NCBI GenBank assembly: GCA_021793645.1
Contig: JAJYSJ010000001.1
Span: forward strand, 124,001 to 188,000
Length of the DNA stretch: 64,000 bases
Origin: Bacillota bacterium
GTDB taxonomy: Bacteria > Bacillota > Sulfobacillia > JAJZYS01 > JAJYTV01
Reading direction: 5' to 3'
Made by a program: the position numbers and the translations under genes. This document shows positions 1 through 64,000 of the stretch, in pieces (position 1 is the stretch's first letter; each line of letters opens with the position of its first letter). A model generated the notes under the pieces. It worked only from the letters and a program-made list of their open reading frames with translations, was not told where the DNA came from and made no database searches.

Positions 1-399
1 CGTCGGGTCGTAGCCGATCACCAGCGGCGCCTGGGCGAAGGTCGCATACCAGGAGACGTAGTTTCCGTTCGCCTTGCCCATCAGAAGCGCGTTCACCGAC
101 GGGGACGCGCTGATGAAGACGTCTCCTTGCCGCAGACGACCCTTGATCTGGTTTACGAGCGCCTTGGATCCTGCCGCGATGCCCTGCAGGGTATAGCCGG
201 TCGCCTTGTGGAAGGCAGGTCCAATGCCATTTTCCATTACGTCGACGAGCGATCCGGCGTAGAGCACATTCACGTTGCCTGCGGGGATTGCGGCGGACGG
301 CTTTCCGGATGTGTTGGCGCCGCAGCCCGCGAGTCCCAGCATCAGGGCGAGCGCGGCCGCAGAGCTGAAGGCGCGGCGCGGGAATGCACGGCTACGCAA
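1..399 (-). CDS. Molybdate/tungstate-type ABC substrate-binding lipoprotein (partial)
   Basis: The 3' part lies beyond the left edge of the window. The visible 133 codons begin with a short Arg-rich stretch, a hydrophobic segment and a lipobox LAGC, so the product is an exported lipoprotein. The mature part reads NVNVLYAGSLVDVMENGIGPAF then a KATGYTLQG..GSKALVNQI stretch, typical of periplasmic-binding proteins of the WtpA/ModA type that bind oxyanions. TTG at 399 is preferred over ATG at 426 because GGGGGAT lies six bases before it. It overlaps the end of the upstream XRE-PBP regulator by 8 bp, which suggests co-expression. The ligand (tungstate, molybdate or another oxyanion) is inferred from family only; permease and ATPase genes would be expected beyond the edge. 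Confidence 0.75.
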   Translation of the reverse strand, partial: MRSRAFPRRAFSSAAALALMLGLAGCGANTSGKPSAAIPAGNVNVLYAGSLVDVMENGIGPAFHKATGYTLQGIAAGSKALVNQIKGRLRQGDVFISASPSVNALLMGKANGNYVSWYATFAQAPLVIGYDPT

Positions 400-1444
400 T
401 GCGATCCCCCGTTCGTGTGGTGTCATAGGGGCCGAAGGCTGCGAGGTCCGTGCGGAAGGCGCCTGAACGAAGGACCTCCAGAAGTGCAGCGATCTCCGGC
501 TGCGTAAGCGCTTCGTGCGCCAACAGGAGATCGCACACCTCGTCTGCGATCGGAATGAACCCTAGTCGGTACTCCTCGGCGGCGCCGGCGTGCCCGATGC
601 CGACATCGGCGGCGCCCAGCGCGATCGCCTCGGCGACCTGACGGTGGCCGGTGACCTCCTGCCTATACCCCTGGACATTGGAGGGCTGCAAGCCATGGGC
701 CGGCAGCAGCCGGTCGAGCAGTTCGCGCGCTCCTGCGCCGCGTTCCCGATTGACGAGACGGATGTCCGCTCGGCTGAGATCCCCGGCCCCTTGGATGCCT
801 CGCGGGTTGCCCTGGGCCGTGATGAAGCCCATCTGCCAGTTGCACAGCCGAAACCTTGCCAGTCCAAAAGCATCGATCCCAGCCCCGTCCTGCGGCTGGT
901 GCACGGCAGCGGCGTGCACCTCGGAGCGTTCGAGCTGCGAGAGCGCAGCGCGGTTTCCCGCGTTCCACCACAGTGCCTCGATCCGGCCCGCAGAGCGTTC
1001 GATGTGGCCGCTGAGCAGCCCGAGCGCCGGGTCGCAGCCAGCCAGGAAAAGTCCCCGGCCGACCCCCGGGAACCGCTCGACCCGCAAGAGTCCTCCGCCG
1101 TCGTGTGGGCGCGCGATGCCATGCGCCGGTGCGTCAACCCCGAGTCCGCGCAGCGGCCTTGCGACGGTGCGCCCACCAATCTCCGCCAGCGCGACGCGGT
1201 AGTCCCTATCGCCGCCCGGATGGGCGCCAAGGGGCGTTGCGAGCGCGGTGTCCTGCTCGGGGAGGAACAGATCTTCGACCGCGCAACCGAGCGCGCGCGC
1301 GAGGCGGAGCGCCACATCCAGACCGGGCCCATACTGTCCGGATTCGAGCCCCCCGACCGTCTGCCGCGTTACGCCGGCGCGCTCGGCGAGCTGCTGCTGC
1401 GTATAGCCGCGTCGCTGGCGCCACTCCCGCAACTGGCTGCGCAT
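392..1444 (-). CDS. XRE-family regulator with C-terminal PBP-like ligand domain
   Basis: About 350 residues. Residues about 4-58 form a helix-turn-helix of the XRE/Cro type (YTQQQLAERAGVTRQTV, then ESGQYGP). The remainder resembles a type-2 periplasmic-binding fold without signal peptide (PBP_like family), for example GHAGAAEEYRLGFIPI near the end. Such fusions commonly sit next to molybdate or tungstate transporters and sense the oxyanion in the cytoplasm. Here the next gene downstream is a solute-binding lipoprotein, overlapping by 8 bp. ATG at 1444 is chosen because GGGGG lies 9 bases upstream; an in-frame GTG at 1450 is too near that site. Ligand specificity is inference. Confidence 0.8.
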   Translation of the reverse strand: MRSQLREWRQRRGYTQQQLAERAGVTRQTVGGLESGQYGPGLDVALRLARALGCAVEDLFLPEQDTALATPLGAHPGGDRDYRVALAEIGGRTVARPLRGLGVDAPAHGIARPHDGGGLLRVERFPGVGRGLFLAGCDPALGLLSGHIERSAGRIEALWWNAGNRAALSQLERSEVHAAAVHQPQDGAGIDAFGLARFRLCNWQMGFITAQGNPRGIQGAGDLSRADIRLVNRERGAGARELLDRLLPAHGLQPSNVQGYRQEVTGHRQVAEAIALGAADVGIGHAGAAEEYRLGFIPIADEVCDLLLAHEALTQPEIAALLEVLRSGAFRTDLAAFGPYDTTRTGDRIA

Positions 1445-1476
1445 GCCCACATTCCCCCTACCCGATGGGCAAGGAG

Positions 1477-1482
1477 ATTATA
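1477..1482 (-). promoter_or_regulatory. Candidate -10 box for the XRE-PBP regulator
   Basis: A perfect TATAAT lies 33 bases before the ATG at 1444, directly after the terminator of the upstream gene. No good -35 hexamer is visible 16-18 bases further up, so activity is uncertain. Confidence 0.35.
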
Positions 1483-1514
1483 CAAAAAGACAAAAAATCC
1501 TGCCTATCGGGCAG
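1483..1514 (-). terminator. Intrinsic terminator of the 1525-2943 membrane-protein gene
   Basis: Read on the minus strand, CTGCC-CGATA-GGCAG (1500-1514) is followed by GATTTTTTGTCTTTTTG, a classic stem plus T-run just after the stop codon at 1525. Confidence 0.8.
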
Positions 1515-1524
1515 TCGGATCCAC

Positions 1525-2943
1525 CTAGTTGCCGACGCGTTCCCAGATCGCGTAGGCACCGAGCGTTGCGTACTGGGGGTCCGCGCGGTTCGGGTCTGTG
1601 AGAACCCGCCGCCAGGCGGGCGATGCATCGAGCGTCAAGGCGACCGGAGAGCGGACGTACCAGAGGACGTACTTCGCGCTTGGGTCGTAGCGGTGCAAAT
1701 AGGTGAGAATGGACTCCTCTCCATAGCTCACAGCGATGTACTGCGGCCACCACGGACGCTGCAGCCAGAGATTGTCCCTGCCGTCCAGGTAGGGCCTCAC
1801 GCCGAAGGGCTCAAGGGTCGATCCGATCGAGTACCAGTTGAAGACGTCCTGGGCGTGGTGCGATATGAGCCACGTATAGGCGCGCATCGGATAGCGCGCG
1901 GGGAACACGGGGAGCCGCTCGAAGGCACCGGAAAGGGCGAGCGCCATCACCACCCCCAGCGCGATGGATCGCCGGGCCGCCATGGCCTCCTGCGGCGTAT
2001 TGCGCAGCGTGAGGCGTAGCGGAAGGTACTCCGCGCCGCGCATCGCGAGGAGCAGCATGAGGTAGGGCAGGAATCGAACCGCGTAGAGCATGGCGACCGC
2101 CGAGCCCAACAGGAGCACGGCGTCCGCGAAGCGGCGGGATCTGTAGAGTGCCGGGAGCAGGAGGACGAGGCCAAGCAGCAGTGCGGCGAGATCGGGCCAG
2201 GACCAGGGCGAGTGGAAGTTCGGAGAGGACCACTCCGCAATCACGTTGATGTTGCCATTGGACCCGACATGGCTAAGGTTCGAGAAGGTCCCGGCAAGGC
2301 CGCCCGGATGGACGGCCAGTAGGACCACCGACAGCGCAAGGGGCCAAAGGAGGACGCGTCGTCCCTGTGCATCCGCAAAGGCCAGTTCAAGGAGGAAAAC
2401 GAGTGGCAGGAGCACAGCCGACCCGTGCGCGTTGGTCCACAAAAGGCCCGTGAGGGCTGCGGGCCAGATCCAGCGGCGATCTCCGCTGCGCAGACGCGCG
2501 ATGGCATGCAGGGCGAAGGCGAACAGCACATAGGAGAACAGCTGCGGGCGTGGACTCATCACAGGTACGAGGGTGATGGCAGCAGCGGCGGGCCAGAGGA
2601 GTTCCCAGTAAGGTCCCAGCCTGCGCGCCGGTACTGCTAGCAAGAGGGCTGTCAGGGCCAATACGGGAAGTAGGCCGAGGTAGACGCCGATGCGCCCGAG
2701 CCAGCGGAACCACGCGCCGACGTAGAGGCCGAACAGCCATTCGGCGTTCGACCATGCTGCCCCGCGCATCGCCTGCGAGAGATAGTTGTGCAGCGGCACG
2801 TAGCCGTGCTGCAGAATCCATAGGCCATTAGAGACATCCCAGCCGACGTCTCCGAGGAAACCGTGCGTGGAGAGTGCGCCCGCAAGGATCAAGAAGCCGC
2901 AAAGGGCACCCAGGGCGAAAGAAAGCGGGCCGCGCACAGGCAC
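1525..2943 (-). CDS. Multi-pass membrane protein, GT-C glycosyltransferase-like
   Basis: About 472 residues with at least ten hydrophobic segments. The start is taken as GTG 2943, which lies downstream of the acyl-CoA ligase stop; upstream in-frame starts would run far into that gene. After the first membrane helix comes GDVGWDVSNGLWILQHGYVP, and the C-terminal extracytoplasmic part carries NWYSIGSTLEPFGVRPYLDGRDNLW. A DGR(A/D)(D/N)L(W/Y) motif at this place is seen in a broad family of GT-C-like polyprenyl-sugar membrane proteins of unknown acceptor. Function is therefore only a fold-level guess; it could also be an O-antigen ligase-like or lipid-modifying protein. Confidence 0.6.
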   Translation of the reverse strand: MPVRGPLSFALGALCGFLILAGALSTHGFLGDVGWDVSNGLWILQHGYVPLHNYLSQAMRGAAWSNAEWLFGLYVGAWFRWLGRIGVYLGLLPVLALTALLLAVPARRLGPYWELLWPAAAAITLVPVMSPRPQLFSYVLFAFALHAIARLRSGDRRWIWPAALTGLLWTNAHGSAVLLPLVFLLELAFADAQGRRVLLWPLALSVVLLAVHPGGLAGTFSNLSHVGSNGNINVIAEWSSPNFHSPWSWPDLAALLLGLVLLLPALYRSRRFADAVLLLGSAVAMLYAVRFLPYLMLLLAMRGAEYLPLRLTLRNTPQEAMAARRSIALGVVMALALSGAFERLPVFPARYPMRAYTWLISHHAQDVFNWYSIGSTLEPFGVRPYLDGRDNLWLQRPWWPQYIAVSYGEESILTYLHRYDPSAKYVLWYVRSPVALTLDASPAWRRVLTDPNRADPQYATLGAYAIWERVGN

Positions 2944-2989
2944 TCCCGCGCCCGTATACTCGGGCGGGGCAGCCTTACGCGGCTCAGCG

Positions 2990-4519
2990 CTAGTCTGCGG
3001 ACTCGGCAACGCGGGTGCGCACCTCTCGGCGAAGGACCTTGCCGGTTGCGCCGATCGGAAGTTCGGGCCAGACGAGGATGCGGCGTGGGCGCTTGTAGTC
3101 CGCGAGGTTCGCGTTGCAAAGCTCTTGCAGCGCCTCGACGCTGATCTCCTGCCCTTCACGCGGCGAGACAACGGCCACGACCTCTTCGCCGCGCCGCGTG
3201 TCGGCAAGGCCGACGACAGCTGCCATGCCGACGGACGGATGGCGCGTCAGCACGTCTTCCACCTCGGTCGGGTAGACGTTCTCACCGCTCGTGATGATCA
3301 TGTCGGTCTTGCGGTCGACGAGGAACAGGTATCCTTGCTTATCCTGGTAGGCAAGGTCGCCGACGCCGAGGTAGGCGCCCTTGAACGCCTTTGCGGTCGC
3401 TTCGGGGTCCTTGTAGTAGGCGGTCATGAGGGTCGGCCCTGCGCAGTGCAGCTCCCCCACCTCCCCCTGTTCCACGACATTGCCCTCGTCGTCCAAGATG
3501 TGCACGCTCTGCGCCAGCGACGGCATGCCGATGGACCCGATCACGCCGCCCGGGTGGTGGTGGATCGCCGTGACCGCTCCCAGTTCGGTTGCGCCGTAGA
3601 TGTCGGCGAGGACCGCGCGCGGAAAGCCAGTCAGGATGCGGTCGCGCAGCGTCGTCTGCAAGGGAGCGGAACTCGTGATGATCACACGGAGCTGCTCGGG
3701 GTCGACAAGGCCTTTCTCGGCCGCGTCCGCGAGGAAGGTCAGAAGCGTCGGAACGAACATCGAGTACGTTGCATGATAGCGGTTGATCTCCTCGATCACA
3801 TGCACGGGGTGAAAGACCTTGTGGTGGTAGAGCGCGATCGTCGTACCGAGCGCGAGCGAGAGCGACACGAGCCACAGGGAGTTGACGTGGAACATCGGCA
3901 AGATGGCAAGACCCGTGTCGTCCGGAGTGATGCCGAGGTCTGTGGCCATCAGCAGTGCGATCATCAGGTTGCTGCGGTGCGAGCGCAGCGCTCCCTTGGG
4001 CTTGCCGGTCGTACCCGACGTGTAGACGAGCACCCAGGGATCCTCTTCAAGTACAGGGATCTCCGGGTCCGTCGCCGGCTGCTGGTCGCGCAGCGTGGTG
4101 TAGAACGGCACCCCGTCGGGCCCGGGCTCGACGGTCAGCACCTTCTCCAGCGAGCCGCCAGGCTTCATGCCCGCAGCAAAGGCCGCTTGCAGAAGCGGGC
4201 CATACCCGACCAGGAGACGGCTGTCGGAGTGCGCGAGTACATAGGCCATCTCGGCCGGCGCGAGCCTTAGATTGATCGGCACTGCGACAGCGCCCATCCT
4301 GGCGCAGGCAAAATAGAGTTCGGCATATTCGAGCGAGTTCGGAAGCAAAATCGCCACGTGGTCGCCTTTGGAAAGCCCGAGCGCCAAGAGGAGGTTCGCT
4401 GCCTGGTTGACGCGATCGTTGAACTGACCGTAGGTAAGGCGGTCCTCATCGAAGACGAGGGCGGTCTTGTCCCGGTAGCGCAGCGCATTCGTCGCGAGCG
4501 CCTCGCCCATGGTGAGCAT
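2990..4519 (-). CDS. Long-chain acyl-CoA synthetase (AMP-forming)
   Basis: 509 residues, usual size for a class I adenylate-forming ligase that makes acyl-AMP and then acyl-CoA. The P-loop-like motif YTSGTTGKPKG is near residues 166-176, the A5 region IYGATELG is present, and the C-terminal hinge and lysine motifs read DRKTDMIITSGENVYP and LPIGATGKVLRREV. All catalytic motifs look intact. AAGGGGATAGCGA precedes ATG 4519. It has its own promoter. The exact substrate (fatty or aryl acid) cannot be read from sequence. Confidence 0.88.
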   Translation of the reverse strand: MLTMGEALATNALRYRDKTALVFDEDRLTYGQFNDRVNQAANLLLALGLSKGDHVAILLPNSLEYAELYFACARMGAVAVPINLRLAPAEMAYVLAHSDSRLLVGYGPLLQAAFAAGMKPGGSLEKVLTVEPGPDGVPFYTTLRDQQPATDPEIPVLEEDPWVLVYTSGTTGKPKGALRSHRSNLMIALLMATDLGITPDDTGLAILPMFHVNSLWLVSLSLALGTTIALYHHKVFHPVHVIEEINRYHATYSMFVPTLLTFLADAAEKGLVDPEQLRVIITSSAPLQTTLRDRILTGFPRAVLADIYGATELGAVTAIHHHPGGVIGSIGMPSLAQSVHILDDEGNVVEQGEVGELHCAGPTLMTAYYKDPEATAKAFKGAYLGVGDLAYQDKQGYLFLVDRKTDMIITSGENVYPTEVEDVLTRHPSVGMAAVVGLADTRRGEEVVAVVSPREGQEISVEALQELCNANLADYKRPRRILVWPELPIGATGKVLRREVRTRVAESAD

Positions 4520-4540
4520 TCGCTATCCCCTTTTCACGGT

Positions 4541-4569
4541 TTAGTACCCGGAATCTGCCGTGGCGGCAA
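4541..4569 (-). promoter_or_regulatory. Sigma-A type promoter for the acyl-CoA ligase
   Basis: Minus-strand TTGCCG (4564-4569), a 17-base spacer and TACTAA (4541-4546), 21 bases before the ATG at 4519. Confidence 0.55.
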
Positions 4570-4621
4570 TTCGCCGCATGCGGCCGCTTCACCTTGTCCG
4601 GTTGAGGGCTATAACGGCGAC

Positions 4622-4641
4622 CGGCGGCAGCAGTGCCGCCG
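4622..4641 (-). terminator. Hairpin after pruA, possible weak terminator
   Basis: CGGCGGCA-CTGC-TGCCGCCG, a perfect 8-bp stem 14 bases after the pruA stop. No T-run follows, so it may be an mRNA 3'-end stabiliser instead. Confidence 0.4.
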
Positions 4642-4655
4642 ATCGCGCAGAGGGG

Positions 4656-6203
<1,548 letters not shown>

Positions 6204-6209
6204 AGAGTT

Positions 6210-6247
6210 GCCGGCCCGCCTCCCGGTGGCCCAAGGCCACGGCCGGC
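6210..6247 (-). promoter_or_regulatory. Hairpin in the pruA 5' leader enclosing GGGAGG
   Basis: On the minus strand GCCGGCC pairs with GGCCGGC and, inside, TGGCC pairs with GGCCA around a TTG loop. The only GGGAGG upstream of pruA (6219-6224) sits in the internal loop. It may control translation; no known riboswitch class is recognised. Confidence 0.35.
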
Positions 6248-6391
6248 TCGCCTGCCTTCCTAGCGTGGATTGCCGCGAGGGTGCGGCTGCACTCGACGGA
6301 GGCGATCATACCTCGCCATTGTATCACTACGCTCGGTATGTCCGGCATGAGCTATGGGCTGCGACGGCATGCTACCAGCGGGGTGTTGCAC

Positions 6392-7591
6392 GTGCGGCGG
6401 ATCGTGATCCTGGGCGGCGGCTACGCCGGAGTGCGGGTAGCGCAGGAGATTCTGCGACACATGGACGACGGGGAGCTCGTCCTGATCGACCGCGGCCACT
6501 ACCACGAGATCGTGACGGAGATGTACCGCGTCGCGGCCGGCGCGGAAGAGCCCAAGGGCGTGCAGCTCCCGCTGCGTAGGCTTCTGCCGCAGAAACCGCA
6601 GCTCACCATGCTGCAGGCGGAAGTGCAGTCCCTGGATGTTCGGGAGCGCGAGGTGCACACCGACCGCGGCCGCGTCCCCTACCGGTACCTCGTACTGGCC
6701 TTGGGCGGCGCGCCGGAGTACTACGGCGTGCAGGGTGCAAAGGAGTATGCGCTCACGCTGCAGTACCTCGATTCCGCGGTGCGCGTGCGCAGACGGCTGC
6801 GATCGCTGACCGCAAGCAAAGGCGGCGGGCGCATCGTTATCGTCGGCGGCGGGCTCACGGGCGTCGAGCTTGCGAGCGAGATCTCAGAGCACACACAGGG
6901 CACGTTCGACATAGCGATCGTGCAGGCGGCGCCTACGATCCTTCCCGAGGAGGACAAGAGGCTCGCATCCTATGCCCAAAGTGAACTCGAGAAGCACCAT
7001 ATCACGGTGTATCGCGGGGTGCCGGTCGCTGAGGTGCATGCCCATAGCGTCAAGCTGAAGTCCGGGGCGGATCTCCCCTCGGACGTCACGATCTGGGCGG
7101 GTGGTGTGCGCGCAAACCCGATTGCGAAGGAGGCAGGCCTTCCTTGCGATCAGCGCGGTCGGGTGCTCGTCGACGCGCAGCTCGAGGTGGAGGGCCATCC
7201 CGGCATCTTCGCTGCCGGTGACATCGCGCATGTACCGTCCGGCCACTCCCAGGGGGCACTGCCTCCAACGGCGCAGCTCGCCGTGCAGGAGGGGCTCCAA
7301 GTCGGACGCAACATTCTGCGCGTGTTGAAGGACGAGGAACCACAGCCGCTGCACGCGCGCATTCTGGGAACGGCCGCGGCGCTCGGCGATCGGCACGGCA
7401 TCGCGCACATCGGCCGCTTCCGCCTGACAGGCCGGGCCGGCCATGTCATGCACGAACTGGCGCTCTTGCGATACCTCTACGGGGCAGGCGGTCTCGGCCT
7501 CCTGCGGCGGGAGGCGTACCTCAGCTGGACGCGGCCACCGCAAGAACACGTGGCACAGAGTCCTTCGAGCAAGGCAGGCACCTCAGCCTAG
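6392..7591 (+). CDS. NDH-2-like FAD/NAD(P) oxidoreductase
   Basis: About 399 residues from GTG 6392, which follows AGCGGGG by 8 bases and places the first beta strand (RRIVILGGGYAGVRVA) at the N-terminus. A second dinucleotide fold follows (RIVIVGGGLTGVELASE), then the FAD-binding AAGDIAH motif. This layout is that of type-II NADH:quinone dehydrogenases and related sulfide:quinone or ferredoxin reductases. The C-terminal part is short, with one weakly hydrophobic segment for membrane contact. In-frame ATGs at 6338 and 6347 exist but lack ribosome sites. The electron acceptor is not deducible. Its stop shares CTAG with the convergent gene. Confidence 0.78.
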   Translation: MRRIVILGGGYAGVRVAQEILRHMDDGELVLIDRGHYHEIVTEMYRVAAGAEEPKGVQLPLRRLLPQKPQLTMLQAEVQSLDVREREVHTDRGRVPYRYLVLALGGAPEYYGVQGAKEYALTLQYLDSAVRVRRRLRSLTASKGGGRIVIVGGGLTGVELASEISEHTQGTFDIAIVQAAPTILPEEDKRLASYAQSELEKHHITVYRGVPVAEVHAHSVKLKSGADLPSDVTIWAGGVRANPIAKEAGLPCDQRGRVLVDAQLEVEGHPGIFAAGDIAHVPSGHSQGALPPTAQLAVQEGLQVGRNILRVLKDEEPQPLHARILGTAAALGDRHGIAHIGRFRLTGRAGHVMHELALLRYLYGAGGLGLLRREAYLSWTRPPQEHVAQSPSSKAGTSA

Positions 7592-9000
7592 TCTTGGCCG
7601 GAGGCGGGCAGCATCACGGCGTCGACCATGCCGTGGATGATCTTCTTGTCGGCGGGACAGACCGTCGCAAGCGCCCCCCCGAGCCTGATGCCGTCCGGCG
7701 TACGGAAGAAGTACGGGCAGAGCCGTGTGCGGCCGGCCATGTCGACGGTCTCTTCGGATCCGAAGTCGTAGTAGGGAACCTGCACGATGCGCGCTTTGTG
7801 GAAACGCTGCAGGAGCCACACGGGGTGCGGGAAGTCCGCAAGTGCGTCCCCCACCTCGCGGGCCCATTCCTCCTGCGGCTCATCTTCGCCGATATGCACG
7901 CCGTGGCTCCCCCAGGCGAGATCTGAGAAGCCGCTCGGCTTGAGGACCCAGTCAGCCCGATCGCGCTTGCCCATCTGGGCGACGGCGTGCAGGTCGCGGA
8001 TCGCCCGCCCGCCTACTTGCAGGCCAGCGACGACAGCGTGTGGCGGGACGGGCCGCGGGTCGAGGATGTAGGTTTGGGGTATCAGGCGGCGAAGGCGGCC
8101 CAGGCGCTCCGCGCCAAGCTCCTTCTGCCACGCCTCCTCAAGGCCCGGATGATGCAGTAGGGCAAACCAGAGTTTTTCCTCCAGCTGGGGCTTGAAGGGC
8201 GGAGTGACGACGACGGTGCCCTTGCGCTGGGCGTAGAGGAAGAGGTCCGCCTTCGGGACGTTGCGCAGGTCAAAGAGCTCGAAGAAGCGGTAGAGCACGT
8301 CGAGGCGATCGCCCTGCACGTAGAGTCCGTCTTCGCGGAACTCCACGTCGCGGGGCGATACTGCGTAGACCCGCTCCCCGCGGGCCGTTAGCTGCTTTGC
8401 GAAGTGCTCCATCTCGGGGCGGTAGTCTTCCGATTCCTGCGACACTGCGATGCCCACGACCGGGTGTTCTTTGGACGAGAGCTCTTGCATCGCAAGGATG
8501 AAGCCTTCGAGCACTCCGTGCGGGCCGCCGAGAACGTCCTGGCCAAGTGCCGAGTAGGCGTCCTGCAGCGCGGAGAGCTCGCCGAAGCCGCCCGGTACGG
8601 AATCAAGCTCCGTCGCGACAAAATCGCCCTCGAGCTGCAAGAGGTCCGGTCTCATCATCACCGGAAGATGACTGCGCAGGCGGTGCATCTGGCTGAAGCG
8701 GACAAGCTCTTCCGGCTTGCCGGCATCGAGATACTCCGCTACGAATGCGAGATCCCTCGACTTCAACGAACGCAGGTAGATGCTCTGCTGCGCCTGCACG
8801 AGTGCCCAGAGATCTTCTCCGATCTCCTGCAGACGGGTGCGCAGCGCCAGGTTCAAGGGGTAGGGCCGAACTCCGATGCGCCAGCCGACCCGCTGGCCTG
8901 CCGGCGCTGGCCTTGTCTTACTCTGATAGAGATGCTGCTCCGAGAGCACCTCGTCAAGCCAATTTGCCTCGGTCGCCAGGGACAAACTCTTCGCCTCCAT
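7588..9000 (-). CDS. ATP-grasp-like protein of unknown substrate
   Basis: About 470 residues. The segment VMMRPDLLQLEGDFVATELDSVPGG resembles uncharacterised proteins related to circularly permuted ATP-grasp ligases (glutathionylspermidine synthase-like). Further fold marks are WVLKPSGFSDLAWGSHGVHIG (nucleotide-binding lysine region) and VWLLQRFHKARIVQVPYYD. A ligase forming a carboxylate-amine or similar bond is likely, but no substrate can be named. ATG 9000 is a compromise; an in-frame TTG at 9054 lies directly after a hairpin. The stop overlaps the convergent NDH-2-like gene by 4 bp. Confidence 0.6.
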   Translation of the reverse strand: MEAKSLSLATEANWLDEVLSEQHLYQSKTRPAPAGQRVGWRIGVRPYPLNLALRTRLQEIGEDLWALVQAQQSIYLRSLKSRDLAFVAEYLDAGKPEELVRFSQMHRLRSHLPVMMRPDLLQLEGDFVATELDSVPGGFGELSALQDAYSALGQDVLGGPHGVLEGFILAMQELSSKEHPVVGIAVSQESEDYRPEMEHFAKQLTARGERVYAVSPRDVEFREDGLYVQGDRLDVLYRFFELFDLRNVPKADLFLYAQRKGTVVVTPPFKPQLEEKLWFALLHHPGLEEAWQKELGAERLGRLRRLIPQTYILDPRPVPPHAVVAGLQVGGRAIRDLHAVAQMGKRDRADWVLKPSGFSDLAWGSHGVHIGEDEPQEEWAREVGDALADFPHPVWLLQRFHKARIVQVPYYDFGSEETVDMAGRTRLCPYFFRTPDGIRLGGALATVCPADKKIIHGMVDAVMLPASGQD

Positions 9001-9054
9001 CGCCGCGGCGGGCGGTTCTGCCCGCCGGCCAAGGACCTTGCGGCGGTATGGCAA

Positions 9055-9080
9055 GGCGCCGCCGCCGGGGCGGTGGCGCC
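9055..9080 (-). terminator. GC-rich hairpin between aldehyde dehydrogenase and ATP-grasp gene
   Basis: GGCGCCACCGC pairs with GCGGCGGCGCC-like sequence (one G-T/mismatch position). There is no T-run, so it may attenuate or separate transcripts instead of terminating fully. Confidence 0.3.
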
Positions 9081-9127
9081 CATGCTTCCATTAGGGTAGC
9101 GCAGATGCCGGATGGAGTCGAGTGGGG

Positions 9128-10621
9128 TCAGCTGTCGATCTGCGCGCGCTGTAAGGTGCCCGAGTAGTCGACATAGACGGCCTTCCACTCACTGAAGAAG
9201 TCGAGCGCCGCAGTGCCGGCCTCGCGGTGGCCGTTGCCAGTCCCCTTCGTGCCGCCGAACGGCAGGTGGATCTCGGCGCCGATCGTGCCGGCGTTGACGT
9301 ATAGAAGTCCGCTCTCGAGGTCGCGGATCGCGCGGAAGACGCGGTTTGCGTCCTGCGTGAAGATCGCGGAGCTCAGGCCGTAGGTGACCGAATTGTTCAC
9401 CTCGATTGCCTCGTCGAAGCTGCGCACCTTGATCATTGAGAGGACCGGCCCGAAGATCTCCTCCTGCGCGATGCGCATGTCGGGCAGCACGTCCGCGAAC
9501 AGCGTCGGACGGTAGAAGGAGCCCTTCTGCAGGTCGCCTTCGGCGGCTATGCCGCCTCCGACGACGAGGCGCGCGCCCTCGGACTTGCCGATCCCGACGT
9601 ACTCGTCGATGCGCTTTGCGGCGCCCATGTTGATCACCGGGCCGACGTCGGTCGTGTCGAGGAGACCGTCGCCCAGGCGCAGCGCCTCGACGCGGGCAGC
9701 AAGGCGGTCGCGCAGCTCGTCGTAGATCGCCTCATGGGCGATCAGGCGCGAGCAGGCGGTGCAGCGCTGACCGGACGTACCGAAGGCGCTCCAAACGATA
9801 CCGTCCACGGCGAGGTCGAGATCGGCGTCCTCGAGTACCGTGATGGCGTTCTTTCCGCCAAGCTCAAGCGAAATGCGCTTGAGTCCCTCGCCAGCGCGCG
9901 ATGCCACGTGGCGGCCGACTTCGTTCGAACCGGTGAAGGAGATCAGGCGGACGCGCGGATCCTCGAGCAGCACCTCGCCCGCCTCGGACCCCGAGCCGAA
10001 CACAAGGTTCACAACGCCAGGCGGAAGGCCCGCCTCTTCGAAGATCTTGACAAGTTCGAGCGCCAGCATCGGAGTGTCGCTCGCGGGCTTGAAGACGACG
10101 GTGTTGCCGAGCACGATGGCGGGGAACATCTTCCACGTCGGGATGGCCATGGGGAAGTTCCACGGTGTGATGATGCCGGCGACGCCGATCGGGTCGCGCA
10201 GCGCCATGGCAAACTTGTTCGGCAACTCAGAGGGTGTCGTGTAGCCGAACGCACGGCGGCCTTCACCGGCCATGTAGTAGGCCATGTCGATGCCTTCCTG
10301 CACGTCGCCTCTCGCCTCGAGCAGGACCTTGCCCATCTCGCGCGTCATCTTGCGCGCCAGATCCTCCTTGCGCTCCGCCAGCAGCGCGCCGACCCGGAAG
10401 AGGATCTCCGCGCGCTTGGGCGCGGGTACCTTGCGCCACTGCTGGTAGGTGCGGTGCGCGACGTCGATCGCGTGCAGGACATCCTGGCGCGACGAGACGG
10501 GGACGCTGGCGATCACTTCACCGGTCGCCGGGCTGCGATCCTCCGTGCGTCGGTTGCCCTCTGCGTCTACCCATTTGCCATCGATGTAGTTGCGAAGTTC
10601 GAGCATGTTGGCCGGATTCAT
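9128..10621 (-). CDS. Aldehyde dehydrogenase family protein
   Basis: About 497 residues, NAD(P)-dependent oxidation of an aldehyde to an acid. Motifs in order: GVAGIITPWNFPMAIPTWK, FTGSNEVGRHVA, general base in ISLELGGKNAI, nucleophilic Cys in GQRCTACSR, QEEIFGPVLSMI, and the C-terminal GGTKGTGNGHREAG. The C-terminal sequence is like alpha-ketoglutarate- or aminoadipate-semialdehyde dehydrogenases, so amino-acid or sugar-acid breakdown is more likely than ethanol oxidation. Start ATG 10621 gives the conventional N-terminus; a second ATG is at 10606. The gene is flanked by unrelated genes, so context does not fix the substrate. Confidence 0.85.
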   Translation of the reverse strand: MNPANMLELRNYIDGKWVDAEGNRRTEDRSPATGEVIASVPVSSRQDVLHAIDVAHRTYQQWRKVPAPKRAEILFRVGALLAERKEDLARKMTREMGKVLLEARGDVQEGIDMAYYMAGEGRRAFGYTTPSELPNKFAMALRDPIGVAGIITPWNFPMAIPTWKMFPAIVLGNTVVFKPASDTPMLALELVKIFEEAGLPPGVVNLVFGSGSEAGEVLLEDPRVRLISFTGSNEVGRHVASRAGEGLKRISLELGGKNAITVLEDADLDLAVDGIVWSAFGTSGQRCTACSRLIAHEAIYDELRDRLAARVEALRLGDGLLDTTDVGPVINMGAAKRIDEYVGIGKSEGARLVVGGGIAAEGDLQKGSFYRPTLFADVLPDMRIAQEEIFGPVLSMIKVRSFDEAIEVNNSVTYGLSSAIFTQDANRVFRAIRDLESGLLYVNAGTIGAEIHLPFGGTKGTGNGHREAGTAALDFFSEWKAVYVDYSGTLQRAQIDS

Positions 10622-10691
10622 CGGCTCGCAGCGCGAGCCAACCCGGGCTCCCACCTTTCGTTGCAGTTTCCGCTCCGAGGGCCTGCGCCAA

Positions 10692-10886
10692 TCAGTCGCT
10701 GCCGCTCTCGCCCGACCAGGGCTCGGTGGCGTACACCGTGAGGAGATAGCCGCCATCCTGCCGAGCGATGCCGAAGATGAGTCCACGACGCTTCAGCGCG
10801 CGATTCAGGAATGTCACCAGGGTCTGGGGCTCCACAGGGTCGCTCAGGTGCGCCGAGGCGATCTCGGGCAAACTCTGGGGGCTCAT
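10692..10886 (-). CDS. YpmA family protein (DUF4264)
   Basis: 64 residues. The core TLVTFLNRALKRRGLIFGIA and LLTVYAT match the small YpmA family found across Bacillota; its function is unknown. ATG 10886 has no Shine-Dalgarno. Instead GGGAGGGTGAGCGC precedes a TTG at 10912 that opens a 9-codon ORF whose stop overlaps this ATG (ATGA), so translation may depend on coupling. A good sigma-A promoter lies 46 bases upstream. Confidence 0.7.
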   Translation of the reverse strand: MSPQSLPEIASAHLSDPVEPQTLVTFLNRALKRRGLIFGIARQDGGYLLTVYATEPWSGESGSD

Positions 10887-10912
10887 GCGCGCGCCGTGCC
10901 GGGACTGATCAA
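10883..10912 (-). other. Possible 9-codon leader ORF coupled to ypmA
   Basis: TTG 10912 follows GGAGG with 8 bases spacing, encodes MISPGTARA and ends in TGA that overlaps the ypmA ATG by the ATGA quartet. ypmA itself has no ribosome site, so reinitiation from this mini-ORF would explain its translation. Confidence 0.35.
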
Positions 10913-10931
10913 GCGCTCACCCTCCCACACG

Positions 10932-10960
10932 AGCATAGGTTGACCCTCGCCCGCGGTCAA
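10932..10960 (-). promoter_or_regulatory. Sigma-A promoter of ypmA
   Basis: Minus-strand TTGACC (10955-10960), 17-base spacer, TATGCT (10932-10937). The spacer and -35 box form an inverted repeat (GTTGACC...GGTCAAC). Confidence 0.65.
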
Positions 10961-11255
10961 CGTTCGCCCTCGTCGATTATGCTGCGAATCTCGCGGTGCC
11001 TGAAGCAGTGTTTTGCACAAGCCAGGACTTCGTGCTTGAGAGATGTCGCCAGTTGAGGCTGCATCGAGCGCGTCCGGTGCGCTCGCCAAAAGACGGATCC
11101 ATTGGCAGGGACGTCCGTTCAACGCGCGCCTGCAAGGCGCCGCCGGCGCGGGCTGCACGCGCTCTCGCGCACCCATCGCCCTACGCATAGCACCGGATTT
11201 AGGGCGACATAACGAATCAGCCTTGCGGCATCCTATATGCGGGGAGGTGGGCTAG
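10961..11255. other. Intergenic region, no gene seen
   Basis: Between the ypmA promoter and the SASP gene. It holds several short GC-rich inverted repeats and the candidate forespore promoter at 11185-11214. Reading frames in both directions lack convincing starts or family features. Confidence 0.5.
11185..11214 (+). promoter_or_regulatory. Candidate forespore (sigma-G/F type) promoter of the SASP gene
   Basis: GCATA (11185-11189), 18-base spacer and CATAACG (11208-11214) resemble sigma-F/G boxes. Forespore control is known for this gene family; the match itself is imperfect. Confidence 0.4.
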
Positions 11256-11471
11256 TTGGCGAAGTGGACCGATCGGCCGATGCTGCCGCGCGAGCACCTC
11301 GACCAATTCAAGTACGAGGTTGCGAACGAACTGGGCATCGACTTGAAGCACGGCTACAACGGCGATATCACGGCACGTGAAGCAGGCGCGATCGGGGGAC
11401 GCATCGGGGGCAATATGGTCAAGGTCATGATTCGCATGGCAGAAGAAGCCATGGCCAACGGCCAGGGCTGA
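11256..11471 (+). CDS. Alpha/beta-type small acid-soluble spore protein
   Basis: 71 residues. It coats and protects DNA in the dormant spore and is cut by the GPR protease at germination. The cleavage region KYEVANELG and the DNA-binding signature GYNGDITAREAGAIGGRIGG are both present, and length is typical. The start is TTG 11256, with GGAGGTG six bases upstream. This is direct evidence that the organism forms endospores. Monocistronic, with a strong hairpin 12 bases after the stop. Confidence 0.95.
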   Translation: MAKWTDRPMLPREHLDQFKYEVANELGIDLKHGYNGDITAREAGAIGGRIGGNMVKVMIRMAEEAMANGQG

Positions 11472-11483
11472 GGAGACTCCCTG

Positions 11484-11508
11484 GGGCCGCGCCCATTGGG
11501 TGCGGCCC
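11484..11508 (+). terminator. SASP terminator hairpin
   Basis: GGGCCGC-GCCCATTGGG-TGCGGCCC folds into an 11-12 bp stem with one G-T pair, followed by ACTTCTGTGT, a modest T-rich tail. Confidence 0.65.
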
Positions 11509-11746
11509 ACTTCTGTGTACTTGTTGAACACACGATCGGCGATGGCGTTCGCTGATCGGTTTGCAAAAAATCCAACGGCGCTCTCCCCCGCTTCGATGAT
11601 CTCGAAAGAAATTGACTGATCAGCCGCAAGCATAAAGTGTTCTAGTATCGCGACTGCAATTCTGTTTGAGGTGAGATGCCCTCAACGGCTATTCATGCAG
11701 GAAGAAGGCCTGCATCTTGGAGAACGCCCGTCTCAGGAGGGATTAC

Positions 11747-12943
11747 ATGGATCGAAGGCCAGCGCCGTGGAGGACGCGGGAAGTCGTTTCGATCTCGCTC
11801 TCCGCCTTCTTTGCAGACCTCGGGTACCAGGCGGTGCTCGCCGGGTTCCCGCTGTTCTTGGTGTTGTCGCTGCACGCCCCGATTTGGCTCTTCGGCCTCG
11901 CGACAGCAGTTAGCTACGGTGGCGGCTCGCTCGTCGCATACCTTGGCGGCCGCCTGGGAGATCGGGTCGGCCATCGTCGTGTAGCCATCGCGGGAAACAG
12001 CTTCATTCCTCTGCTTTCCCTGTCTGCGCTCTTCTCCGCACCAGCGGCTGCCATCTCGTTCCTGACGCTCGGCTGGTGGGCGCGCAATGTGCGCACCCCA
12101 TCTCGGCGCGTGATGCTGACGCGCGCGGTCGCGCCCAGCGACCAGGGTGCCGCCTTCGGGTTCCTGCACGGCCTCGATGTCGGCGGCGGTATGCTCGCTG
12201 CGGCTTTCGTGCTGGGAATGCTTTTCTTCCATGTCGCGTGGCGGTGGATCTTCCTGCTGACAGCGCTGCCGCTGATCGTTTCGACCCTGGCGCTCGCCCA
12301 GACTCGCCTCAGGGACGAGCCCGTGCAGCAGATGGACCCCGAGGCGAAGCCCCAACAGCCTGCGCCCGGCATGCGCAGCCTGCTGTGGGCCGCAGGCCTC
12401 TACGGCCTCAGCTCCTACAGCGTCGGCTTCCCTGTTCTGACAGTTGCCCAGGGGACCGGCCAAGGCGCGTTCGGCATCCTCGCGTTCCTCGTGCTCCAGG
12501 GGGTCTCCGCGCTGACGGGCCTTTTGCTCGGCGCACGGCTCGGCAGGACGCTGCTGCACCGCTTCCGCAACCTTGCACTCTTGGGCTACGCGGTCGCCTG
12601 CGCTGGATCGCTGCTGCTTGCAGCAGCCTACGGGCTGCACGCCCCCACAGCCCTTCTCTTCCTCGGCGTCGCGGTACTGGGATTCGCTCTGGGCGTCGTC
12701 GAGACGCTGGAGCCGTCCCTGATCGGCATGCTGAGCCGCGCGGGCTACGCGGGACGCGGCTTCGGCGCCCTGTCGGCCGCGCGCTCTATTGGCCTCTTCG
12801 CGGCGAACATCGCGCTAGGGCTGCTCTACAGCCTCGGTGCCGGCTATGCCTACAGCTACGCCGCCCTGCTCGCGGCGCTTGCCGCAGGGGTTCTTCTGTT
12901 CTCCCTCCCGTGGATCGGCGCTTCGGCGGAGATGGCCTCGTGA
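11747..12943 (+). CDS. MFS transporter
   Basis: 398 residues with about 12 hydrophobic segments and the motif-A loop GGRLGDRVGHRR between helices 2 and 3, so a proton-coupled major-facilitator permease, most likely an exporter. ATG 11747 follows AGGAGGGATTAC, a near-perfect ribosome site. The upstream 240 bases carry two small hairpins (ATGCAGG/CCTGCAT at about 11693-11713 and GAGA/TCTC next to the ribosome site) but no clear -10 box. Substrate unknown. Confidence 0.85.
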   Translation: MDRRPAPWRTREVVSISLSAFFADLGYQAVLAGFPLFLVLSLHAPIWLFGLATAVSYGGGSLVAYLGGRLGDRVGHRRVAIAGNSFIPLLSLSALFSAPAAAISFLTLGWWARNVRTPSRRVMLTRAVAPSDQGAAFGFLHGLDVGGGMLAAAFVLGMLFFHVAWRWIFLLTALPLIVSTLALAQTRLRDEPVQQMDPEAKPQQPAPGMRSLLWAAGLYGLSSYSVGFPVLTVAQGTGQGAFGILAFLVLQGVSALTGLLLGARLGRTLLHRFRNLALLGYAVACAGSLLLAAAYGLHAPTALLFLGVAVLGFALGVVETLEPSLIGMLSRAGYAGRGFGALSAARSIGLFAANIALGLLYSLGAGYAYSYAALLAALAAGVLLFSLPWIGASAEMAS

Positions 12944-13067
12944 GGTCGACGCGGTGCGAAGAAGGCCGGCCGGAGGTCTCTCCTCCTGCTGGGACGCGTA
13001 TCCGGAGATCCTGAGCAGCCGCATCCGGTCCCTCAGGGAACTGCCAGGCGTTCTCCAAGGATAGTGC

Positions 13068-13532
13068 TTACTTCGCGCAGACGCAGGCGACGCGTGCCGA
13101 GGACGCGCCGTGCAGTTCGCTCGGATTCGTTCGGAAGAGCGCGTTCGGCCCTCCGGCCGCCGCGTAGAGCACAGGCTCGTCCATCAGGCACGCATCGAGC
13201 AGCGTCGGCAGCGGGTTGCGGTGGCCGAACGGCGGTACCCCGCCGATCGCGAATCCGGTTTCTTCGTAGACGCGGTCCGCATCCGCGCGAGTCGCTGCGG
13301 CGGCTTCCGCTGCCTGCGCGAGCAGCGCGAGGTCGACGCGGCGGTCCCCGCGCATCAGGACGAGCCAGGGCGATCCGTCGACGAGGAAGAGGAGCGACTT
13401 GACGATCTGCCTCTCCTCGCAGCCTACCGCCTGGGCCGCGTCGCGCGCAGTCCTGGTCGAGGCAGAGAGCTCTTGCACATCAAGGGCAAGGCCGCGGGCG
13501 GATGCCGCGGCCTGAAAGTCTTGTGGCCCCAT
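13068..13532 (-). CDS. YbaK/EbsC-type aminoacyl-tRNA deacylase
   Basis: 154 residues. The YbaK/ProX fold hydrolyses mischarged tRNA, usually Cys-tRNA(Pro) or Ala-tRNA(Pro). Visible features are the N-terminal segment with CEERQIVKSLLFLVDG (catalytic Lys region), LVLMRGDRRVDL and the GGVPPFGH loop. Size is normal for a free-standing editing enzyme. It is transcribed away from the MFS gene and lies 50 bases downstream of the peptidoglycan-binding gene on the same strand. Confidence 0.85.
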   Translation of the reverse strand: MGPQDFQAAASARGLALDVQELSASTRTARDAAQAVGCEERQIVKSLLFLVDGSPWLVLMRGDRRVDLALLAQAAEAAAATRADADRVYEETGFAIGGVPPFGHRNPLPTLLDACLMDEPVLYAAAGGPNALFRTNPSELHGASSARVACVCAK

Positions 13533-13583
13533 ACGATCGATCGCCTCCCCAGCCTCTGGTTCGCGGGGCAGGCTCAGCTTCCT

Positions 13584-14768
13584 CTAGAAGCCCGCGGGCG
13601 GGACAAACTGGTAGCCCTTCGCGTGCAGTGCTGCAAAGAGGGTGGTCAATGCGGGCAGGTCACTGCCCTGCACCGGGACGACGAAGCTTGCACCACCGCT
13701 GGCCTGTGATGTGACCTTCGATGGCACCACCCGCGGAGCCATCAGCACGCGCACGCCGCGGCGAAGGAGGGATCGGAGATCTGCGCTGTTCGCGGAACCC
13801 AGCCAGACGACGGCGGACGGGCTGCCCTTCGGGGCCGTCGCAGTTGCGAGCAGCGCCTTCCCGGTCGTGTCGGCCCCGAGGAGACTCTGAGGCAGCGCGA
13901 GCAGCATCCCTTGTGGGAGACCGCCGCGCTCCAGTGCGCGCGCTGCGCTTTGGTCCTCCGCGAGGATGACGATGGAGAGATCGGGCGTTCCGGCTGAACC
14001 CCACTGGGAGAGGTCGCTTGCAGGGATGAAGGAGCCGGATCCGCCAGAGGGAGTTGAGCCGCCCGAACTGGTCGTCGAGGTCGTGCCGCTTGAAGTGGTC
14101 GGGCTAGTTGCTGTCGGAGTCGTCTGGGGCGAGGCCTGGGCCGCGGCGGGAGCAGCGCTCGCTGACCATCCCGCGTACGGCAGCAGCAGGTTCTGGCCCG
14201 CCTGCAGGCTCGTCTTGCCTCCGTCCGCAGCGACGAGATTCGCCAGCGGCAAAGCGAAGCGTCCCGCGAGGAGGGAGAGCGTGTCCCCGGACTGTACGAC
14301 GTAAGGCCTCGAGAAGAGCGCCTGCCAGGTCTCCGGTCCGACGACTCCGTCGACCGTGATGCCGCGCCGGGCCTGCAGGGTCTTCACCGCAGCAGTCGTC
14401 GCAGGACCGAAGTTGCCGTCAATGGTGCAGGCAACGCCATCGGCTTGCAAGAGGCCTTGCAGGTCGCGCACGACGGCGCCCTGAGCACCCTCGTGGAGCG
14501 TGGGCGCGTTCCTCTCCACCGCAGCGGCGATGCGCCCCAGGACTGCTGGGCCGGCTGCGCCGTCCTGGGGCAGTCCGGCGGACTGTTCAAGCTGCGTTAC
14601 ACCGGCGGTGGTCTTCGGCCCAAAGATGCCGTCCAGTGCGCCGCTGTAGTCGTGCAGCGATGTCAGCTCGACCTGCAGCGCCTGCACGGTTGGTCCTTGG
14701 GTCCCGGTCGAGAGCACTCCCTGGGGTGTTGCGAGCAGGGCGAGCCAAATCAGTACGATGGGCGGCAA
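13584..14768 (-). CDS. Secreted peptidoglycan-binding/LysM protein with degenerate C-terminal domain
   Basis: 394 residues. Signal peptide (residues 1-20), two peptidoglycan-binding_1 repeats (about 22-80 with LDGIFGPKTTAGV and 92-150 with IDGNFGPATTAAV), then one LysM (YVVQSGDTLSLLAGRF...NLLLPY), a Thr/Ser/Gly linker and a C-terminal domain of about 150 residues. That domain ends in LTTLFAALHAKGYQFVP, like the last helix and strand of NodB polysaccharide deacetylases, but no HxxxH metal site or catalytic Asp pair is visible. A cell-wall or spore-cortex role is likely. TTG 14768 is preceded by GAGGTGATC. Confidence 0.7.
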   Translation of the reverse strand: MPPIVLIWLALLATPQGVLSTGTQGPTVQALQVELTSLHDYSGALDGIFGPKTTAGVTQLEQSAGLPQDGAAGPAVLGRIAAAVERNAPTLHEGAQGAVVRDLQGLLQADGVACTIDGNFGPATTAAVKTLQARRGITVDGVVGPETWQALFSRPYVVQSGDTLSLLAGRFALPLANLVAADGGKTSLQAGQNLLLPYAGWSASAAPAAAQASPQTTPTATSPTTSSGTTSTTSSGGSTPSGGSGSFIPASDLSQWGSAGTPDLSIVILAEDQSAARALERGGLPQGMLLALPQSLLGADTTGKALLATATAPKGSPSAVVWLGSANSADLRSLLRRGVRVLMAPRVVPSKVTSQASGGASFVVPVQGSDLPALTTLFAALHAKGYQFVPPAGF

Positions 14769-14818
14769 AGACGATCACCTCTGCGTCATCCTTGCCGCCC
14801 CCAACGAGCTTCAAACAC

Positions 14819-15187
14819 TCAGAGGGCGAGTCCCAGGGCCCCGCCCAGGGCTCCAACGATTCCTGCGACCAGGGCGCGTACCGCTCCCGGTCCGAGCGTG
14901 ACGTGGGCGTCGAAGCCGAGCACACCGACGAGGTACAGGCCGAGGAACAGTGCGAGTCCGGCCGCCGCTCCATGCCAGAGCCCAGCGCGGCCCGCCCGGC
15001 GCGCTGCGCTGAATCCGCCGACGAACACCGAGAGCCAGGCGATCCCCATCGCTGCCCATGGCACCATCGCCGTGGGCTGGCTGCTCATGTAGAGCATCAG
15101 GGTCGCCAGCAGGAGAAGCCCTGCGCTCCAGACCGCACCGATGCCTGCGCCGCGAAGTACCGCGGCCGTGTCGAATCCGCCTTCCAA
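14819..15187 (-). CDS. TIGR04086 family membrane protein
   Basis: 122 residues with four hydrophobic helices and a GGFSAARRAGRAGLWHGAAAG loop, as in the TIGR04086/DUF3792 family of Bacillota, which has no known function. Family members are often encoded near yajC/secDF, not so here. TTG 15187 follows GAGGTG by 8 bases. It lies between the helicase gene and the peptidoglycan-binding gene in the same direction. Confidence 0.7.
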   Translation of the reverse strand: MEGGFDTAAVLRGAGIGAVWSAGLLLLATLMLYMSSQPTAMVPWAAMGIAWLSVFVGGFSAARRAGRAGLWHGAAAGLALFLGLYLVGVLGFDAHVTLGPGAVRALVAGIVGALGGALGLAL

Positions 15188-15232
15188 GGGCGCACCACCT
15201 CTTGCACGACGCTATGCGATCCCTGGCCTGGA

Positions 15233-17863
15233 CTATCGCAATACGCGTGAGAGCGCCTTGAGGATTTCCGGCTGCTCCCCGATAATGCGCTCCGCGTCGG
15301 GCAGCGCATCGAGGAGGTAGTGTCCGTAGCGCGCGGTGACGAGCCGCCGGTCGAGGACCAGAACGGCGCCCTGATCCGTGCTGGACCGGATCAGACGACC
15401 GAAGCCCTGTTTGAGGCGCAGGGCCGCGTCCGGCAGGCTGAGCTCCTGGAAGCTGGACCGTCCCTCGGCCTCCAGCGCGGCGTAGCGCGCCTCCCAGACG
15501 GGGCGGTCCGGCGGTTGGAACGGGAGTTTGACGAGCACCACGAGCGAGAGGGCGTCGCCGATTACGTCGACGCCCTCCCAGAAGCTCTGCGCACCGAACA
15601 CGACCACCTTGGGTTCGCGGCGCAGCGCTTCGATGAGACGGCTGCGCGGTCCGTCGACCCCTTGGGCCAGGAGGCGCAGCCCCATCTCCTTGAGTGGTTC
15701 GCGCAGTGCCTCCGCGAAGGCGCGCAGCTGGCGGTGCGCGGTGAAGAGCACGAGGCTGCGCCCGCCGGAAACCCGCAAGGCGTCGAGCAGAAAGCGCTGT
15801 GCGTCCAGATCGAATGCCGGATCCTTCGGTTCCGGAAGGTCCGTGGGGACCAGCAGTGAGCACTGATCGCGGAAGAAGAAGGGCGTCGGCAGCGCCACGG
15901 TATGCACGCGCGCGTCGCCGCGCAGGCCGATCGCCTCCAGCAGGTAGTCAAACGACTCCCCCACCGAGAGGGTAGCGGACGTGAGCACACAGGCCTCTAG
16001 CTTCTGGAACAGGAGTTCCTGGAGGAGTTGGCCCGGGTAGAGCGGTGCGAGGTGAAGGCTTCCCTCCTCTCGGTCCGACCAGTCCAGCCAGGCCACCTGG
16101 CCTGGATCAGCGATCAGCACTTCTTCGACGATGCCGCGGGTGCGCCGCGCCGTCTCCGCGAGCGCGTGCAGCTCGATCTGCAGGCGCTCGGAAGAGGAGA
16201 TCCCGCTCTCGTCGGCAGCGCGCGCGAACTCCCCGAGCGCGGTGCTGAGGTTGGAGAAGGCGGCCCTGAGGGGCAATGACTCCGGCGCTTGCAGGTAGTC
16301 CGGGCGAAGACGCGCGCTACGCTTTCCCGGAAAGCGGGAATGCGCCGCTGCAAATGCCTGCCCGGCCGCGGACTGCACCGAACGCGCGGCTTCCGTCAGC
16401 GCAGTGCCTCCGCCTAGCGACGCGGCACGCTGTGCGAGGCGGCGCGCATCGCGTTGGGAGAGATCCGCCCCAAGATGGTCGGTGGCGGCGGCATCGAGGC
16501 CATGCGCTTCGTCGAGGATCAGGCGATCGTACTCCGGCAGGACGCCACCGCCGCGGGCCGCATCCTCCAACAAGAGCGCGTGGTTCACGACCAGCACGTG
16601 CGATGCCTCGGCGCGCCGGCGCGACGCGTAGAAGTAGCACTCGTGGTAGAGGGCGCAGCGATCGCCGCTGCACGTCTCGGCGGTCGCCTCGAGGCGCGCC
16701 CAGAGGTCAGCGTCGATGCGCATCTCGGCGCGGTCACCGCTCGGGGTCGCATCGAGCCAGAAGGCAATGCGCGCAAGCTGCAACCGCTCTTCGCCTGGCA
16801 AGAGCGCGAGCGCCTGCGCCACCTCGCCCTGCCAGCGCCAAAGGCAAAGGTAGTTTTGCCGACCTTTCAGGAGCTGCGCGCGCACCGGCCAGCCGGTGGC
16901 TTCCTGCAGCGCCGGCAGGTCCTTCTCCAGCAGCTGCTCCTGCAGGTTCTTCGTGCCGGTCGAGACGACGACCCGCGATTCCTCGCGCAGGGCCCAGGCC
17001 ATCGCCGGCAGGAGGTATGCGAGGCTCTTGCCGGTGCCGGTGGGGGCCTCCGCGACCAGCACCCCCCCCTCCTCCAACACCACTTCGATGCGCTCCAGGA
17101 GGTCGCGCTGGCTCGCGCGCTCTTCAAGGCCGAGGCTGCCGATCAGGCCGTCGGGCGTGAAGGCGGCAGAGGCATCCACTGGCATGCGGAGTTCGCCTGC
17201 TGGGGGAAAGTCCACGCGAGGTCTTGCGGGTTGCCATGGGGGCGCAGGCGCGGCAGCGCGGTCAGCTGCCTGCAAGAGCGCCGCGAGCGATCCAGGGACG
17301 CCCTCCACGAGCTGGCCCACGAAGTGCAGCAGCGAGGGGTTCGCACTGCGCAGCGCTTCCCGCAGGCGCCCGTAGACAAGCGCTGTGATGCGGGCGTCCT
17401 CTCCGGCGCGGTGGTGTTGGAACTCGAAGTGCATGTGGCGCGCGGCGGCTGCGAGCCCATGGCCCTCCTGCAGCGGAAAAAGGAGTCGGTAGAGTTCCAG
17501 CGTGTCGAGGCTCGGATGTTCGTCGGGCCATCCCTGCGCACGCAGAAAGCCAAGATCGAACGGTGCGTTGTGCGCGATGATGAGATCGGTGCCGACGAAG
17601 TCGCGCAGACCGTCCATCGCCTCCCCGATGTTCATCTGGCCGCGCACCATCTCTTGCGTGATGCCCGTCAGCTCCTGGATAAAGGGAGGGATCGGCCGGT
17701 GCGGGTCGACGAGTACGCTCCACTCGGCGACCACCTCTCCGCCCGCGTAGCGGGCCGCGCCGATCTCCATGATCGCGTCGGCGTAGGGATTGGAGCCGGT
17801 CGTCTCCAGGTCCACGGAAACAAAAGGCAGATCAAGCGGAGAAGCCGCCTCGGTTGATGAAAT
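15233..17863 (-). CDS. dinG: DnaQ-exonuclease/DinG-type ATP-dependent helicase
   Basis: About 876 residues. N-terminal DEDDh exonuclease domain (about 12-180: VDLETTG, IIAHNAPFDLGFL, HRAGEDA) fused to an XPD-like superfamily 2 helicase with Walker A APTGTGKSLAYLLPA, DEAH box (LILDEAHGLD) and late motif GFGRLIRSSTDQG. Gram-positive DinG proteins have this fusion and act as 3'-5' nucleases. The segment CSGDRCALYHECYFYASRR has three Cys, possibly a remnant of the FeS site. The start is taken as ATT 17863, because GGAGGTGATC lies 9 bases before it and it restores the first beta strand LPFVSVDLETTG; the nearest conventional start, GTG 17815, has no ribosome site and would delete that strand. Confidence 0.88.
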   Translation of the reverse strand: MSSTEAASPLDLPFVSVDLETTGSNPYADAIMEIGAARYAGGEVVAEWSVLVDPHRPIPPFIQELTGITQEMVRGQMNIGEAMDGLRDFVGTDLIIAHNAPFDLGFLRAQGWPDEHPSLDTLELYRLLFPLQEGHGLAAAARHMHFEFQHHRAGEDARITALVYGRLREALRSANPSLLHFVGQLVEGVPGSLAALLQAADRAAAPAPPWQPARPRVDFPPAGELRMPVDASAAFTPDGLIGSLGLEERASQRDLLERIEVVLEEGGVLVAEAPTGTGKSLAYLLPAMAWALREESRVVVSTGTKNLQEQLLEKDLPALQEATGWPVRAQLLKGRQNYLCLWRWQGEVAQALALLPGEERLQLARIAFWLDATPSGDRAEMRIDADLWARLEATAETCSGDRCALYHECYFYASRRRAEASHVLVVNHALLLEDAARGGGVLPEYDRLILDEAHGLDAAATDHLGADLSQRDARRLAQRAASLGGGTALTEAARSVQSAAGQAFAAAHSRFPGKRSARLRPDYLQAPESLPLRAAFSNLSTALGEFARAADESGISSSERLQIELHALAETARRTRGIVEEVLIADPGQVAWLDWSDREEGSLHLAPLYPGQLLQELLFQKLEACVLTSATLSVGESFDYLLEAIGLRGDARVHTVALPTPFFFRDQCSLLVPTDLPEPKDPAFDLDAQRFLLDALRVSGGRSLVLFTAHRQLRAFAEALREPLKEMGLRLLAQGVDGPRSRLIEALRREPKVVVFGAQSFWEGVDVIGDALSLVVLVKLPFQPPDRPVWEARYAALEAEGRSSFQELSLPDAALRLKQGFGRLIRSSTDQGAVLVLDRRLVTARYGHYLLDALPDAERIIGEQPEILKALSRVLR

Positions 17864-18437
17864 GGGCGATCACCTCCCCGCGCGATGTGAGCTCGACCAG
17901 TGATACACTCGCGTTGTCGATGAGAAAGCGCGTCTTGGGCCATCCGCCGACGCCCAGCAGCACCTGCAGGCCAGCGGAGATCGTACCGCCATGGCAGACG
18001 ACCGCAACGGGCCCGTCCCCGGCTGCTCCGATCTCTCTCAGGACTGGACCGATCCGGGCGCACAGGTCTTCGAAGGACTCCCCGCCAGGCGGCCGCGCGG
18101 TGCGCGGCGAGCGGCGCAGCATCTTCTCAACGTCGGGGTGCAGCATGGCGGCTTCCTCACGGGTGGTGCCCTGGTAGACGCCCCAGTTGCGTTCTTTAAG
18201 GCGCGCATCCTGCTGCACGGCGACGCCGGCCATGGCCGCGAGCGGCGCTGCAGTTTGCATCGCGCGCTGCAAGGGACTCGCGTAGATGCGGCGCAAGGGG
18301 ACGCTGCGGAAAGCGCGCGCCACCTCCTGTGCCTGATGCAGGCCCGTGGCGTCCAGAGGTACGTCCATCTGGCCCTGCGTGCGCCGCTCTGCGTTCCACG
18401 CCGTCTGGCCATGCCGGATGAGATACAGTTCAGCCAA
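17832..18437 (-). CDS. Histidine phosphatase family protein
   Basis: 201 residues from TTG 18437. The catalytic LIRHGQTAWNAERRTQG motif is at residues 6-22, the second histidine is in VVCHGGTI, and the acid residue lies in LKERNWG. Relatives include broad phosphatases, CobC/alpha-ribazole phosphatase and 2,3-bisphosphoglycerate-type enzymes; the substrate is not clear. Its end overlaps the DinG start region by 32 bp, and the GGAGGTGATC used by DinG is inside its codons for GEVIAH. It is divergent from comB with only 34 bp between the two starts. Confidence 0.85.
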   Translation of the reverse strand: MAELYLIRHGQTAWNAERRTQGQMDVPLDATGLHQAQEVARAFRSVPLRRIYASPLQRAMQTAAPLAAMAGVAVQQDARLKERNWGVYQGTTREEAAMLHPDVEKMLRRSPRTARPPGGESFEDLCARIGPVLREIGAAGDGPVAVVCHGGTISAGLQVLLGVGGWPKTRFLIDNASVSLVELTSRGEVIAHFINRGGFSA

Positions 18438-18471
18438 CCGTCTCTTTTCCCCCTCGGAAAGGAATGTGGTG

Positions 18472-19197
18472 ATGTTGGAGATCCGTGCGTGCGCGAGAGC
18501 GCAGGAGCTGCATGCCATGCAGGCCAAGGGCTGCAACGTCGTGGCGATCGACACCTTGCGGGCAGCGACGACCTGCGCCGCAGCGCTCGAGAACGGCGCC
18601 AGGGAGGTCTGGGCGGTGCGGACGGTCGAGACCTCGTTCGCCCTTCGGGAGCGCCTTGAAGGTGCGGTCCTTGGCGGCGAGCGGCACCTGCTGCCGGTGC
18701 CTGGCTTCGACGCGGGGAATTCTCCCTTCGACTACGGCCCGGACGTCGTCGCAGGCCGCACGGTCGTACTCACGACGACGAATGGAACACTCGCGCTGAG
18801 CCGCGCGCGGTTTGCATCCGGCGTCGCATTCGCCGCGCTGCGCACGGCCCACCTCGCTGCGCGCTGGCTGGAGGGGAGCGGCGCGGATCAAGCGGTCATC
18901 GCGCATGCCGGGACCGGCGGCGGGTTCTCCTTCGAAGACGCCTTGACGGCCGGAGCGATCGCCGCGCTCCTTCCGGAGGCCGGGCTCGATGACCTGATGC
19001 GCACCTGCCTTGCGGCGTACCGGAGTGAGCAAGACGAACTTGAACGCGCGATCGGTGGGACGCCGCACGGTCGCCGCCTACATGCGGCTGGCTTCGGCCG
19101 CGACGTCGCATACGCCGCGCAGGCCTTCGCGGGCAGCGTGCTGCCGGTGCGAGACGAGCGCCAAAAAGGGCGCCTCGTCGCGTGGCGAGGCGCATAG
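18472..19197 (+). CDS. comB: 2-phosphosulfolactate phosphatase
   Basis: 241 residues. ComB removes phosphate from 2-phosphosulfolactate, giving sulfolactate: a coenzyme M precursor in methanogens, and a spore component in Bacillus. Family marks are AIDTLRAATTCAAALENGA near the N-terminus, VLTTTNGT and the HAGTGGGFSFEDALTAGAI segment that binds Mg. AAAGGA lies 8 bases before ATG 18472. No comA (phosphosulfolactate synthase) homologue is in the window. In a spore-former the product may be a spore solute, but this is inference. Confidence 0.85.
   Translation: MLEIRACARAQELHAMQAKGCNVVAIDTLRAATTCAAALENGAREVWAVRTVETSFALRERLEGAVLGGERHLLPVPGFDAGNSPFDYGPDVVAGRTVVLTTTNGTLALSRARFASGVAFAALRTAHLAARWLEGSGADQAVIAHAGTGGGFSFEDALTAGAIAALLPEAGLDDLMRTCLAAYRSEQDELERAIGGTPHGRRLHAAGFGRDVAYAAQAFAGSVLPVRDERQKGRLVAWRGA
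19170..19193 (-). terminator. Terminator of the MreB-like gene, inside the comB 3' end
   Basis: GCGCCTCG-8 nt-CGAGGCGC followed on the minus strand by CCTTTTTGG. The stem lies within the last codons of convergent comB, so one sequence is both coding and terminator. Confidence 0.65.
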
Positions 19198-19228
19198 GCC
19201 TTTCCCGTTATTGCGCTCCGATTCCTGC

Positions 19229-20212
19229 CTAGGCGCCGCGACGCAGAAGCTGCTCGCGGACGCGCCGGTCCGTCAGGCGGTCAAGCCCGCGTACGATCGA
19301 CTCGTCCGGCGTCTCGTCGCAGTGCATCGGCAGACCCAGGGCGTCCGGCAGGTGTTTGCGCAGGGTCAGCAGGCGCGAACCGCCGCCGGTGAGATAGATG
19401 CCGTCCTCGGCGACGTCTGAGACGAGTTCGGGAGAAGCCTCTCGCAAGAGTTCTTGGATCGCGGAGGCGATGTGGGCAGCGAGTTGGCGCGCGGGCGCCT
19501 CGATCTCCGCCCGCTGCACGCGCAGCGCGCGCGGCAGCCCGCTCACGAGGTCGCGACCGTGAAGCACAGCATCCGCGGAGCCGTTGCCCAACAGGTCGTG
19601 CTTGAGGACCTGTGCCGTCGCCGGACCAACCATCATGTTGTACTCTTCGCGCAGCCGCCGCACGATCGCCTCGTCGAGGGTGTCCCCCGCTTCGGGCAGC
19701 GTCGCCGAGACGACGGTGCGGCCCAGCGACAGGAGGTCGATCTGTGTGCGCGAGGCGCCTACGTCGACGACGAGGGTGCCTCGCGGTTCAAACAGCGGCA
19801 GTTCGAGGCCGAGCGCGCGACAGGCAGCCAATTGGGCGAACGCGACCCGTGCGGCACCTGCCTCCCGTGCCAGCAGCCAAAACGCCCTGCGGTCGAGCGC
19901 TGTCGCCCCGGACGCCAACGCAACCACAATCTCTGGGCGCTGCCAGCGGCTGCGGGCCGTCCGTCCGATCAGTGCCTTGAGCAGCGCCTGCGCCAGCCTT
20001 TGCGAGCGTACACCGCCTCCCGCAAACGGGCGCTCGGCCAGCAGGCCATGCGGCGTGCGGCCGAGCATGCGCTGCGCCTCGACACCAACGGCGATGATGT
20101 TGCCACCGTCATGGTGCGCGACCACCGCCGGTTCTGAAGTCTTGCGATTTTTGCTGCCCTCGGCTGTCATGCGGATCGTTTCACTGCCGAAGTCGAAGAG
20201 CAGTCTACGCAA
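19229..20212 (-). CDS. MreB/Mbl-like actin-family protein (divergent)
   Basis: 327 residues, about the length of MreB, with the actin-ATPase phosphate loops LLFDFGSETI at residues 4-13, VVDVGASRTQIDLL in the middle and YLTGGGSRL near the end. The segment AGDTLDEAIVRRLREEYNMMVG aligns with MreB. The usual DLGT and DIGGGT loops are altered (DFGS, DVGASRT), so it may be a paralogue such as MreBH/Mbl, not the main elongation filament. TTG 20212 follows GGAGGGAACGGC. It stands alone, without mreCD. Confidence 0.75.
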   Translation of the reverse strand: MRRLLFDFGSETIRMTAEGSKNRKTSEPAVVAHHDGGNIIAVGVEAQRMLGRTPHGLLAERPFAGGGVRSQRLAQALLKALIGRTARSRWQRPEIVVALASGATALDRRAFWLLAREAGAARVAFAQLAACRALGLELPLFEPRGTLVVDVGASRTQIDLLSLGRTVVSATLPEAGDTLDEAIVRRLREEYNMMVGPATAQVLKHDLLGNGSADAVLHGRDLVSGLPRALRVQRAEIEAPARQLAAHIASAIQELLREASPELVSDVAEDGIYLTGGGSRLLTLRKHLPDALGLPMHCDETPDESIVRGLDRLTDRRVREQLLRRGA

Positions 20213-20332
20213 GCCGTTCCCTCCACCAATGCGCTCATGGCTCTATTAAGCGGACAAGCGCTCCGGAACGCATTGCATAATTGTTGGGCGCAGTGGCACC
20301 GGAGCGCCTGCATTGGAAGCAAGGAGGCGCAA

Positions 20333-20368
20333 ACGCAGGGACGGCGCCATGCGGCGCCGTCCCTGCGT
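20333..20368 (-). terminator. 16-bp perfect hairpin terminating the ndk-mtaD operon
   Basis: ACGCAGGGACGGCGCC, loop ATGC (plus strand), then its exact complement. It lies 10 bases after the mtaD stop. Only a short TTT follows on the minus strand, but stem length and place make it a strong operon end. Confidence 0.7.
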
Positions 20369-20377
20369 CCCTCTTCG

Positions 20378-21670
20378 TCAGGAGTAGATTGCCCTCTGCG
20401 CGATCCGTTCGGCGGTGTGGCGCGCTTCGCGGACGATCTGCTCGCGATCGACGAGCAGATGGCGGCCTTCGGCGTAGAGCAGTCGGCCGCTGCCGTACAC
20501 GCGCTCGACGTCGCGCGCCGTCGCCGTATACACGAGCGCCGACGCGACGTCGAACACCGGCTGCATGGCCGGAGAACGCAGGTCGACAACAACGACGTCC
20601 GCCTTGAAGCCTTCGGCGAGGAGCCCGACATCCCCAAGGCCGAGCGCCAGGGCACCTTCGTACGTCGCCATGCGCAGCACCGTGCGCGCAGGCAGCTGAG
20701 TGGGGTCCTGGCTGGCGCCCTTCGCGATCCAGGCGGCCGACTTCATGCTCAGGAAGGGGTCGAGGACGTTCGCGCTGGCCGCTCCGTCCGACCCAAGCCC
20801 CACTGGGATGCCGTGCGCGCGGTAGCGTGCAACGGGAGCGAAGCCGCAGCCGAGCTTCAGGTTCGAGATCGGGCAGTGCGCGATGCCGATGCGCATCCCT
20901 TCGAGCAGCGCGAAGTCGGACTCCGCAGGTGCGACGTAGTGCGCAGCGATCACGGGCTGCTCGGAGAGGCGCGAATCCAGCAGCACATGCGCCGGGGTGC
21001 GGCCCTCCGCAGCGAGATCCCGCGTCTCCTGGTGCGTCTCCGCAAGATGAATGTGGATGCGCGCGTCGAGCGCCTTCGCTGCCTGGGCTACCTCCTTTAG
21101 GTACGACGGCGAGCAGGTGTACGGCGCGTGCGGCCCGAGGGCAACCTGGATGCGCCCGCCGAGCTGGCCCTGCCAGCGTTCGAAGAGATCGATTCCGGTC
21201 CTCAGCTTGCGGCGCTCTTGATCGGCATGGCCGACCAGCCCCTGGGTGATCACCCCGCGGATGCCTGCTTCGCCAATGGCCTCTGCGACGCGGTCCATGG
21301 CCATATACATGTCGTTGACGGCGGTAACGCCGCTCGCCACCGCCTCGAGGAGCGCGAGGCGCGTGCCGATCAGCACGTCATCCTCGCCAATGCGGTCCTC
21401 GACGGGCCAGATGTGCTCGGTGAGCCAGGGCTGCAGCGGCACATCGTCGGCGATGCCGCGCAGAAGCTGCATGGCCAGATGCGTGTGCGCGTTGACGAAG
21501 CCCGGAATGATCGCGCGCCCTGGCAGGTCTACTGTCTCGTCTCCCGGCGCCGCAGGCGGCGCGCCCAGCACGGAACCGGCGTAGACGATCCGCTCCCCTT
21601 CGATGCAGAGGATGCCCTGGGGAAATTCCTGTTCCGGCGTCAAGAGGGTTGCGCCGGTCAGGCGAATCAC
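20378..21670 (-). CDS. mtaD: 5-methylthioadenosine/S-adenosylhomocysteine deaminase
   Basis: 430 residues, amidohydrolase family. It removes the 6-amino group of MTA and SAH, giving methylthioinosine and S-inosylhomocysteine. Metal ligands are visible as NAHTHLAM, HIHLAETHQE, AAHYVAP and GLGSDGAASAN. ATGA overlap with ahcY upstream shows translational coupling. Having this deaminase in one operon with an AhcY-type hydrolase and an MtnP-type phosphorylase suggests that the latter two act on the deaminated products (see Findings). It is the last gene of the operon, followed by a 16-bp hairpin. Confidence 0.9.
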   Translation of the reverse strand: MIRLTGATLLTPEQEFPQGILCIEGERIVYAGSVLGAPPAAPGDETVDLPGRAIIPGFVNAHTHLAMQLLRGIADDVPLQPWLTEHIWPVEDRIGEDDVLIGTRLALLEAVASGVTAVNDMYMAMDRVAEAIGEAGIRGVITQGLVGHADQERRKLRTGIDLFERWQGQLGGRIQVALGPHAPYTCSPSYLKEVAQAAKALDARIHIHLAETHQETRDLAAEGRTPAHVLLDSRLSEQPVIAAHYVAPAESDFALLEGMRIGIAHCPISNLKLGCGFAPVARYRAHGIPVGLGSDGAASANVLDPFLSMKSAAWIAKGASQDPTQLPARTVLRMATYEGALALGLGDVGLLAEGFKADVVVVDLRSPAMQPVFDVASALVYTATARDVERVYGSGRLLYAEGRHLLVDREQIVREARHTAERIAQRAIYS

Positions 21671-22890
21671 GCGGTGCCCTCATGCCAGGAAGCGCGGTAC
21701 CGCGCCTGTTCCGCGGTTTCCTGCTCGAGGCTGATGCCGCGCGCCTGCAGCGAAAGGCGCGCGACATCCTGGTCCAGAGCTTCCGGGAAAGCATGCACGC
21801 CCGGTGCCATGCGCTCCTCGGTGAGGTGGAGGAGTGCGAGAGCCTGCACCGCGAAGGAGAGATCCATGATCTCGGCCGGGTGCCCGTCGCCTGCGGCCAG
21901 GTTCACAAGGCGTCCCTCGCCGAGCAGGTAGAAGCGGCGCCCGTCGGGCGCCGTATAGCGCTCGACGTTCTCACGAGCCTGCTCCGGCTCCCCGCACACT
22001 TCCCGCAGCGCGTTCTTGTCGATCTCGACGTCGAAGTGACCTGCATTCGCGAGCAGTACGCCGTCGCGCATCTGTTCGAAATGCTCTTTGCGCACGACGT
22101 GCAGCGCGCCGGTCACGGTGACGACGATGTCGGCCTTGGGTACCAGTTCGGCCATCGCGCCGACCTCGTAGCCGTCAAGCCACGCCTCGTTCATCCTCAC
22201 GGGATCGATGTCCACGACGCCTACGCGTGCGCCGAGGCCGCGCAGACGCTGTGCGACGCCGCGTCCGCACTGGCCGAAGCCGACGACGAGCGCGTAGCGT
22301 CCAGCGATCGTCAGGTTCGTTGAGCCCATCAGCGCTTCGACGACCGACTGGCCGGTGCCGAAGCGGTTGTCGAAGAGGCGCTTCATCTGTGCGTCGTTCA
22401 CCGCAATCACAGGAACGCGCAGGGCGCCCTCGCCGTGCATCGCCCTCAGGCGCACGAGGCCTGTCGTGGTCTCCTCGGCAGCGCCGCGGACGTTCTCCAG
22501 GAGTTGTGGCTGGCGCAGGTGCAGGCGCGTCAGAAGGTCGCCGCCGTCGTCGATCACCAGCGTCGGCTTGTGTGCTAGGACGGCGTCGAGATAGCCGAAG
22601 TACTCGTCGGCATTCGCACCGTGGCGGGCGTGGACCGTGACCCCCTGTTCCGCGAGGGCCCTGGCGACCGCGTCCTGTGTAGAGAGCGGGTTCGAGCCCG
22701 CGATCGCCACCTCGGCTCCCAGCGACTGCAGCGCAAGCGCGAGCCGCGCCGTTTTGGCCTCCAGGTGCAGCGCCATGCCGACGCGCTGTCCTCTGAGCGG
22801 GGCCTGCGGTGCGCGCTCCTTGACGAGGCGCCCAAGGATCGGCATGTGCTCGTCGGCCCAGGCGATGCGCCGGGCTCCCAGTTCGCTCAA
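21667..22890 (-). CDS. ahcY: Adenosylhomocysteinase family (S-adenosyl- or S-inosylhomocysteine hydrolase)
   Basis: 407 residues, the short archaeal/Thermotoga type. Splits the homocysteine thioether to yield homocysteine plus the nucleoside. Catalytic regions are seen: LHLEAKTA, DDGGDL, EETTTG, VNDAQMKRLFDNRFGTGQS, the NAD fold VVGFGQCGRGVA and NAGHFD. The position of the adenine-recognising Glu of eukaryotic enzymes (HMTVETA) is Lys here (HLEAKTA). TTG 22890 follows GGAGGG by 6 bases and overlaps the mtnP stop as TTGA. The upstream ATG at 22923 would lie inside mtnP and is not needed. Confidence 0.88.
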   Translation of the reverse strand: MSELGARRIAWADEHMPILGRLVKERAPQAPLRGQRVGMALHLEAKTARLALALQSLGAEVAIAGSNPLSTQDAVARALAEQGVTVHARHGANADEYFGYLDAVLAHKPTLVIDDGGDLLTRLHLRQPQLLENVRGAAEETTTGLVRLRAMHGEGALRVPVIAVNDAQMKRLFDNRFGTGQSVVEALMGSTNLTIAGRYALVVGFGQCGRGVAQRLRGLGARVGVVDIDPVRMNEAWLDGYEVGAMAELVPKADIVVTVTGALHVVRKEHFEQMRDGVLLANAGHFDVEIDKNALREVCGEPEQARENVERYTAPDGRRFYLLGEGRLVNLAAGDGHPAEIMDLSFAVQALALLHLTEERMAPGVHAFPEALDQDVARLSLQARGISLEQETAEQARYRASWHEGTA

Positions 22891-23660
22891 GACATTCCCT
22901 CCGGTTTCGGGCAACGCTCGCATAGGGCATTCTCCCCGATATCCTCCGCAGCCTGCAGCAAAAGGCGCGAAACGATCTTGCCGTTCCTGGCCATCAGGTC
23001 GAGGACCTCGCCGTGCGAGGGCCGGCTGCCGTCGATGCCCGCCGCGAGGTTCGTCACGAGGGCGACGCCGGCGTAGTGGATGCCGAGTTCACGCGCAAGT
23101 ACGGCCTCGGGCACCTGGGTCATGCCGACGACATCGCCGCCGAGCATTCGGTAGGCGCGGATCTCGCTCGGGGTCTCGAAGCGGGGGCCTTCCGTGCAGA
23201 CGTAGACGACGTCCCGATCGTAGAGAGGGATGCCGAGCCGCCCCGCAGCCGTCCGAAGAGCGACGCGCAGCGTCGGGCAGTAGGGTTCCGTCACGTCGGC
23301 GTGTGTGACGCCTGGACCATCGTAGAACGTGGTCGGCCGGGACTTTGTGAAGTCCATGAAGTCGCCGAGCAGCGCCAGGGTTCCCGGCGGTATGTCCGAC
23401 GTGAGCGCACCGACGGCGGACGTCGAGAGGATGCTCGTAACGCCCATCTCACGCAGGCCCCAGATCAGAGCCCGGCTGGGCAGACGGTGCGGCGGAACGG
23501 CGTGGCCCGTGCCGTGCCGTGCCGCGAAGATCAGGTCCATGCCGCTCGGGAGGTGGCGCACGGTGACGCCGAGCTTGCCGTAGGGCGTCTCCAGCTCGCG
23601 CTCTTCGGCATCAGCACCGGGCAGCTGGTAGACCCCGGTGCCGCCGATGATCGCGAGCAC
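22887..23660 (-). CDS. mtnP: S-methyl-5'-thioadenosine/thioinosine phosphorylase
   Basis: 257 residues, MTAP/PNP family, phosphorolysis of the methylthionucleoside to base and methylthioribose-1-phosphate. Phosphate-binding GGTGVYQL and AARHGTGHAVPPHRLPSRA regions, the STSAVGAL strand and the specificity loop VTNLAAGI are visible. In adenine-specific enzymes that loop carries Asp (TDYD); Asn at this place is typical of 6-oxopurine (inosine, methylthioinosine) specificity. GTG 23660 sits one base after the ndk stop. Second gene of ndk-mtnP-ahcY-mtaD. Confidence 0.85.
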   Translation of the reverse strand: MLAIIGGTGVYQLPGADAEERELETPYGKLGVTVRHLPSGMDLIFAARHGTGHAVPPHRLPSRALIWGLREMGVTSILSTSAVGALTSDIPPGTLALLGDFMDFTKSRPTTFYDGPGVTHADVTEPYCPTLRVALRTAAGRLGIPLYDRDVVYVCTEGPRFETPSEIRAYRMLGGDVVGMTQVPEAVLARELGIHYAGVALVTNLAAGIDGSRPSHGEVLDLMARNGKIVSRLLLQAAEDIGENALCERCPKPEGMS

Positions 23661-23661
23661 C

Positions 23662-24117
23662 CTACTCGCCTGCGTAGATCCAGGTCTCTTCCGGTCGGGA
23701 AGCGCCGACGAGCTCGTCGGGCCGGAAGAAGAGGGAGATCTCTCGCTCGGCGGCCTCCGGGCCGTCCGAGCCGTGCACGAGGTTGCTCGAGATGCTCAGG
23801 CCGTAGTCGCCGCGCAGCGTGCCGGGGGCGGACTTGACGGGATCCGTTGCGCCCATCAGGCCCCGCACGACACTGACGGCCTCGCGGCCCTCCCAGACGG
23901 TAGCCACGATGGGGCCGGAAGTGATGAACGAGACGAGCCCTTGAAAGAAGGGCTTTTCGCTGTGGGCTGCGTAGTGCTGCTGTGCGAGCTGCGGCGTCAC
24001 CTGCATCAGCTTCAGGCCGATGAGGCGCAGGCCCTTGCGTTCCAGGCGTGCGATCACCTCGCCTACGAGACCGCGGCCCACGCCATCCGGTTTGATCGCG
24101 AAGAATGTGCGTTCCAT
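23662..24117 (-). CDS. ndk: Nucleoside diphosphate kinase
   Basis: 151 residues; transfers gamma-phosphate between NTPs and NDPs through a phosphohistidine. The opening MERTFFAIKPDGVGRGLVGEV is the family signature and the active-site His lies in SNLVHGSDGPEAAEREI. The C-terminal RPEETWIYAGE is also standard. First gene of the salvage operon. A terminator of speD (24147-24172) lies 30 bases upstream, so ndk is either read through or starts from an unseen promoter. Confidence 0.96.
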   Translation of the reverse strand: MERTFFAIKPDGVGRGLVGEVIARLERKGLRLIGLKLMQVTPQLAQQHYAAHSEKPFFQGLVSFITSGPIVATVWEGREAVSVVRGLMGATDPVKSAPGTLRGDYGLSISSNLVHGSDGPEAAEREISLFFRPDELVGASRPEETWIYAGE

Positions 24118-24146
24118 ACCCTGATTGTGCCCCCTCGACAAATTTC

Positions 24147-24172
24147 GCGCCCCGGTCGGTCGACCGGGGCGC
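24147..24172 (-). terminator. Intrinsic terminator after speD
   Basis: GCGCCCCGGTCG and its complement in a nearly uninterrupted stem, followed on the minus strand by GAAATTTGTCG. Confidence 0.65.
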
Positions 24173-24184
24173 TGTCTGGTTCGT

Positions 24185-24556
24185 CTAGCCGACCTCTGCT
24201 TCCACTCCGGCGAAGACGCCGCGCTTCGTCTCTGTCGCCGTTACACTCTGTGCGCGGAAATGCTCCACAATATAGTTGCAGGCGTCCCACGGTTCGACGC
24301 GATCCCCGCAGGTGAACACATCGACCGCCGCATACCCTAGCTCCGGCCAGGTGTGCACCGCGAGATGCGACTCCGAGATGACCACCACACCGCTGACGCC
24401 TTGGGGGCTGAATTTATGGAAGGCTACTTCCCGGACCTCAGCACCCGACTCCAGCGCCGCGGCCACCAGGATTCTCTCGACCCGTTCCGGGTCGTTAAGA
24501 ACCGCCCGGTCGCAACCGTACACTTCGGCCAGGATATGCCGGCCCAGTGCGTTCAT
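24185..24556 (-). CDS. speD: S-adenosylmethionine decarboxylase proenzyme
   Basis: 123 residues, Bacillus-type class 1B enzyme making decarboxylated AdoMet for spermidine synthesis. Self-cleavage gives the pyruvoyl group at Ser63 in ISESHLAVHTWPE, the same number as in B. subtilis; Cys83 (FTCGD) is the usual proton donor. The MTA formed later by spermidine synthase is the substrate of the downstream mtnP/mtaD genes. A perfect sigma-A promoter lies 36 bases upstream of ATG 24556. Confidence 0.95.
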   Translation of the reverse strand: MNALGRHILAEVYGCDRAVLNDPERVERILVAAALESGAEVREVAFHKFSPQGVSGVVVISESHLAVHTWPELGYAAVDVFTCGDRVEPWDACNYIVEHFRAQSVTATETKRGVFAGVEAEVG

Positions 24557-24591
24557 GTATCAACCCCCTGACTATGCGCTCATCAGACTGC

Positions 24592-24620
24592 ATTGTAGAG
24601 ACATGTCGGAAGGTTGTCAA
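24592..24620 (-). promoter_or_regulatory. Strong sigma-A promoter of speD
   Basis: TTGACA (24615-24620), exactly 17 bases, TACAAT (24592-24597) on the minus strand: one mismatch to the full consensus. Confidence 0.85.
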
Positions 24621-24815
24621 CAAACAGCCGGAAAATTCCGCGAAAGGTCATCGTAAGAACGACTGAGAAGAGATTGGCTACCGTTTCGCTCCAAGCCACG
24701 CACGATCTCGTCGAATTGCTACGTGTTCCATAAGGCACAGGTGGATGGATGAACAAGAGCCCAGGCGACCCGATCGCCCGTTGGGACGCGCGGCGACGCG
24801 TCGCCAGCGGCCGGG

Positions 24816-25253
24816 TCAGCCGGCATTCAGATCCGCCTGCAAAGCCTCGAGCATCTGTTCCGCGTTGCGCCGCAGAATCAGCTTCGCGACAGGGTTTAGC
24901 AGTCCCGCAATCATCGGCATGCCGAACTCGAAGTCGGTCGTGAGCGTGACGCTGGTGCCTTCCTCTGCCGGCACGACGCGCCACTCGCCCTCGAACTTGC
25001 GCAGGTCGCCAGAGAGTTGACGGTAGGTAATCCTGCCCTCGTCAGGCAGAAAGACGTCCGCTTCGACCCAGCGGAACGGCGCGCCCTGGAGGGTGACATG
25101 CCATGAGGACTCGGTGGTGTTGCCATCCCGCTTGAGGACCTTCACTTCGTTGACGTTCTCCATGAAGCGCGGGAAGGCTTCCATGTCGCTGAGCGCGGCA
25201 AATACCGCGGAGGGCTTTGCCTTCACGACGCGTGTGACTTCGACGTATGGCAT
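24816..25253 (-). CDS. SRPBCC (START/cyclase-like) family protein
   Basis: 145 residues with the helix-grip fold pattern of polyketide cyclase/COQ10/RatA-like proteins: VTRVVKAKPSAVFAALSDMEAFPRFM at the N-terminus and a long C-terminal amphipathic helix (LILRRNAEQMLEAL). These proteins bind hydrophobic ligands; some help quinones reach the respiratory chain. It follows the aminotransferase gene by 15 bases, with GGAGG before ATG 25253, so they are probably cotranscribed, but no functional link is evident. Confidence 0.75.
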   Translation of the reverse strand: MPYVEVTRVVKAKPSAVFAALSDMEAFPRFMENVNEVKVLKRDGNTTESSWHVTLQGAPFRWVEADVFLPDEGRITYRQLSGDLRKFEGEWRVVPAEEGTSVTLTTDFEFGMPMIAGLLNPVAKLILRRNAEQMLEALQADLNAG

Positions 25254-25268
25254 CAGGGGTGTTCCTCC

Positions 25269-26525
25269 TTACAGATCCGCCGCGACCAGCGCTACTTCCG
25301 CCGCAGCCTCGCGTATGTTGCGCAGGACCTCTTCAAGCGCCTCCAACGGGATGACGATCGGCGGAATCATCCGCAGAACGCGCTCGTTGTTGAGCGTCCA
25401 CAGCGCGAGCACCCTGCGGTGCAGGAGCTCTGACATCAGCATGCCGCCGACGCCTTCTCGCGCCGTTTCGAGTCCCAGCATCAGGCCGCGGCCCCGTACT
25501 TCGGAGATCACTTCGGGGAACTCCCGCTGGATGCTCCGCAGGCCGTCCGCGAGGAAGGCACCCTTGCTGACCGCCTGCCCGCAGAAGTCCTCATCGCGCA
25601 TCACGTCGATCGCCTCGCAGGCGACTGCCGTCGCAAGGGGCGCACCGCCGCCTCCCCCACCTCCGAAGGTGCTGGTGTGAATGAGCGGCATCTCGTCGAG
25701 GAAGCCCACGGCATCGGGTGTGCTGACACAGGCTCCGATCGGCATGATGCCGCCCCCGAGCGCCTTCGAAACCGTGAGGAAGTCCGGCGCGACGTTCTCG
25801 TACTCACAGGCGAAGTAGTGGCCCGTCCGGCCCATGCCGGACTGCACCTCGTCGAAGATCAGCATGGCGCCGTGTGCATCGCAGATCTCTCTGGCTGCAC
25901 GCAGGTAGCCGTCGGGCGGCACGATCACGCCGCCCTCGCCCTGGATCGGTTCGAGGATCACGCCCGCCACGGTGTCATCGACCGCCGCGCGCAAGGCGTC
26001 CGCGTCGCCGTACGGCACGAGGCGCACGTCGGCGAGCAGCGGACGGAATGGGTCCTTGTAGAGGTCGCGGCCGCTCACGGACAGGGCCCCGAACGTCTTG
26101 CCGTGGAAGGCTCCATGCGTCGAGACGAAGGTGGCACGGCCGGTGCGGGCGCGCGCGAACTTGAGTGCGGCCTCGTTGGCCTCGGCACCAGAATTGCAGA
26201 AGAAGCTGTACTGCAGTGCACCCGGCGTGATCTCCGCCAGGCGACGTGCCAGCGCGATCGGTTCCAGAACCGGCAGGGAGCGCGAGGGCAGCGCGATCTT
26301 GTCGAGCTGGGCCTTGGCGCGCGCTACGATGCGGGGGTGCAGGTAGCCGTGCACCATCACCCCGTAGCCGCCACCCATGTCCGTGTAGCGCTCGCCGGCG
26401 GCATCATAGACGAACGCGCCTTCCGCCCGCACCTCGGGCGAAAGCACGCCGAGAAAACTATATGCCCGCGCGATGCCTGGATTGATGTAGCGGCCAAGGT
26501 CCTCTAGCCAAGTGCTCTCCGGCAT
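25269..26525 (-). CDS. Class III PLP-dependent aminotransferase
   Basis: 418 residues. PLP motifs: FCNSGAEANEAALKFARA, HGAFHGKT, FDEVQSGMGRTGHYF and the Schiff-base Lys in TVSKALGGGIMP. Closest by eye to acetylornithine/putrescine-type transaminases. The active-site loop TSTFGGGGGGGAPLA carries seven glycines, longer than the usual GGTFGGNP stretch. ATG 26525 is chosen since GGAAGG lies 9 bases upstream; ATG 26534 directly abuts it. With speD nearby, a polyamine substrate is possible, but this is only context. Confidence 0.82.
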   Translation of the reverse strand: MPESTWLEDLGRYINPGIARAYSFLGVLSPEVRAEGAFVYDAAGERYTDMGGGYGVMVHGYLHPRIVARAKAQLDKIALPSRSLPVLEPIALARRLAEITPGALQYSFFCNSGAEANEAALKFARARTGRATFVSTHGAFHGKTFGALSVSGRDLYKDPFRPLLADVRLVPYGDADALRAAVDDTVAGVILEPIQGEGGVIVPPDGYLRAAREICDAHGAMLIFDEVQSGMGRTGHYFACEYENVAPDFLTVSKALGGGIMPIGACVSTPDAVGFLDEMPLIHTSTFGGGGGGGAPLATAVACEAIDVMRDEDFCGQAVSKGAFLADGLRSIQREFPEVISEVRGRGLMLGLETAREGVGGMLMSELLHRRVLALWTLNNERVLRMIPPIVIPLEALEEVLRNIREAAAEVALVAADL

Positions 26526-26602
26526 GCAATTCATCCTTCCGTGAACGGTCCACCGGCCAAGCCCATTCTCCGGCCAGAGCGCGATTCCCTGCGCAGCGCA
26601 AA

Positions 26603-26630
26603 GCGTGGCGGCCCCCATGGACCGCCACGC
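26603..26630 (-). terminator. Terminator of the pnt-kor operon
   Basis: GCGTGGCGG ... CCGCCACGC, a 9-bp stem 9 bases after the korC stop, followed on the minus strand by TTTGCG. Confidence 0.6.
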
Positions 26631-26639
26631 CACTTGGCA

Positions 26640-27185
26640 TCAGGCCCGGCTTGGCACCGATTCGCCCAGGCGAAAGCCGGCTTCGAGCGCATCCACGTTG
26701 AGATCGAGGAACTCCGGCTTGACCCTGTGGCGCAGGGCGGAACGCAGGCTCTCGCGCGATACCGCCTGGGTGATCGCGACGAGCGCTCCGAGGCCGACGA
26801 CGTTCAGGACGAGTTCCTTGCCGAGCTCGCGCGCCGTGCGCCTGAGCGGCAAGAACTGGCCCTGGGCATCCGGAATGTCCTTGAGGATCGACTCCTCGAG
26901 CAGCACGACGCCGCCTGGGGACACCTGCTTGCCGAACTTCAGATAGGCCTCGCGCGAGAAGCACAGCACGAGGTCCGGCACCAGGACCTCCGGGAAGGCG
27001 ATCTCCTTGGAGGCGACCACCACTTCGGACTTCGACGCTCCGAGGCGTGCCTCCGGACCGTAGCTCTGCGTCTGCACGACGTAGAGTCCATCCTGCATCG
27101 CAGCCTCCGCGAGCATTGTGCCGGCCAGGATGATGCCCTGGCCGCCGCGGCCGGAGAGGCGAATGCGCAAAGGGTCGCTACGCAC
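26640..27185 (-). CDS. korC: 2-oxoacid:ferredoxin oxidoreductase, gamma subunit
   Basis: 181 residues. The gamma subunit carries the typical LSGRGGQGIILAGTMLAEAA opening and YGPEARLGASKSEVVVAS, as in KorC/OorC/VorC proteins. It helps form the CoA-binding enzyme that oxidatively decarboxylates a 2-oxoacid to acyl-CoA with ferredoxin reduction. GTG 27185 follows GGAGGG by 7 bases and overlaps korB by 8 bp. It is the last gene of the eight-gene pnt-kor run. Confidence 0.88.
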   Translation of the reverse strand: MRSDPLRIRLSGRGGQGIILAGTMLAEAAMQDGLYVVQTQSYGPEARLGASKSEVVVASKEIAFPEVLVPDLVLCFSREAYLKFGKQVSPGGVVLLEESILKDIPDAQGQFLPLRRTARELGKELVLNVVGLGALVAITQAVSRESLRSALRHRVKPEFLDLNVDALEAGFRLGESVPSRA

Positions 27186-28017
27186 CGTACGTCCCTCCCG
27201 CCATCTGGCAGAGTTCGCGGTAGCGCTCAGTGTACTCCGGGCGGATCTCCTCGCGGAAGAGTCCGATCGGCTGCTTGCCGACAAGCTGCTCGCGCGTGAT
27301 CTCCGGGATCGGGCCGTCCGGCACCGGCATGGTCCGGTCGCGCTCGTAGAGCAGCATCTCGGGCGCTTCGCCAAGCCGGTTCAGCCTGCCGTAATAGGTC
27401 GGGCACTGGCTCAAGACCTCTACCATGCTGAAGCCTGGGTGGCGGATGGCGCGCGCGATCAGCTGGGGCATCTCCTGGAAGTCGAAGGTGGTGCTGCGTG
27501 CGACGAAGGTCGCGCCGGCTGCCATGGCGAGGGCGGTCGAATCGAAGTTGGGCTCGATCGAGCCGAGCGGCGTCGTCGTGGAGTGCGACGTTGGCGGAGT
27601 CGTCGGGGCGGCCTGGCCGCCGGTCATCCCGTAGATGGAGTTGTTGTAGAGGACAACCGTCAGATCGATGTTGCGACGAGCGGCGTGGATGAAGTGGTTG
27701 CCGCCGATCGCCAGCGCGTCCCCGTCCCCCATCGCGACGATCACCGTGAGGCTCGGACGCGCCATCTTCAGTCCTGTCGCGAATGCGAGCGCACGCCCGT
27801 GTGTCGTGTGCATCGCACCCGTGTTCATGTAAAAGGGCGTGCGGCCAGAGCAGCCGATTCCTCCGACCACGACCACCTGATCGAGGTCCGCGTCGATCTG
27901 CTTGAGGGCCGACGCAATGCCTTGGGCGATGATCCCGTGGCCGCAGCCCGGGCACCAGACAGTCGGCATCATCTCCTGGCGCAGGTACTCCGTCAGGTCC
28001 TGCCCGACGCTAGCCAT
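27178..28017 (-). CDS. korB: 2-oxoacid:ferredoxin oxidoreductase, beta subunit (TPP-binding)
   Basis: 279 residues. Thiamine diphosphate-binding subunit with CPGCGHGII at the N-terminus (FeS ligand CxxC), GIGCSGRTPFYMNTG, the TPP/Mg motif GDGDALAIGGNHFIH and NNSIYGMTGGQ. Pattern fits 2-oxoglutarate:ferredoxin oxidoreductase rather than pyruvate enzymes, which are often longer or fused. Overlaps korA and korC by 8 bp each. Confidence 0.9.
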   Translation of the reverse strand: MASVGQDLTEYLRQEMMPTVWCPGCGHGIIAQGIASALKQIDADLDQVVVVGGIGCSGRTPFYMNTGAMHTTHGRALAFATGLKMARPSLTVIVAMGDGDALAIGGNHFIHAARRNIDLTVVLYNNSIYGMTGGQAAPTTPPTSHSTTTPLGSIEPNFDSTALAMAAGATFVARSTTFDFQEMPQLIARAIRHPGFSMVEVLSQCPTYYGRLNRLGEAPEMLLYERDRTMPVPDGPIPEITREQLVGKQPIGLFREEIRPEYTERYRELCQMAGGTYGA

Positions 28018-29137
28018 GCAGCACCCCTCCCTCCTTCTCGGCGAGCAGACTGCGCGCCGCGTCCGCGATCTCCTCCGGTGTGAACAGGTTGCCGTCAGCG
28101 CGCCCCAGCGGTTCGATGCGGCACCTGCCCTGGGCGGCTGCTTGCACCGGCATGACCAGTTGTCCGAGGTTCAGCTCCGGCACCAGGATGGCGTCCGCCT
28201 GCGCCGCGATTTCCTGCACGAGCCAATCCGGGAAAGGCCAGAGCGTCTGCAGGTCGAGGAGCCCTGCCGGTACTCCCCGACTGCGCAGCAGCTCCACGGC
28301 CTCGCGCGCGGCGCGGGCGGTGATGCCGTAGGAGAGAACCACGACCTTCGCTCCCTCGAGCGCGTGGGTCGTGTAATGGGTGATCTTCCGTGCGTCGCGC
28401 CGCAGGCGGTCTTCGAGGGCCCGCATCATGCGTTCCGCCGCCTTGCCGCCCGCCGTGTTGGGAAGGCCGGATTCATCGTGGGCGAGGCCCGTGACGACGC
28501 TGCGGTAGCCCTCGCCGAACGGCACGAAGGGGTTGTCTCCGAACGGCTGGAATGCATCGCCCGGCACCGGCTTGGGCCGGACGGCCGGCGTCACCTCGGG
28601 CAGGTCGACGTTCTCGCGCATGTGCGAGAGCACGGCGTCCAAGAGCACGATGATCGGCTGGCGATAGATCTCCGCAAGCTCGAAGGCGCGGGCCGTCATC
28701 TCGTAGGCCGAGCGTACCGAGGATGCCGTCAGGACGATCGCGATGCGGTCGCCGTGGCTGCCAAAACGCGCCTGCATGACCTCGCCCTGCGCAGGCAGGG
28801 TGGGCAAGCCCGTCGAGGGCCCGCCGCGCTGCGAATCGACGATGACGCAGGGCGTCTGGGTCATTGCCGCGTAGCCGATGTGTTCCTGCATCAGCGAAAA
28901 CCCTGGTCCGGATGTTGCGGTCATCGCCCGCGCTCCACCCCAGGCGGCTCCAATCACGGCGGCGGCAGCGGAGAGTTCGTCCTCCATCTGGATGAAGACC
29001 CCGCCTCTCGACGGCAGGATCCGAGCCATCTGCTCCATGATCTCCGTGGCCGGCGTGATCGGATACCCGGCGTAGAAGTCGCAGCCTGCGGCGATGGCAC
29101 CGAGGGCGACCGCCTCGTTCCCTTGGATGAGCCTCAT
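28010..29137 (-). CDS. korA: 2-oxoacid:ferredoxin oxidoreductase, alpha subunit
   Basis: 375 residues. Opens with MRLIQGNEAVALGAIAAGC and GYPITPATEIME, the usual start of KorA/VorB proteins; TSGPGFSLMQEHIG and QRGGPSTGLPT are further family signatures. ATG 29137 overlaps the korD stop as ATGA and follows a run of six G. Together with korB, korC and korD it makes the four-subunit enzyme; 2-oxoglutarate is the likeliest substrate. Confidence 0.9.
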   Translation of the reverse strand: MRLIQGNEAVALGAIAAGCDFYAGYPITPATEIMEQMARILPSRGGVFIQMEDELSAAAAVIGAAWGGARAMTATSGPGFSLMQEHIGYAAMTQTPCVIVDSQRGGPSTGLPTLPAQGEVMQARFGSHGDRIAIVLTASSVRSAYEMTARAFELAEIYRQPIIVLLDAVLSHMRENVDLPEVTPAVRPKPVPGDAFQPFGDNPFVPFGEGYRSVVTGLAHDESGLPNTAGGKAAERMMRALEDRLRRDARKITHYTTHALEGAKVVVLSYGITARAAREAVELLRSRGVPAGLLDLQTLWPFPDWLVQEIAAQADAILVPELNLGQLVMPVQAAAQGRCRIEPLGRADGNLFTPEEIADAARSLLAEKEGGVLHG

Positions 29138-29388
29138 GCAGGTCCCCCCATCGCCACTTGCGGCTGCGCAGTGCGCGCGAGCGTGAAGACGAAGTCCGGG
29201 CAGCGTGCGGCACAGACGCCGCAGAAGATGCAGCGGGAGATGTCCTCGACGATGACGCGTTCGCCATCGTCCAGTGAAAGGATGCCAGCCGGGCAGGACT
29301 GGACGCAGAGGTTGCATCCCTTGCACCAGTCGCGCTGCACCGTCAGGATGCGGTCGTGCTGGATGAGCTGGAGCTGTTCCTCTTTCAT
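29134..29388 (-). CDS. korD: 2-oxoacid:ferredoxin oxidoreductase, delta subunit (2x[4Fe-4S])
   Basis: 84 residues with two clusters: CKGCNLCVQSCP (22-33) and CIFCGVCAARCP (53-64), a bacterial ferredoxin-like subunit that passes electrons from the TPP site to free ferredoxin. Coupled by ATGA overlaps on both sides, to the GltD-like gene upstream and korA downstream. Confidence 0.92.
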   Translation of the reverse strand: MKEEQLQLIQHDRILTVQRDWCKGCNLCVQSCPAGILSLDDGERVIVEDISRCIFCGVCAARCPDFVFTLARTAQPQVAMGGPA

Positions 29389-30773
29389 TGCCCGCGCCCT
29401 CCCTGTGGGCTGCTGTGCCTGCGCAGATACCGATCGATGCCGAACGCCGCCGTCTTGCCGTGGCGCACTGCATCGACGACCGTGCCGCCTCCGTTCACCG
29501 CGTCGCCTCCGGCGAAGAACTTGGGGTTTGCAGTCTGGCCGCTCTCCGTATCGACGGCGATGCGGGCATCGGGGTTGCCGATGCCTTCGACGAGCTGCAA
29601 GAAGCCCTTGCGGTACTGCTGGCCGACCGCCCTCACCAGTGTGTCGACGGGAAGGTCGAACGCGCTGCCTGGCACGACCTCGGGTCGGCGCCGACCGCTC
29701 TCGTCGGCTTCCCCGAGCTCCATGCGCACACAGCGCACCGATTCAAGGTGCGCAAGGCCGTGCAGTTCGACGGGCAGCGTCAGCCAGAGAAAGCGCACCC
29801 CGTCCTCCATCGCCTCCAGCACCTCGTGCCGGAAGGCGGGCATCTCGGCCTCGGTGCGCCGGTAGAGCACAGCGACTTCCTCCGCTCCCAGGCGCAGCGT
29901 CTCGCGGGCGACGTCCATCGCCGTATTGCCGCCGCCGACGACGGCAACCCGACGCCCTACCGGGAGGGGTCTTCCCTCCTTCAGGGCCTCGATGAACGGC
30001 AGGGACTCGTAGACGCCTGGCAGGTCGTCGCCCGGGTAGTGCACGTCAGCGTCCTCGCCAAGGCCGATGCCGAGGAAGACGGCGTCGAACTCCCGTTCCA
30101 GGAGTGAGAGGCCTTCGGCCGTCTCGACGGGAGTCGAGAGCTGGAACCGGACGCCCATTTGCCGCAGGCGGTCCGCCTCCTGCGGGAGGGGCTCGCGGAC
30201 CTGGCGGTAGGGCGCGATCGCGTAGCGCACCAGGCCTCCGACCTCCGGCCGATTGTCGTAGATCGTCACGGCGTAGCCGAGCGGCGCCAGGGTGGCTGCG
30301 CAGGCCATGCCGGCGGGGCCCGCTCCGACGACGGCGACCCGCAGTCCGTTATGCGGCAGGTGCACAGGCACGCTCGTTTCGGGATTGCGCAGGGCCAGGT
30401 CGGTTGCGGCGCGCTGCAGTCGCGCGATCGAGACGGGTCGCCGTCCCTCTCGCTCCAGGACACAGGCAGCTTCGCAGAGGACTTCCGTCGGACAGACGCG
30501 GGCGCAGCTGCCGCCGAGCGGATTCTCGGCGAAGATCAGTGCGGCCGCGCGGTCTGCTTCCCCGTGCGCGAGGCTTTGGATGAAGCCGGGAACGTCGATG
30601 CCCGCGGGACAGGCGACGGTGCAGGGGGCTTTGGCTGTCTCACTGCCGCAGAAAAGACAACGCTCCGCCTCGTAGGGTATTTCCGAGTCCTTGAGCGCCG
30701 GATGGAGCTCTAGGACGAGCGCCGCCATGGGATCCGCCGATGCGGAGGCTCGAGCGACATGTTCGCTCGCCAT
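29385..30773 (-). CDS. GltD-like FeS/FAD NAD(P) oxidoreductase
   Basis: 462 residues. N-terminal FeS domain CLFCGS...CTVACPAGIDVPGF and CARVCPTEVLCEAACV, then two Rossmann folds: VAVVGAGPAGMACA for FAD and VAVVGGGNTAMDVARE for NAD(P)H, and FAGGDAVNGGGTVVDAV at the end. Same fold as the glutamate synthase small subunit and NfnB. No glutamate synthase large subunit is adjacent; it lies between the transhydrogenase and the 2-oxoacid:ferredoxin enzyme, with ATGA overlap to korD, so electron transfer between NAD(P)H and ferredoxin is the likely job. Confidence 0.85.
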   Translation of the reverse strand: MASEHVARASASADPMAALVLELHPALKDSEIPYEAERCLFCGSETAKAPCTVACPAGIDVPGFIQSLAHGEADRAAALIFAENPLGGSCARVCPTEVLCEAACVLEREGRRPVSIARLQRAATDLALRNPETSVPVHLPHNGLRVAVVGAGPAGMACAATLAPLGYAVTIYDNRPEVGGLVRYAIAPYRQVREPLPQEADRLRQMGVRFQLSTPVETAEGLSLLEREFDAVFLGIGLGEDADVHYPGDDLPGVYESLPFIEALKEGRPLPVGRRVAVVGGGNTAMDVARETLRLGAEEVAVLYRRTEAEMPAFRHEVLEAMEDGVRFLWLTLPVELHGLAHLESVRCVRMELGEADESGRRRPEVVPGSAFDLPVDTLVRAVGQQYRKGFLQLVEGIGNPDARIAVDTESGQTANPKFFAGGDAVNGGGTVVDAVRHGKTAAFGIDRYLRRHSSPQGGRGQ

Positions 30774-30803
30774 GTTGGACCACTCTCCCCTTCGAAGAAA
30801 CGA

Positions 30804-32192
30804 TCAGGCAGCTTCCTTCAGCGCCTGCAGGAGAGCCTGGAGGGCTCCCTTGGCATCGCCGAAGTACATCATCGTGTTGGGCATGAAGAACAAGGGGTTG
30901 TCGATGCCGGCAAAGCCGGCCGCCATCGACCGCTTGTTCACGATGACCATCTTCGCTTGGTCGACGTTGAGGATCGGCATGCCGTAGATCGGACTGCCAG
31001 GATTTTCGCGCGCGTCCGGGTTGACGACGTCGTTTGCGCCGATGATCAGCACCACGTCGGTGCGCTGGAACTCCGGGTTGATGTCGTCCATGTCGTAGAG
31101 GCGGTCGTAGGGCACGTTCGCCTCGGCGAGCAGCACGTTCATGTGACCTGGCATGCGCCCGGCGACCGGATGGATTGCGAAGCGCACGTCGACGCCGCGG
31201 GCGACCAGGGCATCCATCAGGTCCTTGCATTCCTGCTGGGCGCGGGCAACGGCGAGGCCATAGCCGGGGACGATGACGACGCGCTGCGCGTAGGCGCAGA
31301 GCATTCCCACTTCCTCGGCGTTCGTGGGGTGGACCTCCCCGCGCTCCGAGGCGCCCTTGGCCGTCACCTTGGAGCCGAAGGCGGAGAAGAGCACGTTGAA
31401 GATCGAGCGGTTCATCGCACGGCTCATGATCAAGGTGAGGATCGTGCCAGAGGAGCCGACGAGGGCTCCTGCGACGATCAGCACGTCGTTCTGCAGCACG
31501 AAGCCTGCGGCGGCGGCCGCGATGCCGGTGAAGGCGTTCAGCAGGGCGATGATCACCGGCATGTCGGCGCCGCCGACGGGCATGACGAACGAGACGCCGA
31601 GGATCAGCGAGCCGACGATCAGGATCCAGTCGAGCAGGAGCCGGTCCCCTTGGGGCGCGATCGGCACCGACACCGCGAGTACGACGAGCAGGATCAGGAT
31701 CACGGCGTTGACGATGTTCTGGCCCTTGAAGGCGGTGGCCCGGCCGGTGATCCACTCCTGCAGCTTCATGAAGGCGATGAGGCTGCCTGCAAAGGAGATC
31801 GACCCGACGAGCATGTCGAAGAGGCCAGGCACGGCCTCCGCGAGGCCGGGGTAGCTTCCGTGGGAGATCGCGTGGAGCGCTTCCGACAGGGCGATCAGTG
31901 CCGCGGCGCCGCCGCCCATCCCGTTGAACACCGCGACCATCTGGGGCATCGCGGTCATCTTGACGGCCCGTGCGGAGTAGGTGCCGATCACAGCGCCGAC
32001 GACGACCATGGCAATCAGGAGGAGGACATTGCTGATCGACGCACCGATCATGGTGAAGGCGACGGCGATCACCATGCCCGCCGCGGCGATCAGGTTGCCG
32101 GAGCGCGCTGTAGCGGGATTGCGCAGACGCATGACCCCGACGATGAAGAGGATGGCGGCGACCATGTACGCCGCTTCGCGAAGGCTGGTCAT
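30804..32192 (-). CDS. pntB: NAD(P) transhydrogenase subunit beta
   Basis: 462 residues. N-terminal half has about nine transmembrane helices that form the proton channel with pntA2; C-terminal domain III binds NADP (VIVPGYGLAVARAQQE, HPVAGRMPGHMNVLLAEA, DVVLIIGANDVVNP). Proton-driven hydride transfer from NADH to NADP. ATG 32192 overlaps the pntA2 stop by ATGA. The GltD-like gene begins 30 bases downstream. Confidence 0.95.
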   Translation of the reverse strand: MTSLREAAYMVAAILFIVGVMRLRNPATARSGNLIAAAGMVIAVAFTMIGASISNVLLLIAMVVVGAVIGTYSARAVKMTAMPQMVAVFNGMGGGAAALIALSEALHAISHGSYPGLAEAVPGLFDMLVGSISFAGSLIAFMKLQEWITGRATAFKGQNIVNAVILILLVVLAVSVPIAPQGDRLLLDWILIVGSLILGVSFVMPVGGADMPVIIALLNAFTGIAAAAAGFVLQNDVLIVAGALVGSSGTILTLIMSRAMNRSIFNVLFSAFGSKVTAKGASERGEVHPTNAEEVGMLCAYAQRVVIVPGYGLAVARAQQECKDLMDALVARGVDVRFAIHPVAGRMPGHMNVLLAEANVPYDRLYDMDDINPEFQRTDVVLIIGANDVVNPDARENPGSPIYGMPILNVDQAKMVIVNKRSMAAGFAGIDNPLFFMPNTMMYFGDAKGALQALLQALKEAA

Positions 32193-32497
32193 TTGGCTGC
32201 CTGTCCCTTCTCGTTCGGACTCTTGCGGAACATTTCGAGCATGCGGTCGGTGACGACGAAGCCGCCCACGACGTTGAGCGTGGCAAGAAGGACGGCGAGC
32301 GCCGCGACGATCAGCTGGGACGTGCCAACAGCGGCGACGATGACGATCAGGGAACCGACGACGAGTACGCCGTGGATGGCGTTGGTCGCGGACATCAGCG
32401 GGGTGTGCAGCACAGGAGGGATCTTCGTGATCAGCGACCAGCCAACGAAAACGGCGAGTACGAACGAGAATAGCTCCTGCAGGAGGTTCGCATGCAC
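32189..32497 (-). CDS. NAD(P) transhydrogenase subunit alpha part 2
   Basis: 102 residues, three transmembrane helices (FVLAVFVGWSLI; AIHGVLVVGSLIVIVAAV; LIVAALAVLLATLNVVGGF). This is the membrane part of the split alpha subunit, as in Rhodospirillum and many Bacillota. Lies between pntA1 and pntB. Confidence 0.93.
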   Translation of the reverse strand: MHANLLQELFSFVLAVFVGWSLITKIPPVLHTPLMSATNAIHGVLVVGSLIVIVAAVGTSQLIVAALAVLLATLNVVGGFVVTDRMLEMFRKSPNEKGQAAK

Positions 32498-32536
32498 GTG
32501 GACGGCACCTCACTTGCTCGGGGAATCAGATTGAAG

Positions 32537-32557
32537 GCCTACTGCCTACTGCCTACT
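32537..32557 (-). repeat. Three tandem copies of a heptamer at the pntA1 stop
   Basis: AGTAGGC occurs three times in a row on the minus strand; the first copy supplies the TAG stop of pntA1. The unit spans the pntA1-pntA2 gap. Confidence 0.8.
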
Positions 32558-33719
32558 TCTCGACGGCAGCCAGTCGTTCGCGCGTCGCCGTGTGCACCAC
32601 TTGGCCGTCGGAGGTGACGCAGGTGGAACGCAGGATCTCGTCGCCTTCCGGCAAAGGGCCCAGCTCCGCCGCAGTGGTCGTATCGCCGATCCACGCCGAG
32701 AAGGCGTGGTTCAAGAAGGTCACGAGGTTGCGGGAGAACAGCTGGCTCGCGGGCAGCGGCATCCTGGACGGCACGTTGAGGGTTCCGTCGATGATCACGC
32801 CGCCATCAGTGACGACGATCTCGCCCGGCTGCGTCAGTTCGCAGTTGCCGCCGGTTTCCGCCGCAAGGTCGACGATCACGGCACCGGGGTGCATCGAGTC
32901 GACCATCTCGCGGTTCATGAGCACAGGGGCGCGGCGACCCGGGACCATCGCGGTGGAAATGACGACGTCTGCCTTCTTCACGGGCTCCGCGAGCGCCTGA
33001 CGCTCGCGCTCCTCCTCATCCTCCGCCATCGCGCGCGCGTAGCCTCCCTCGCCTTCCCCGTCGCTGACGGGCAGGCTGAGGAAGCTCGCACCCAGGCTCT
33101 CGACTTGCTCGCGCGAGGCCGGACGCACGTCGAACGCCTGGACGACGCCGCCAAGGCGGCGTGCCGTGGCGATGGCCTGCAGTCCTGCGACGCCTGCGCC
33201 GAGAATCAGGACCTTGCCTGGCGCGATCGTGCCGGCCGCCGTCATCAGCATCGGGAAGAACCGCTCCGCGAGCAGTGCACCTTGCAGCACTGCCCTGTAA
33301 CCCGACACGGTGCTCATCGAGGAGAGGACGTCCATGCTCTGCGCGCGCGTGATGCGCGGCATCAGGTCCATGCTGAAGCTGTGGGCGCCGCTCTTCGCGA
33401 CGAGATCAGCGATCTCCGGTTCGAGCAGGGGCATCATCTGGGCGATGAGTACGCTACCGGGTCGCAGGAGCGGAACTTCCGCCTCCTGCGGCGCACGGAC
33501 CTTCAGCACGATATCAGCCTTTTCATAGACACTGGGCCCATCTGGCAGGATCTGCGCACCCGAAGCAGCGTAGAGCGCATCCGGTAGCTGTGCCGCAACG
33601 CCGGCTCCCGACTCGATGCCGACCGTGTGACCCTTGGCTACGAGCTGCGCGACCGTCTCCGGAACGAGAGCGACGCGGCGCTCGCCGGGTTTCGTTTCCC
33701 GGGGTACGCCTATGTACAC
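32553..33719 (-). CDS. pntA: NAD(P) transhydrogenase subunit alpha part 1
   Basis: 388 residues, soluble NAD(H)-binding domain I. MYIGVPRETKPGERRVALVPE at the start, MPRITRAQSMDVLSSM (mobile-loop region) and the Rossmann motif VLILGAGVAGLQAIATARRLG. It is related to alanine dehydrogenase, but the pntA2/pntB genes that follow settle the assignment. GTG 33719 lies 6 bases after GAGGTG. A terminator-like hairpin precedes it at 33743-33775. Confidence 0.95.
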   Translation of the reverse strand: MYIGVPRETKPGERRVALVPETVAQLVAKGHTVGIESGAGVAAQLPDALYAASGAQILPDGPSVYEKADIVLKVRAPQEAEVPLLRPGSVLIAQMMPLLEPEIADLVAKSGAHSFSMDLMPRITRAQSMDVLSSMSTVSGYRAVLQGALLAERFFPMLMTAAGTIAPGKVLILGAGVAGLQAIATARRLGGVVQAFDVRPASREQVESLGASFLSLPVSDGEGEGGYARAMAEDEEERERQALAEPVKKADVVISTAMVPGRRAPVLMNREMVDSMHPGAVIVDLAAETGGNCELTQPGEIVVTDGGVIIDGTLNVPSRMPLPASQLFSRNLVTFLNHAFSAWIGDTTTAAELGPLPEGDEILRSTCVTSDGQVVHTATRERLAAVEK

Positions 33720-33742
33720 CGACACCACCTCTTCCAAGAACG

Positions 33743-33775
33743 ATAAAAATTCGGCCCCCCCGGCGGGCAGGGTCC
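33743..33775 (-). terminator. Possible leader terminator (attenuator) before pntA
   Basis: Minus strand GGACCCTGCCCGCCGGGGGGGCC can fold on itself (C-rich against G-rich arms) and is followed by GAATTTTTATCG, 24 bases before the pntA GTG. Position inside the leader suggests attenuation; it may equally end a transcript entering from rpiA antisense. Confidence 0.4.
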
Positions 33776-33934
33776 AAGGATCCGAAGGAGCTCGCCCATG
33801 TGGCCCAGGCCTGCAAGGGCGATCGGACCTCAGCCCGAGGGCTGGCGCCATTGGTTCGGGGTTTTAGGGTGAAACTCCTTGCGATGGTGTAAGTTCCGAG
33901 GTACGACAGGGACGTGAAAGGTGAGGATGCGCGA
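33776..33934. other. Intergenic region between divergent pntA and rpiA
   Basis: No gene recognised. Contains inverted repeats such as CAGCCCGAGGGCTG and the promoter regions of both genes, but no -10/-35 pair that can be called with confidence. Confidence 0.4.
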
Positions 33935-34621
33935 GTGCACGAGGCGCTTTTGACCGCGGTCGGTGCCGCTGCGGCGGAACTCGTCCTACCGGGCATGCGG
34001 CTCGGCATCGGCAGTGGACGTACGGTAGGGGCGCTGCTCGCCGCGCTCGCACCGCGGGTGCGGCAGGGATTACAGTTCGATGCGGCCTGCGCCTCGCGCG
34101 AGACTGCCCAGATCGCGCGGCAAGCGGGCATCCGCGTGCTGCCGGAGGAGGAAGTCGGAGCACTCGACTTGGCCATCGACGGTGCCGACGTCGTGACGCC
34201 GCAGCTGGACTGCCTGAAGGGTCTGGGCGGCGCGCTCGCGCGCGAGCGCCTGGTCGCGCTCGGTGCACGCCGCTTTGTCCTGATCGCGGAGGAGAGCAAA
34301 CTGCGGCAGGATCTATCGGGGCTGCCGGTGCCGATCGAGGTACTGCCGTTCGCGCATGTCGACACGGCGCGGCGCGTCCGGAGCCTCGGCCTCGAGCCGC
34401 GACTGCGACAGGATGCTCAGGGGCTCCCATACCGCACGGACAACGGCAACTTCATCCTAGACTGCACTCCGCAGGGCTTGCGCACCCCCCACGCCCTGCA
34501 AGAGGCCCTGGAGCGCCTTGCGGGCGTGGTCGCGACAGGCTACTTCCTCGGCATGGCGCAAGAAGCGCTGCTGGCCGGGCCCGATGGCATACGGCGAATC
34601 GCCATTCAGCAGACAAAGTAA
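33935..34621 (+). CDS. rpiA: Ribose-5-phosphate isomerase A
   Basis: 228 residues. Interconverts ribose 5-phosphate and ribulose 5-phosphate. GIGSGRTV (substrate phosphate loop), DGADVVTP with the two Asp, catalytic Lys in CLKGLGGAL and Glu in ARERLVA, plus NGNFILD near the end. The usual DGADEVD is DGADVVT here. GTG 33935 follows GGTGAGG by 8 bases; GTG 33914 is an alternative that adds 7 residues. Stands alone, with a terminator shared with tRNA-Pro. Confidence 0.9.
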   Translation: MHEALLTAVGAAAAELVLPGMRLGIGSGRTVGALLAALAPRVRQGLQFDAACASRETAQIARQAGIRVLPEEEVGALDLAIDGADVVTPQLDCLKGLGGALARERLVALGARRFVLIAEESKLRQDLSGLPVPIEVLPFAHVDTARRVRSLGLEPRLRQDAQGLPYRTDNGNFILDCTPQGLRTPHALQEALERLAGVVATGYFLGMAQEALLAGPDGIRRIAIQQTK

Positions 34622-34647
34622 GTCCGCCCCGGAGTACCGAGGCGGAC
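34622..34647. terminator. Bidirectional hairpin between rpiA and tRNA-Pro
   Basis: GTCCGCC-C-CGG-AGTA-CCG-A-GGCGGAC, a 10-bp stem with one mismatch directly after the rpiA stop. On the minus strand it is followed by TTACTTTG and lies 8 bases after the tRNA CCA end. Confidence 0.65.
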
Positions 34648-34655
34648 CGAAAGAC

Positions 34656-34732
34656 TGGTCGGACTGGCGGGACTCGAACCCGCGGCCTCTACCACCCCAA
34701 GGTAGCGCGCTACCAGACTGCGCCACAGCCCG
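34656..34732 (-). tRNA. tRNA-Pro (anticodon GGG), CCA encoded
   Basis: Cloverleaf on the minus strand: acceptor CGGGCTG/CAGTCCG, D arm with GTCTGGTAGC, anticodon stem CTACC/GGTAG with loop TTGGGGT giving anticodon GGG, T arm GCGGG-TTCGAGT-CCCGC, discriminator A and an encoded CCA. Reads CCC/CCT. Confidence 0.95.
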
Positions 34733-34743
34733 ATCACTCTTCT

Positions 34744-34772
34744 ATGTTATCCGTCCGTGACCTACTCCGCAA
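34744..34772 (-). promoter_or_regulatory. Promoter of tRNA-Pro
   Basis: TTGCGG (34767-34772), 17 bases, TAACAT (34744-34749) on the minus strand, 11 bases before the mature 5' end. Confidence 0.6.
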
Positions 34773-34791
34773 GCGCGCAGCGTGCTGCAGG

Positions 34792-36270
34792 CTAGATAAT
34801 GATGCAGATCAAGCCTCCGGATCCCTCGTTGACGATGCGCTGCAGCGTTTCCTGCAATTTCTGCTGCGCGTTTTCCGGCATGCGCACGAGCTTGTTTTGG
34901 ATGCCTTCGCGGACAAGGTCCAGGAGAGACTTGCCGAAGATGTCGGACTCCCAGATCTTCTTCGGGTCGTCTTCGAACTTCTCCAAGAGGTACTGCACAA
35001 GCTCCTCGCTCTGCCGCTCGGTACCGATGATCGGCGTGACTTCGGTTTCGATGTCTGCACGGATCATGTGGATCGAGGGTGCGCTGGCGCGCAGCCGGAC
35101 GCCGAAGCGGTTGCCTTGCTTGATCAGTTCCGGCTCTTCGAAGTGCATCTCCTCGATGCGGGGCGGCACAAGGCCGTAGCCCGATTCGCGCACCTGCAGG
35201 AGGGCTTCCGAAATCTGATCGTAGGCGCGCTTTGCGATGACCATTCCGCGCCACGCGCGCATCAGTTCCCGATCGCCGCCGACGTCCTGGCCGTAAAGAT
35301 CGGTCAGTGTCTGGTGGAATAGACCAGGCACCGCAGTCATCGTGATCTTGGCGATGCCCTGACCCAGGTCAAGTTCCTCGAGTTGAACGCGGTCGGCGAG
35401 TTCGAAGGCGGCTAGCGCATCCACCGCGCGGTCGACGTCGCGCACGCGGGTGACGCTGCTTTGCGCCTCGCGCACGGCCTCCTCAAAGCGGTCGCGAAGC
35501 GCATAGCCAGGTTCCAGTTCTTCGACCCAGCCGGGCAGCTCGATGCCCACCTCGCGCACGGGGAACTCGTAGAGCAGCTGCTCAAGGAGGACCTGCAGGT
35601 CTTCCATGGTCAGGTCCTGCGCCGAGAGCGGAAGCACCGGAACGTCGTAGCGGTCCTCGAGCTCGTGCGCCAGGTCCAGAGTCGACTGCGCGTACGGCGT
35701 GGCGGAATTGAGCACAATGGCGAACGGTTTGCCAAGATCCTCGAGCTCCTGGACCACCTGCTGCTCGGCGGGCTCGTAGGCGTTGCGCGGCAGGCCTGTG
35801 ACGCTGCCGTCGGTCGCGACGACGATGCCGATCGTGGAGTGCTCCGAGATGACCTTGCGCGTACCGACGGCCGCCGCTTCTTCGAACGGAACCGGGTGAT
35901 CGAACCACGGTGTGTCGACCATGCGAGGCGACTCGTCCTCGGTGTAGCCGATCGCTCCTTCGACGGCGTAGCCGACGCAATCGACCAGCCGGATGCGGCA
36001 GTGGACGCCTTCGTGCAGTTCAACTTCCACCCCCTCGTCGGGGATGAACTTTGGTTCCGTGGTCATGACCTGCCGGCCTGTGCCGCCTTGCGGCATCGCG
36101 TCGCGCGCACGATCGCGATCGTTCGGGTCAACGATGTTCGGCAGGACCATGAGCTCCATGATGCGACGGATCAGGGTCGACTTGCCGCTGCGGACCGGGC
36201 CGACGACGCCAATATAGATGTCGCCCCCCGTCCGCTCCGCGACATCCTGCAAGATGTCGAACTGCTCCAC
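34792..36270 (-). CDS. spoIVA: Stage IV sporulation protein A (spore coat morphogenetic ATPase)
   Basis: 492 residues, the same length as the B. subtilis protein. Cytoskeletal ATPase that polymerises on the forespore surface and anchors the coat. Family start EQFDILQDVAERTGGDIYIGVVGPVRSGKST with Walker A at about residues 24-32, and the invariant C-terminus GLICIII needed for membrane anchoring through SpoVM. GTG 36270 follows a run containing GGGAGGGG. A sigma-E-like promoter lies upstream, after the gpsA stop. Strong evidence for endospore formation. Confidence 0.97.
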   Translation of the reverse strand: MEQFDILQDVAERTGGDIYIGVVGPVRSGKSTLIRRIMELMVLPNIVDPNDRDRARDAMPQGGTGRQVMTTEPKFIPDEGVEVELHEGVHCRIRLVDCVGYAVEGAIGYTEDESPRMVDTPWFDHPVPFEEAAAVGTRKVISEHSTIGIVVATDGSVTGLPRNAYEPAEQQVVQELEDLGKPFAIVLNSATPYAQSTLDLAHELEDRYDVPVLPLSAQDLTMEDLQVLLEQLLYEFPVREVGIELPGWVEELEPGYALRDRFEEAVREAQSSVTRVRDVDRAVDALAAFELADRVQLEELDLGQGIAKITMTAVPGLFHQTLTDLYGQDVGGDRELMRAWRGMVIAKRAYDQISEALLQVRESGYGLVPPRIEEMHFEEPELIKQGNRFGVRLRASAPSIHMIRADIETEVTPIIGTERQSEELVQYLLEKFEDDPKKIWESDIFGKSLLDLVREGIQNKLVRMPENAQQKLQETLQRIVNEGSGGLICIII

Positions 36271-36350
36271 CCCTACCCCTCCCGTGCCTGCCGGCGCCAT
36301 CCCGCGCCGACAAAGGCGCGGCCTATCGGCGTCCCGGACGTGGACGGTTC

Positions 36351-36378
36351 ATCATATGAGGGGAGCCCGCCACTATGA
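36351..36378 (-). promoter_or_regulatory. Candidate sigma-E promoter of spoIVA
   Basis: Minus-strand TCATAGT (36372-36378), 13-base spacer, CATATGAT (36351-36358), near the sigma-E pattern (TCATATT - CATACAAT). spoIVA is sigma-E controlled in Bacillus. Confidence 0.45.
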
Positions 36379-36401
36379 TTGGCGGCGCAGATCGGATGGC
36401 G

Positions 36402-37397
36402 TCAATCGCGCCAGCGCTCTTCCTCCTTGAATGCGCGCTGGAGCAGCGCTGCGACTTCCATGGCGGGATCCGCGCCTTCGAAGAGCAGTCGGGAGAGCGC
36501 TGCGGCGATCGGAAGTTCCGCGCCGACGCGCCTCGACAGCGCCAGCGCAGCCTGCGTTGCGGGCACGCCTTCGATCACCATCGGCGTACCCGCCAGGACG
36601 TCCTTGAGCGGTGTGCCTTTGCCAAGGGCGATCCCTGCCCGGCGGTTGCGGCTGTGCGGGCTGATCACCGTTGCAAGCAGGTCCCCAAGGCCGGCAAGGC
36701 CTGAAAACGTCGCAGGTTCGGCCCCGAGGGCGACCCCTAGTCGGGTGATCTCCGCGAGGCCGCGCGTCAGCAGAGCGGCGCGCAGGTTGTCGCCGAATCC
36801 GAGCCCCTCGCTAACTCCCGAGGCAAGCGCCAGCACGTTCTTCAGCGCACCGCCCAATTCAACGCCGATGCGGTCCGGAGAGCCGTAGGTGCGCAGGGTG
36901 GCTCCGCCCAGGAGGTCCTGGGCCGCCTGTCGCTTGTCTGCCAGGGGGTGCGCCGCGACGACCACGGTGACGCCGTCGCGCCCGAGCTCCTCGGCGTGGC
37001 TGGGTCCGGACAACTGGACTGTGTCCACCGCGAATTCCGCGGCCACCTCCGACATGCGCCGAAGCGTCGAAAGCTCCAGTCCCTTCGCAGTGCAGATGGC
37101 GAGCGGCGGCGCGCCGCCGGCGTCCCAAACGCGTTCGAGTGTCGCACGCATCGCCTGCGAAGGTACGGCGAAGAGCAGGGCGTGCGCACCTGACAGCGCC
37201 TCCTCCATCGACGCCGTCGGCTGCACACCGCTAGGAAGCGGTACGCCAGGCAGATAGGTCGCATTCTCGCCATCGGCCAAGAGGGCAAACGCCTGCTCGG
37301 CGCGCCTGCACCAGAGGGACACGTGATGGCCGCGGCGCGCGAGCATGGCGGCGAGGGCGGTGCCGAAACCGCCGGCGCCGAGCACCGCTACCTTCAT
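36402..37397 (-). CDS. gpsA: Glycerol-3-phosphate dehydrogenase [NAD(P)+]
   Basis: 331 residues; reduces dihydroxyacetone phosphate to sn-glycerol 3-phosphate for phospholipids. VAVLGAGGFGTALAAMLARRGH at the N-terminus, LSGPSHAEE, the catalytic Lys in ELGGALKNVLALASG and GLAGLGDLLAT. ATG 37397 overlaps the plsY stop by ATGA, coupling G3P formation with its acylation. Confidence 0.96.
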   Translation of the reverse strand: MKVAVLGAGGFGTALAAMLARRGHHVSLWCRRAEQAFALLADGENATYLPGVPLPSGVQPTASMEEALSGAHALLFAVPSQAMRATLERVWDAGGAPPLAICTAKGLELSTLRRMSEVAAEFAVDTVQLSGPSHAEELGRDGVTVVVAAHPLADKRQAAQDLLGGATLRTYGSPDRIGVELGGALKNVLALASGVSEGLGFGDNLRAALLTRGLAEITRLGVALGAEPATFSGLAGLGDLLATVISPHSRNRRAGIALGKGTPLKDVLAGTPMVIEGVPATQAALALSRRVGAELPIAAALSRLLFEGADPAMEVAALLQRAFKEEERWRD

Positions 37398-37975
37398 CCG
37401 CGCTGCCCCAGACGGTGCTCCTGGCCCTTCGCGATGCGCGCGATGTTCGGGCGGTGGCGCCAGACGATCAGCAGGAAGAGGAAGTAGATGGAGATGCGCA
37501 CCGCCACCGGAAGGGGCCAGATGCTGGCCGCTACTGCTGCGGCAAGCGCTCCCACGAGCGACCCCAGGGCGACGAGCCGAGTCAGGGCGACGACGATCAG
37601 GAACACGACCACTGCGGGAATCAGTACACGCCAATCCCAGAAGGCAAGCAGTCCGAGCGATACGGCGACGACCTTGCCGCCGCGTCCGCGCAGGAAGACC
37701 GAGTACGCGTGTCCGACCGCCGCGAGAGAGCCGCCGAGCGCGCTGCCGAGTACGCCTCCCAGACGCAGGCCGATGTAGGCCGCGAGCACAGCCTTCAGCG
37801 CGTCCCCCAGGAGCACGGCGGCCGCCCACCCCGGGCCAAGCAGGCGCAGTGCATTGGTGGCACCGGGGTTGCCAGAGCCTTCCTTCAGGATGTCGCGACC
37901 CGCGAAGCGGCTTGCGAGCACTCCGAATGGAACCGATCCCAGCAGGTAGCCGATCGCGGGTGATAGGAGCCACAT
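37394..37975 (-). CDS. plsY: Glycerol-3-phosphate 1-O-acyltransferase PlsY
   Basis: 193 residues, five to seven transmembrane helices. Transfers acyl from acyl-phosphate to G3P. The three cytoplasmic motifs are visible: SGNPGATNALR, GHAYSVFLRGRGGKVVA and WRHRPNIARI...GQEHRLG. ATG 37975 overlaps the der stop by one base (TGATG). Confidence 0.95.
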   Translation of the reverse strand: MWLLSPAIGYLLGSVPFGVLASRFAGRDILKEGSGNPGATNALRLLGPGWAAAVLLGDALKAVLAAYIGLRLGGVLGSALGGSLAAVGHAYSVFLRGRGGKVVAVSLGLLAFWDWRVLIPAVVVFLIVVALTRLVALGSLVGALAAAVAASIWPLPVAVRISIYFLFLLIVWRHRPNIARIAKGQEHRLGQRG

Positions 37976-39327
37976 CAACGAGGCCTTCCCTCCCGTCGGC
38001 GCAGCGTGAGCCGCACGGGCGTCCAACGCAGCGCGAACGCCTGGCGCAGCCGGTTCTCGATGTAGCGCTGGTAGGAGAAGTGGCAGAGATCCGGGTCGTT
38101 GACGAACAGGATGAAGTGCGGTGGGCGCCGCCCGACCTGCGTCGCGTAGAGCACCTTGAGCTGGCGGCCCTTCACCGACGGCGGCGGCTGCTGGTAGAGC
38201 GCCTCGTCGATCTCCCGGTTGATCTGGGCCGTCGGGATGCGGATGGACTGCTCTGCGGCAACGATCGAGATCTCCTGGAACAGGCGATCTACGTGCAAGC
38301 CAGTCTTGGCGGAGAGGAAGACGATCGGGGCGTAGTCGGCGGCGGGAAGGGCGTTGCGCAGCGAAAGCTGGAGTTCTTGCGCCTCCTTCTCGCCGCGCCG
38401 CCGCTGATCCCATTTGTTCACGCCGATCACAAATCCGACCTCTGCCTCGCTGCAGAGTTTCACGATCCGCTTGTCCTGTTCCGTGAGGCCCTCGTCCGCG
38501 TCCAGCAACAGCACGGCGACGTCGGACCGCTTCACGGCCCTGCGCGCGTGCTTGCCCGCGAGATCCTCCAGCCGTTCTCCTTCTCGGACGCGGGCGGGGC
38601 GACGCAGGCCCGCGGTGTCCACCAGTACGTACTTTCTGCCGGCGCGCTCGACCTCCACATCGACGGCGTCCGTGGTCGTGCCGGGCACTTCGGATACGAG
38701 CATGCGGCCTTGGCCGAGCACCTGGTTCACCAGCGTCGACTTGCCGGCATTCGGCCTGCCCACGATGGCAACGCGCAACGGATCCTCCTCTGCGGCCTTG
38801 GGTTCGGCCTCCTGCGCAGAAGGCGCCTGCAGGCGTTCGACGATCGCGTCGAGGAGGTCGCCTGTGCCGTGGCCATGAATGGCCGATACGAACTGCGGTT
38901 CGCCGATGCCGAGGCGGAAGATGTCCGTGGTGTCGAGGCTGCGGCGCTCCGCCTTGTTGGCGACGAGCAGGACGGGCTTGCCGATCCGGCGCATCCGTTC
39001 AGCGATCAGCTCGTCGTCGTGCGTGAGCGGTTCACGCGCATCGACGACGAAGAGGATCAGATCCGCCTCGCGGATCGCCTGCTCCACCTGGGTAGCGATG
39101 TTCCGCCAGAAGGGATCTTCGTCGGAGAGGCCGCCCGTATCGACCACGAGAAAATCCCGGCCGTTCCAGGTGCACGGTGCGTAGATCCTGTCCCGGGTAA
39201 CCCCGGGACGGTCATCGACGATCGAGACCTGCCGCTCCACGAGGCGATTCAGAAGGGACGATTTGCCGACGTTCGGTCGGCCGACGATCGCTACGACGGG
39301 TATCTCTTGCGTCATGGTATTAGACAT
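37975..39327 (-). CDS. der: Ribosome biogenesis GTPase Der (EngA)
   Basis: 450 residues, two tandem GTPase domains and a C-terminal KH-like domain, needed for 50S assembly. First G domain: GRPNVGKSSLLNRL, DTGGL, NKAE; second: GRPNAGKSTLVNQ, DTAGLRR, NKWD. KH-like part ends with GRRPPHFILFVNDP and RYIENRLRQAF. Order YIEGIA-der-plsY-gpsA-spoIVA is like other Bacillota. Confidence 0.96.
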   Translation of the reverse strand: MSNTMTQEIPVVAIVGRPNVGKSSLLNRLVERQVSIVDDRPGVTRDRIYAPCTWNGRDFLVVDTGGLSDEDPFWRNIATQVEQAIREADLILFVVDAREPLTHDDELIAERMRRIGKPVLLVANKAERRSLDTTDIFRLGIGEPQFVSAIHGHGTGDLLDAIVERLQAPSAQEAEPKAAEEDPLRVAIVGRPNAGKSTLVNQVLGQGRMLVSEVPGTTTDAVDVEVERAGRKYVLVDTAGLRRPARVREGERLEDLAGKHARRAVKRSDVAVLLLDADEGLTEQDKRIVKLCSEAEVGFVIGVNKWDQRRRGEKEAQELQLSLRNALPAADYAPIVFLSAKTGLHVDRLFQEISIVAAEQSIRIPTAQINREIDEALYQQPPPSVKGRQLKVLYATQVGRRPPHFILFVNDPDLCHFSYQRYIENRLRQAFALRWTPVRLTLRRREGRPR

Positions 39328-39351
39328 TCGCTTCGACGCGGCAGAATCCCC

Positions 39352-39552
39352 CTAGATCGGCATAAGTAGCCACGTTCCGTCCTGCAGATCGTGCACCGCG
39401 ACCGAGGTGATGCGGGAAATCCACATGGCGATGTGCTCCTGCTCCTCTTGGTTCTTCACGTAGAAGACCGGTGCCATGCCGCCCTGCACCTCCTGCGGAC
39501 TCTTCAGCGTGACGATGGCGAAGACGGATCTCGTGGTGGGGATGCCAGACAA
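39352..39552 (-). CDS. Small capping-complex subunit associated with YIEGIA protein
   Basis: 66 residues. Sequence VFAIVTLKSPQEVQGGMAPVFYVKNQEEQEHIAMWISRI resembles the short proteins encoded next to YIEGIA-family membrane proteins in spore formers. Starts with TTG 39552, seven bases after the YIEGIA stop. Function not established; its conserved partner suggests a two-protein membrane complex. Confidence 0.65.
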   Translation of the reverse strand: MSGIPTTRSVFAIVTLKSPQEVQGGMAPVFYVKNQEEQEHIAMWISRITSVAVHDLQDGTWLLMPI

Positions 39553-39558
39553 GCGCGC

Positions 39559-40524
39559 CTATCTCCCTTCCTCGATGTGATGCTCGTCTTCCCAGGACTC
39601 CAGGGCGGGGTCGTGCACAGCATGGGTCTTCGCGTTCTCGAGGACCGGAGTGCGCCGCACTGCCTCGAGGACGCGACTAGGGTCCCGCGCCACCGGAATA
39701 ATGGCGAACCCGGCACTGCCGTGGCCTGTGGGCAGGTCCATCCGGCAGAGCGGTGTGCGTTCCGGGTAGCCGATGTCGCTGCGTGTGCCGACGATCGAGG
39801 AGACCGACTGCGCGATCGCCTGGCGCTGCGAGAGGTCCCAGAGAACAGCAGCCCCGCGGCGCGTCTTCGGGATGATGATCACGCCGACGCCCTCGTCGAG
39901 CCAGCGCTTGCGCGCTTTGGGGAGTCCGACCTCCATCAGCATGACGTCGTCGACGTACAGCAGGGAGCCCTTCTCGAAATGCAGCTTGCCGATCCGCGCA
40001 TCGACCTCGTTTCCCAAATTGGGACCGCTCTTCAGGACGAGGCCGAGTGTGATGGCGACCGCCGCGACGGCGACAGCGGCCGCGGCGCCCCAGAGATGGC
40101 CGAAGTACATGTCGACCACCTGTGCGGCGATGGAGGTGAGGACCGCCACCCCCATGGCGATGTAGTTGCGCTCCTCGAAGGCCTGCGCAATGCCTTGGAT
40201 GTACCCCGCGCCGCGCTGCACGAGCGTGAAGCTGTCGAGCGCCTGCAGCTTCGACACCTCGACCTTGCGCACGCCCGTGAAGTTGGTGGCCGCAAGCACG
40301 AGGAACGTCGCGGCGGTATACTCCTTCGCCGCGAGGGCCGGGAAGAAGACGGCGCCGATCACGGCGGAGAGGAATCCGAGGGTGACGTGGCTGACGTAGC
40401 CCGCCGGATAGCCGGGGTAATGCCTGTAGTCGGAGCGCAGCGCCAGAAGGCGCGCCAGGAAGCCAGCGGCAATGCCGAGACCGATCGGGATCCAGTGGAT
40501 CGGTGGCGAAGATCCGCTAGACAT
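39559..40524 (-). CDS. YIEGIA family membrane protein
   Basis: 321 residues. N-terminal membrane part (about five helices) then a soluble C-terminal domain of about 150 residues starting with GKLHFEKGSLLYVDDVMLMEVG. The name-giving motif reads YIQGIAQAF at residues 108-116, a Glu to Gln change. ATG 40524 has GGAGGTG six bases upstream and overlaps the preceding gene by 8 bp. The family is found in sporulating Bacillota near der/spoIVA; role unknown. Confidence 0.8.
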   Translation of the reverse strand: MSSGSSPPIHWIPIGLGIAAGFLARLLALRSDYRHYPGYPAGYVSHVTLGFLSAVIGAVFFPALAAKEYTAATFLVLAATNFTGVRKVEVSKLQALDSFTLVQRGAGYIQGIAQAFEERNYIAMGVAVLTSIAAQVVDMYFGHLWGAAAAVAVAAVAITLGLVLKSGPNLGNEVDARIGKLHFEKGSLLYVDDVMLMEVGLPKARKRWLDEGVGVIIIPKTRRGAAVLWDLSQRQAIAQSVSSIVGTRSDIGYPERTPLCRMDLPTGHGSAGFAIIPVARDPSRVLEAVRRTPVLENAKTHAVHDPALESWEDEHHIEEGR

Positions 40525-41074
40525 GCGCTGCACCTCCCCATAGACGCGGGACGAGGCGTCGGCGCAGTGCGGCAAGGGCATACCCGGTGATTAGCGCGAT
40601 GCCGACCAACTGGTAGCTCGTCTCAAGGTTCGGAGGCGGCGCAGCCAGTTCCCCGACGCTGGAGCGGAGAATCAAGCCGCCCAGAGCGGCTGCGAGGACC
40701 GCGACCCCGGTCTCGGCGCCGGAGGGCGCCAATAGGACGGCCGCGACCGCGGCGGCGACGCCCGTTGCGAGCAGCGGGTCTACCGCGTTCTCGAACGCTC
40801 CCGGCCAGACGAAGAGGACGGTCGCAAGCGCGGCGGACAAGGCAGATAGGCTAAGCGGACGCAGGCTGGACGGCGTCGCCAGCAGGAGCCCGCCGCCGCA
40901 CAGCAGCCCGTAGGCCCAGTTCAGCGACGAGGGGATCCAAAGTGCCGCAAGATGCGCTGTGATGACCGCTCCGAGCCAAACGAGCACCAATCTCCGTGCG
41001 GCCGGCCGGAGCGGGCCATGGCCGCCTGCGAGGAGCAGCCAACCACTTGTCAGAAGCACTGATCCGACTGGCAA
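40517..41074 (-). CDS. Hypothetical multi-pass membrane protein (der-YIEGIA locus)
   Basis: 185 residues, about six hydrophobic helices and no soluble domain or catalytic motif. Position between the S1 gene and YIEGIA is where B. subtilis has yphA, also a small membrane protein, but similarity cannot be judged by eye. TTG 41074 follows GGGTGAT. It is probably cotranscribed with the YIEGIA gene, which it overlaps. Confidence 0.6.
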   Translation of the reverse strand: MPVGSVLLTSGWLLLAGGHGPLRPAARRLVLVWLGAVITAHLAALWIPSSLNWAYGLLCGGGLLLATPSSLRPLSLSALSAALATVLFVWPGAFENAVDPLLATGVAAAVAAVLLAPSGAETGVAVLAAALGGLILRSSVGELAAPPPNLETSYQLVGIALITGYALAALRRRLVPRLWGGAAHV

Positions 41075-41125
41075 TAGAAATCACCCGCGCCTAGCATCGG
41101 CGCGGGCGGTTGCAAACATGCAAAC

Positions 41126-41155
41126 GGGGCGTCGGGCCATCCGGCCGTCCGCCCC
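41126..41155 (-). terminator. Terminator after the S1 gene
   Basis: GGGGCG-GAC-GGCC ... CGCCCC hairpin 10 bases after the stop, followed on the minus strand by GTTTGCATGTTTGC. Confidence 0.6.
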
Positions 41156-41165
41156 GCACTGCGTC

Positions 41166-42506
41166 CTACTCGAGCAGGTCCTTGAAGTCGTCGCCGACGA
41201 GGTCGCCGATCGTTGCACCGTCGCCCTCGGGGGCCGTGCTGCCCTCCTGGTAGGGTTCGCGCTTCTGCGACTGATAGCCGCCGGCGTCGCGCAGGCTCAA
41301 GGAGACGCGTCGCTCGGCAGGGTCGACGCGCAGTATCTTGACCTCGACCTCCTCGCCGACCGACACGACTTCGCCAGGTCGCGTGACGTGATGGTCTGCA
41401 AGCTGAGAGATGTGCACGAGGCCGTCGATGCCAGGCTCGAGTTCGACGAAGGCGCCGAACGTCGCGAGACGCACGACCTTGCCGCGCACGATCGATCCGA
41501 TCGGGTAACGCTCCTCGACGCTGTCCCAGGGATTCGGCAGCACCTGCTTGTAGCCAAGAGAGATGCGGCCGCGCTCACGATCGAGGCGCAGCACCTTGAC
41601 GTCGATCTCCTGGCCCTCGTGCAGCACCTCGGACGGGTGCTGGATGCGTCCCCAGGACATCTCCGACACGTGCAGAAGGCCGTCTACGCCACCGAGATCG
41701 ATGAAGGCGCCGAAGTCGGTGAGGGACTTCACGGTCCCGTGCAGCACCTGCTCCTCCTCGATCCCGGACCAGATGCGCTCGCGGTTCTGCTTGCGCTCCT
41801 CCTCCAGCACGACCTTGCGCGAGAGGATGACGCGGTGCTTTGCCCGGTCCAGTTCGATGATCTTCACGCGCAGCGTCTGACCGACGTACGGCTCCAGATC
41901 CTGCGCGTAGCCGCGCTCCACCTGAGACGCGGGGATGAAGCCGCGGGCCCCGATGTCCGACACAAGACCGCCCTTGACCGCCTCGACGATCGGAGCCTCG
42001 ATCACGGTGCCTGCTTCGTATGCGTCCTTCAGTTCATTCCATGCCTCGGCCTCGTCGGCGCGCCGCTTCGAGAGGCGCAGCGAGCCTTCCTCGCCGTCTA
42101 CCGAGAGCACCATGGCGTCGATCTCTGCATCGAGTTCGGCGGCCTCGGCGGCGGAACCGATCTTGCGGTAGGTGAGCTCGCTCAGCGGGATGACGCCCTC
42201 CGACTTGTACCCGACGTCTACAAGCACGTGGTCGTCCGCGATTTGAACGATCCGACCATGCATGATGTCGCCGGGACGCGGTCGCGCCACGCCTTCGCTG
42301 TAATCGACGCGCTCCTCCGTACCCTGCCCCGCTGCGGTTGGCTCTGCGGCTTCGGCCGATTCCTCCGCCGCGACCGGTTCGGCTGGTGCAGCCGATTCGA
42401 CCGGCTCGCTCGGGTTCGGTTCCGCCTGCGGCTCCGCAGTGTTCTGCGGCTCCTCCGCGGCGCCTTCTGCCTGCTGGTCAAGGTCCGGGTGCAGATGGTC
42501 CTCCAC
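41166..42506 (-). CDS. rpsA: 30S ribosomal protein S1 homologue (four S1 domains)
   Basis: 446 residues. An acidic, Glu/Ala/Pro-rich N-terminal tail of about 65 residues is followed by four S1 RNA-binding domains (about 75-145, 160-230, 245-315, 330-400), e.g. GTVKSLTDFGAFIDLGGVDGLLHVSEMSW. Four repeats are usual for Bacillota YpfD-like S1 proteins, versus six in E. coli. GTG 42506 follows AGGAGGT by 6 bases. A structured leader and its own promoter precede it; it lies downstream of cmk and plsC as in Bacillus. Confidence 0.92.
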   Translation of the reverse strand: MEDHLHPDLDQQAEGAAEEPQNTAEPQAEPNPSEPVESAAPAEPVAAEESAEAAEPTAAGQGTEERVDYSEGVARPRPGDIMHGRIVQIADDHVLVDVGYKSEGVIPLSELTYRKIGSAAEAAELDAEIDAMVLSVDGEEGSLRLSKRRADEAEAWNELKDAYEAGTVIEAPIVEAVKGGLVSDIGARGFIPASQVERGYAQDLEPYVGQTLRVKIIELDRAKHRVILSRKVVLEEERKQNRERIWSGIEEEQVLHGTVKSLTDFGAFIDLGGVDGLLHVSEMSWGRIQHPSEVLHEGQEIDVKVLRLDRERGRISLGYKQVLPNPWDSVEERYPIGSIVRGKVVRLATFGAFVELEPGIDGLVHISQLADHHVTRPGEVVSVGEEVEVKILRVDPAERRVSLSLRDAGGYQSQKREPYQEGSTAPEGDGATIGDLVGDDFKDLLE

Positions 42507-42554
42507 GCGATGACCTCCTTTGTTGAACGCTGGCATTCCCTGCCGAACGCTCCG

Positions 42555-42658
42555 TCAACAACAGATGACGGGCCCTGCGGCCCGCTGTCCTTCGGACTCT
42601 TCACCTGTTGTTGAATCGACCGCCTTAACGGACGGTGATCCCCGATGCCTCCGGGGGC
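42555..42658 (-). ncRNA. Structured 5' leader RNA of the S1 gene (three-way junction)
   Basis: On the minus strand TCAACAACAG (42605-42614) pairs perfectly with CTGTTGTTGA (42555-42564), enclosing two hairpins: GTCC-GAA-GGAC (42587-42597) and CGGGCC-GCAG-GGCCCG (42569-42584). Upstream are two more hairpins, ACCGTCC/GGCGGT (about 42619-42636) and CCCCG/CGGGG (about 42640-42656). The leader starts shortly after a sigma-A promoter. It fits an autoregulatory ribosomal-protein leader; no known Rfam class is recognised. Confidence 0.55.
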
Positions 42659-42668
42659 TAGCCTTCTC

Positions 42669-42698
42669 AGCATAGCGGAGGCCCGCGGCGACTGTCAA
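42669..42698 (-). promoter_or_regulatory. Promoter of the S1 gene
   Basis: TTGACA (42693-42698), 18-base spacer, TATGCT (42669-42674) on the minus strand; the -35 box overlaps the plsC stop. Confidence 0.7.
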
Positions 42699-43306
42699 TC
42701 GGACTCCGCCCAGGGGAGCCCCGTGCCGATCTCCTCCGGGGCGTAGTACAGTCGGCCGATTGCGAGCATCACATCCTGCGCTGGATCCTGGCTGTGGCGC
42801 AGGTCCACCGGGTCGCCGAAGCGGATCACGACGCGGCGGAACGGGCGCCAGGGACCGCGCACCGCGACCGGAACCACAGCGGCCCGAACGTGGCCGATCA
42901 GGGATCCCGCGCCGGGCCTCGGCTGTCCGAGGACGCCCGGCCGCTGGCGGTGACCTTCCGGAAAGAGACCGATCACCGCACCCTGCTGCGCGAGGCGCAG
43001 GGTCTGGCGGACAGCGCGCGAGTCTCGCACGTCGCGGTTGACAGGATACGTGCCGATGCGCGGCAACAGCCAGCCCAGGTAGGAGAACAACTCGATCTTG
43101 GCCATGAAGCGCACCTCTCGCCGCATGACCGCACCGACGGCCGGCGGATCGATCGCACTGATGTGGTTGATGCAAAGCAGCACCGCGCCCGTTTCTGGCA
43201 CCCTCTCGAGTCCTTCGACCCGAACCCGCCACAGCAGGCGCAGCCCGAGTCGCACGATCGCACGCAAAAAGCGGTAGAGACCGGGATTGTAAACGTCGCG
43301 CTGCAC
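42695..43306 (-). CDS. plsC: 1-acyl-sn-glycerol-3-phosphate acyltransferase
   Basis: 203 residues. Adds the second acyl chain to make phosphatidic acid. Acyltransferase motifs: catalytic CINHISAIDPP (the usual NHxSxxD), the FPEGHRQRPG block and VVPVAVRGPW. GTG 43306 lies 6 bases after GGGGGG and one base after the cmk stop. The catalytic block is NHISAID, the normal NHx4D spacing. Confidence 0.9.
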   Translation of the reverse strand: MQRDVYNPGLYRFLRAIVRLGLRLLWRVRVEGLERVPETGAVLLCINHISAIDPPAVGAVMRREVRFMAKIELFSYLGWLLPRIGTYPVNRDVRDSRAVRQTLRLAQQGAVIGLFPEGHRQRPGVLGQPRPGAGSLIGHVRAAVVPVAVRGPWRPFRRVVIRFGDPVDLRHSQDPAQDVMLAIGRLYYAPEEIGTGLPWAESD

Positions 43307-43307
43307 G

Positions 43308-43961
43308 CTACGCCCCCCTGACCCGACAGTACTCCGCCAAGTGCCGAACGACTTCGACGACGGACAGTCCGGTCGTGTCCACAAGGAGGGCGCCTTCGGG
43401 CACGCGCAGGGCGCCTACGGACCGCATTTCGTCGAGCGCGTCCCGCTCCGCCATCTCACGCCGCACCTCGTCGATCGAGACGCGCAGACCCTGCGAGAGC
43501 AGTTCGCGATGGCGGCGGTCGGCCCGGGCATCGAGCGATGCGGTGAGGAAGAACTTGCATTCGGCATCGGGTAGCACGACCGTTCCGGCGTCGCGGCCGT
43601 CCACGACGACTCCCCCGTCTCCCGCCAAGGCGCGCTGGCGTGCGACGAACGCTTCACGCACACGCGGATGTGCGGCGACGAGGCTCACGATGCGGTCGAC
43701 GGCCGGTGCGCGGATCTCGTCCGCCACATCCTCGTCGCCAAGCCGGATGCGGCCGCGTTCGAAACGCAGGTCCAGACGCGACAAGAGCGCTGCAAGCGCA
43801 GGTTCATCCCCGGAGTCGACGCCCTCGCGCAGTGCGCTAAGCGCCAAGGCGCGGTACATCGCTCCGGTGTCGAGGTAGGTATAGCCGAGGAGCTGAGCCA
43901 ACTCCCGCGCGACTGTGGATTTTCCAGCGCCAGCCGGACCGTCGATCGTGATGCGCAGCAC
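43308..43961 (-). CDS. cmk: Cytidylate kinase
   Basis: 217 residues; phosphorylates CMP and dCMP. MLRITIDGPAGAGKSTVARELA with the P-loop at residues 8-16, LDTGAMYRALAL, and VVDGRDAGTVVLPDA for nucleotide recognition. GTG 43961 is preceded by GGAGGGG with 7 bases. cmk-plsC-rpsA order as in Bacillota. Confidence 0.96.
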   Translation of the reverse strand: MLRITIDGPAGAGKSTVARELAQLLGYTYLDTGAMYRALALSALREGVDSGDEPALAALLSRLDLRFERGRIRLGDEDVADEIRAPAVDRIVSLVAAHPRVREAFVARQRALAGDGGVVVDGRDAGTVVLPDAECKFFLTASLDARADRRHRELLSQGLRVSIDEVRREMAERDALDEMRSVGALRVPEGALLVDTTGLSVVEVVRHLAEYCRVRGA

Positions 43962-44051
43962 CGTCGTCCCCTCCGTGCGCGGCCCCGCGGCCACGGCAGG
44001 ATCAATCGCCTGGAAAGAGTATCGCAAGGGTAGCATGCGTCCTGCGATGGA

Positions 44052-44633
44052 TCAATGCCGCCGCCGAGACCGCAGGACGAAGAACAGGGCCACCGCGACA
44101 AAAACGAGCGCCCCCAGGAGGAGGTTGTAGTGCGAGAGCACCGGCTCGATCCGCGGCAGGCGCGGACCCAGCCAGACGCCGATGTCGATCAGCGCCGCCG
44201 TCCAGGGGATCGCTCCGAGGAATGTGTAGACGGTAAAGCGCAGGCCGCCCATCCGGGCGAACCCGGCCGGCCACGAGATGAAGGTGCGCAGCACTGGCAG
44301 AAACCGTCCGAAGAAGACGGCCGTCGGTCCGTAACGGTCGAACCACTTCTCGGCATGCGAGAGGGACCGCTCGTCAAGCATGACGTAACGCCCGAAGCGC
44401 AGGGCGAGCGGCCGCCCGCCGTAGTAGCCGATGGCGTAGCCGACCCAGCTTCCAAGCGTCTGCATGAGCGCCATCAGGAGCACCGCCGGCCAGAAGCCGA
44501 TTGCGCCGCGGCCCACGAGTACCCCGAGTACGGGAAGGATGATCTCTGACGGCACCGGAATGCCTGCGCTTTCGAGGATCATCGCGAACGCAAGGCCGGC
44601 CGGTCCGAGGTGTGTCCAGAGCGAACTGTGCAG
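44052..44633 (-). CDS. DedA family membrane protein
   Basis: About 193 residues with four to five helices. DedA proteins are half-channel transporters, some of them undecaprenyl-phosphate or phosphatidylethanolamine flippases. Signature ILESAGIPVPSEIILP near the N-terminus, FGRFLPVLRTFISWPAG in the middle. The first ATG (44582) cuts into the first helix: open sequence upstream encodes LHSSLWTHLGPAGLAFA in frame, as expected for DedA, but has no ATG, GTG or TTG. CTG 44633 is given here as the likely start; the start is not settled. Confidence 0.8.
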   Translation of the reverse strand: MHSSLWTHLGPAGLAFAMILESAGIPVPSEIILPVLGVLVGRGAIGFWPAVLLMALMQTLGSWVGYAIGYYGGRPLALRFGRYVMLDERSLSHAEKWFDRYGPTAVFFGRFLPVLRTFISWPAGFARMGGLRFTVYTFLGAIPWTAALIDIGVWLGPRLPRIEPVLSHYNLLLGALVFVAVALFFVLRSRRRH

Positions 44634-44685
44634 TGTAGACGGCCTTAGAGGGCCCTTCCTCCCTTGTGAAGGCGGTGATTCGACC

Positions 44686-45135
44686 CTACCCGCTCCTGGA
44701 CCTGCCGGAAGGCGGCGGCGAGACCATGCGCAAGAGCGTCAGGACGAGCGCGATGCCGACGCCGATTGCCCCCGCCCAGAAGAGCGTCTCGAGACCCGTG
44801 GCAGCTCCTTGGACGAATTGCCCTTGCACCAGATCGTACATCGTGCGGTACGCCAAGAGACCAGGGACGAGTGGAATCAGGCCGGGCATGACGTATACGG
44901 TCGCGGGAACACGGCGCCAGCGCGCCAGTCCCTCGCTCAGCGCGGCTGTCGCAACGGCAGCCAGGAACACCTGGGAGACCTGCCCCAGACCGAGGACCGC
45001 GGCGCCTGCGAAGACGCCGCCCGAGACGAGGCCCGTGAGCGCAGAAAGCGGCAGCTCGGTCTTCGGCACCCGGATCAGCACGGCAAACGCGAGTGCACCG
45101 GCAGCGCCCGCCAGGGCTGCACTCGGCAGGATCAT
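44686..45135 (-). CDS. Threonine/serine exporter family, C-terminal half (ThrE_2/DUF3815)
   Basis: 149 residues with four to five helices, including YVMPGLIPLVPGLLAYRTMYD, the signature of the smaller half of split ThrE transporters (YjjB type). ATG 45135 overlaps the N-terminal-half gene by ATGA, so the two halves are made together. Exports small amino or organic acids (succinate in E. coli YjjPB); here downstream of gabT, so export of succinate or GABA products is conceivable. Confidence 0.85.
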   Translation of the reverse strand: MILPSAALAGAAGALAFAVLIRVPKTELPLSALTGLVSGGVFAGAAVLGLGQVSQVFLAAVATAALSEGLARWRRVPATVYVMPGLIPLVPGLLAYRTMYDLVQGQFVQGAATGLETLFWAGAIGVGIALVLTLLRMVSPPPSGRSRSG

Positions 45136-45893
45136 CGCGCCCACCCCAGGCTCAGGCCGAGACCGACCGCAAGAGCAGCTCCCGACGCGAGGGCGGCTGC
45201 CGACGTCGCCGCCTCCAGACCGCCGGCGCCTGCCGACAGCAGATCGCCCGCCAGGAGGTCTCTGAGGACGCCGCTGACGGCGAGGCCGGGCACGAGTACG
45301 ATCAGACCGCCTGCGGCGATCACGCCGGACCGCAGGTGCCAGAGGAGGGCTGCAGCAAGTCCCACCAGCGCGACGCTGAAGCCCGCGAGCGCTAGGTTGA
45401 AGAACCGCTCTGCGAAGCGTTCGGCGCTCCGGCGGCGCAGGACGACGGTGAAGGCCCCAGCAAGTGCCGCAAGGCCAGCCTCCGGCGCAGTTGCGCCGAT
45501 GAACCAGGCATACGCGGCGCTCGCGACCGCACCGGCCACGAGCTCCAGCGGGGCACCGTAGTCGGTGACGCGCTGGCGCAGGCCCTCGATCGCCTGCATG
45601 CACTCGCCTGGGCTCAGGCTGCCCCGCTCCGCGGCGCGGGCAAGCGCATTCAGGCTGGTGATGCGAGCGACGTCGAGAGCGCGGGCGCGGACCCGGCGTA
45701 CGCCGGTGTCCATTGCGCCCGCGCTCTGCACGGTGATAAAGAGGCCCGGTGGTGTGACAAAGGCGTGCACGGCGCTGCAACCGAAGCCGTTGCCCGCCCG
45801 CTCGATGGCCTCCTCCGTACGGTAGGGCTCTGCGCCTGCGGCGAGCATCGCCTCGCCCAGGGCCAGCAGCGCCTCCAAGGGGGAGCGGTTCAC
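45132..45893 (-). CDS. Threonine/serine exporter family, N-terminal half (ThrE_1)
   Basis: 253 residues. Soluble N-terminal part with GEAMLAAGAEPYRTEEAIERA and VTPPGLFITVQS, then five helices from about residue 115, including GGLIVLVPGLAVSGVLRDLLAGD. This is the YjjP-type half of the split exporter. GTG 45893 overlaps the gabT stop (GTGA), so gabT-thrE1-thrE2 are one operon. Confidence 0.87.
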   Translation of the reverse strand: MNRSPLEALLALGEAMLAAGAEPYRTEEAIERAGNGFGCSAVHAFVTPPGLFITVQSAGAMDTGVRRVRARALDVARITSLNALARAAERGSLSPGECMQAIEGLRQRVTDYGAPLELVAGAVASAAYAWFIGATAPEAGLAALAGAFTVVLRRRSAERFAERFFNLALAGFSVALVGLAAALLWHLRSGVIAAGGLIVLVPGLAVSGVLRDLLAGDLLSAGAGGLEAATSAAALASGAALAVGLGLSLGWAR

Positions 45894-47227
45894 CCTTCGA
45901 GAAGGCTCGCGATCACGACGTCCAGGGCCTCGTCGATGATCTCGGGCGGCGTCGTGAGAGGTTGCAGAAAGCGGAACACGTTGCCGTAGATGCCGGCGGT
46001 GAGCACCAGCACACCGCGTTCCATGGCCCGTTGCACGACGCGCTGCGTCAACTCAGGGTTGGGAGTCTTCGTCTCGCGGTCCTTCACGAGCTCGACCGCG
46101 AGCATGGAGCCCAGGCCGCGAACTTCGCCAACGTACGGGCTCTGGCGCTTTGCATCCTCGAGCCGGACGCGGATCTGCTCGGCCTGCTTCACTGCCATCT
46201 CGAGGATGCCGTCCTGATCGAAGGCATCCATCACGGCGTTGCCTGCGGCTGTGGCCAGCGGATTCCCGACGTAGGTGCCGCCGATCTGGGAAGGACCCGG
46301 TGCGTCCATCACCTCGCGCCGGCCCATCACGCCCGAAAGCGGCACGCCGTTTGCGATTGACTTTGCCATCGTCAGGAGGTCGGGGCGGATACCGGAGTGT
46401 TCAGTGGCCCAGAACCGTCCCGTGCGGCCGAAGCCGGTCTGCACCTCGTCGACGATCAGCAGGATGCCGTGCTTCTCCGTAAAGCGGCGCAGCCACGGCA
46501 GGAAGGTCTGCGGCGGCACGACAAAGCCACCCTCGCCCTGCACAGGTTCCACGATCACGGCGGCGACGTCCTCGGGAGCGACCTGTGTCAGGAGCGCGCG
46601 CTCGATGCTGCTGTAGCAGCGCTCGTCGCAGACGTGGTCAGGACCCTGGGCCATATCGCAGCGGTAGCTGTACGGGAACGGCACGCGATAGACCTCCGGT
46701 GCGTAGGGGCCCATGCCCGCCTTGTACGGGTGGACCTTGCTCGTCAGGGTCATCGCCATCAGCGTGCGCCCGTGGAAGGCGCCTTCGAACGTGATGATGC
46801 CTTTGCGTCCCGTGGCCACGCGAGCGATCTTGACCGCGTTCTCGACCGCCTCGGCTCCGGAGTTGAAGAAAATGCTGCAGACGTCGCCGCCGCCCGGGAA
46901 GGTGCGGTTCAGACGCTCCGCGAGTCGGACGTAGCTCTCGTAGGGGACGTTCGTGAAGTCGGTGTGCAGGAAGTGCCTCAGCTGCTCTTCCAGCGCGGCG
47001 ATGACACGCGGGTTGCGGTGGCCGACGTTCTGCACTCCGACGCCGCCCGTGAGGTCGATGAAGGTGTTCCCGTCGATGTCGGTGATCAGAGCGCCCTCGG
47101 CGCGCTCCACGACAGGCAGGGACACGGACACCGCGCGGGGCGTTGCGGCGCTGATGCGGCGGTGCACCTCTAGGCTCTTGGGGCCTGGCACGGCGGTGCG
47201 GATGTCGATGTAACGAGTCTTCTGCAA
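45890..47227 (-). CDS. gabT: 4-aminobutyrate aminotransferase
   Basis: 445 residues, class III transaminase converting GABA and 2-oxoglutarate to succinate semialdehyde and glutamate. SIFFNSGAEAVENAVKIAR, FEGAFHGRTLMAM, VDEVQTGFGRTGRFW and the PLP-Lys in TMAKSIANGVPLSGV are all present, and the segment CDMAQGPDHVCDERC is typical of GabT-like enzymes. TTG 47227 follows AGGAGG by 7 bases. No succinate-semialdehyde dehydrogenase is adjacent; the aldehyde dehydrogenase at 9128 might serve. Confidence 0.88.
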   Translation of the reverse strand: MQKTRYIDIRTAVPGPKSLEVHRRISAATPRAVSVSLPVVERAEGALITDIDGNTFIDLTGGVGVQNVGHRNPRVIAALEEQLRHFLHTDFTNVPYESYVRLAERLNRTFPGGGDVCSIFFNSGAEAVENAVKIARVATGRKGIITFEGAFHGRTLMAMTLTSKVHPYKAGMGPYAPEVYRVPFPYSYRCDMAQGPDHVCDERCYSSIERALLTQVAPEDVAAVIVEPVQGEGGFVVPPQTFLPWLRRFTEKHGILLIVDEVQTGFGRTGRFWATEHSGIRPDLLTMAKSIANGVPLSGVMGRREVMDAPGPSQIGGTYVGNPLATAAGNAVMDAFDQDGILEMAVKQAEQIRVRLEDAKRQSPYVGEVRGLGSMLAVELVKDRETKTPNPELTQRVVQRAMERGVLVLTAGIYGNVFRFLQPLTTPPEIIDEALDVVIASLLEG

Positions 47228-47274
47228 ACGATCGCCTCCTTCGCAAAGCGGGCCACATGGCGCGGGGCCGACCC

Positions 47275-47303
47275 CGCATAGCGTTGATCGGAAAGGGGTG
47301 CAA
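47275..47303 (-). promoter_or_regulatory. Promoter of the gabT-thrE operon
   Basis: TTGCAC (47298-47303), 17 bases, TATGCG (47275-47280) on the minus strand; the -35 box abuts the divergent YqhV gene start. Confidence 0.6.
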
Positions 47304-47306
47304 TGA

Positions 47307-47576
47307 ATGCGCGATCCGGCAGTACTGGGAATGGCCGCACTGCGCTACCTCTCCGCGACGGTGGAACTCGTCGCGGCGACGCTGATGCTGCGCTCGGGCA
47401 GGGTCTCTACAGCTGTCTCGATCAACGCAGCGCTTGGCCTATTCGGCCCGACACTCTTCGTGATCGTCTCGGCAATCGGGATCTGGGGCCTCGCCCAGAG
47501 CGGTTCGGTATCGTGGGCGAGGCTCGCCATGATCTTCAGTGGAGTGGTGTTGATCGTGTATGGCGCGACGCGCTAG
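47307..47576 (+). CDS. YqhV family protein (DUF2619)
   Basis: 89 residues, three hydrophobic helices, with the characteristic LRYLSATVELVAATLMLRSG start and NAALGLFGPTLFVIVSAIG. YqhV is encoded next to spoIIIA in Bacillus and limited to spore formers; function unknown. ATG 47307 follows GGGGTG by 6 bases. Its TAG shares CTAG with the convergent YlaI-like gene. Confidence 0.85.
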   Translation: MRDPAVLGMAALRYLSATVELVAATLMLRSGRVSTAVSINAALGLFGPTLFVIVSAIGIWGLAQSGSVSWARLAMIFSGVVLIVYGATR

Positions 47577-47737
47577 AGCGGCTTTTGCAGCTTCGTCGCC
47601 TGCAGCGACTCCTGCTGCACCCGTCGCTGGCAGGCCTCGCAGACGTACGGCCCGCTGCCCTGGCGCTGGCGCTCGTGTTCTGCCTCCCACTTCTCGAGCG
47701 TGTCGGCACGGCCGCAGATGGAACAGCGCACTTCCAC
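47573..47737 (-). CDS. YlaI-like small zinc-ribbon protein (DUF2197)
   Basis: 54 residues: VEVRCSICGRADTLEKWEAE, then YVCEACQRRV. Two CxxC pairs (Cys5/8 and Cys33/36) form a likely zinc ribbon, as in the DUF2197/YlaI family. GTG 47737 follows GGAGGGG by 6 bases, so translation is well supported despite the small size. It sits 13 bases after the M42-like pseudo-enzyme gene on the same strand and may end that operon. Confidence 0.75.
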   Translation of the reverse strand: MEVRCSICGRADTLEKWEAEHERQRQGSGPYVCEACQRRVQQESLQATKLQKPL

Positions 47738-47750
47738 GGCAATCCCCTCC

Positions 47751-48626
47751 CTAGGACGCGGCCAGCACCTCCCGCAGGAGATCCGCCAATCCGTTCGCGT
47801 CCTGGTACGCTATTCTTTCCTGATCCCCCCCGCGGTAGCGCGCGAGGAGCCCTACGGCAAGGCCCTCTACGCCTGCCGGCAGAAGCCGCGCAGCCAGCGT
47901 CCGGAACTCCGGACGCACCGCGACAGTGACTCCGTCCCGCCGCAGGGACCGCATCTTGGGCGGAGCAGCGTAGCCCTTCGCCCGTGCGAGCAGGACTGGC
48001 CCGCAGCCGATCTCATTCCCATCATCCTCATCCAGCACGTCGAGCGCAACCCCCTGCGGACGCCGGGCACGAAGCAGGAGGGATGCCCCCCCCTGCGGTG
48101 AGAAGGCGCTGCGGGAGAGCCCCACCAGCGTCATGTCGCGCAGGTCCGCCACCGCCGCGAGCGCTGCTGCGATGCACGCCCTGCGCCCAGAGTCGGGACC
48201 GATCAGCGCATCGTGCACGACACGCCGCTCGGCGGCGAAGACGGCGGACTGTCCGACGGCGAAGGCTTCATCCAGGGGATCAAACGTCAGTTCGTCCTTC
48301 TCGATGCGCAGGAGCGCTTCTTGTCGCTGCGCCCGGACGAGCCGTCCGGCTAGCGCATCGTTCTTGAGGTCGGTGCCCGATGCGCCGGCGCCCTTTCCCC
48401 CGGGGCCGCCGCCCGTCGCAATGAAGGTCGGTTCGTCCAGGCCCAAGAGAAGGAGCTGTCCCCCGTCGCCCTTGTGCGCAAGGAGGTTCCCGACCGCGTC
48501 CACCTCGGTCGCTGCGCCCTTGGACTCGAGTTCGTGGCGCAACCAGTCCCGCAGCGGGCCTTCGGCGCCCGATGGCGCCGAAAGATCTGCCATGGCTTCG
48601 AACGTCCGCCGGATCGCGTCCTGCAT
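47751..48626 (-). CDS. Inactive-looking M42 peptidase homologue
   Basis: 291 residues, about 45 shorter than its neighbours but alignable with them: start AIRRTFEAMADLSAPSGAEGPLRDWL and DAVGNLLAHKGDGGQLLLLGLDEP. The first metal His (AHxDE in M42) is Gly here (LGLDE), the Glu-Glu catalytic pair (TVQEEVG) is replaced by LSRSAFS, and the last metal His (HSP) is RGGD. A catalytic role is therefore unlikely; it may be a structural or regulatory subunit of the TET complex. ATG 48626 directly follows the previous stop. Confidence 0.7.
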   Translation of the reverse strand: MQDAIRRTFEAMADLSAPSGAEGPLRDWLRHELESKGAATEVDAVGNLLAHKGDGGQLLLLGLDEPTFIATGGGPGGKGAGASGTDLKNDALAGRLVRAQRQEALLRIEKDELTFDPLDEAFAVGQSAVFAAERRVVHDALIGPDSGRRACIAAALAAVADLRDMTLVGLSRSAFSPQGGASLLLRARRPQGVALDVLDEDDGNEIGCGPVLLARAKGYAAPPKMRSLRRDGVTVAVRPEFRTLAARLLPAGVEGLAVGLLARYRGGDQERIAYQDANGLADLLREVLAAS

Positions 48627-49637
48627 CTAGAGCACCTCCCGTAGGGATTGCAGCCAGGCGCCAAGGAGCCGTTCGGCCGCACTGAGGTCGTCGAGCGACA
48701 TGAGCGATGCGGGAGAATGCAGATACCGACATGGTAGCGACATGGCACCGACGCGCACGCTCTCCGGCCAGAGGGCCGCAGCGTCGTTGCCTCCACCTAC
48801 GCTGCGCCGCCACTGCCATGGTGCGTGGGAGAGTTCGCCCGCGCGGACCAGCGACTGCATGAGCGGGCCATCGGGGATCGTCGAGCGATCGATGACCGTC
48901 AATGCAGGTCCTTCACCGAGGCGGGTGCGCACCACGCCCGGCGGCGTCTCCGGCGTATCTCCGGCAGCGGTCGCCTCGAGGACGAGGGCGACGTCTGGCC
49001 GGATGCGGCGGCCGGCGACCCTTGCACCGCGCAGCCCAACCTCCTCCTGCACAGTGAATGCGACATGCAGCGGGAAGTCGGTCTCGTGCTCCAGTGCGCG
49101 AAGGCAGAGGTGCACGCCGACACGGTCGTCGAAGGCTTTCGCGATCGCCGCATGACCGTCCCAGCTCTCCGTGTACGGGGTGTCGAAGGTGATCATTTCT
49201 CCGACGGGAGCGGCTGTTCGCGCCGCTTCGCGGCCGTGCATGCCGATGTCGACGAAGAGTCCCTCATAACCGATTGGCACCTTGCGGTCTTTGCCGCTGA
49301 GGTGCGCCGGCGCGATGCCGATCGTGCCCTCTTTCCCGTCACGGCCGACCCGCACGGGCTTGCCCGGCAGGATGGCTGCGTCGACGCCTCCTGCCGGCCG
49401 GATCCTGAGGTAGCCCTCGTCGGTGTGGCCGACGACCATCAGTCCCACCTCGTCGAGGTGCGCCAGCAGCAGCACCCTCGGTCCGGGTTTTTTCAGGCCG
49501 CGCGCGGCATAGAGGTTGCCGACCGCATCGGTCGATACCTGTTCAACGCCTTGCGGCAGGGCCTCTTTGACCATGGCGCGGACAAGCTCTTCGCGCCCAG
49601 GGGTACCGCGGGCCTCGCAAAGCTCCTTCAGTCCCAT
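48627..49637 (-). CDS. M42 family metallopeptidase (second of three)
   Basis: 336 residues. Cobalt/zinc aminopeptidase or glucanase of the TET family, usually a dodecamer that trims peptides. Metal and catalytic residues are seen in LLAHLDEVG, AKAFDDRVG, FTVQEEVGLRGA, VLEATAAGD and YLHSPASL. ATG 49637 follows GGAGG by 7 bases and overlaps the upstream M42 gene by 10 bp. Confidence 0.88.
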   Translation of the reverse strand: MGLKELCEARGTPGREELVRAMVKEALPQGVEQVSTDAVGNLYAARGLKKPGPRVLLLAHLDEVGLMVVGHTDEGYLRIRPAGGVDAAILPGKPVRVGRDGKEGTIGIAPAHLSGKDRKVPIGYEGLFVDIGMHGREAARTAAPVGEMITFDTPYTESWDGHAAIAKAFDDRVGVHLCLRALEHETDFPLHVAFTVQEEVGLRGARVAGRRIRPDVALVLEATAAGDTPETPPGVVRTRLGEGPALTVIDRSTIPDGPLMQSLVRAGELSHAPWQWRRSVGGGNDAAALWPESVRVGAMSLPCRYLHSPASLMSLDDLSAAERLLGAWLQSLREVL

Positions 49638-50656
49638 GGCAGATCCTCCCGTCCAAAGCCGGTCCGGGCAAGCGCCGTGAGCAGTTCCGCGGTGTTCTCC
49701 ACGTCCTGCACGTCGACCACCTCGGCCGGCGAGTGCATGGATGTCAGGGGGATCGAGATGACACCTGTCGGTACACCGAGACCCGCAACCTGCAGCGCCC
49801 ATCCGTCCGTGCCGGAATCGCCCGGAAGTGGCTCGCGCTGCGCAGGAATGCGAGCCTGCTCGGCGACGCTGCAGATGAGAGATTCCACGGGAAGGGGCAC
49901 GTTCGGGCCGACGCCGATCGCGGGGCCGCTCCCGAGTTCCATCAGGAAATCCTGCCCCGGGAGATCCGGTTGGCGAGCGAAGGTGACGTCTACGGCGAGC
50001 GCGAGGTCCGGCTGCTGCTCTGTGCCGAGGAAGGCGGCGCCGGCGCGCCCGATCTCCTCACCGACCGTGAATGCGCAGGCAAGGCGCACGGGGATCTCCT
50101 TGCCCTGCAGCGCCTCGAGCAGGCGACAAAGCGCTGCCACCGAGGCGCGGTTGTCAAGGCCAGGTGCGCTGAAGCGTCGCGGCCCGACGGATCTTGGCGC
50201 GATGCGGAAGTATACGGGTGTGCCGACCGGAGGGACGTCGTCGGTGCCGGGGACCCCGATGTCGATGTAGAGGTCGTCCTCCTGCACCGGCTTCTCACCC
50301 TCGTTGCCGCGGCGAAGGTGCGGCGGCAGCATCCCGATTACGCCGGGGCGTCCTCCTACCTCCACCGTCAATCCGGGCAGGCAGCGCACGTCGATCGCCG
50401 GGGCTCGCAGGCGCAGATAGCCCCCCGCAATCACCTGCTGCACATAGAGCGCCACTTGGTCGATGTGGGCGGCGATCAAGAGCAGCGGCTTGTCCTTGGG
50501 TCCGTCGCGCCAGGCGATCAGATTGCCGGCGCCGTCTGTCGTCACCCGGTCTGCGAAGGGTGCAAGCCGGCCCTCGAGATAGTCCCGCACGCTGTCCTCG
50601 CAACCGCTCGCCGCATGGATGGCCGTCAGCGCGGTCAGCCACTCCCGAGTCGTCAC
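49628..50656 (-). CDS. M42 family metallopeptidase (first of three)
   Basis: 342 residues. LIAAHIDQV, SAPGLDNRASVA, FTVGEEIGRAGA, AVDVTFARQPD and TSMHSPAEVVD give the full metal site. Compared with the next gene it has Gln instead of Glu in AHID(Q/E)V, so specificity may differ. GTG 50656 overlaps the aminotransferase gene by GTGA. Confidence 0.88.
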   Translation of the reverse strand: MTTREWLTALTAIHAASGCEDSVRDYLEGRLAPFADRVTTDGAGNLIAWRDGPKDKPLLLIAAHIDQVALYVQQVIAGGYLRLRAPAIDVRCLPGLTVEVGGRPGVIGMLPPHLRRGNEGEKPVQEDDLYIDIGVPGTDDVPPVGTPVYFRIAPRSVGPRRFSAPGLDNRASVAALCRLLEALQGKEIPVRLACAFTVGEEIGRAGAAFLGTEQQPDLALAVDVTFARQPDLPGQDFLMELGSGPAIGVGPNVPLPVESLICSVAEQARIPAQREPLPGDSGTDGWALQVAGLGVPTGVISIPLTSMHSPAEVVDVQDVENTAELLTALARTGFGREDLPWD

Positions 50657-51810
50657 TGGGTCTCCTCCCAGGCGGATGTCGCGGCCTGCGCCGCGGCTGC
50701 GGGACTCGCACTACGGCCGTCGCGGCGCAGGACGCGGGCGATGGCCTGGACGGTGCGCAGCACGCTGCCAAGGCGGGCGCCCTCGCCCATCGTGCCGATG
50801 CGCCAAGCCTGACCCTTCCAAGGTCCGAGGCCACCCGCGATCTCGATGCCCTCCGCGAGCAGGAGCTCGCGGCGCAGCGCGGCTTCATCGGATTCCTTCG
50901 GCGGCGTGACGACCGTGAGCGAAGGCAGCAGGTCCGCGGGAGCCACGCGCGACGGCAAGGAGAACTCCCCCAGTCCGGCACGCAGCGCGGCTGACGCCTT
51001 GCGATGGCGCAAGAAGCGCTCTTCGAGCCCCTCCTCGCGCAGTGCGCGCAGCGCTTCGCCAAGCGCGAAAACCATGCTCACGGGCGCCGTGTGGTGGTAC
51101 AGGCGCTCTGTGCCGACGTAGCGCGCGATCAATCCTAGATCGAGATACCAGGACTGAACGGTCGACGTCTCGGGCCTGCCTGCGAGCGCGTCGTCGGCCA
51201 CGGAGATCGGGCCGAGCCCCGGAGGGGCGCCCAGGCACTTCTGGCTGCCGCTGTAGACGATCGCGGCGTTCCAGGCGTCCATCGAGACAGGCATCCCGCC
51301 GAGAGATGTCACGGTGTCAACGATCAGCTGGGCTCCTCGTTCGCGCGCAAGGGACGCAACGGCGTCGACATCGCTCTTCACGCCGGTAGAGGTTTCGGCC
51401 TGGACGATCGCGACGACATCGGCTCCCGATTCACGCAGCGCCTGCCTTACGTCTTCGGGGTCGACAGGGCTGCCCATCGGGTACGTCCGGCGCACGACCT
51501 TGGCACCTGCGCGCTGCGCCATCGCGGTCAGGCGTTCGCCGAAGACGCCGTTCTCCAGTACGAGCACCGTTCTGCCTGGCCAGAGGAGATTGACTACGGC
51601 CGCCTCCATGGCGGCGGACCCAGTGCCGGAGACCGGAAACGTCAGCCGTGCGGAGGAGCCGAAGGCGAGGCGGAGGTTGTCGCCGACACTGTCCAGCTCT
51701 TGGAGGAACCGCGGGTCGAGGTGGCCGAGCAGAGGACGCGAAAGGGCGCGCAGCACGCGTTGGGAAACAGGGCTTGGACCGGGTCCCATCAGCAGGACTT
51801 CTTCACTCAT
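50653..51810 (-). CDS. Alanine-glyoxylate aminotransferase family (class V)
   Basis: 385 residues. MGPGPSPVSQRVLRALSRPLLGHLDP start, GTGSAAMEAAVVNL for PLP phosphate, DTVTSLGGMPV and the PLP-Lys in SGSQKCLGAPPGLG. Fits serine/alanine-pyruvate or -glyoxylate transaminases (or related hydrogenase-type decarboxylating variants). ATGA overlap with the nicotinate phosphoribosyltransferase gene. Confidence 0.85.
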   Translation of the reverse strand: MSEEVLLMGPGPSPVSQRVLRALSRPLLGHLDPRFLQELDSVGDNLRLAFGSSARLTFPVSGTGSAAMEAAVVNLLWPGRTVLVLENGVFGERLTAMAQRAGAKVVRRTYPMGSPVDPEDVRQALRESGADVVAIVQAETSTGVKSDVDAVASLARERGAQLIVDTVTSLGGMPVSMDAWNAAIVYSGSQKCLGAPPGLGPISVADDALAGRPETSTVQSWYLDLGLIARYVGTERLYHHTAPVSMVFALGEALRALREEGLEERFLRHRKASAALRAGLGEFSLPSRVAPADLLPSLTVVTPPKESDEAALRRELLLAEGIEIAGGLGPWKGQAWRIGTMGEGARLGSVLRTVQAIARVLRRDGRSASPAAAAQAATSAWEETQ

Positions 51811-52835
51811 TGCACACGCTGGAGCCGCGGGTTCGGCGTCCGCCCGGGGATGCGCCCGCGCTTGGCCACCGGGCTCCCATCCACCTCCTTGATGTCCATG
51901 GTCATCTCGAGCGGGGGGGCTACTGCAATGTAGTGGCCGACGCCGAAGGCGTCCACGCCTGCGGCGGCGAGATCGCGGATGCGGTCGGGCGTGAGCCCCC
52001 CGGATACGAAGATGCGTACGTGGCCGAGGCCGGCCTGGTCGAGGCGAGCGCGAATTTCCCGCACCAGGTCGGGCGTCACGCCGCCGCGTTCGGACGGCGT
52101 ATCCAGCCGGATGCCTTCAAGATCCTTGCCGAGGGCCTCGCCGACTCGAAGGGCTTCGAGCGCCTCATCCTGGAAGGTGTCCACAAGGACGGTGCGACCG
52201 CCCTTGGGGGCTGTCTGCAACTGAAGCTTGGCGACCTGCACCGTGTCGCCGATGATCAGAGCGGCGGCGTGCGGCACGGTGCCGGAGGCCTCCTTGCCGG
52301 CGAGGCGTGCCCCGAGGATGCTGCTGCAGGAGTCGAAGCCGCCCGTGATCGCCGCGTAGTCCATTGCCGAAGCGATCGCGGGGTGGACGTGGCGCGCGCC
52401 AAATGAGATCAGTGGGTGATCTCCCGCCGCCTCCCGACAGGTGCGGGCGGCGGTCGCCCACCCGGAGGAGGCAGCGAGGATGCCGAGGATCGCGGTTTCA
52501 AAGATGCCAAAGGCGCTGTACGCACCCTCGAGGCGCATCACGACCTCCTTCGGGGAGATCGCGTCGCCGTCCTGCAGCGCATCGACCCGCACCTGATGTG
52601 CACGAAGGACCTCGAGCACTTCCGAGACTCCGGCAAGGATGCCCTCCTTGCGACCGAAGATCTCCGCGACGACCGGGGCGTTCTCGCGTCCGGCGAGCCG
52701 CAAAAGGTCGTAGGTCTTCTGGAAGTACACATCCGACGTGGCGCCTTGCAAAATCTCCTCATGGGTCGCGGAACGCAATCGCGCCGCCTTTGGCCGGAAG
52801 GCGGCGACATCCTCCATCGAACGCAGCACCCGCAT
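51807..52835 (-). CDS. pncB: Nicotinate phosphoribosyltransferase
   Basis: 342 residues, the short type. Makes nicotinate mononucleotide from nicotinate and PRPP for NAD salvage. SATHEEILQGATSDVYFQKTYD at the N-terminus, FGARHVHPA, VDTFQDE and the phosphate-binding VSGGLTPDRIRDLAAAGVDAFGVGHY. The gene is directly downstream of the nicotinamidase that supplies nicotinate, with a one-base TGATG overlap. Confidence 0.88.
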   Translation of the reverse strand: MRVLRSMEDVAAFRPKAARLRSATHEEILQGATSDVYFQKTYDLLRLAGRENAPVVAEIFGRKEGILAGVSEVLEVLRAHQVRVDALQDGDAISPKEVVMRLEGAYSAFGIFETAILGILAASSGWATAARTCREAAGDHPLISFGARHVHPAIASAMDYAAITGGFDSCSSILGARLAGKEASGTVPHAAALIIGDTVQVAKLQLQTAPKGGRTVLVDTFQDEALEALRVGEALGKDLEGIRLDTPSERGGVTPDLVREIRARLDQAGLGHVRIFVSGGLTPDRIRDLAAAGVDAFGVGHYIAVAPPLEMTMDIKEVDGSPVAKRGRIPGRTPNPRLQRVQ

Positions 52836-53362
52836 CAGTAGGATCCCTCCACACGCGCCTTCAGCACCGAGGTTAGTTCACGCAGTGCGTTCTCGTGGGC
52901 CGCCTCGTCGAAGGAGGCGACCGCGTCCGCCGGTACGACGACCTCGAGTCCCCGCATCCTGGCGTCCGCTGCGGTATAGAGGACGCAAATGTTCGTACAG
53001 ACGCCCACGAGCCGGATCTCTTCGACGCCGTGCTCGCGGAGCGCGAGCTCGAGGTCGGTGCCGAAGAAGGCGGAGAACCGGCGTTTGGGCATGACGCGAT
53101 CCCCCGGAGCGGGGCGCAGTTCTTCGACCACCTCCGCACCCCAGGTTCCGGCGATGCAGTGCGGCGGATACAGTTCGAATTCACGATCGTCGGGCAGGTG
53201 GCGGTCGCAGGCGTAGATCACCTCGACCCCGTCCCGCCGAGCCGCCTCGATCTCCTCGGCGATCCGTGGGATCACGCGGCGGCCCGCTTCACCGCAGTTG
53301 AGGGCTCCCTTCAGCGACAGGAAGTCGTTCAGACAGTCGACCACGACGAGCGCCCGCTTCAC
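52835..53362 (-). CDS. pncA: Nicotinamidase/isochorismatase-family cysteine hydrolase
   Basis: 175 residues. Asp in VVVDCLNDF, Lys in PKRRFSAFFGTDL and Cys in GVCTNICV form the usual triad; CDRHLPDDREFELYPPHCIAGTWGAE has the metal-site region. Nicotinamide to nicotinate is the likely reaction because pncB follows. GTG start overlapping the regulator gene by GTGA. Confidence 0.85.
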   Translation of the reverse strand: MKRALVVVDCLNDFLSLKGALNCGEAGRRVIPRIAEEIEAARRDGVEVIYACDRHLPDDREFELYPPHCIAGTWGAEVVEELRPAPGDRVMPKRRFSAFFGTDLELALREHGVEEIRLVGVCTNICVLYTAADARMRGLEVVVPADAVASFDEAAHENALRELTSVLKARVEGSY

Positions 53363-54000
53363 TGCTGTCCCTCCTCCGCCCGTTTGAGCAGGCCGCGAAG
53401 ATGCTCCTTCGCGCTGTCGCTGCCGATGACGATCAGCAGATCTCCGGGTTCGAGCGGCATGCGCGGGTCGGGCGAAAACATCTCCTCACCCTTGCGCGCA
53501 ACGCCGATCACCGTGATGCCGGTGCGTGTGCGCAGATCGGCCGATACCAGCGTCTGTCCGACGAGGGGAGAGTCGTCCGGCACGACGTATTCGACGACGT
53601 GGCGCACCGCACTGAGCGCACCCGAGGTGTGGTGCAGCAGCCGGTCGATCGCACCGCTCAGCCGCTCGTCGAGCTGGTGCCGCTCGGCGAGAACGCTCTG
53701 GACCTCCTCGGCCAGGCCGCGCAGTTCGGCGTCGAGGTGCGCCTCTGCGAGGTACTGCTCGGCGGCGGCGTACGAATGCACCAGGACGCCGGAACCCGCG
53801 ACGGCAGTGACAACGCCGTGGCTGTGCAGGAGCGCAACCGCACGGCGGATCGTCTCCGGCGAAACCTTGTAGAGTCCTGCGAGCGACGAGCGGCCGAACA
53901 GGCGCTGTCCCTCTCGCCATTCACGCTGCACGATGCGGGTGGCGACGTCTACTGCGATCTCCTCGTAACGGGAGAGACTCGTGGATCGCTTCGGTGACAC
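53359..54000 (-). CDS. GntR-type regulator with TrkA-C (RCK_C) domain, BusR-like
   Basis: 213 residues. N-terminal winged helix of GntR type (about 10-75: FGRSSLAGLYKVSPETIRRAVALLHSHGVV), a coiled linker and a C-terminal RCK_C domain (about 135-205: GQTLVSADLRTRTGITVIGVARKGE...LEPGDLLIVIGS). The same layout as BusR, which binds c-di-AMP and represses osmolyte uptake in lactococci and streptococci. Here it heads a run of NAD-salvage and peptidase genes by GTGA overlap. Sensing of c-di-AMP is inference. Confidence 0.82.
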   Translation of the reverse strand: MSPKRSTSLSRYEEIAVDVATRIVQREWREGQRLFGRSSLAGLYKVSPETIRRAVALLHSHGVVTAVAGSGVLVHSYAAAEQYLAEAHLDAELRGLAEEVQSVLAERHQLDERLSGAIDRLLHHTSGALSAVRHVVEYVVPDDSPLVGQTLVSADLRTRTGITVIGVARKGEEMFSPDPRMPLEPGDLLIVIGSDSAKEHLRGLLKRAEEGQQ

Positions 54001-54006
54001 TCGAGT

Positions 54007-54056
54007 GCGCCGCCTTGCGCGGCGCGCCCCTCCCTCCGCCCGCGGTGTTCCGCGGG
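54007..54056 (-). promoter_or_regulatory. Two hairpins between rluB and the BusR-like gene
   Basis: CCCGCGG-AACA-CCGCGGG (54039-54056) and GCGCCGC-5 nt-GCGGCGC (54007-54025). No T-run, so they may be operator or leader structures of the regulator operon. Confidence 0.35.
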
Positions 54057-54059
54057 GTA

Positions 54060-54782
54060 CTAGGAACCGCTTTCCTGTGCGGCGGCAACAGCCTGCCGCA
54101 ACGCTTCGACCTCATTCTCCGAGAGACGCCGCAGTGCGCCGGGCGGCAGATCGCCAAGGGCCAGCGGTCCAACCGCCACGCGCACGAGCCGCACCACCTG
54201 CCGGCCCGCGGCGTAGACGGCGCGCCGGACGACGCGCTTTCGGCCTTCGGCGATCACGAGCCGCAGCCGCGGCATTCCGGCCTCCGGCGCCAGCCGCTCT
54301 ACGCGAAGGAAGTGCACGGGGCCGTCATCCAGTGCGACGCCCCTCAGCAGTCGCTGCATGAAGGCGTCGTCCACCGGGCCGTCCAGGCTCACGAGATACG
54401 TCTTCGGTACATGGTAGCGCGGATGCATGAGGCCGTTTGCCAGTGCGCCGTCGTTCGTTAGAAGGAGCATTCCCTCGCTGTCGCGATCGAGGCGCCCGAT
54501 CGGATAGACGCGCTTCGAGAGCTGCGCGACGAACTGTGCGACGCTGGGTCGGCCCTGCGGGTCGCTGAGGGTTGTCACGACTCCGGCGGGCTTATTCAAG
54601 AGATAGCAAACCTTCTCCTGCACCGCCAGCACCGGGCGGCCGTCCAGCCGCAGGTCGTCCTCTGGACCGGCCTTCTGGCCGAGCGCGGCAACCTCGCCGT
54701 TGATTTGCACGCGGCCCTGGCGGATGAGGTCTTCCGCATGGCGGCGCGAGCAGACACCCGCGTCTGCCAGGAGGGCCTGCAC
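54060..54782 (-). CDS. rluB: 23S rRNA pseudouridine synthase, RluB/RsuA family
   Basis: 240 residues. S4 domain at the N-terminus (VQALLADAGVCSRRHAEDLIRQGRVQING), then the catalytic domain with Asp in PIGRLDRDSEGMLLLTNDG and the family end EGRKRVVRRAVYAAG. GTG 54782 lacks a ribosome site and lies 11 bases after the ridA stop, so coupled translation is likely; an in-frame CTG at 54794 is an alternative. Confidence 0.9.
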   Translation of the reverse strand: MQALLADAGVCSRRHAEDLIRQGRVQINGEVAALGQKAGPEDDLRLDGRPVLAVQEKVCYLLNKPAGVVTTLSDPQGRPSVAQFVAQLSKRVYPIGRLDRDSEGMLLLTNDGALANGLMHPRYHVPKTYLVSLDGPVDDAFMQRLLRGVALDDGPVHFLRVERLAPEAGMPRLRLVIAEGRKRVVRRAVYAAGRQVVRLVRVAVGPLALGDLPPGALRRLSENEVEALRQAVAAAQESGS

Positions 54783-54793
54783 CCGACGAGGAG

Positions 54794-55258
54794 TCAGGCC
54801 TTCAGGCGCACCCAGACCTCTACCTCCACCGGCGCGTCCATCGGCAGTTCGAACACGCCGACGGCGCTGCGCGTGTGTTGGCCTGCATCTCCGAAGGCGG
54901 TCTGCATCAGTTCCGACGCGCCGTTTGCCACCTGCGGCTGGCCGGTAAATCCGGGTGCGCTTGCGACGTAGACCGCCAGCCGCAGCACCTGCTCGACGCG
55001 GTCGAGATCGCCCGCCACCATCCTGATGGCCCCCAGTGCGTTCAGGGCGCAGGTGCGCGCGGCGTCCTTCGCTGCCTCGGGAGAGACCTGCGCGCCTACC
55101 TTACCGGTATGCTGCAGCTTGCCTCCGACCGTCGGAAGCTGACCGCTCGTCAGCACGTCGCGTCCGGAAACGAGCGCCGGGACGTACGCTGCGACCGGCT
55201 TCGCTGCTTCCGGAACCGTGTACCCGGCCTTCGCCAGGTTCTCCTCCACCTTGCCCAT
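54794..55258 (-). CDS. ridA: RidA family protein
   Basis: 154 residues, YjgF/YER057c family enamine/imine deaminase. Longer subgroup with an N-terminal extension MGKVEENLAKAGYTVPEAAKPVAAYVP; core features GQLPT, AARTCALNALGAI and PVEVEVWVRLKA. The usual active-site Arg of RidA (VRVAN-CR position) is not clear in this subgroup. AGGAGG lies 6 bases before ATG 55258. Confidence 0.85.
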   Translation of the reverse strand: MGKVEENLAKAGYTVPEAAKPVAAYVPALVSGRDVLTSGQLPTVGGKLQHTGKVGAQVSPEAAKDAARTCALNALGAIRMVAGDLDRVEQVLRLAVYVASAPGFTGQPQVANGASELMQTAFGDAGQHTRSAVGVFELPMDAPVEVEVWVRLKA

Positions 55259-55284
55259 GAGAGGCCTCCTCGCTACTGGCATGC

Positions 55285-55314
55285 GCTGCGGCGCTGTGTG
55301 CAGCCGACCGCAGC
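55285..55314 (-). terminator. Hairpin between ftsK and ridA
   Basis: GCTGCGG pairs with CCGCAGC around a 16-base loop; no T-run, so termination of ftsK here is uncertain. Confidence 0.25.
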
Positions 55315-55326
55315 GTCCTCGCCCGC

Positions 55327-55355
55327 ATGATCCTGGAAGCGGCAGGCCCTGTCAA
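55327..55355 (-). promoter_or_regulatory. Promoter of ridA-rluB
   Basis: TTGACA (55350-55355), 17 bases, GATCAT (55327-55332) on the minus strand, just after the ftsK stop. Confidence 0.6.
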
Positions 55356-55362
55356 GGAGCCG

Positions 55363-57507
55363 TCAGCCTTGCGCGGGCGGGAACAGCCTCTCGTAGTCCA
55401 TCTGGCTGAGCCGCACCTCGCGAGGCTTGGAGCCGTCCGGCGGGCCGACGATGCCTTTTTGCTCCATCTGCTCGATCAGGCGGCGCGCCCGACTGTACCC
55501 GACGCGCATCCGGCTTTGCAGCAGGGATGCTGAGGCGCTGTGCGCCTGTACCACGACCTCGACCGCCTTGGTGAACAGCTCGTCGAGGTCCTGCTCCTCC
55601 TCCTGGCTCTCGACGGGCTGGACTAAATCATCGCGGTAGTCCGGCTCCTCCTGGCGCACGAACTCCAGGAGGCGCTCCATCTCCTTCTCGGAGATGAATG
55701 CGCCTTGCGTGCGGATGGGCTTGCCGGCCCCCAGCGGTGCGAACAGCATGTCGCCCTTGCCGAGCAGGCGTTCTGCCCCGCCTTGGTCGAGGATGGTGCG
55801 CGAGTCCACCTGCGAGGAGACGGCGAACGCGATCCGCGAAGGGATGTTTGCCTTGATGAGACCGGTGATCACGTCGACGGACGGCCGCTGGGTGGCGACG
55901 ACCAGGTGGATGCCGGCTGCGCGGGCCATCTGTGCGAGGCGGCAGATCGTCTCCTCCACCTCGTTCGGGGCCACCATCATCAGGTCCGCCAGTTCGTCGA
56001 TCACGACGACGTAGTAGCTCATGCGCTCCTCGCCGTGCTCCTCCGCCAGCTCGTTGTAGCGCTGGATGTCGCGGCAGCCCGCGCGTGCGAAGCGCAGGTA
56101 GCGGTCCTCCATCTCGCGCAGGACGCCGCGCAGGACGCCGGCCGCCTTCTTGGGGTCGGTCACTACTGGTGCCAGGAGGTGCGGGATGCCGTTGAACTGC
56201 TGGAGTTCGACAACCTTCGGATCGATCAGCAGGAGGCGCACCTCGTCCGGAGTGGCACGGAAGAGCAGGCTCGCGATCAAGGCATTGAGGCAGACGCTCT
56301 TGCCGGATCCCGTCGCTCCGGCGATCAAAAGGTGCGGCATGCGGTCGAGCGCCGCTACGACAGGACGACCGGCAATGTCCTTCCCGAGTCCGACCGTGAG
56401 GAGCGACGCGGAGTCGCGGAACGGCGTAGTCTCCAGTACTTCGCGCAGCCGCACCGGAGCGATCTCGCCGTTCGGGATTTCGATGCCGATTGCCGCCTTC
56501 CCCGGGATCGGCGCCTCCATCCGCACGTCCGTCGCAGCCATGGCGAGGGCGATGTCGTCAGCCAGGGCAACGACCCGGGAGACCTTGACGCCTGGTCCCG
56601 GCTGGACCTCGAAGCGCGTCACCGCAGGACCCTGCTGGTATTCGAGAACCCTTGCCTGCACACCGAAGCTCTTCAGCGTCTCTTCCAGAAGCTGCGCCCG
56701 TGCCTGCGCGCCGTGGTGCTGTGGGACCTTTTTGTCCGGGCCCTGCAGAAGGCTGAGGGGCGGCATGCGGTAGTTGCCCACCCGCGGACGCAAGGCCCGT
56801 TCGGATGGGATTGCAGTGGCAGCGCCCGTCGAGAGCGGCGCCGGCAGGATGGGATCTTGGAGTTCCGCTGCTTCGGGTGCGGCGGCGGCGAACGGCTCCA
56901 GGAGGGGCTGTATCACGGAAGCCGCCACTGGAGCCGGGGTCGGCACCGGAGACTTCGACGGCGGAGCTTGCGCGGGGATCTCCTCGAAGACGAAGTCCGA
57001 TACCTTGCGGTAGGCCTTGCGCATGCCCGTACTGGCGGCGCGTTCACCCCCACGCATCAGGTTGCCTAGGAACGGCCGGAACATCAAGCTCAGCGTGACA
57101 ATCGGCCAGACGACAAGGAACAGGTCTCGGCCTGTCGATCCGAACAGCCCGTCCAGGGCATGTACAGCGAGCGCCCCCAGCCAGTCGCTGTGCTTGGCTG
57201 TCAAGGAGAGCGCGTAGGCGCTGCCTGTCCACCACAGCAGCAGCACCGCGCTACCCCAGCGCAGGCCGGCCCGCACCTGCGAGCCGCGGACCATCAGAAT
57301 GCCCAGAGCCAGAAGGTAGATGAGCCACGGCACGGCCGAGCTGCCGAGCAGAGCATCCGCGCCGCGCGCGACGACCCCACCGACCAGACCCGCGGGCCGC
57401 CAATACCAGATCAGAGCAAAGAGTGCAGCTGCCGCCAGTACGAGACCCCAGATCTCGCGCTGCCAGTTCGACGATGGTCTGCGCGCCTTGCGCCTTGTCT
57501 TGGTCAC
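55363..57507 (-). CDS. ftsK: DNA translocase FtsK/SpoIIIE
   Basis: 714 residues. Four N-terminal membrane helices (about 18-160), a Pro/Ala-rich linker, the alpha-beta motor domain with Walker A AGATGSGKSVCLNALI and Walker B YYVVVIDELADLMM, and a winged-helix gamma domain (SASLLQSRMRVGYSRARRLIEQME) that reads polarity sequences. Size and layout match SpoIIIE/SftA-type pumps that move chromosomes into the forespore or through the septum. GTG 57507 overlaps uppP by GTGA. A second FtsK-type gene could exist elsewhere, so SpoIIIE identity is not certain. Confidence 0.95.
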   Translation of the reverse strand: MTKTRRKARRPSSNWQREIWGLVLAAAALFALIWYWRPAGLVGGVVARGADALLGSSAVPWLIYLLALGILMVRGSQVRAGLRWGSAVLLLWWTGSAYALSLTAKHSDWLGALAVHALDGLFGSTGRDLFLVVWPIVTLSLMFRPFLGNLMRGGERAASTGMRKAYRKVSDFVFEEIPAQAPPSKSPVPTPAPVAASVIQPLLEPFAAAAPEAAELQDPILPAPLSTGAATAIPSERALRPRVGNYRMPPLSLLQGPDKKVPQHHGAQARAQLLEETLKSFGVQARVLEYQQGPAVTRFEVQPGPGVKVSRVVALADDIALAMAATDVRMEAPIPGKAAIGIEIPNGEIAPVRLREVLETTPFRDSASLLTVGLGKDIAGRPVVAALDRMPHLLIAGATGSGKSVCLNALIASLLFRATPDEVRLLLIDPKVVELQQFNGIPHLLAPVVTDPKKAAGVLRGVLREMEDRYLRFARAGCRDIQRYNELAEEHGEERMSYYVVVIDELADLMMVAPNEVEETICRLAQMARAAGIHLVVATQRPSVDVITGLIKANIPSRIAFAVSSQVDSRTILDQGGAERLLGKGDMLFAPLGAGKPIRTQGAFISEKEMERLLEFVRQEEPDYRDDLVQPVESQEEEQDLDELFTKAVEVVVQAHSASASLLQSRMRVGYSRARRLIEQMEQKGIVGPPDGSKPREVRLSQMDYERLFPPAQG

Positions 57508-58259
57508 CCGAGCCAAAGGCCCACCCCCGCGAGGACTAGCGTGTACAAAGCGAACCACCACAGGCGCCCTTGACGCAAGAGGCGAACCGTCCAGCGCAGT
57601 GACGCAATGCCGGAAATTGCAGCCGCAGCGGCTGCCAGGATCAGCGGCAGGAGCGGCCCCTGGAAGCCGCCGCGCAACAGTTCGCGCAAGAGGGCGGCGG
57701 CGACTGTGGGAATGGCAAGGAGGAAGGAGAACTCCGCCGCCTGGTCGGCGTCGGCTCCCAGACCGCGCAGCGCCGCGATCGTGGCGCCGGATCGGCTGAG
57801 GCCGGGCCAGACGGCAATCCCCTGTACAATCCCGACGAGGAGGGCGCCCAGGGGCCGCGGTAACCATGCTGGCCGATGCGGCAGGCGTGGAAGGAGCAGC
57901 AGTAGACCACTCGTCACCAGGAAGCCGACGCCGACCAGGCGAGGGTCCGTAAACGCCCGCTCTGCCGCGGGTGCGAGCACCAGCGCCACCGGCGCTGTGC
58001 CGACGAGCGCCCAGACGAAGGGGTGGAAGAAGCGTCGGCGTTCGGTGGGCGCGGCCGTCAGGGACCGGCGCAGGACTCCGCCGTACACCCACAGCACCGC
58101 CACAAGCGTACCCGCGTGGGCTGCGATCGCCAGCCCCACTTGGCCAGCCTCTACACCCAGCAGTCGCTCGAGGATGGCGAGGTGGCCTGAACTCGAAACG
58201 GGCAAAAACTCTGTCAGGCCCTGCAGGATCCCAGCCAAGAGGGCGCCGAGCAGCGTCAT
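57504..58259 (-). CDS. uppP: Undecaprenyl-diphosphatase
   Basis: 251 residues, about eight helices. Recycles the lipid carrier for peptidoglycan. Catalytic regions GLTEFLPVSSSGHLAI near the N-terminus and PGLSRSGATI in the middle. ATG 58259 has AAGGGG before it. Transcribed with ftsK. Confidence 0.95.
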   Translation of the reverse strand: MTLLGALLAGILQGLTEFLPVSSSGHLAILERLLGVEAGQVGLAIAAHAGTLVAVLWVYGGVLRRSLTAAPTERRRFFHPFVWALVGTAPVALVLAPAAERAFTDPRLVGVGFLVTSGLLLLLPRLPHRPAWLPRPLGALLVGIVQGIAVWPGLSRSGATIAALRGLGADADQAAEFSFLLAIPTVAAALLRELLRGGFQGPLLPLILAAAAAAISGIASLRWTVRLLRQGRLWWFALYTLVLAGVGLWLG

Positions 58260-58292
58260 GGCCGCCCCTTCCAAGCGGCAGAATCGGCAATG

Positions 58293-58301
58293 ATTATAGC
58301 A
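58293..58301 (-). promoter_or_regulatory. Extended -10 promoter of uppP-ftsK
   Basis: TGCTATAAT on the minus strand, a perfect extended -10; the -35 region is poor. Confidence 0.65.
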
Positions 58302-58339
58302 TAGCCCTCCCTTGCGGCATGGAAACGGCTGGAACGGCG

Positions 58340-58369
58340 TTGGAATGATGCGACGCGGTCGGCTACCCT
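58340..58369 (+). promoter_or_regulatory. Promoter of the YyaL gene
   Basis: TTGGAA (58340-58345), 18 bases, TACCCT (58364-58369), 18 bases before ATG 58388. Confidence 0.45.
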
Positions 58370-58387
58370 AGTGAAAGGGGGGAGATC

Positions 58388-60418
58388 ATGCCGAACGGAC
58401 TGGCGGGCGCACTGAGCCCTTACCTGCTCGCCCACGCAGAAGACCCCGTCGACTGGCAGCAGTGGGGTGATGCAGCGATCGCCAAGGCGCGGGCGACCGA
58501 TCGCCCGATCCTGCTGAGCGTCGGCTACGCCGCGTGCCACTGGTGCCATGTCATGCACAGCGAGTCATTCCTAGACCCGGAGATCGCCGCGCAGATCAAC
58601 CGCCTGACCGTACCGGTAAAGGTGGATCGCGAGGAACTGCCTGACGTCGATCAGGCCTACCAGTCCGTCTGTATGGCGGTGACGCGTCAGGGCGGGTGGC
58701 CGCTGACGGCCTTCCTGACGCCGGATCTGCGTCCGTTCCACATCGGCACCTACTTTCCGCCGCACAGCCGCTTCGGCCAACCCGGACTCGTGGACGTGCT
58801 CTTGGCGGTAGACACAGCGTGGCGCGATCGCCGCGCCGAAGTGGAAGAGGTGGCGCAGGACTGGGCCGCGCTCGGGCGCGATCCCGTGATGCCGCCCTCC
58901 GCCCCGCCGCCGGACGGCCTGCAGGCAGCGGGAGACGTTCTGATCGCGCGGTACGACCATGCGCACGGCGGATTCGGCGGGGCGCCGAAGTTCCCCACCC
59001 CGCCGAACCTCTCGGTTCTTCTGCGCCAGCACCTGCGCGACGGCGCCGAGGCGCCCTTGGGCATGCTGCATGGCACGCTCGCGGCGATGGCCCGGGGCGG
59101 GATCCACGATCAGCTTGGCGGCGGCTTCCACCGCTACAGCGTCGATGCCGGTTGGCGCGTGCCGCATTTCGAGAAGATGCTGTACGACAACGCACTGCTC
59201 GCGCCGCTCTACTTGGCCGGCTGGCAGGCGACGGGAGACGATCGTCTCAAGGACGTCGCGCGTACCACCCTCGACTACCTGGTGCGCGACCTGCGCGATC
59301 CTGCAGGTGGGTTCTACAGCGCCCAGGACGCCGACAGCCCTGCAGGCGAAGGCGCCTACTTCACCTGGACCGCGGATGAGATGCACCAGGTGCTCGGGGC
59401 ACAAGCGCCGCTCGCGATCGCACGATTTGGCGTCGGCGATCCGCAGAGCGTCGTCGAGGGGCGGAGCGTTCTGCGCATCGCGGCACGAGCAGAGGACCTG
59501 GCCGCCGACTTCGGAGGTACTTCGGAGGAGATCGCGGAGCGCCTTGCGGCGGCATCGTCCTCGCTTCTCTTGGCCCGCGCTGCGCGCCAGCGCCCTGCAA
59601 CCGACGAGAAGATCCTGACCGGCTGGAACGGCCTTGCGATCACGGCGTTCGCCCGTGCAGCCTTGGCTCTCGACGAACCCGCATATCTCCAGGCGGCCAA
59701 GGACGCCGCCGACTTCCTGCTCACGAGAATGCGGCCGGAAGGGGGACTTCTGCGCCGCTACTACCACGGCGAGGCAGGCATTCCGGCCTACCTCGAGGAC
59801 TACGCATATCTCGCGGAGGGGCTTGTGTGGCTCTATGCGGCGAGCCTCGAGGAGCGCTACCTGACGGAGGCGGTTGGGTTCGCGCTGCGCACGAAGGACC
59901 TCTTCTGGGACGAGGCATCGGGTGCGCTCCGCACGGCGCCCCCCGATGCGCCGGCGCCGCTGGGTCCGCAGTCGGACCCGTACGATGGGGCGCTTCCGGC
60001 GCCGCAGAGCGTCGCCATCCGCACCGCGCTGCTGCTGAGCGGAATTGCGCCGGCGCTGGAGGCCGAGGACATGGCGGAGGCCGCATTCGCGGCACAGGGC
60101 GAGGTGATGCGCCGCGCTCCTTTGGCGGTCGCTTCGCTTGCCGAAGCGCAGGACCTTGCGCGGCGCGGAGCGACGGAACTCACATTGGTCGGACCAACAG
60201 GAGACGCGCGAATCGCCGCCTGGCACCGGGAGATCGGTCGGCGCCTGCTGCCGGACCTCCTGCTCACGCGGATCGATGCTGCACGCGACCGGCCGCTTTG
60301 GCAGGGCAAGGAAACCCTGGGCGGGCGGCCGACCGTCTACGCCTGCTGCGGCGCGCGCTGCGCTCCGCCGCTGACGGATATCTCCGCGGCCCTCGCATGG
60401 CTCGGCGAAAACCGGTAG
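58388..60418 (+). CDS. Thioredoxin domain-containing protein, YyaL family
   Basis: 676 residues. N-terminal DUF255 thioredoxin-like domain: LLAHAEDPVDWQQWGDAA and the CxxC in YAACHWCHVMHSESF, then GGWPLTAFLTPD and GTYFPPHSRFG. The rest is an (alpha/alpha)6 barrel like N-acylglucosamine epimerases (GGGFHRYSVDAGWRVPHFEKMLYDNA). Widespread, function unknown; YyaL affects B. subtilis sporulation and the human homologue SPATA20 is testis-specific. GGGGGAGATC precedes ATG 58388. Confidence 0.9.
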   Translation: MPNGLAGALSPYLLAHAEDPVDWQQWGDAAIAKARATDRPILLSVGYAACHWCHVMHSESFLDPEIAAQINRLTVPVKVDREELPDVDQAYQSVCMAVTRQGGWPLTAFLTPDLRPFHIGTYFPPHSRFGQPGLVDVLLAVDTAWRDRRAEVEEVAQDWAALGRDPVMPPSAPPPDGLQAAGDVLIARYDHAHGGFGGAPKFPTPPNLSVLLRQHLRDGAEAPLGMLHGTLAAMARGGIHDQLGGGFHRYSVDAGWRVPHFEKMLYDNALLAPLYLAGWQATGDDRLKDVARTTLDYLVRDLRDPAGGFYSAQDADSPAGEGAYFTWTADEMHQVLGAQAPLAIARFGVGDPQSVVEGRSVLRIAARAEDLAADFGGTSEEIAERLAAASSSLLLARAARQRPATDEKILTGWNGLAITAFARAALALDEPAYLQAAKDAADFLLTRMRPEGGLLRRYYHGEAGIPAYLEDYAYLAEGLVWLYAASLEERYLTEAVGFALRTKDLFWDEASGALRTAPPDAPAPLGPQSDPYDGALPAPQSVAIRTALLLSGIAPALEAEDMAEAAFAAQGEVMRRAPLAVASLAEAQDLARRGATELTLVGPTGDARIAAWHREIGRRLLPDLLLTRIDAARDRPLWQGKETLGGRPTVYACCGARCAPPLTDISAALAWLGENR

Positions 60419-60492
60419 GAACCAGTCCTTTGGTGGTCGAATCCAGTGGGGGCAAAGTCCGGCCAGCGCATGGCCGAATGGAGGTCTCATTG

Positions 60493-61269
60493 TTGGGATT
60501 ACTTACTGGAAGGCGTGCCCTGGTAACTGGGGTTGCGAATAAGCGCAGCATCGCCTGGGCGATCGCGAAGGCGCTCTCGCGCGAGGGTGCGGAACTCGCC
60601 CTCACATACCAGCACGACCGGTTCAAGGCGAACCTCGAGAAGCTGCTCCCGGAACTGCCGCCCTCTACCATCTCGCTGCCGCTGGACGTGGCCGATGACG
60701 AATCGCTCGCGGCGATGGCCGCCACCTTGCAGGCGAAGTGGGGGCATCTTGATCATCTCGTCCACTCGATCGCGTTCGCGAAGGCCGATGATATGGCGGG
60801 TCGGTTCGCCGACACGTCGCGCGACGGCTATGCCCTCGCGCAGGACGTCAGCGCCTACTCCCTCGTCGCGCTGACACGGAGCGTTCTGCCGATGCTGCAG
60901 GCCGCCGGCGGCGGCTCCGTCGTCACCATGACAGCCCTCGGAGGCGAGCGCGTGATGCCGAGCTACAACGTGATGGGCGTCGCGAAGGCGGCGCTCGAGG
61001 CGTCCCTTCGCTATCTCGCGTGGGAGCTGGGCGGCGACAACATCCGGGTGAACGCCATCTCGGCGGGCCCGCTGCGCACGCTCGCAGCCGCAGGTGTAAG
61101 GAGCGCTCACACCGCGATGAACCAGCTCCCCGAGCGCTCGCCCCTGCGGCGCAACATCACCCAGGAGGATGTCGGCGATGCAGCGGCCTTTCTGCTCTCC
61201 GACTGGGCGCGAAACATCACGGGCCAGGTCCTCTACGTCGACGCGGGATACCACATCATGGCCCAGTAG
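60493..61269 (+). CDS. fabI: Enoyl-[acyl-carrier-protein] reductase FabI
   Basis: 258 residues. Last reduction of the fatty-acid elongation cycle. MGLLTGRRALVTGVANKRSIAWAIA start, SIAFAK, catalytic Tyr/Lys in YNVMGVAK and the substrate loop GPLRTLAAAGV. The conserved second Tyr of FabI (S/TYLG before ERxxxxYN) is Ala here (TALGGER). TTG 60493 is chosen because GGAGG lies 8 bases upstream; ATG 60478 contains that site. A strong terminator follows. Confidence 0.93.
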   Translation: MGLLTGRRALVTGVANKRSIAWAIAKALSREGAELALTYQHDRFKANLEKLLPELPPSTISLPLDVADDESLAAMAATLQAKWGHLDHLVHSIAFAKADDMAGRFADTSRDGYALAQDVSAYSLVALTRSVLPMLQAAGGGSVVTMTALGGERVMPSYNVMGVAKAALEASLRYLAWELGGDNIRVNAISAGPLRTLAAAGVRSAHTAMNQLPERSPLRRNITQEDVGDAAAFLLSDWARNITGQVLYVDAGYHIMAQ

Positions 61270-61292
61270 CCGGCGACAAAGAGATGCGACAA

Positions 61293-61324
61293 GGAGCGCC
61301 ACCGACCGTAGCCGGTGGCGCTCC
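61293..61324 (+). terminator. fabI terminator
   Basis: GGAGCGCCACCG-8 nt-CGGTGGCGCTCC, a perfect 12-bp stem followed by TGATTTGTC. Confidence 0.75.
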
Positions 61325-61392
61325 TGATTTGTCGACGTTCGGGTCGAGAGCACCGGGAAGGCGGCGGACCTGCCGCAAAGGGTGTCTTTGCT

Positions 61393-61415
61393 CGCGCTGG
61401 GTTGTACCCAGCGCG
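61393..61415 (-). terminator. Hairpin downstream of the DoxX gene
   Basis: CGCGCTGGG-TACAA-CCCAGCGCG, perfect 9-bp stem with a 5-base loop, 90 bases after the DoxX stop; weak T-richness follows. The 180 bases between fabI and DoxX hold no gene. Confidence 0.4.
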
Positions 61416-61505
61416 CTTTGGACAGGCATCGAAGCGTAACGCGGCGGACCGGCCTGCAAAAGACCTGGGGCACTTCCGGAGCGCACCCCATTCCCCTGTC
61501 GCCTG

Positions 61506-61949
61506 CTAGCGGGTCTGGGACTGCGGGACCAGTTTGCGCTCAAAGACCTGGTCGAGCGCGACCGCATGCTCTTTCTCCAGGAAGAGGGCCAGCGACAGGG
61601 CCAACAGGCCGATGTCGCGGACGTAGAGCGATGTCCCGCCGCCATTGAGGATCAGGGTGAAGATGATCGAGAAGAGGATCAAGGAAGACAGGCCTGCCAT
61701 CGGGCGCGTCCACTGGCCGAGCGCGAGCAGCGCGCCGACTGCGAAGAGGACATAGCCGTGCACGAGGATCATTGGCACCTGGGGAAGACCGTGCAGGAAG
61801 GACGGAATGTAGCCCGTCCACTGTCCCGGCTGCCACAGTTCCCCCACCCCGAACCAGACCAGCACGAAGCCGAGGCCGAGCCGGCCGATCAACTGGCGCA
61901 GCCCGTCAGAGGACATCCGGGCTGTGGACGCAGGCGCTTTGCGTTGCAC
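61506..61949 (-). CDS. DoxX family membrane protein
   Basis: 147 residues with four helices (FVLVWFGVGELW; VLFAVGALLALG; LSSLILFSIIFTLIL; DIGLLALSLALFLE). DoxX/MauE-like proteins include quinol oxidase subunits and membrane redox factors; exact role unknown. GTG 61949 follows GAGGTGATC. It is 10 bases downstream of the secreted-protein gene. Confidence 0.72.
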   Translation of the reverse strand: MQRKAPASTARMSSDGLRQLIGRLGLGFVLVWFGVGELWQPGQWTGYIPSFLHGLPQVPMILVHGYVLFAVGALLALGQWTRPMAGLSSLILFSIIFTLILNGGGTSLYVRDIGLLALSLALFLEKEHAVALDQVFERKLVPQSQTR

Positions 61950-61959
61950 GCCGATCACC

Positions 61960-62514
61960 TCACTTCTGCGTGATGTAGCCCTGGGCGTCGGTCAGGATGT
62001 AGGCGTCGTCGCCGTAGTTCGCGTCCTGGCCCGGTCCGTCGTCGCCGAAGCTCGTTTCGATCCAGTAGACCTTGTCGGTTGCGTTGAAGGTCTTCTGCAG
62101 CCCCGGCCCCCCTGCCACCGCACTCTGGATGTCCAGGGACTTTTGGCCGCCAGCTGCGGACTTGATCGTGATGGTGAACCCGGACTCGGCCTGGAGTGTC
62201 TGTGAGGCGGTCGTGGGATAGAGCTCATAGGTGAAGGGCGCGATCTGGGTGCTCGAGAGCAGGGTGCCTTTGGTCGAGGCAGGCTGCGTGGTGGTCGACG
62301 CCTGGCTGCTGCCCTTCGAGGACGAGCCGGACGCATTTGGGGACGTTGTCGAGCCGGACGAGGATGTGGCGGTGGCAGCGGGCCCGCTCCCCTGCCCCCC
62401 GCTCAACGCAACTCCGGGCGCGTTCGGCGCATGGATGCCGTGTACGGCCAGGGCGGCGCCCACAGCGAGCACAAGCCCGAGGGTAATGAGGCGGGGCGCG
62501 ATCGGTGACGACAC
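61960..62514 (-). CDS. Membrane-anchored/secreted protein of unknown function
   Basis: 184 residues: one N-terminal hydrophobic segment (LITLGLVLAVGAALAVHGI), a 55-residue Ser/Thr/Gly-rich linker (SSSGSTTSPNASGSSSKGSS), then a C-terminal domain of about 90 residues starting PFTYELYPTTASQTL and ending YILTDAQGYITQK. No enzyme motif is seen. GTG 62514 follows AAGGAGG by 7 bases. Cotranscription with DoxX suggests a surface complex. Family not recognised. Confidence 0.7.
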   Translation of the reverse strand: MSSPIAPRLITLGLVLAVGAALAVHGIHAPNAPGVALSGGQGSGPAATATSSSGSTTSPNASGSSSKGSSQASTTTQPASTKGTLLSSTQIAPFTYELYPTTASQTLQAESGFTITIKSAAGGQKSLDIQSAVAGGPGLQKTFNATDKVYWIETSFGDDGPGQDANYGDDAYILTDAQGYITQK

Positions 62515-62595
62515 CCGGATACCTCCTTGCCGCGATTCCTTCGCAGTGGCGTCAGTATGGGGAACGCGTCTGAAATTGCTCTGAAGAGGTGGTAC

Positions 62596-62624
62596 TTGGC
62601 AACTGTAAGGGGAGATGGTATGAT
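62596..62624 (+). promoter_or_regulatory. Sigma-A promoter of the peptide-ABC exporter unit
   Basis: TTGGCA (62596-62601), 17 bases, TATGAT (62619-62624). Confidence 0.75.
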
Positions 62625-62655
62625 GCCTATCACGTTCTGGGAAGGAGGCCCTGCC

Positions 62656-62739
62656 ATGAGAAGGACCCGCACAATGGGTGCCGCGGTCGCCGCGAGCATC
62701 GGTGCGCCCTTTGCATGGTCTGGCCCAATGCTGAGTTAG
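62656..62739 (+). CDS. 27-residue small ORF/leader peptide before an ABC exporter
   Basis: MRRTRTMGAAVAASIGAPFA then WSGPMLS. AAGGAGG lies 7 bases before ATG 62656, and a sigma-A promoter about 30 bases further, so translation is well supported. It has a basic N-terminus and a hydrophobic core, like a small membrane peptide or an uncleaved export signal. Its stop is 14 bases before an intrinsic terminator that precedes the ABC genes. It may be a leader peptide for attenuation or a small secreted/membrane product. Confidence 0.6.
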   Translation: MRRTRTMGAAVAASIGAPFAWSGPMLS

Positions 62740-62753
62740 CCGATTGTGTCGGC

Positions 62754-62792
62754 GGCCCGGCCGGTCAGACAACTGACCGACCGGGCCTCTTT
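62754..62792 (+). terminator. Intrinsic terminator/attenuator before the ABC exporter genes
   Basis: GGCCCGG-C-CGGTCAG-ACAA-CTGACCG-A-CCGGGCC then TCTTT: 14 bp with one mismatch, a typical Rho-independent terminator. It lies between the small ORF and the ABC ATPase gene. Confidence 0.8.
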
Positions 62793-62819
62793 GCGTCTGC
62801 CCACAAGGAGGGAAGTCCC

Positions 62820-63617
62820 ATGTACGCGATCGAGTGCATCGATGTGCACAAGCAGTTTCGGCCGGAAGGCGAGTCTCCCTGGAAACGGCGCGGGCCCAAA
62901 GTACCTGCGCTGGAGGGCATCAGCTTCTCCATGCCCCAAGGAGAGTGCTTCGGCATCCTCGGCCCCAATGGCTCCGGCAAGAGCACTTTGATCCGGCTCA
63001 TCTCAACTCTGCTCGTTGCAGACCAGGGCGAGGTGCGCGTGTTCGGACACGACGTGCGTACGGCCCCGATGGAAGTGCGGCGACTGATCCACCGCGTCTC
63101 GGTGGAAGCCTCGTTCTTCAAGAAGCTTTCGGCCCAGGAGAACCTGGACTACGCTTCCGGGCTCTACGGACTCGAACGCACGCAGGCGCGCCGAAGAGCA
63201 GAGGAGATCCTGCTGCGCCTGGGCCTGCCAAAGGCCAAGATCAAGGCTCCTCTCGAGGAGATGTCGCGCGGCCAGCAGCAGAAGGTCGCCATCGCCCGCG
63301 CGCTGCTCACCTCCCCCACCCTGCTCCTGCTGGATGAGCCCACGACAGGGCTAGACCCCAGGTCGCGCCGCGACGTGCAGGAGTTCATCGAGGAGATCCG
63401 GTCGAGCTACAGCGCCTCGATCGTCCTTTCGACCCACGACATGCAGGAGGCACAGCGTCTGTGCGACCGCGTCGCGATCATCCGCGGCGGCAAGTTCATC
63501 GCGCTTGACACGCCGACGGCCCTTGCCGAACGCTACGGCGGCGGCCAGGGGCTCGAGACCGCCTTCCTCAACCTGACGGGCGAGGATCTGAGCCAAGAGG
63601 AGGGAATGGAAGCTTGA
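62820..63617 (+). CDS. ABC transporter ATP-binding protein (ABC-2 type exporter)
   Basis: 265 residues. Walker A GPNGSGKST, Q-loop region VSVEASFFKKLSAQENL, ABC signature MSRGQQQKVAIARALL (SRGQQ in place of LSGGQ), Walker B LLLLDEPTTGLD and switch His STHD. The insertion EGESPWKRRGPKVPALEG before Walker A is like DrrA-/CcmA-type exporters. GGAGGG lies before ATG 62820. The stop overlaps the permease start (TTGA). Confidence 0.93.
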   Translation: MYAIECIDVHKQFRPEGESPWKRRGPKVPALEGISFSMPQGECFGILGPNGSGKSTLIRLISTLLVADQGEVRVFGHDVRTAPMEVRRLIHRVSVEASFFKKLSAQENLDYASGLYGLERTQARRRAEEILLRLGLPKAKIKAPLEEMSRGQQQKVAIARALLTSPTLLLLDEPTTGLDPRSRRDVQEFIEEIRSSYSASIVLSTHDMQEAQRLCDRVAIIRGGKFIALDTPTALAERYGGGQGLETAFLNLTGEDLSQEEGMEA

Positions 63618-64000
63618 TCTCGCTACGCACGGAAACCCGGGCAGCCGGTGCCGTCGTCTCCCGGAACTTCAGCCTGATTCGACGCTACCTGGGGTGGGAG
63701 CTCGTGTTCGCGTTCTACAACGCCGTGAACGCGCTCACCATCGGACTGATCGGGCTCGCGGAACCCGGCCCAGGACAGGCCATGCGCGTACTCTACCTCT
63801 CGATCGGAGCGCTCCTATGGAACTTCCTCTCCGTGCTCTTCTTCGAAGTCTCGAACTCGGTGATGTGGGAGCGCTGGGAAGGCACGATCGAGTACAGCTT
63901 CATGGCGCCGATCCGACGCGTGACTTATCTCTTCGGCGTCTGTTCCTACGCGGTGATCTACGGCCTCGTACGCACGCTCCTGGTGCTCCTCGCGATCGCG
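63614..64000 (+). CDS. ABC-2 type permease (partial, runs off the window)
   Basis: 129 codons visible. TTG 63614 follows GGAGGG by 9 bases. SLIRRYLGWELVFAFYNAVNALTI, then ALLWNFLSVLFFEVSNSVMWERWEGTIEY and SFMAPIRRVTYLFG. The EWEGTIEYSFMAP-type motif is the hallmark of ABC-2 permeases (WERWEGT). Substrate unknown. Confidence 0.85.
   Translation, partial: MISLRTETRAAGAVVSRNFSLIRRYLGWELVFAFYNAVNALTIGLIGLAEPGPGQAMRVLYLSIGALLWNFLSVLFFEVSNSVMWERWEGTIEYSFMAPIRRVTYLFGVCSYAVIYGLVRTLLVLLAIA

Follow-up and report, generated by a model that had tools for sequence, protein, structure and literature searches.

What occupies the stretch between the promoter of a ribosomal protein S1 gene and its ribosome-binding site, and does it control the gene? 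The question arose in a 64,000-nucleotide stretch of DNA from a Bacillota bacterium, referred to below as the window, for which the initial annotation had placed a structured, seemingly autoregulatory leader RNA behind a sigma-A promoter. A promoter of this type was located by a consensus scan on the minus strand (Table 1). Its -35 and -10 hexamers are invariant in nine relatives and the spacer between them varies. The plsC-like gene upstream extends to 42695, within the -35 region, and the promoter overlaps its stop codon. The S1 transcript should start near 42662, and a leader of about 157 nt lies between the promoter and the GTG start of S1. The Shine-Dalgarno sequence (SD) is strong and is spaced 7 nt from this GTG. 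Although the longest S1 open reading frame opens at an ATG at 42536, this ATG is not conserved in the relatives while the SD and GTG are invariant, and it is thus not likely to be the S1 start. The GACC in codons 3-4 is able to pair with the GGUC of the SD (42515-42512), and the entire block that holds the SD, the GTG and this GACC is identical in all nine genomes.

The two hairpins and the subsequent three-way junction of the initial annotation were all found on the minus strand (P1, P2 and P3), together with a fourth hairpin, P4, that it had not named. The junction had been described as a 10-bp closing stem around two perfect hairpins. The closing stem (TCAACAACAG with CTGTTGTTGA) is present, RNAfold lengthening its pairing to 13 bp, and the inner hairpin 3b is perfect; the other inner hairpin, 3a, proved to be weak. 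It has the form GUCC-GGAC in G000 and G003 and GCCG-CGGC in the second genus, and it comprises 2 bp in G001. The three-way junction is composed of one strong arm (3b) and one variable arm (3a). The ribosome site, expected about 40 nt past the junction, was found about 35 nt on, at most 5 bases from the end of P4.

Table 1. Features of the S1 leader and its surroundings (positions in the window)
Feature	Positions	Strand	Remarks
Sigma-A-type S1 promoter	42669..42698	minus	consensus scan; TTGACA 42698-42693, 18-nt spacer, TATGCT 42674-42669
P1 hairpin	42640..42656	minus	CCCCGG-AnGCA-CCGGGG; transcript 5' end; sequence nearly invariant
P2 hairpin	42615..42639	minus	stem present in 9/9 genomes; sequence drifts, 66% identity
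P3 closing stem	42555..42614	minus	13 bp, around two hairpins; 42614-42602 pairs with 42567-42555
3a inner hairpin	42587..42597	minus	GUCC-GAA-GGAC; weak; form differs between genera
3b inner hairpin	42568..42585	minus	GCGGGCC-GCAG-GGCCCGU; perfect 7 bp; six-pair core CGGGCC/GGCCCG invariant
P4 hairpin	42525..42552	minus	between P3 junction and SD; near-neutral drift (64% identity), pairing retained
SD and start block	42497..42521	minus	SD AAAGGAGG 42521-42514; GTG 42506-42504; GACC in codons 3-4, 42500-42497
S1 ribosomal protein gene	41166..42506	minus	446 aa; four S1 domains after an acidic, fast-evolving N-terminal stretch

The leader folds more stably than shuffled sequences (z = -4.2), and none of 200 shuffles reached its stability. 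When the window was used as a control, with 39 reading frames preceded by an SD, the S1 leader had the second lowest z value (-5.65). Only the frame at 20212 scored lower, owing to a long terminator hairpin beside an MreB-like gene. The intergenic region of the amidohydrolase-like and MreB-like genes carries a long terminator-like hairpin (GGGACGCAGGGACGGCGCC...GGCGCCGTCCCTGCGTTT) at 20310-20370 on the minus strand. Accessibility of the S1 SD was 0.36, which is average for genes in the window. Its GGUC half is more than 90% paired in the folds of all nine genomes, either with a 5'-end GGCC or with the GACC of codons 3-4, and these pairs do not vary among the nine; given this and the average accessibility, we do not propose that the SD is sequestered by default.

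Relatives were found by searches with the S1 protein and with the leader DNA. The S1 start is assembled in nine genomes of the GTDB family, representing two genera, and in all of them the leader stands directly before S1. For a tenth genome of the family (G008) only the last 77 S1 residues were found; its leader is unreadable and it was left out of the nine. The closing stem, whose presence in near neighbors had been singled out for checking, occurs in each of the nine that can be read. We searched 154 genomes of the class with a covariance model of the leader (R1), which recovered the nine family members and one weak match (G111, E 8e-4). The latter falls within a transposase reading frame and was rejected as a chance match, and the remaining 144 class members gave no credible match. 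Likewise, no convincing second location for the leader emerged from an order-level covariance search at a loose threshold, and weak order-level matches in L011 and L021 were not significant. Scanning for the P1 pattern in 84,980 named genomes returned eight members of the family, all of them metagenome-assembled genomes named as Bacillota or Clostridia, plus one unrelated Myxococcales contig, about the number expected by chance when a 20-base pattern is compared with 257 Gb. No Rfam 15 family matched the leader, either at the gathering score or at E up to 5. The annotators' remark that they knew no S1 leader of this kind agrees with this result and with the papers that could be searched, where we found no counterpart.

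In many other families of the class (L012, L013, L017-L020, L024, L026, L028, L030-L032) the open S1 frame extends some 280-410 aa farther upstream. These extended frames are consistent with a fusion of S1 to IspH (HMBPP reductase), and hence with there being no separate S1 leader in those genomes. We tentatively take the upstream extension to be IspH from the open frames and an IspH motif.

Compensatory changes, which the initial annotation had named as the evidence to look for in relatives, were found in P3 and P4. Standard pairs make up 95.7% of cells in the alignment of the nine sequences; shifting the partners by one to three columns lowers this to 50% or less. One P3 pair changes from A-U to G-C between the two genera. 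One pair of P4 occurs as U-A, U-G, G-U and G-C, and a second is swapped from G-C to C-G in G003. None of 500 shuffled controls reached the paired percentage or the covariation score of the real alignment; the number of pairs with changes on both sides (three) was reached by 32 of the 500. Re-alignment to the R1 model gave 96.1% paired, although a model alignment leans towards the structure. We also ran a simulation in which as many substitutions as were observed fell on the S1 gene tree, free of any structural constraint. In this tree-aware simulation of nine sequences from two genera the pairing was significant for P2, P3 and P4 combined (P = 0.03) and for all helices (P = 0.027), and most single helices were not significant. 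P1 and 3b hardly vary and thus contribute no covariation. These results indicate that covariation support for the structure is real but modest, in line with the small sample of nine sequences in two genera.

Sequence constraint provides a separate view of the leader. The leader averages 81% pairwise identity, whereas four-fold degenerate sites in S1 codons 80 onwards average 59% and third positions 65%. The most constrained parts are the SD region (97.5%), P1 (94%), 3b (87%) and the P3 strands (85-87%). P2 and P4 drift almost like synonymous sites, and both form hairpins in all nine genomes (mononucleotide-shuffle P of 0.002 to 0.04), as P1 and P3 also do. Free sequence with retained pairing, as seen in P2 and P4, is the clearest sign here of an RNA structure.

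Constraint was also found within the coding sequence. Four-fold sites of S1 codons 1-8 (VEDQLHPD) are 100% identical, versus 65% in codons 9-80, which argues that the leader element probably reaches into the S1 reading frame. These codons, beginning at 42497-42506 in the window, are fixed at their silent sites, and the next 60-70 codons, an acidic linker, evolve very fast. This contrast suggests constraint at the RNA level within the frame. A similar motif is common to P1 (42640-42656; UGCACCGGGGAUC in several relatives) and to S1 codons 5-9 (42482-42496; CUGCACCCGGAUC). The likeness could reflect a repeated recognition site or could be due to chance.

The comparative data indicate that this region is a real, conserved and lineage-restricted structured cis leader of the S1 mRNA in one uncultured Bacillota family. 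It is probably a ribosomal-protein leader. S1 is the sole r-protein gene in its transcription unit, and 'Only' is a listed criterion for assigning the ligand of an r-leader (PMC7247131). Since no other r-protein is encoded downstream, genomic position alone makes S1 the most likely ligand. We give an even chance to the proposal that the leader is an S1 r-leader, to which unincorporated S1 binds so as to lower translation initiation. S1 that is not taken up by 30S subunits would bind the folded leader, with the near-invariant P1, the junction strand ACAGGUGAA and the invariant 3b as candidate recognition parts. Bound S1 would then lower initiation at the SD right after P4, and the level of S1 would track the number of ribosomes. 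We infer a regulatory role for the leader, S1 as its ligand and translation, as opposed to transcription or mRNA decay, as the step affected. Of the three mechanisms tested, translational control by a bound factor is the most likely. No terminator in the leader has a proper U-tract, which points to translation, and the closeness of P4 to the SD and the pairing of the GGUC half in nine folds favor this route, yet accessibility of the SD is only average. The strong SD, which is the opposite of what E. coli rpsA needs, and its ordinary accessibility count against the S1 r-leader model. So does the view that S1 in Bacillota is less central to the ribosome than it is in E. coli.

The main rival is a constitutive leader that stabilizes or insulates the mRNA. 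Hairpins at 5' ends stabilize mRNAs in Bacillota, and P1 starts only about 6-7 nt from the inferred transcript start, so that an array of 5'-terminal hairpins, unresponsive to any ligand, could guard the S1 mRNA from RppH and RNase J decay, free the SD region and keep expression steadily high. A strong SD that is about as accessible as others in the window would suit such a role, as would P2 and P4, which require pairing and not sequence. We nevertheless consider it unlikely, since a stabilizer has no need for a near-invariant P1, an invariant 3b or a conserved junction strand, and these resemble a recognition surface. The leader might instead respond to another RNA-binding protein or a small molecule. 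A compact, invariant multi-helix fold with conserved unpaired bases would fit such a ligand, and the assignment of S1 is made from position alone. However, a search of Rfam with E values up to 5 gave no riboswitch match, and, unlike most riboswitches, the leader precedes no other gene; a ligand other than S1 therefore seems rather improbable.

Two further mechanisms were weighed. The 3b hairpin and the U-richer sequence that follows could constitute an intrinsic terminator opposed by P3. A simple scan does flag 3b as terminator-like, and the S1 leader of a related family (f4) has a canonical terminator in one genome (L025). The first 8 bases past 3b, however, hold only 4-5 U in the nine genomes and are broken by C and G. 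This U-tract is too poor for efficient termination; 3b was rejected as an intrinsic terminator, and we regard attenuation as very unlikely here. To a translational switch we attach hardly any credence. The 3' arm of P3 (CUGUUGUUGA) would quit its partner and pair with UUCAACAAAGG at the SD, hiding the ribosome site. In the window, UUCAACAA just before the SD repeats the P3 5' arm (7 bp, about -8.8 kcal/mol), and the alternative pairing forms when that arm is blocked in silico in the window sequence. In relatives the pairing is broken by an A-to-U change (G003), by a deletion (G004) and by a missing U (G007 and G005), and with the 5' arm blocked they adopt other folds. Since the alternative pairing is not kept, an SD-sequestering switch through this arm was rejected as a mechanism for the family.

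Within the same order, the S1 leader of family f4 (L021, L025) is like the present leader in having its own promoter, a length of about 145 nt and a hairpin with a GC-rich stem. It differs in that it shows no significant fold overall (z about 0) and no significant match to R1. The f4 upstream regions (L025:1280-1480, L021:1380-1500) contain a different leader, with GCGGTCACGGTTGnGAGAACGGATCAGGGGC as its conserved core. Before the S1 start in L025 this leader ends in a canonical intrinsic terminator, AGGGGCTGTAAAGCCCCCGTTTTTTGTTTTT, the U run of which is degraded in L021. The L025 leader is thus a candidate for transcription attenuation.

The leader also resembles the r-leaders of Bacillota for L20, S4, S15, S10, L19 and L31. 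These share with it a narrow range and a structured 5' UTR that consistently lies upstream of an r-protein gene; their structures are supported by covariation, which in the present case is modest and comes from two genera. S1 is not known to have the usual kind of dedicated rRNA site that a leader could imitate, and the rRNA mimicry common in other r-leaders is therefore not expected. S1 is the ligand of none of the 20 motifs in PMC7247131. The present leader is confined to one uncultured family, and its importance beyond that range is limited unless leaders like it precede S1 elsewhere. As a compact RNA it does lend itself to asking whether an S1 with four domains can recognize a specific structure.

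S1 autoregulation has been established for gamma-proteobacteria. Their rpsA initiation region adopts a specific fold and lacks a canonical SD, and restoring such an SD to E. coli rpsA abolishes control (PMC10931766). Detailed knowledge of autogenous S1 control is limited to this group, in which the absence of the SD is needed (PMC10931766). Like the E. coli operator, the Bacillota leader consists of several hairpins directly before S1, and here too control is probably translational. Unlike that operator, it carries a full consensus SD that is invariant in nine genomes. An operator of the E. coli rpsA type, which requires that the canonical SD be absent and that translation depend on contact of S1 with the mRNA, was accordingly rejected for this strong-SD leader. 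We therefore suggest, tentatively and at somewhat short of an even chance, that this may be the first case outside the proteobacteria of an autogenous leader for S1, combining a four-domain Bacillota S1 and a strong SD with a mechanism unlike that of E. coli rpsA. If so, feedback by S1 in Bacillota would have arisen independently and by another mechanism, as a strong-SD S1 leader suggests.
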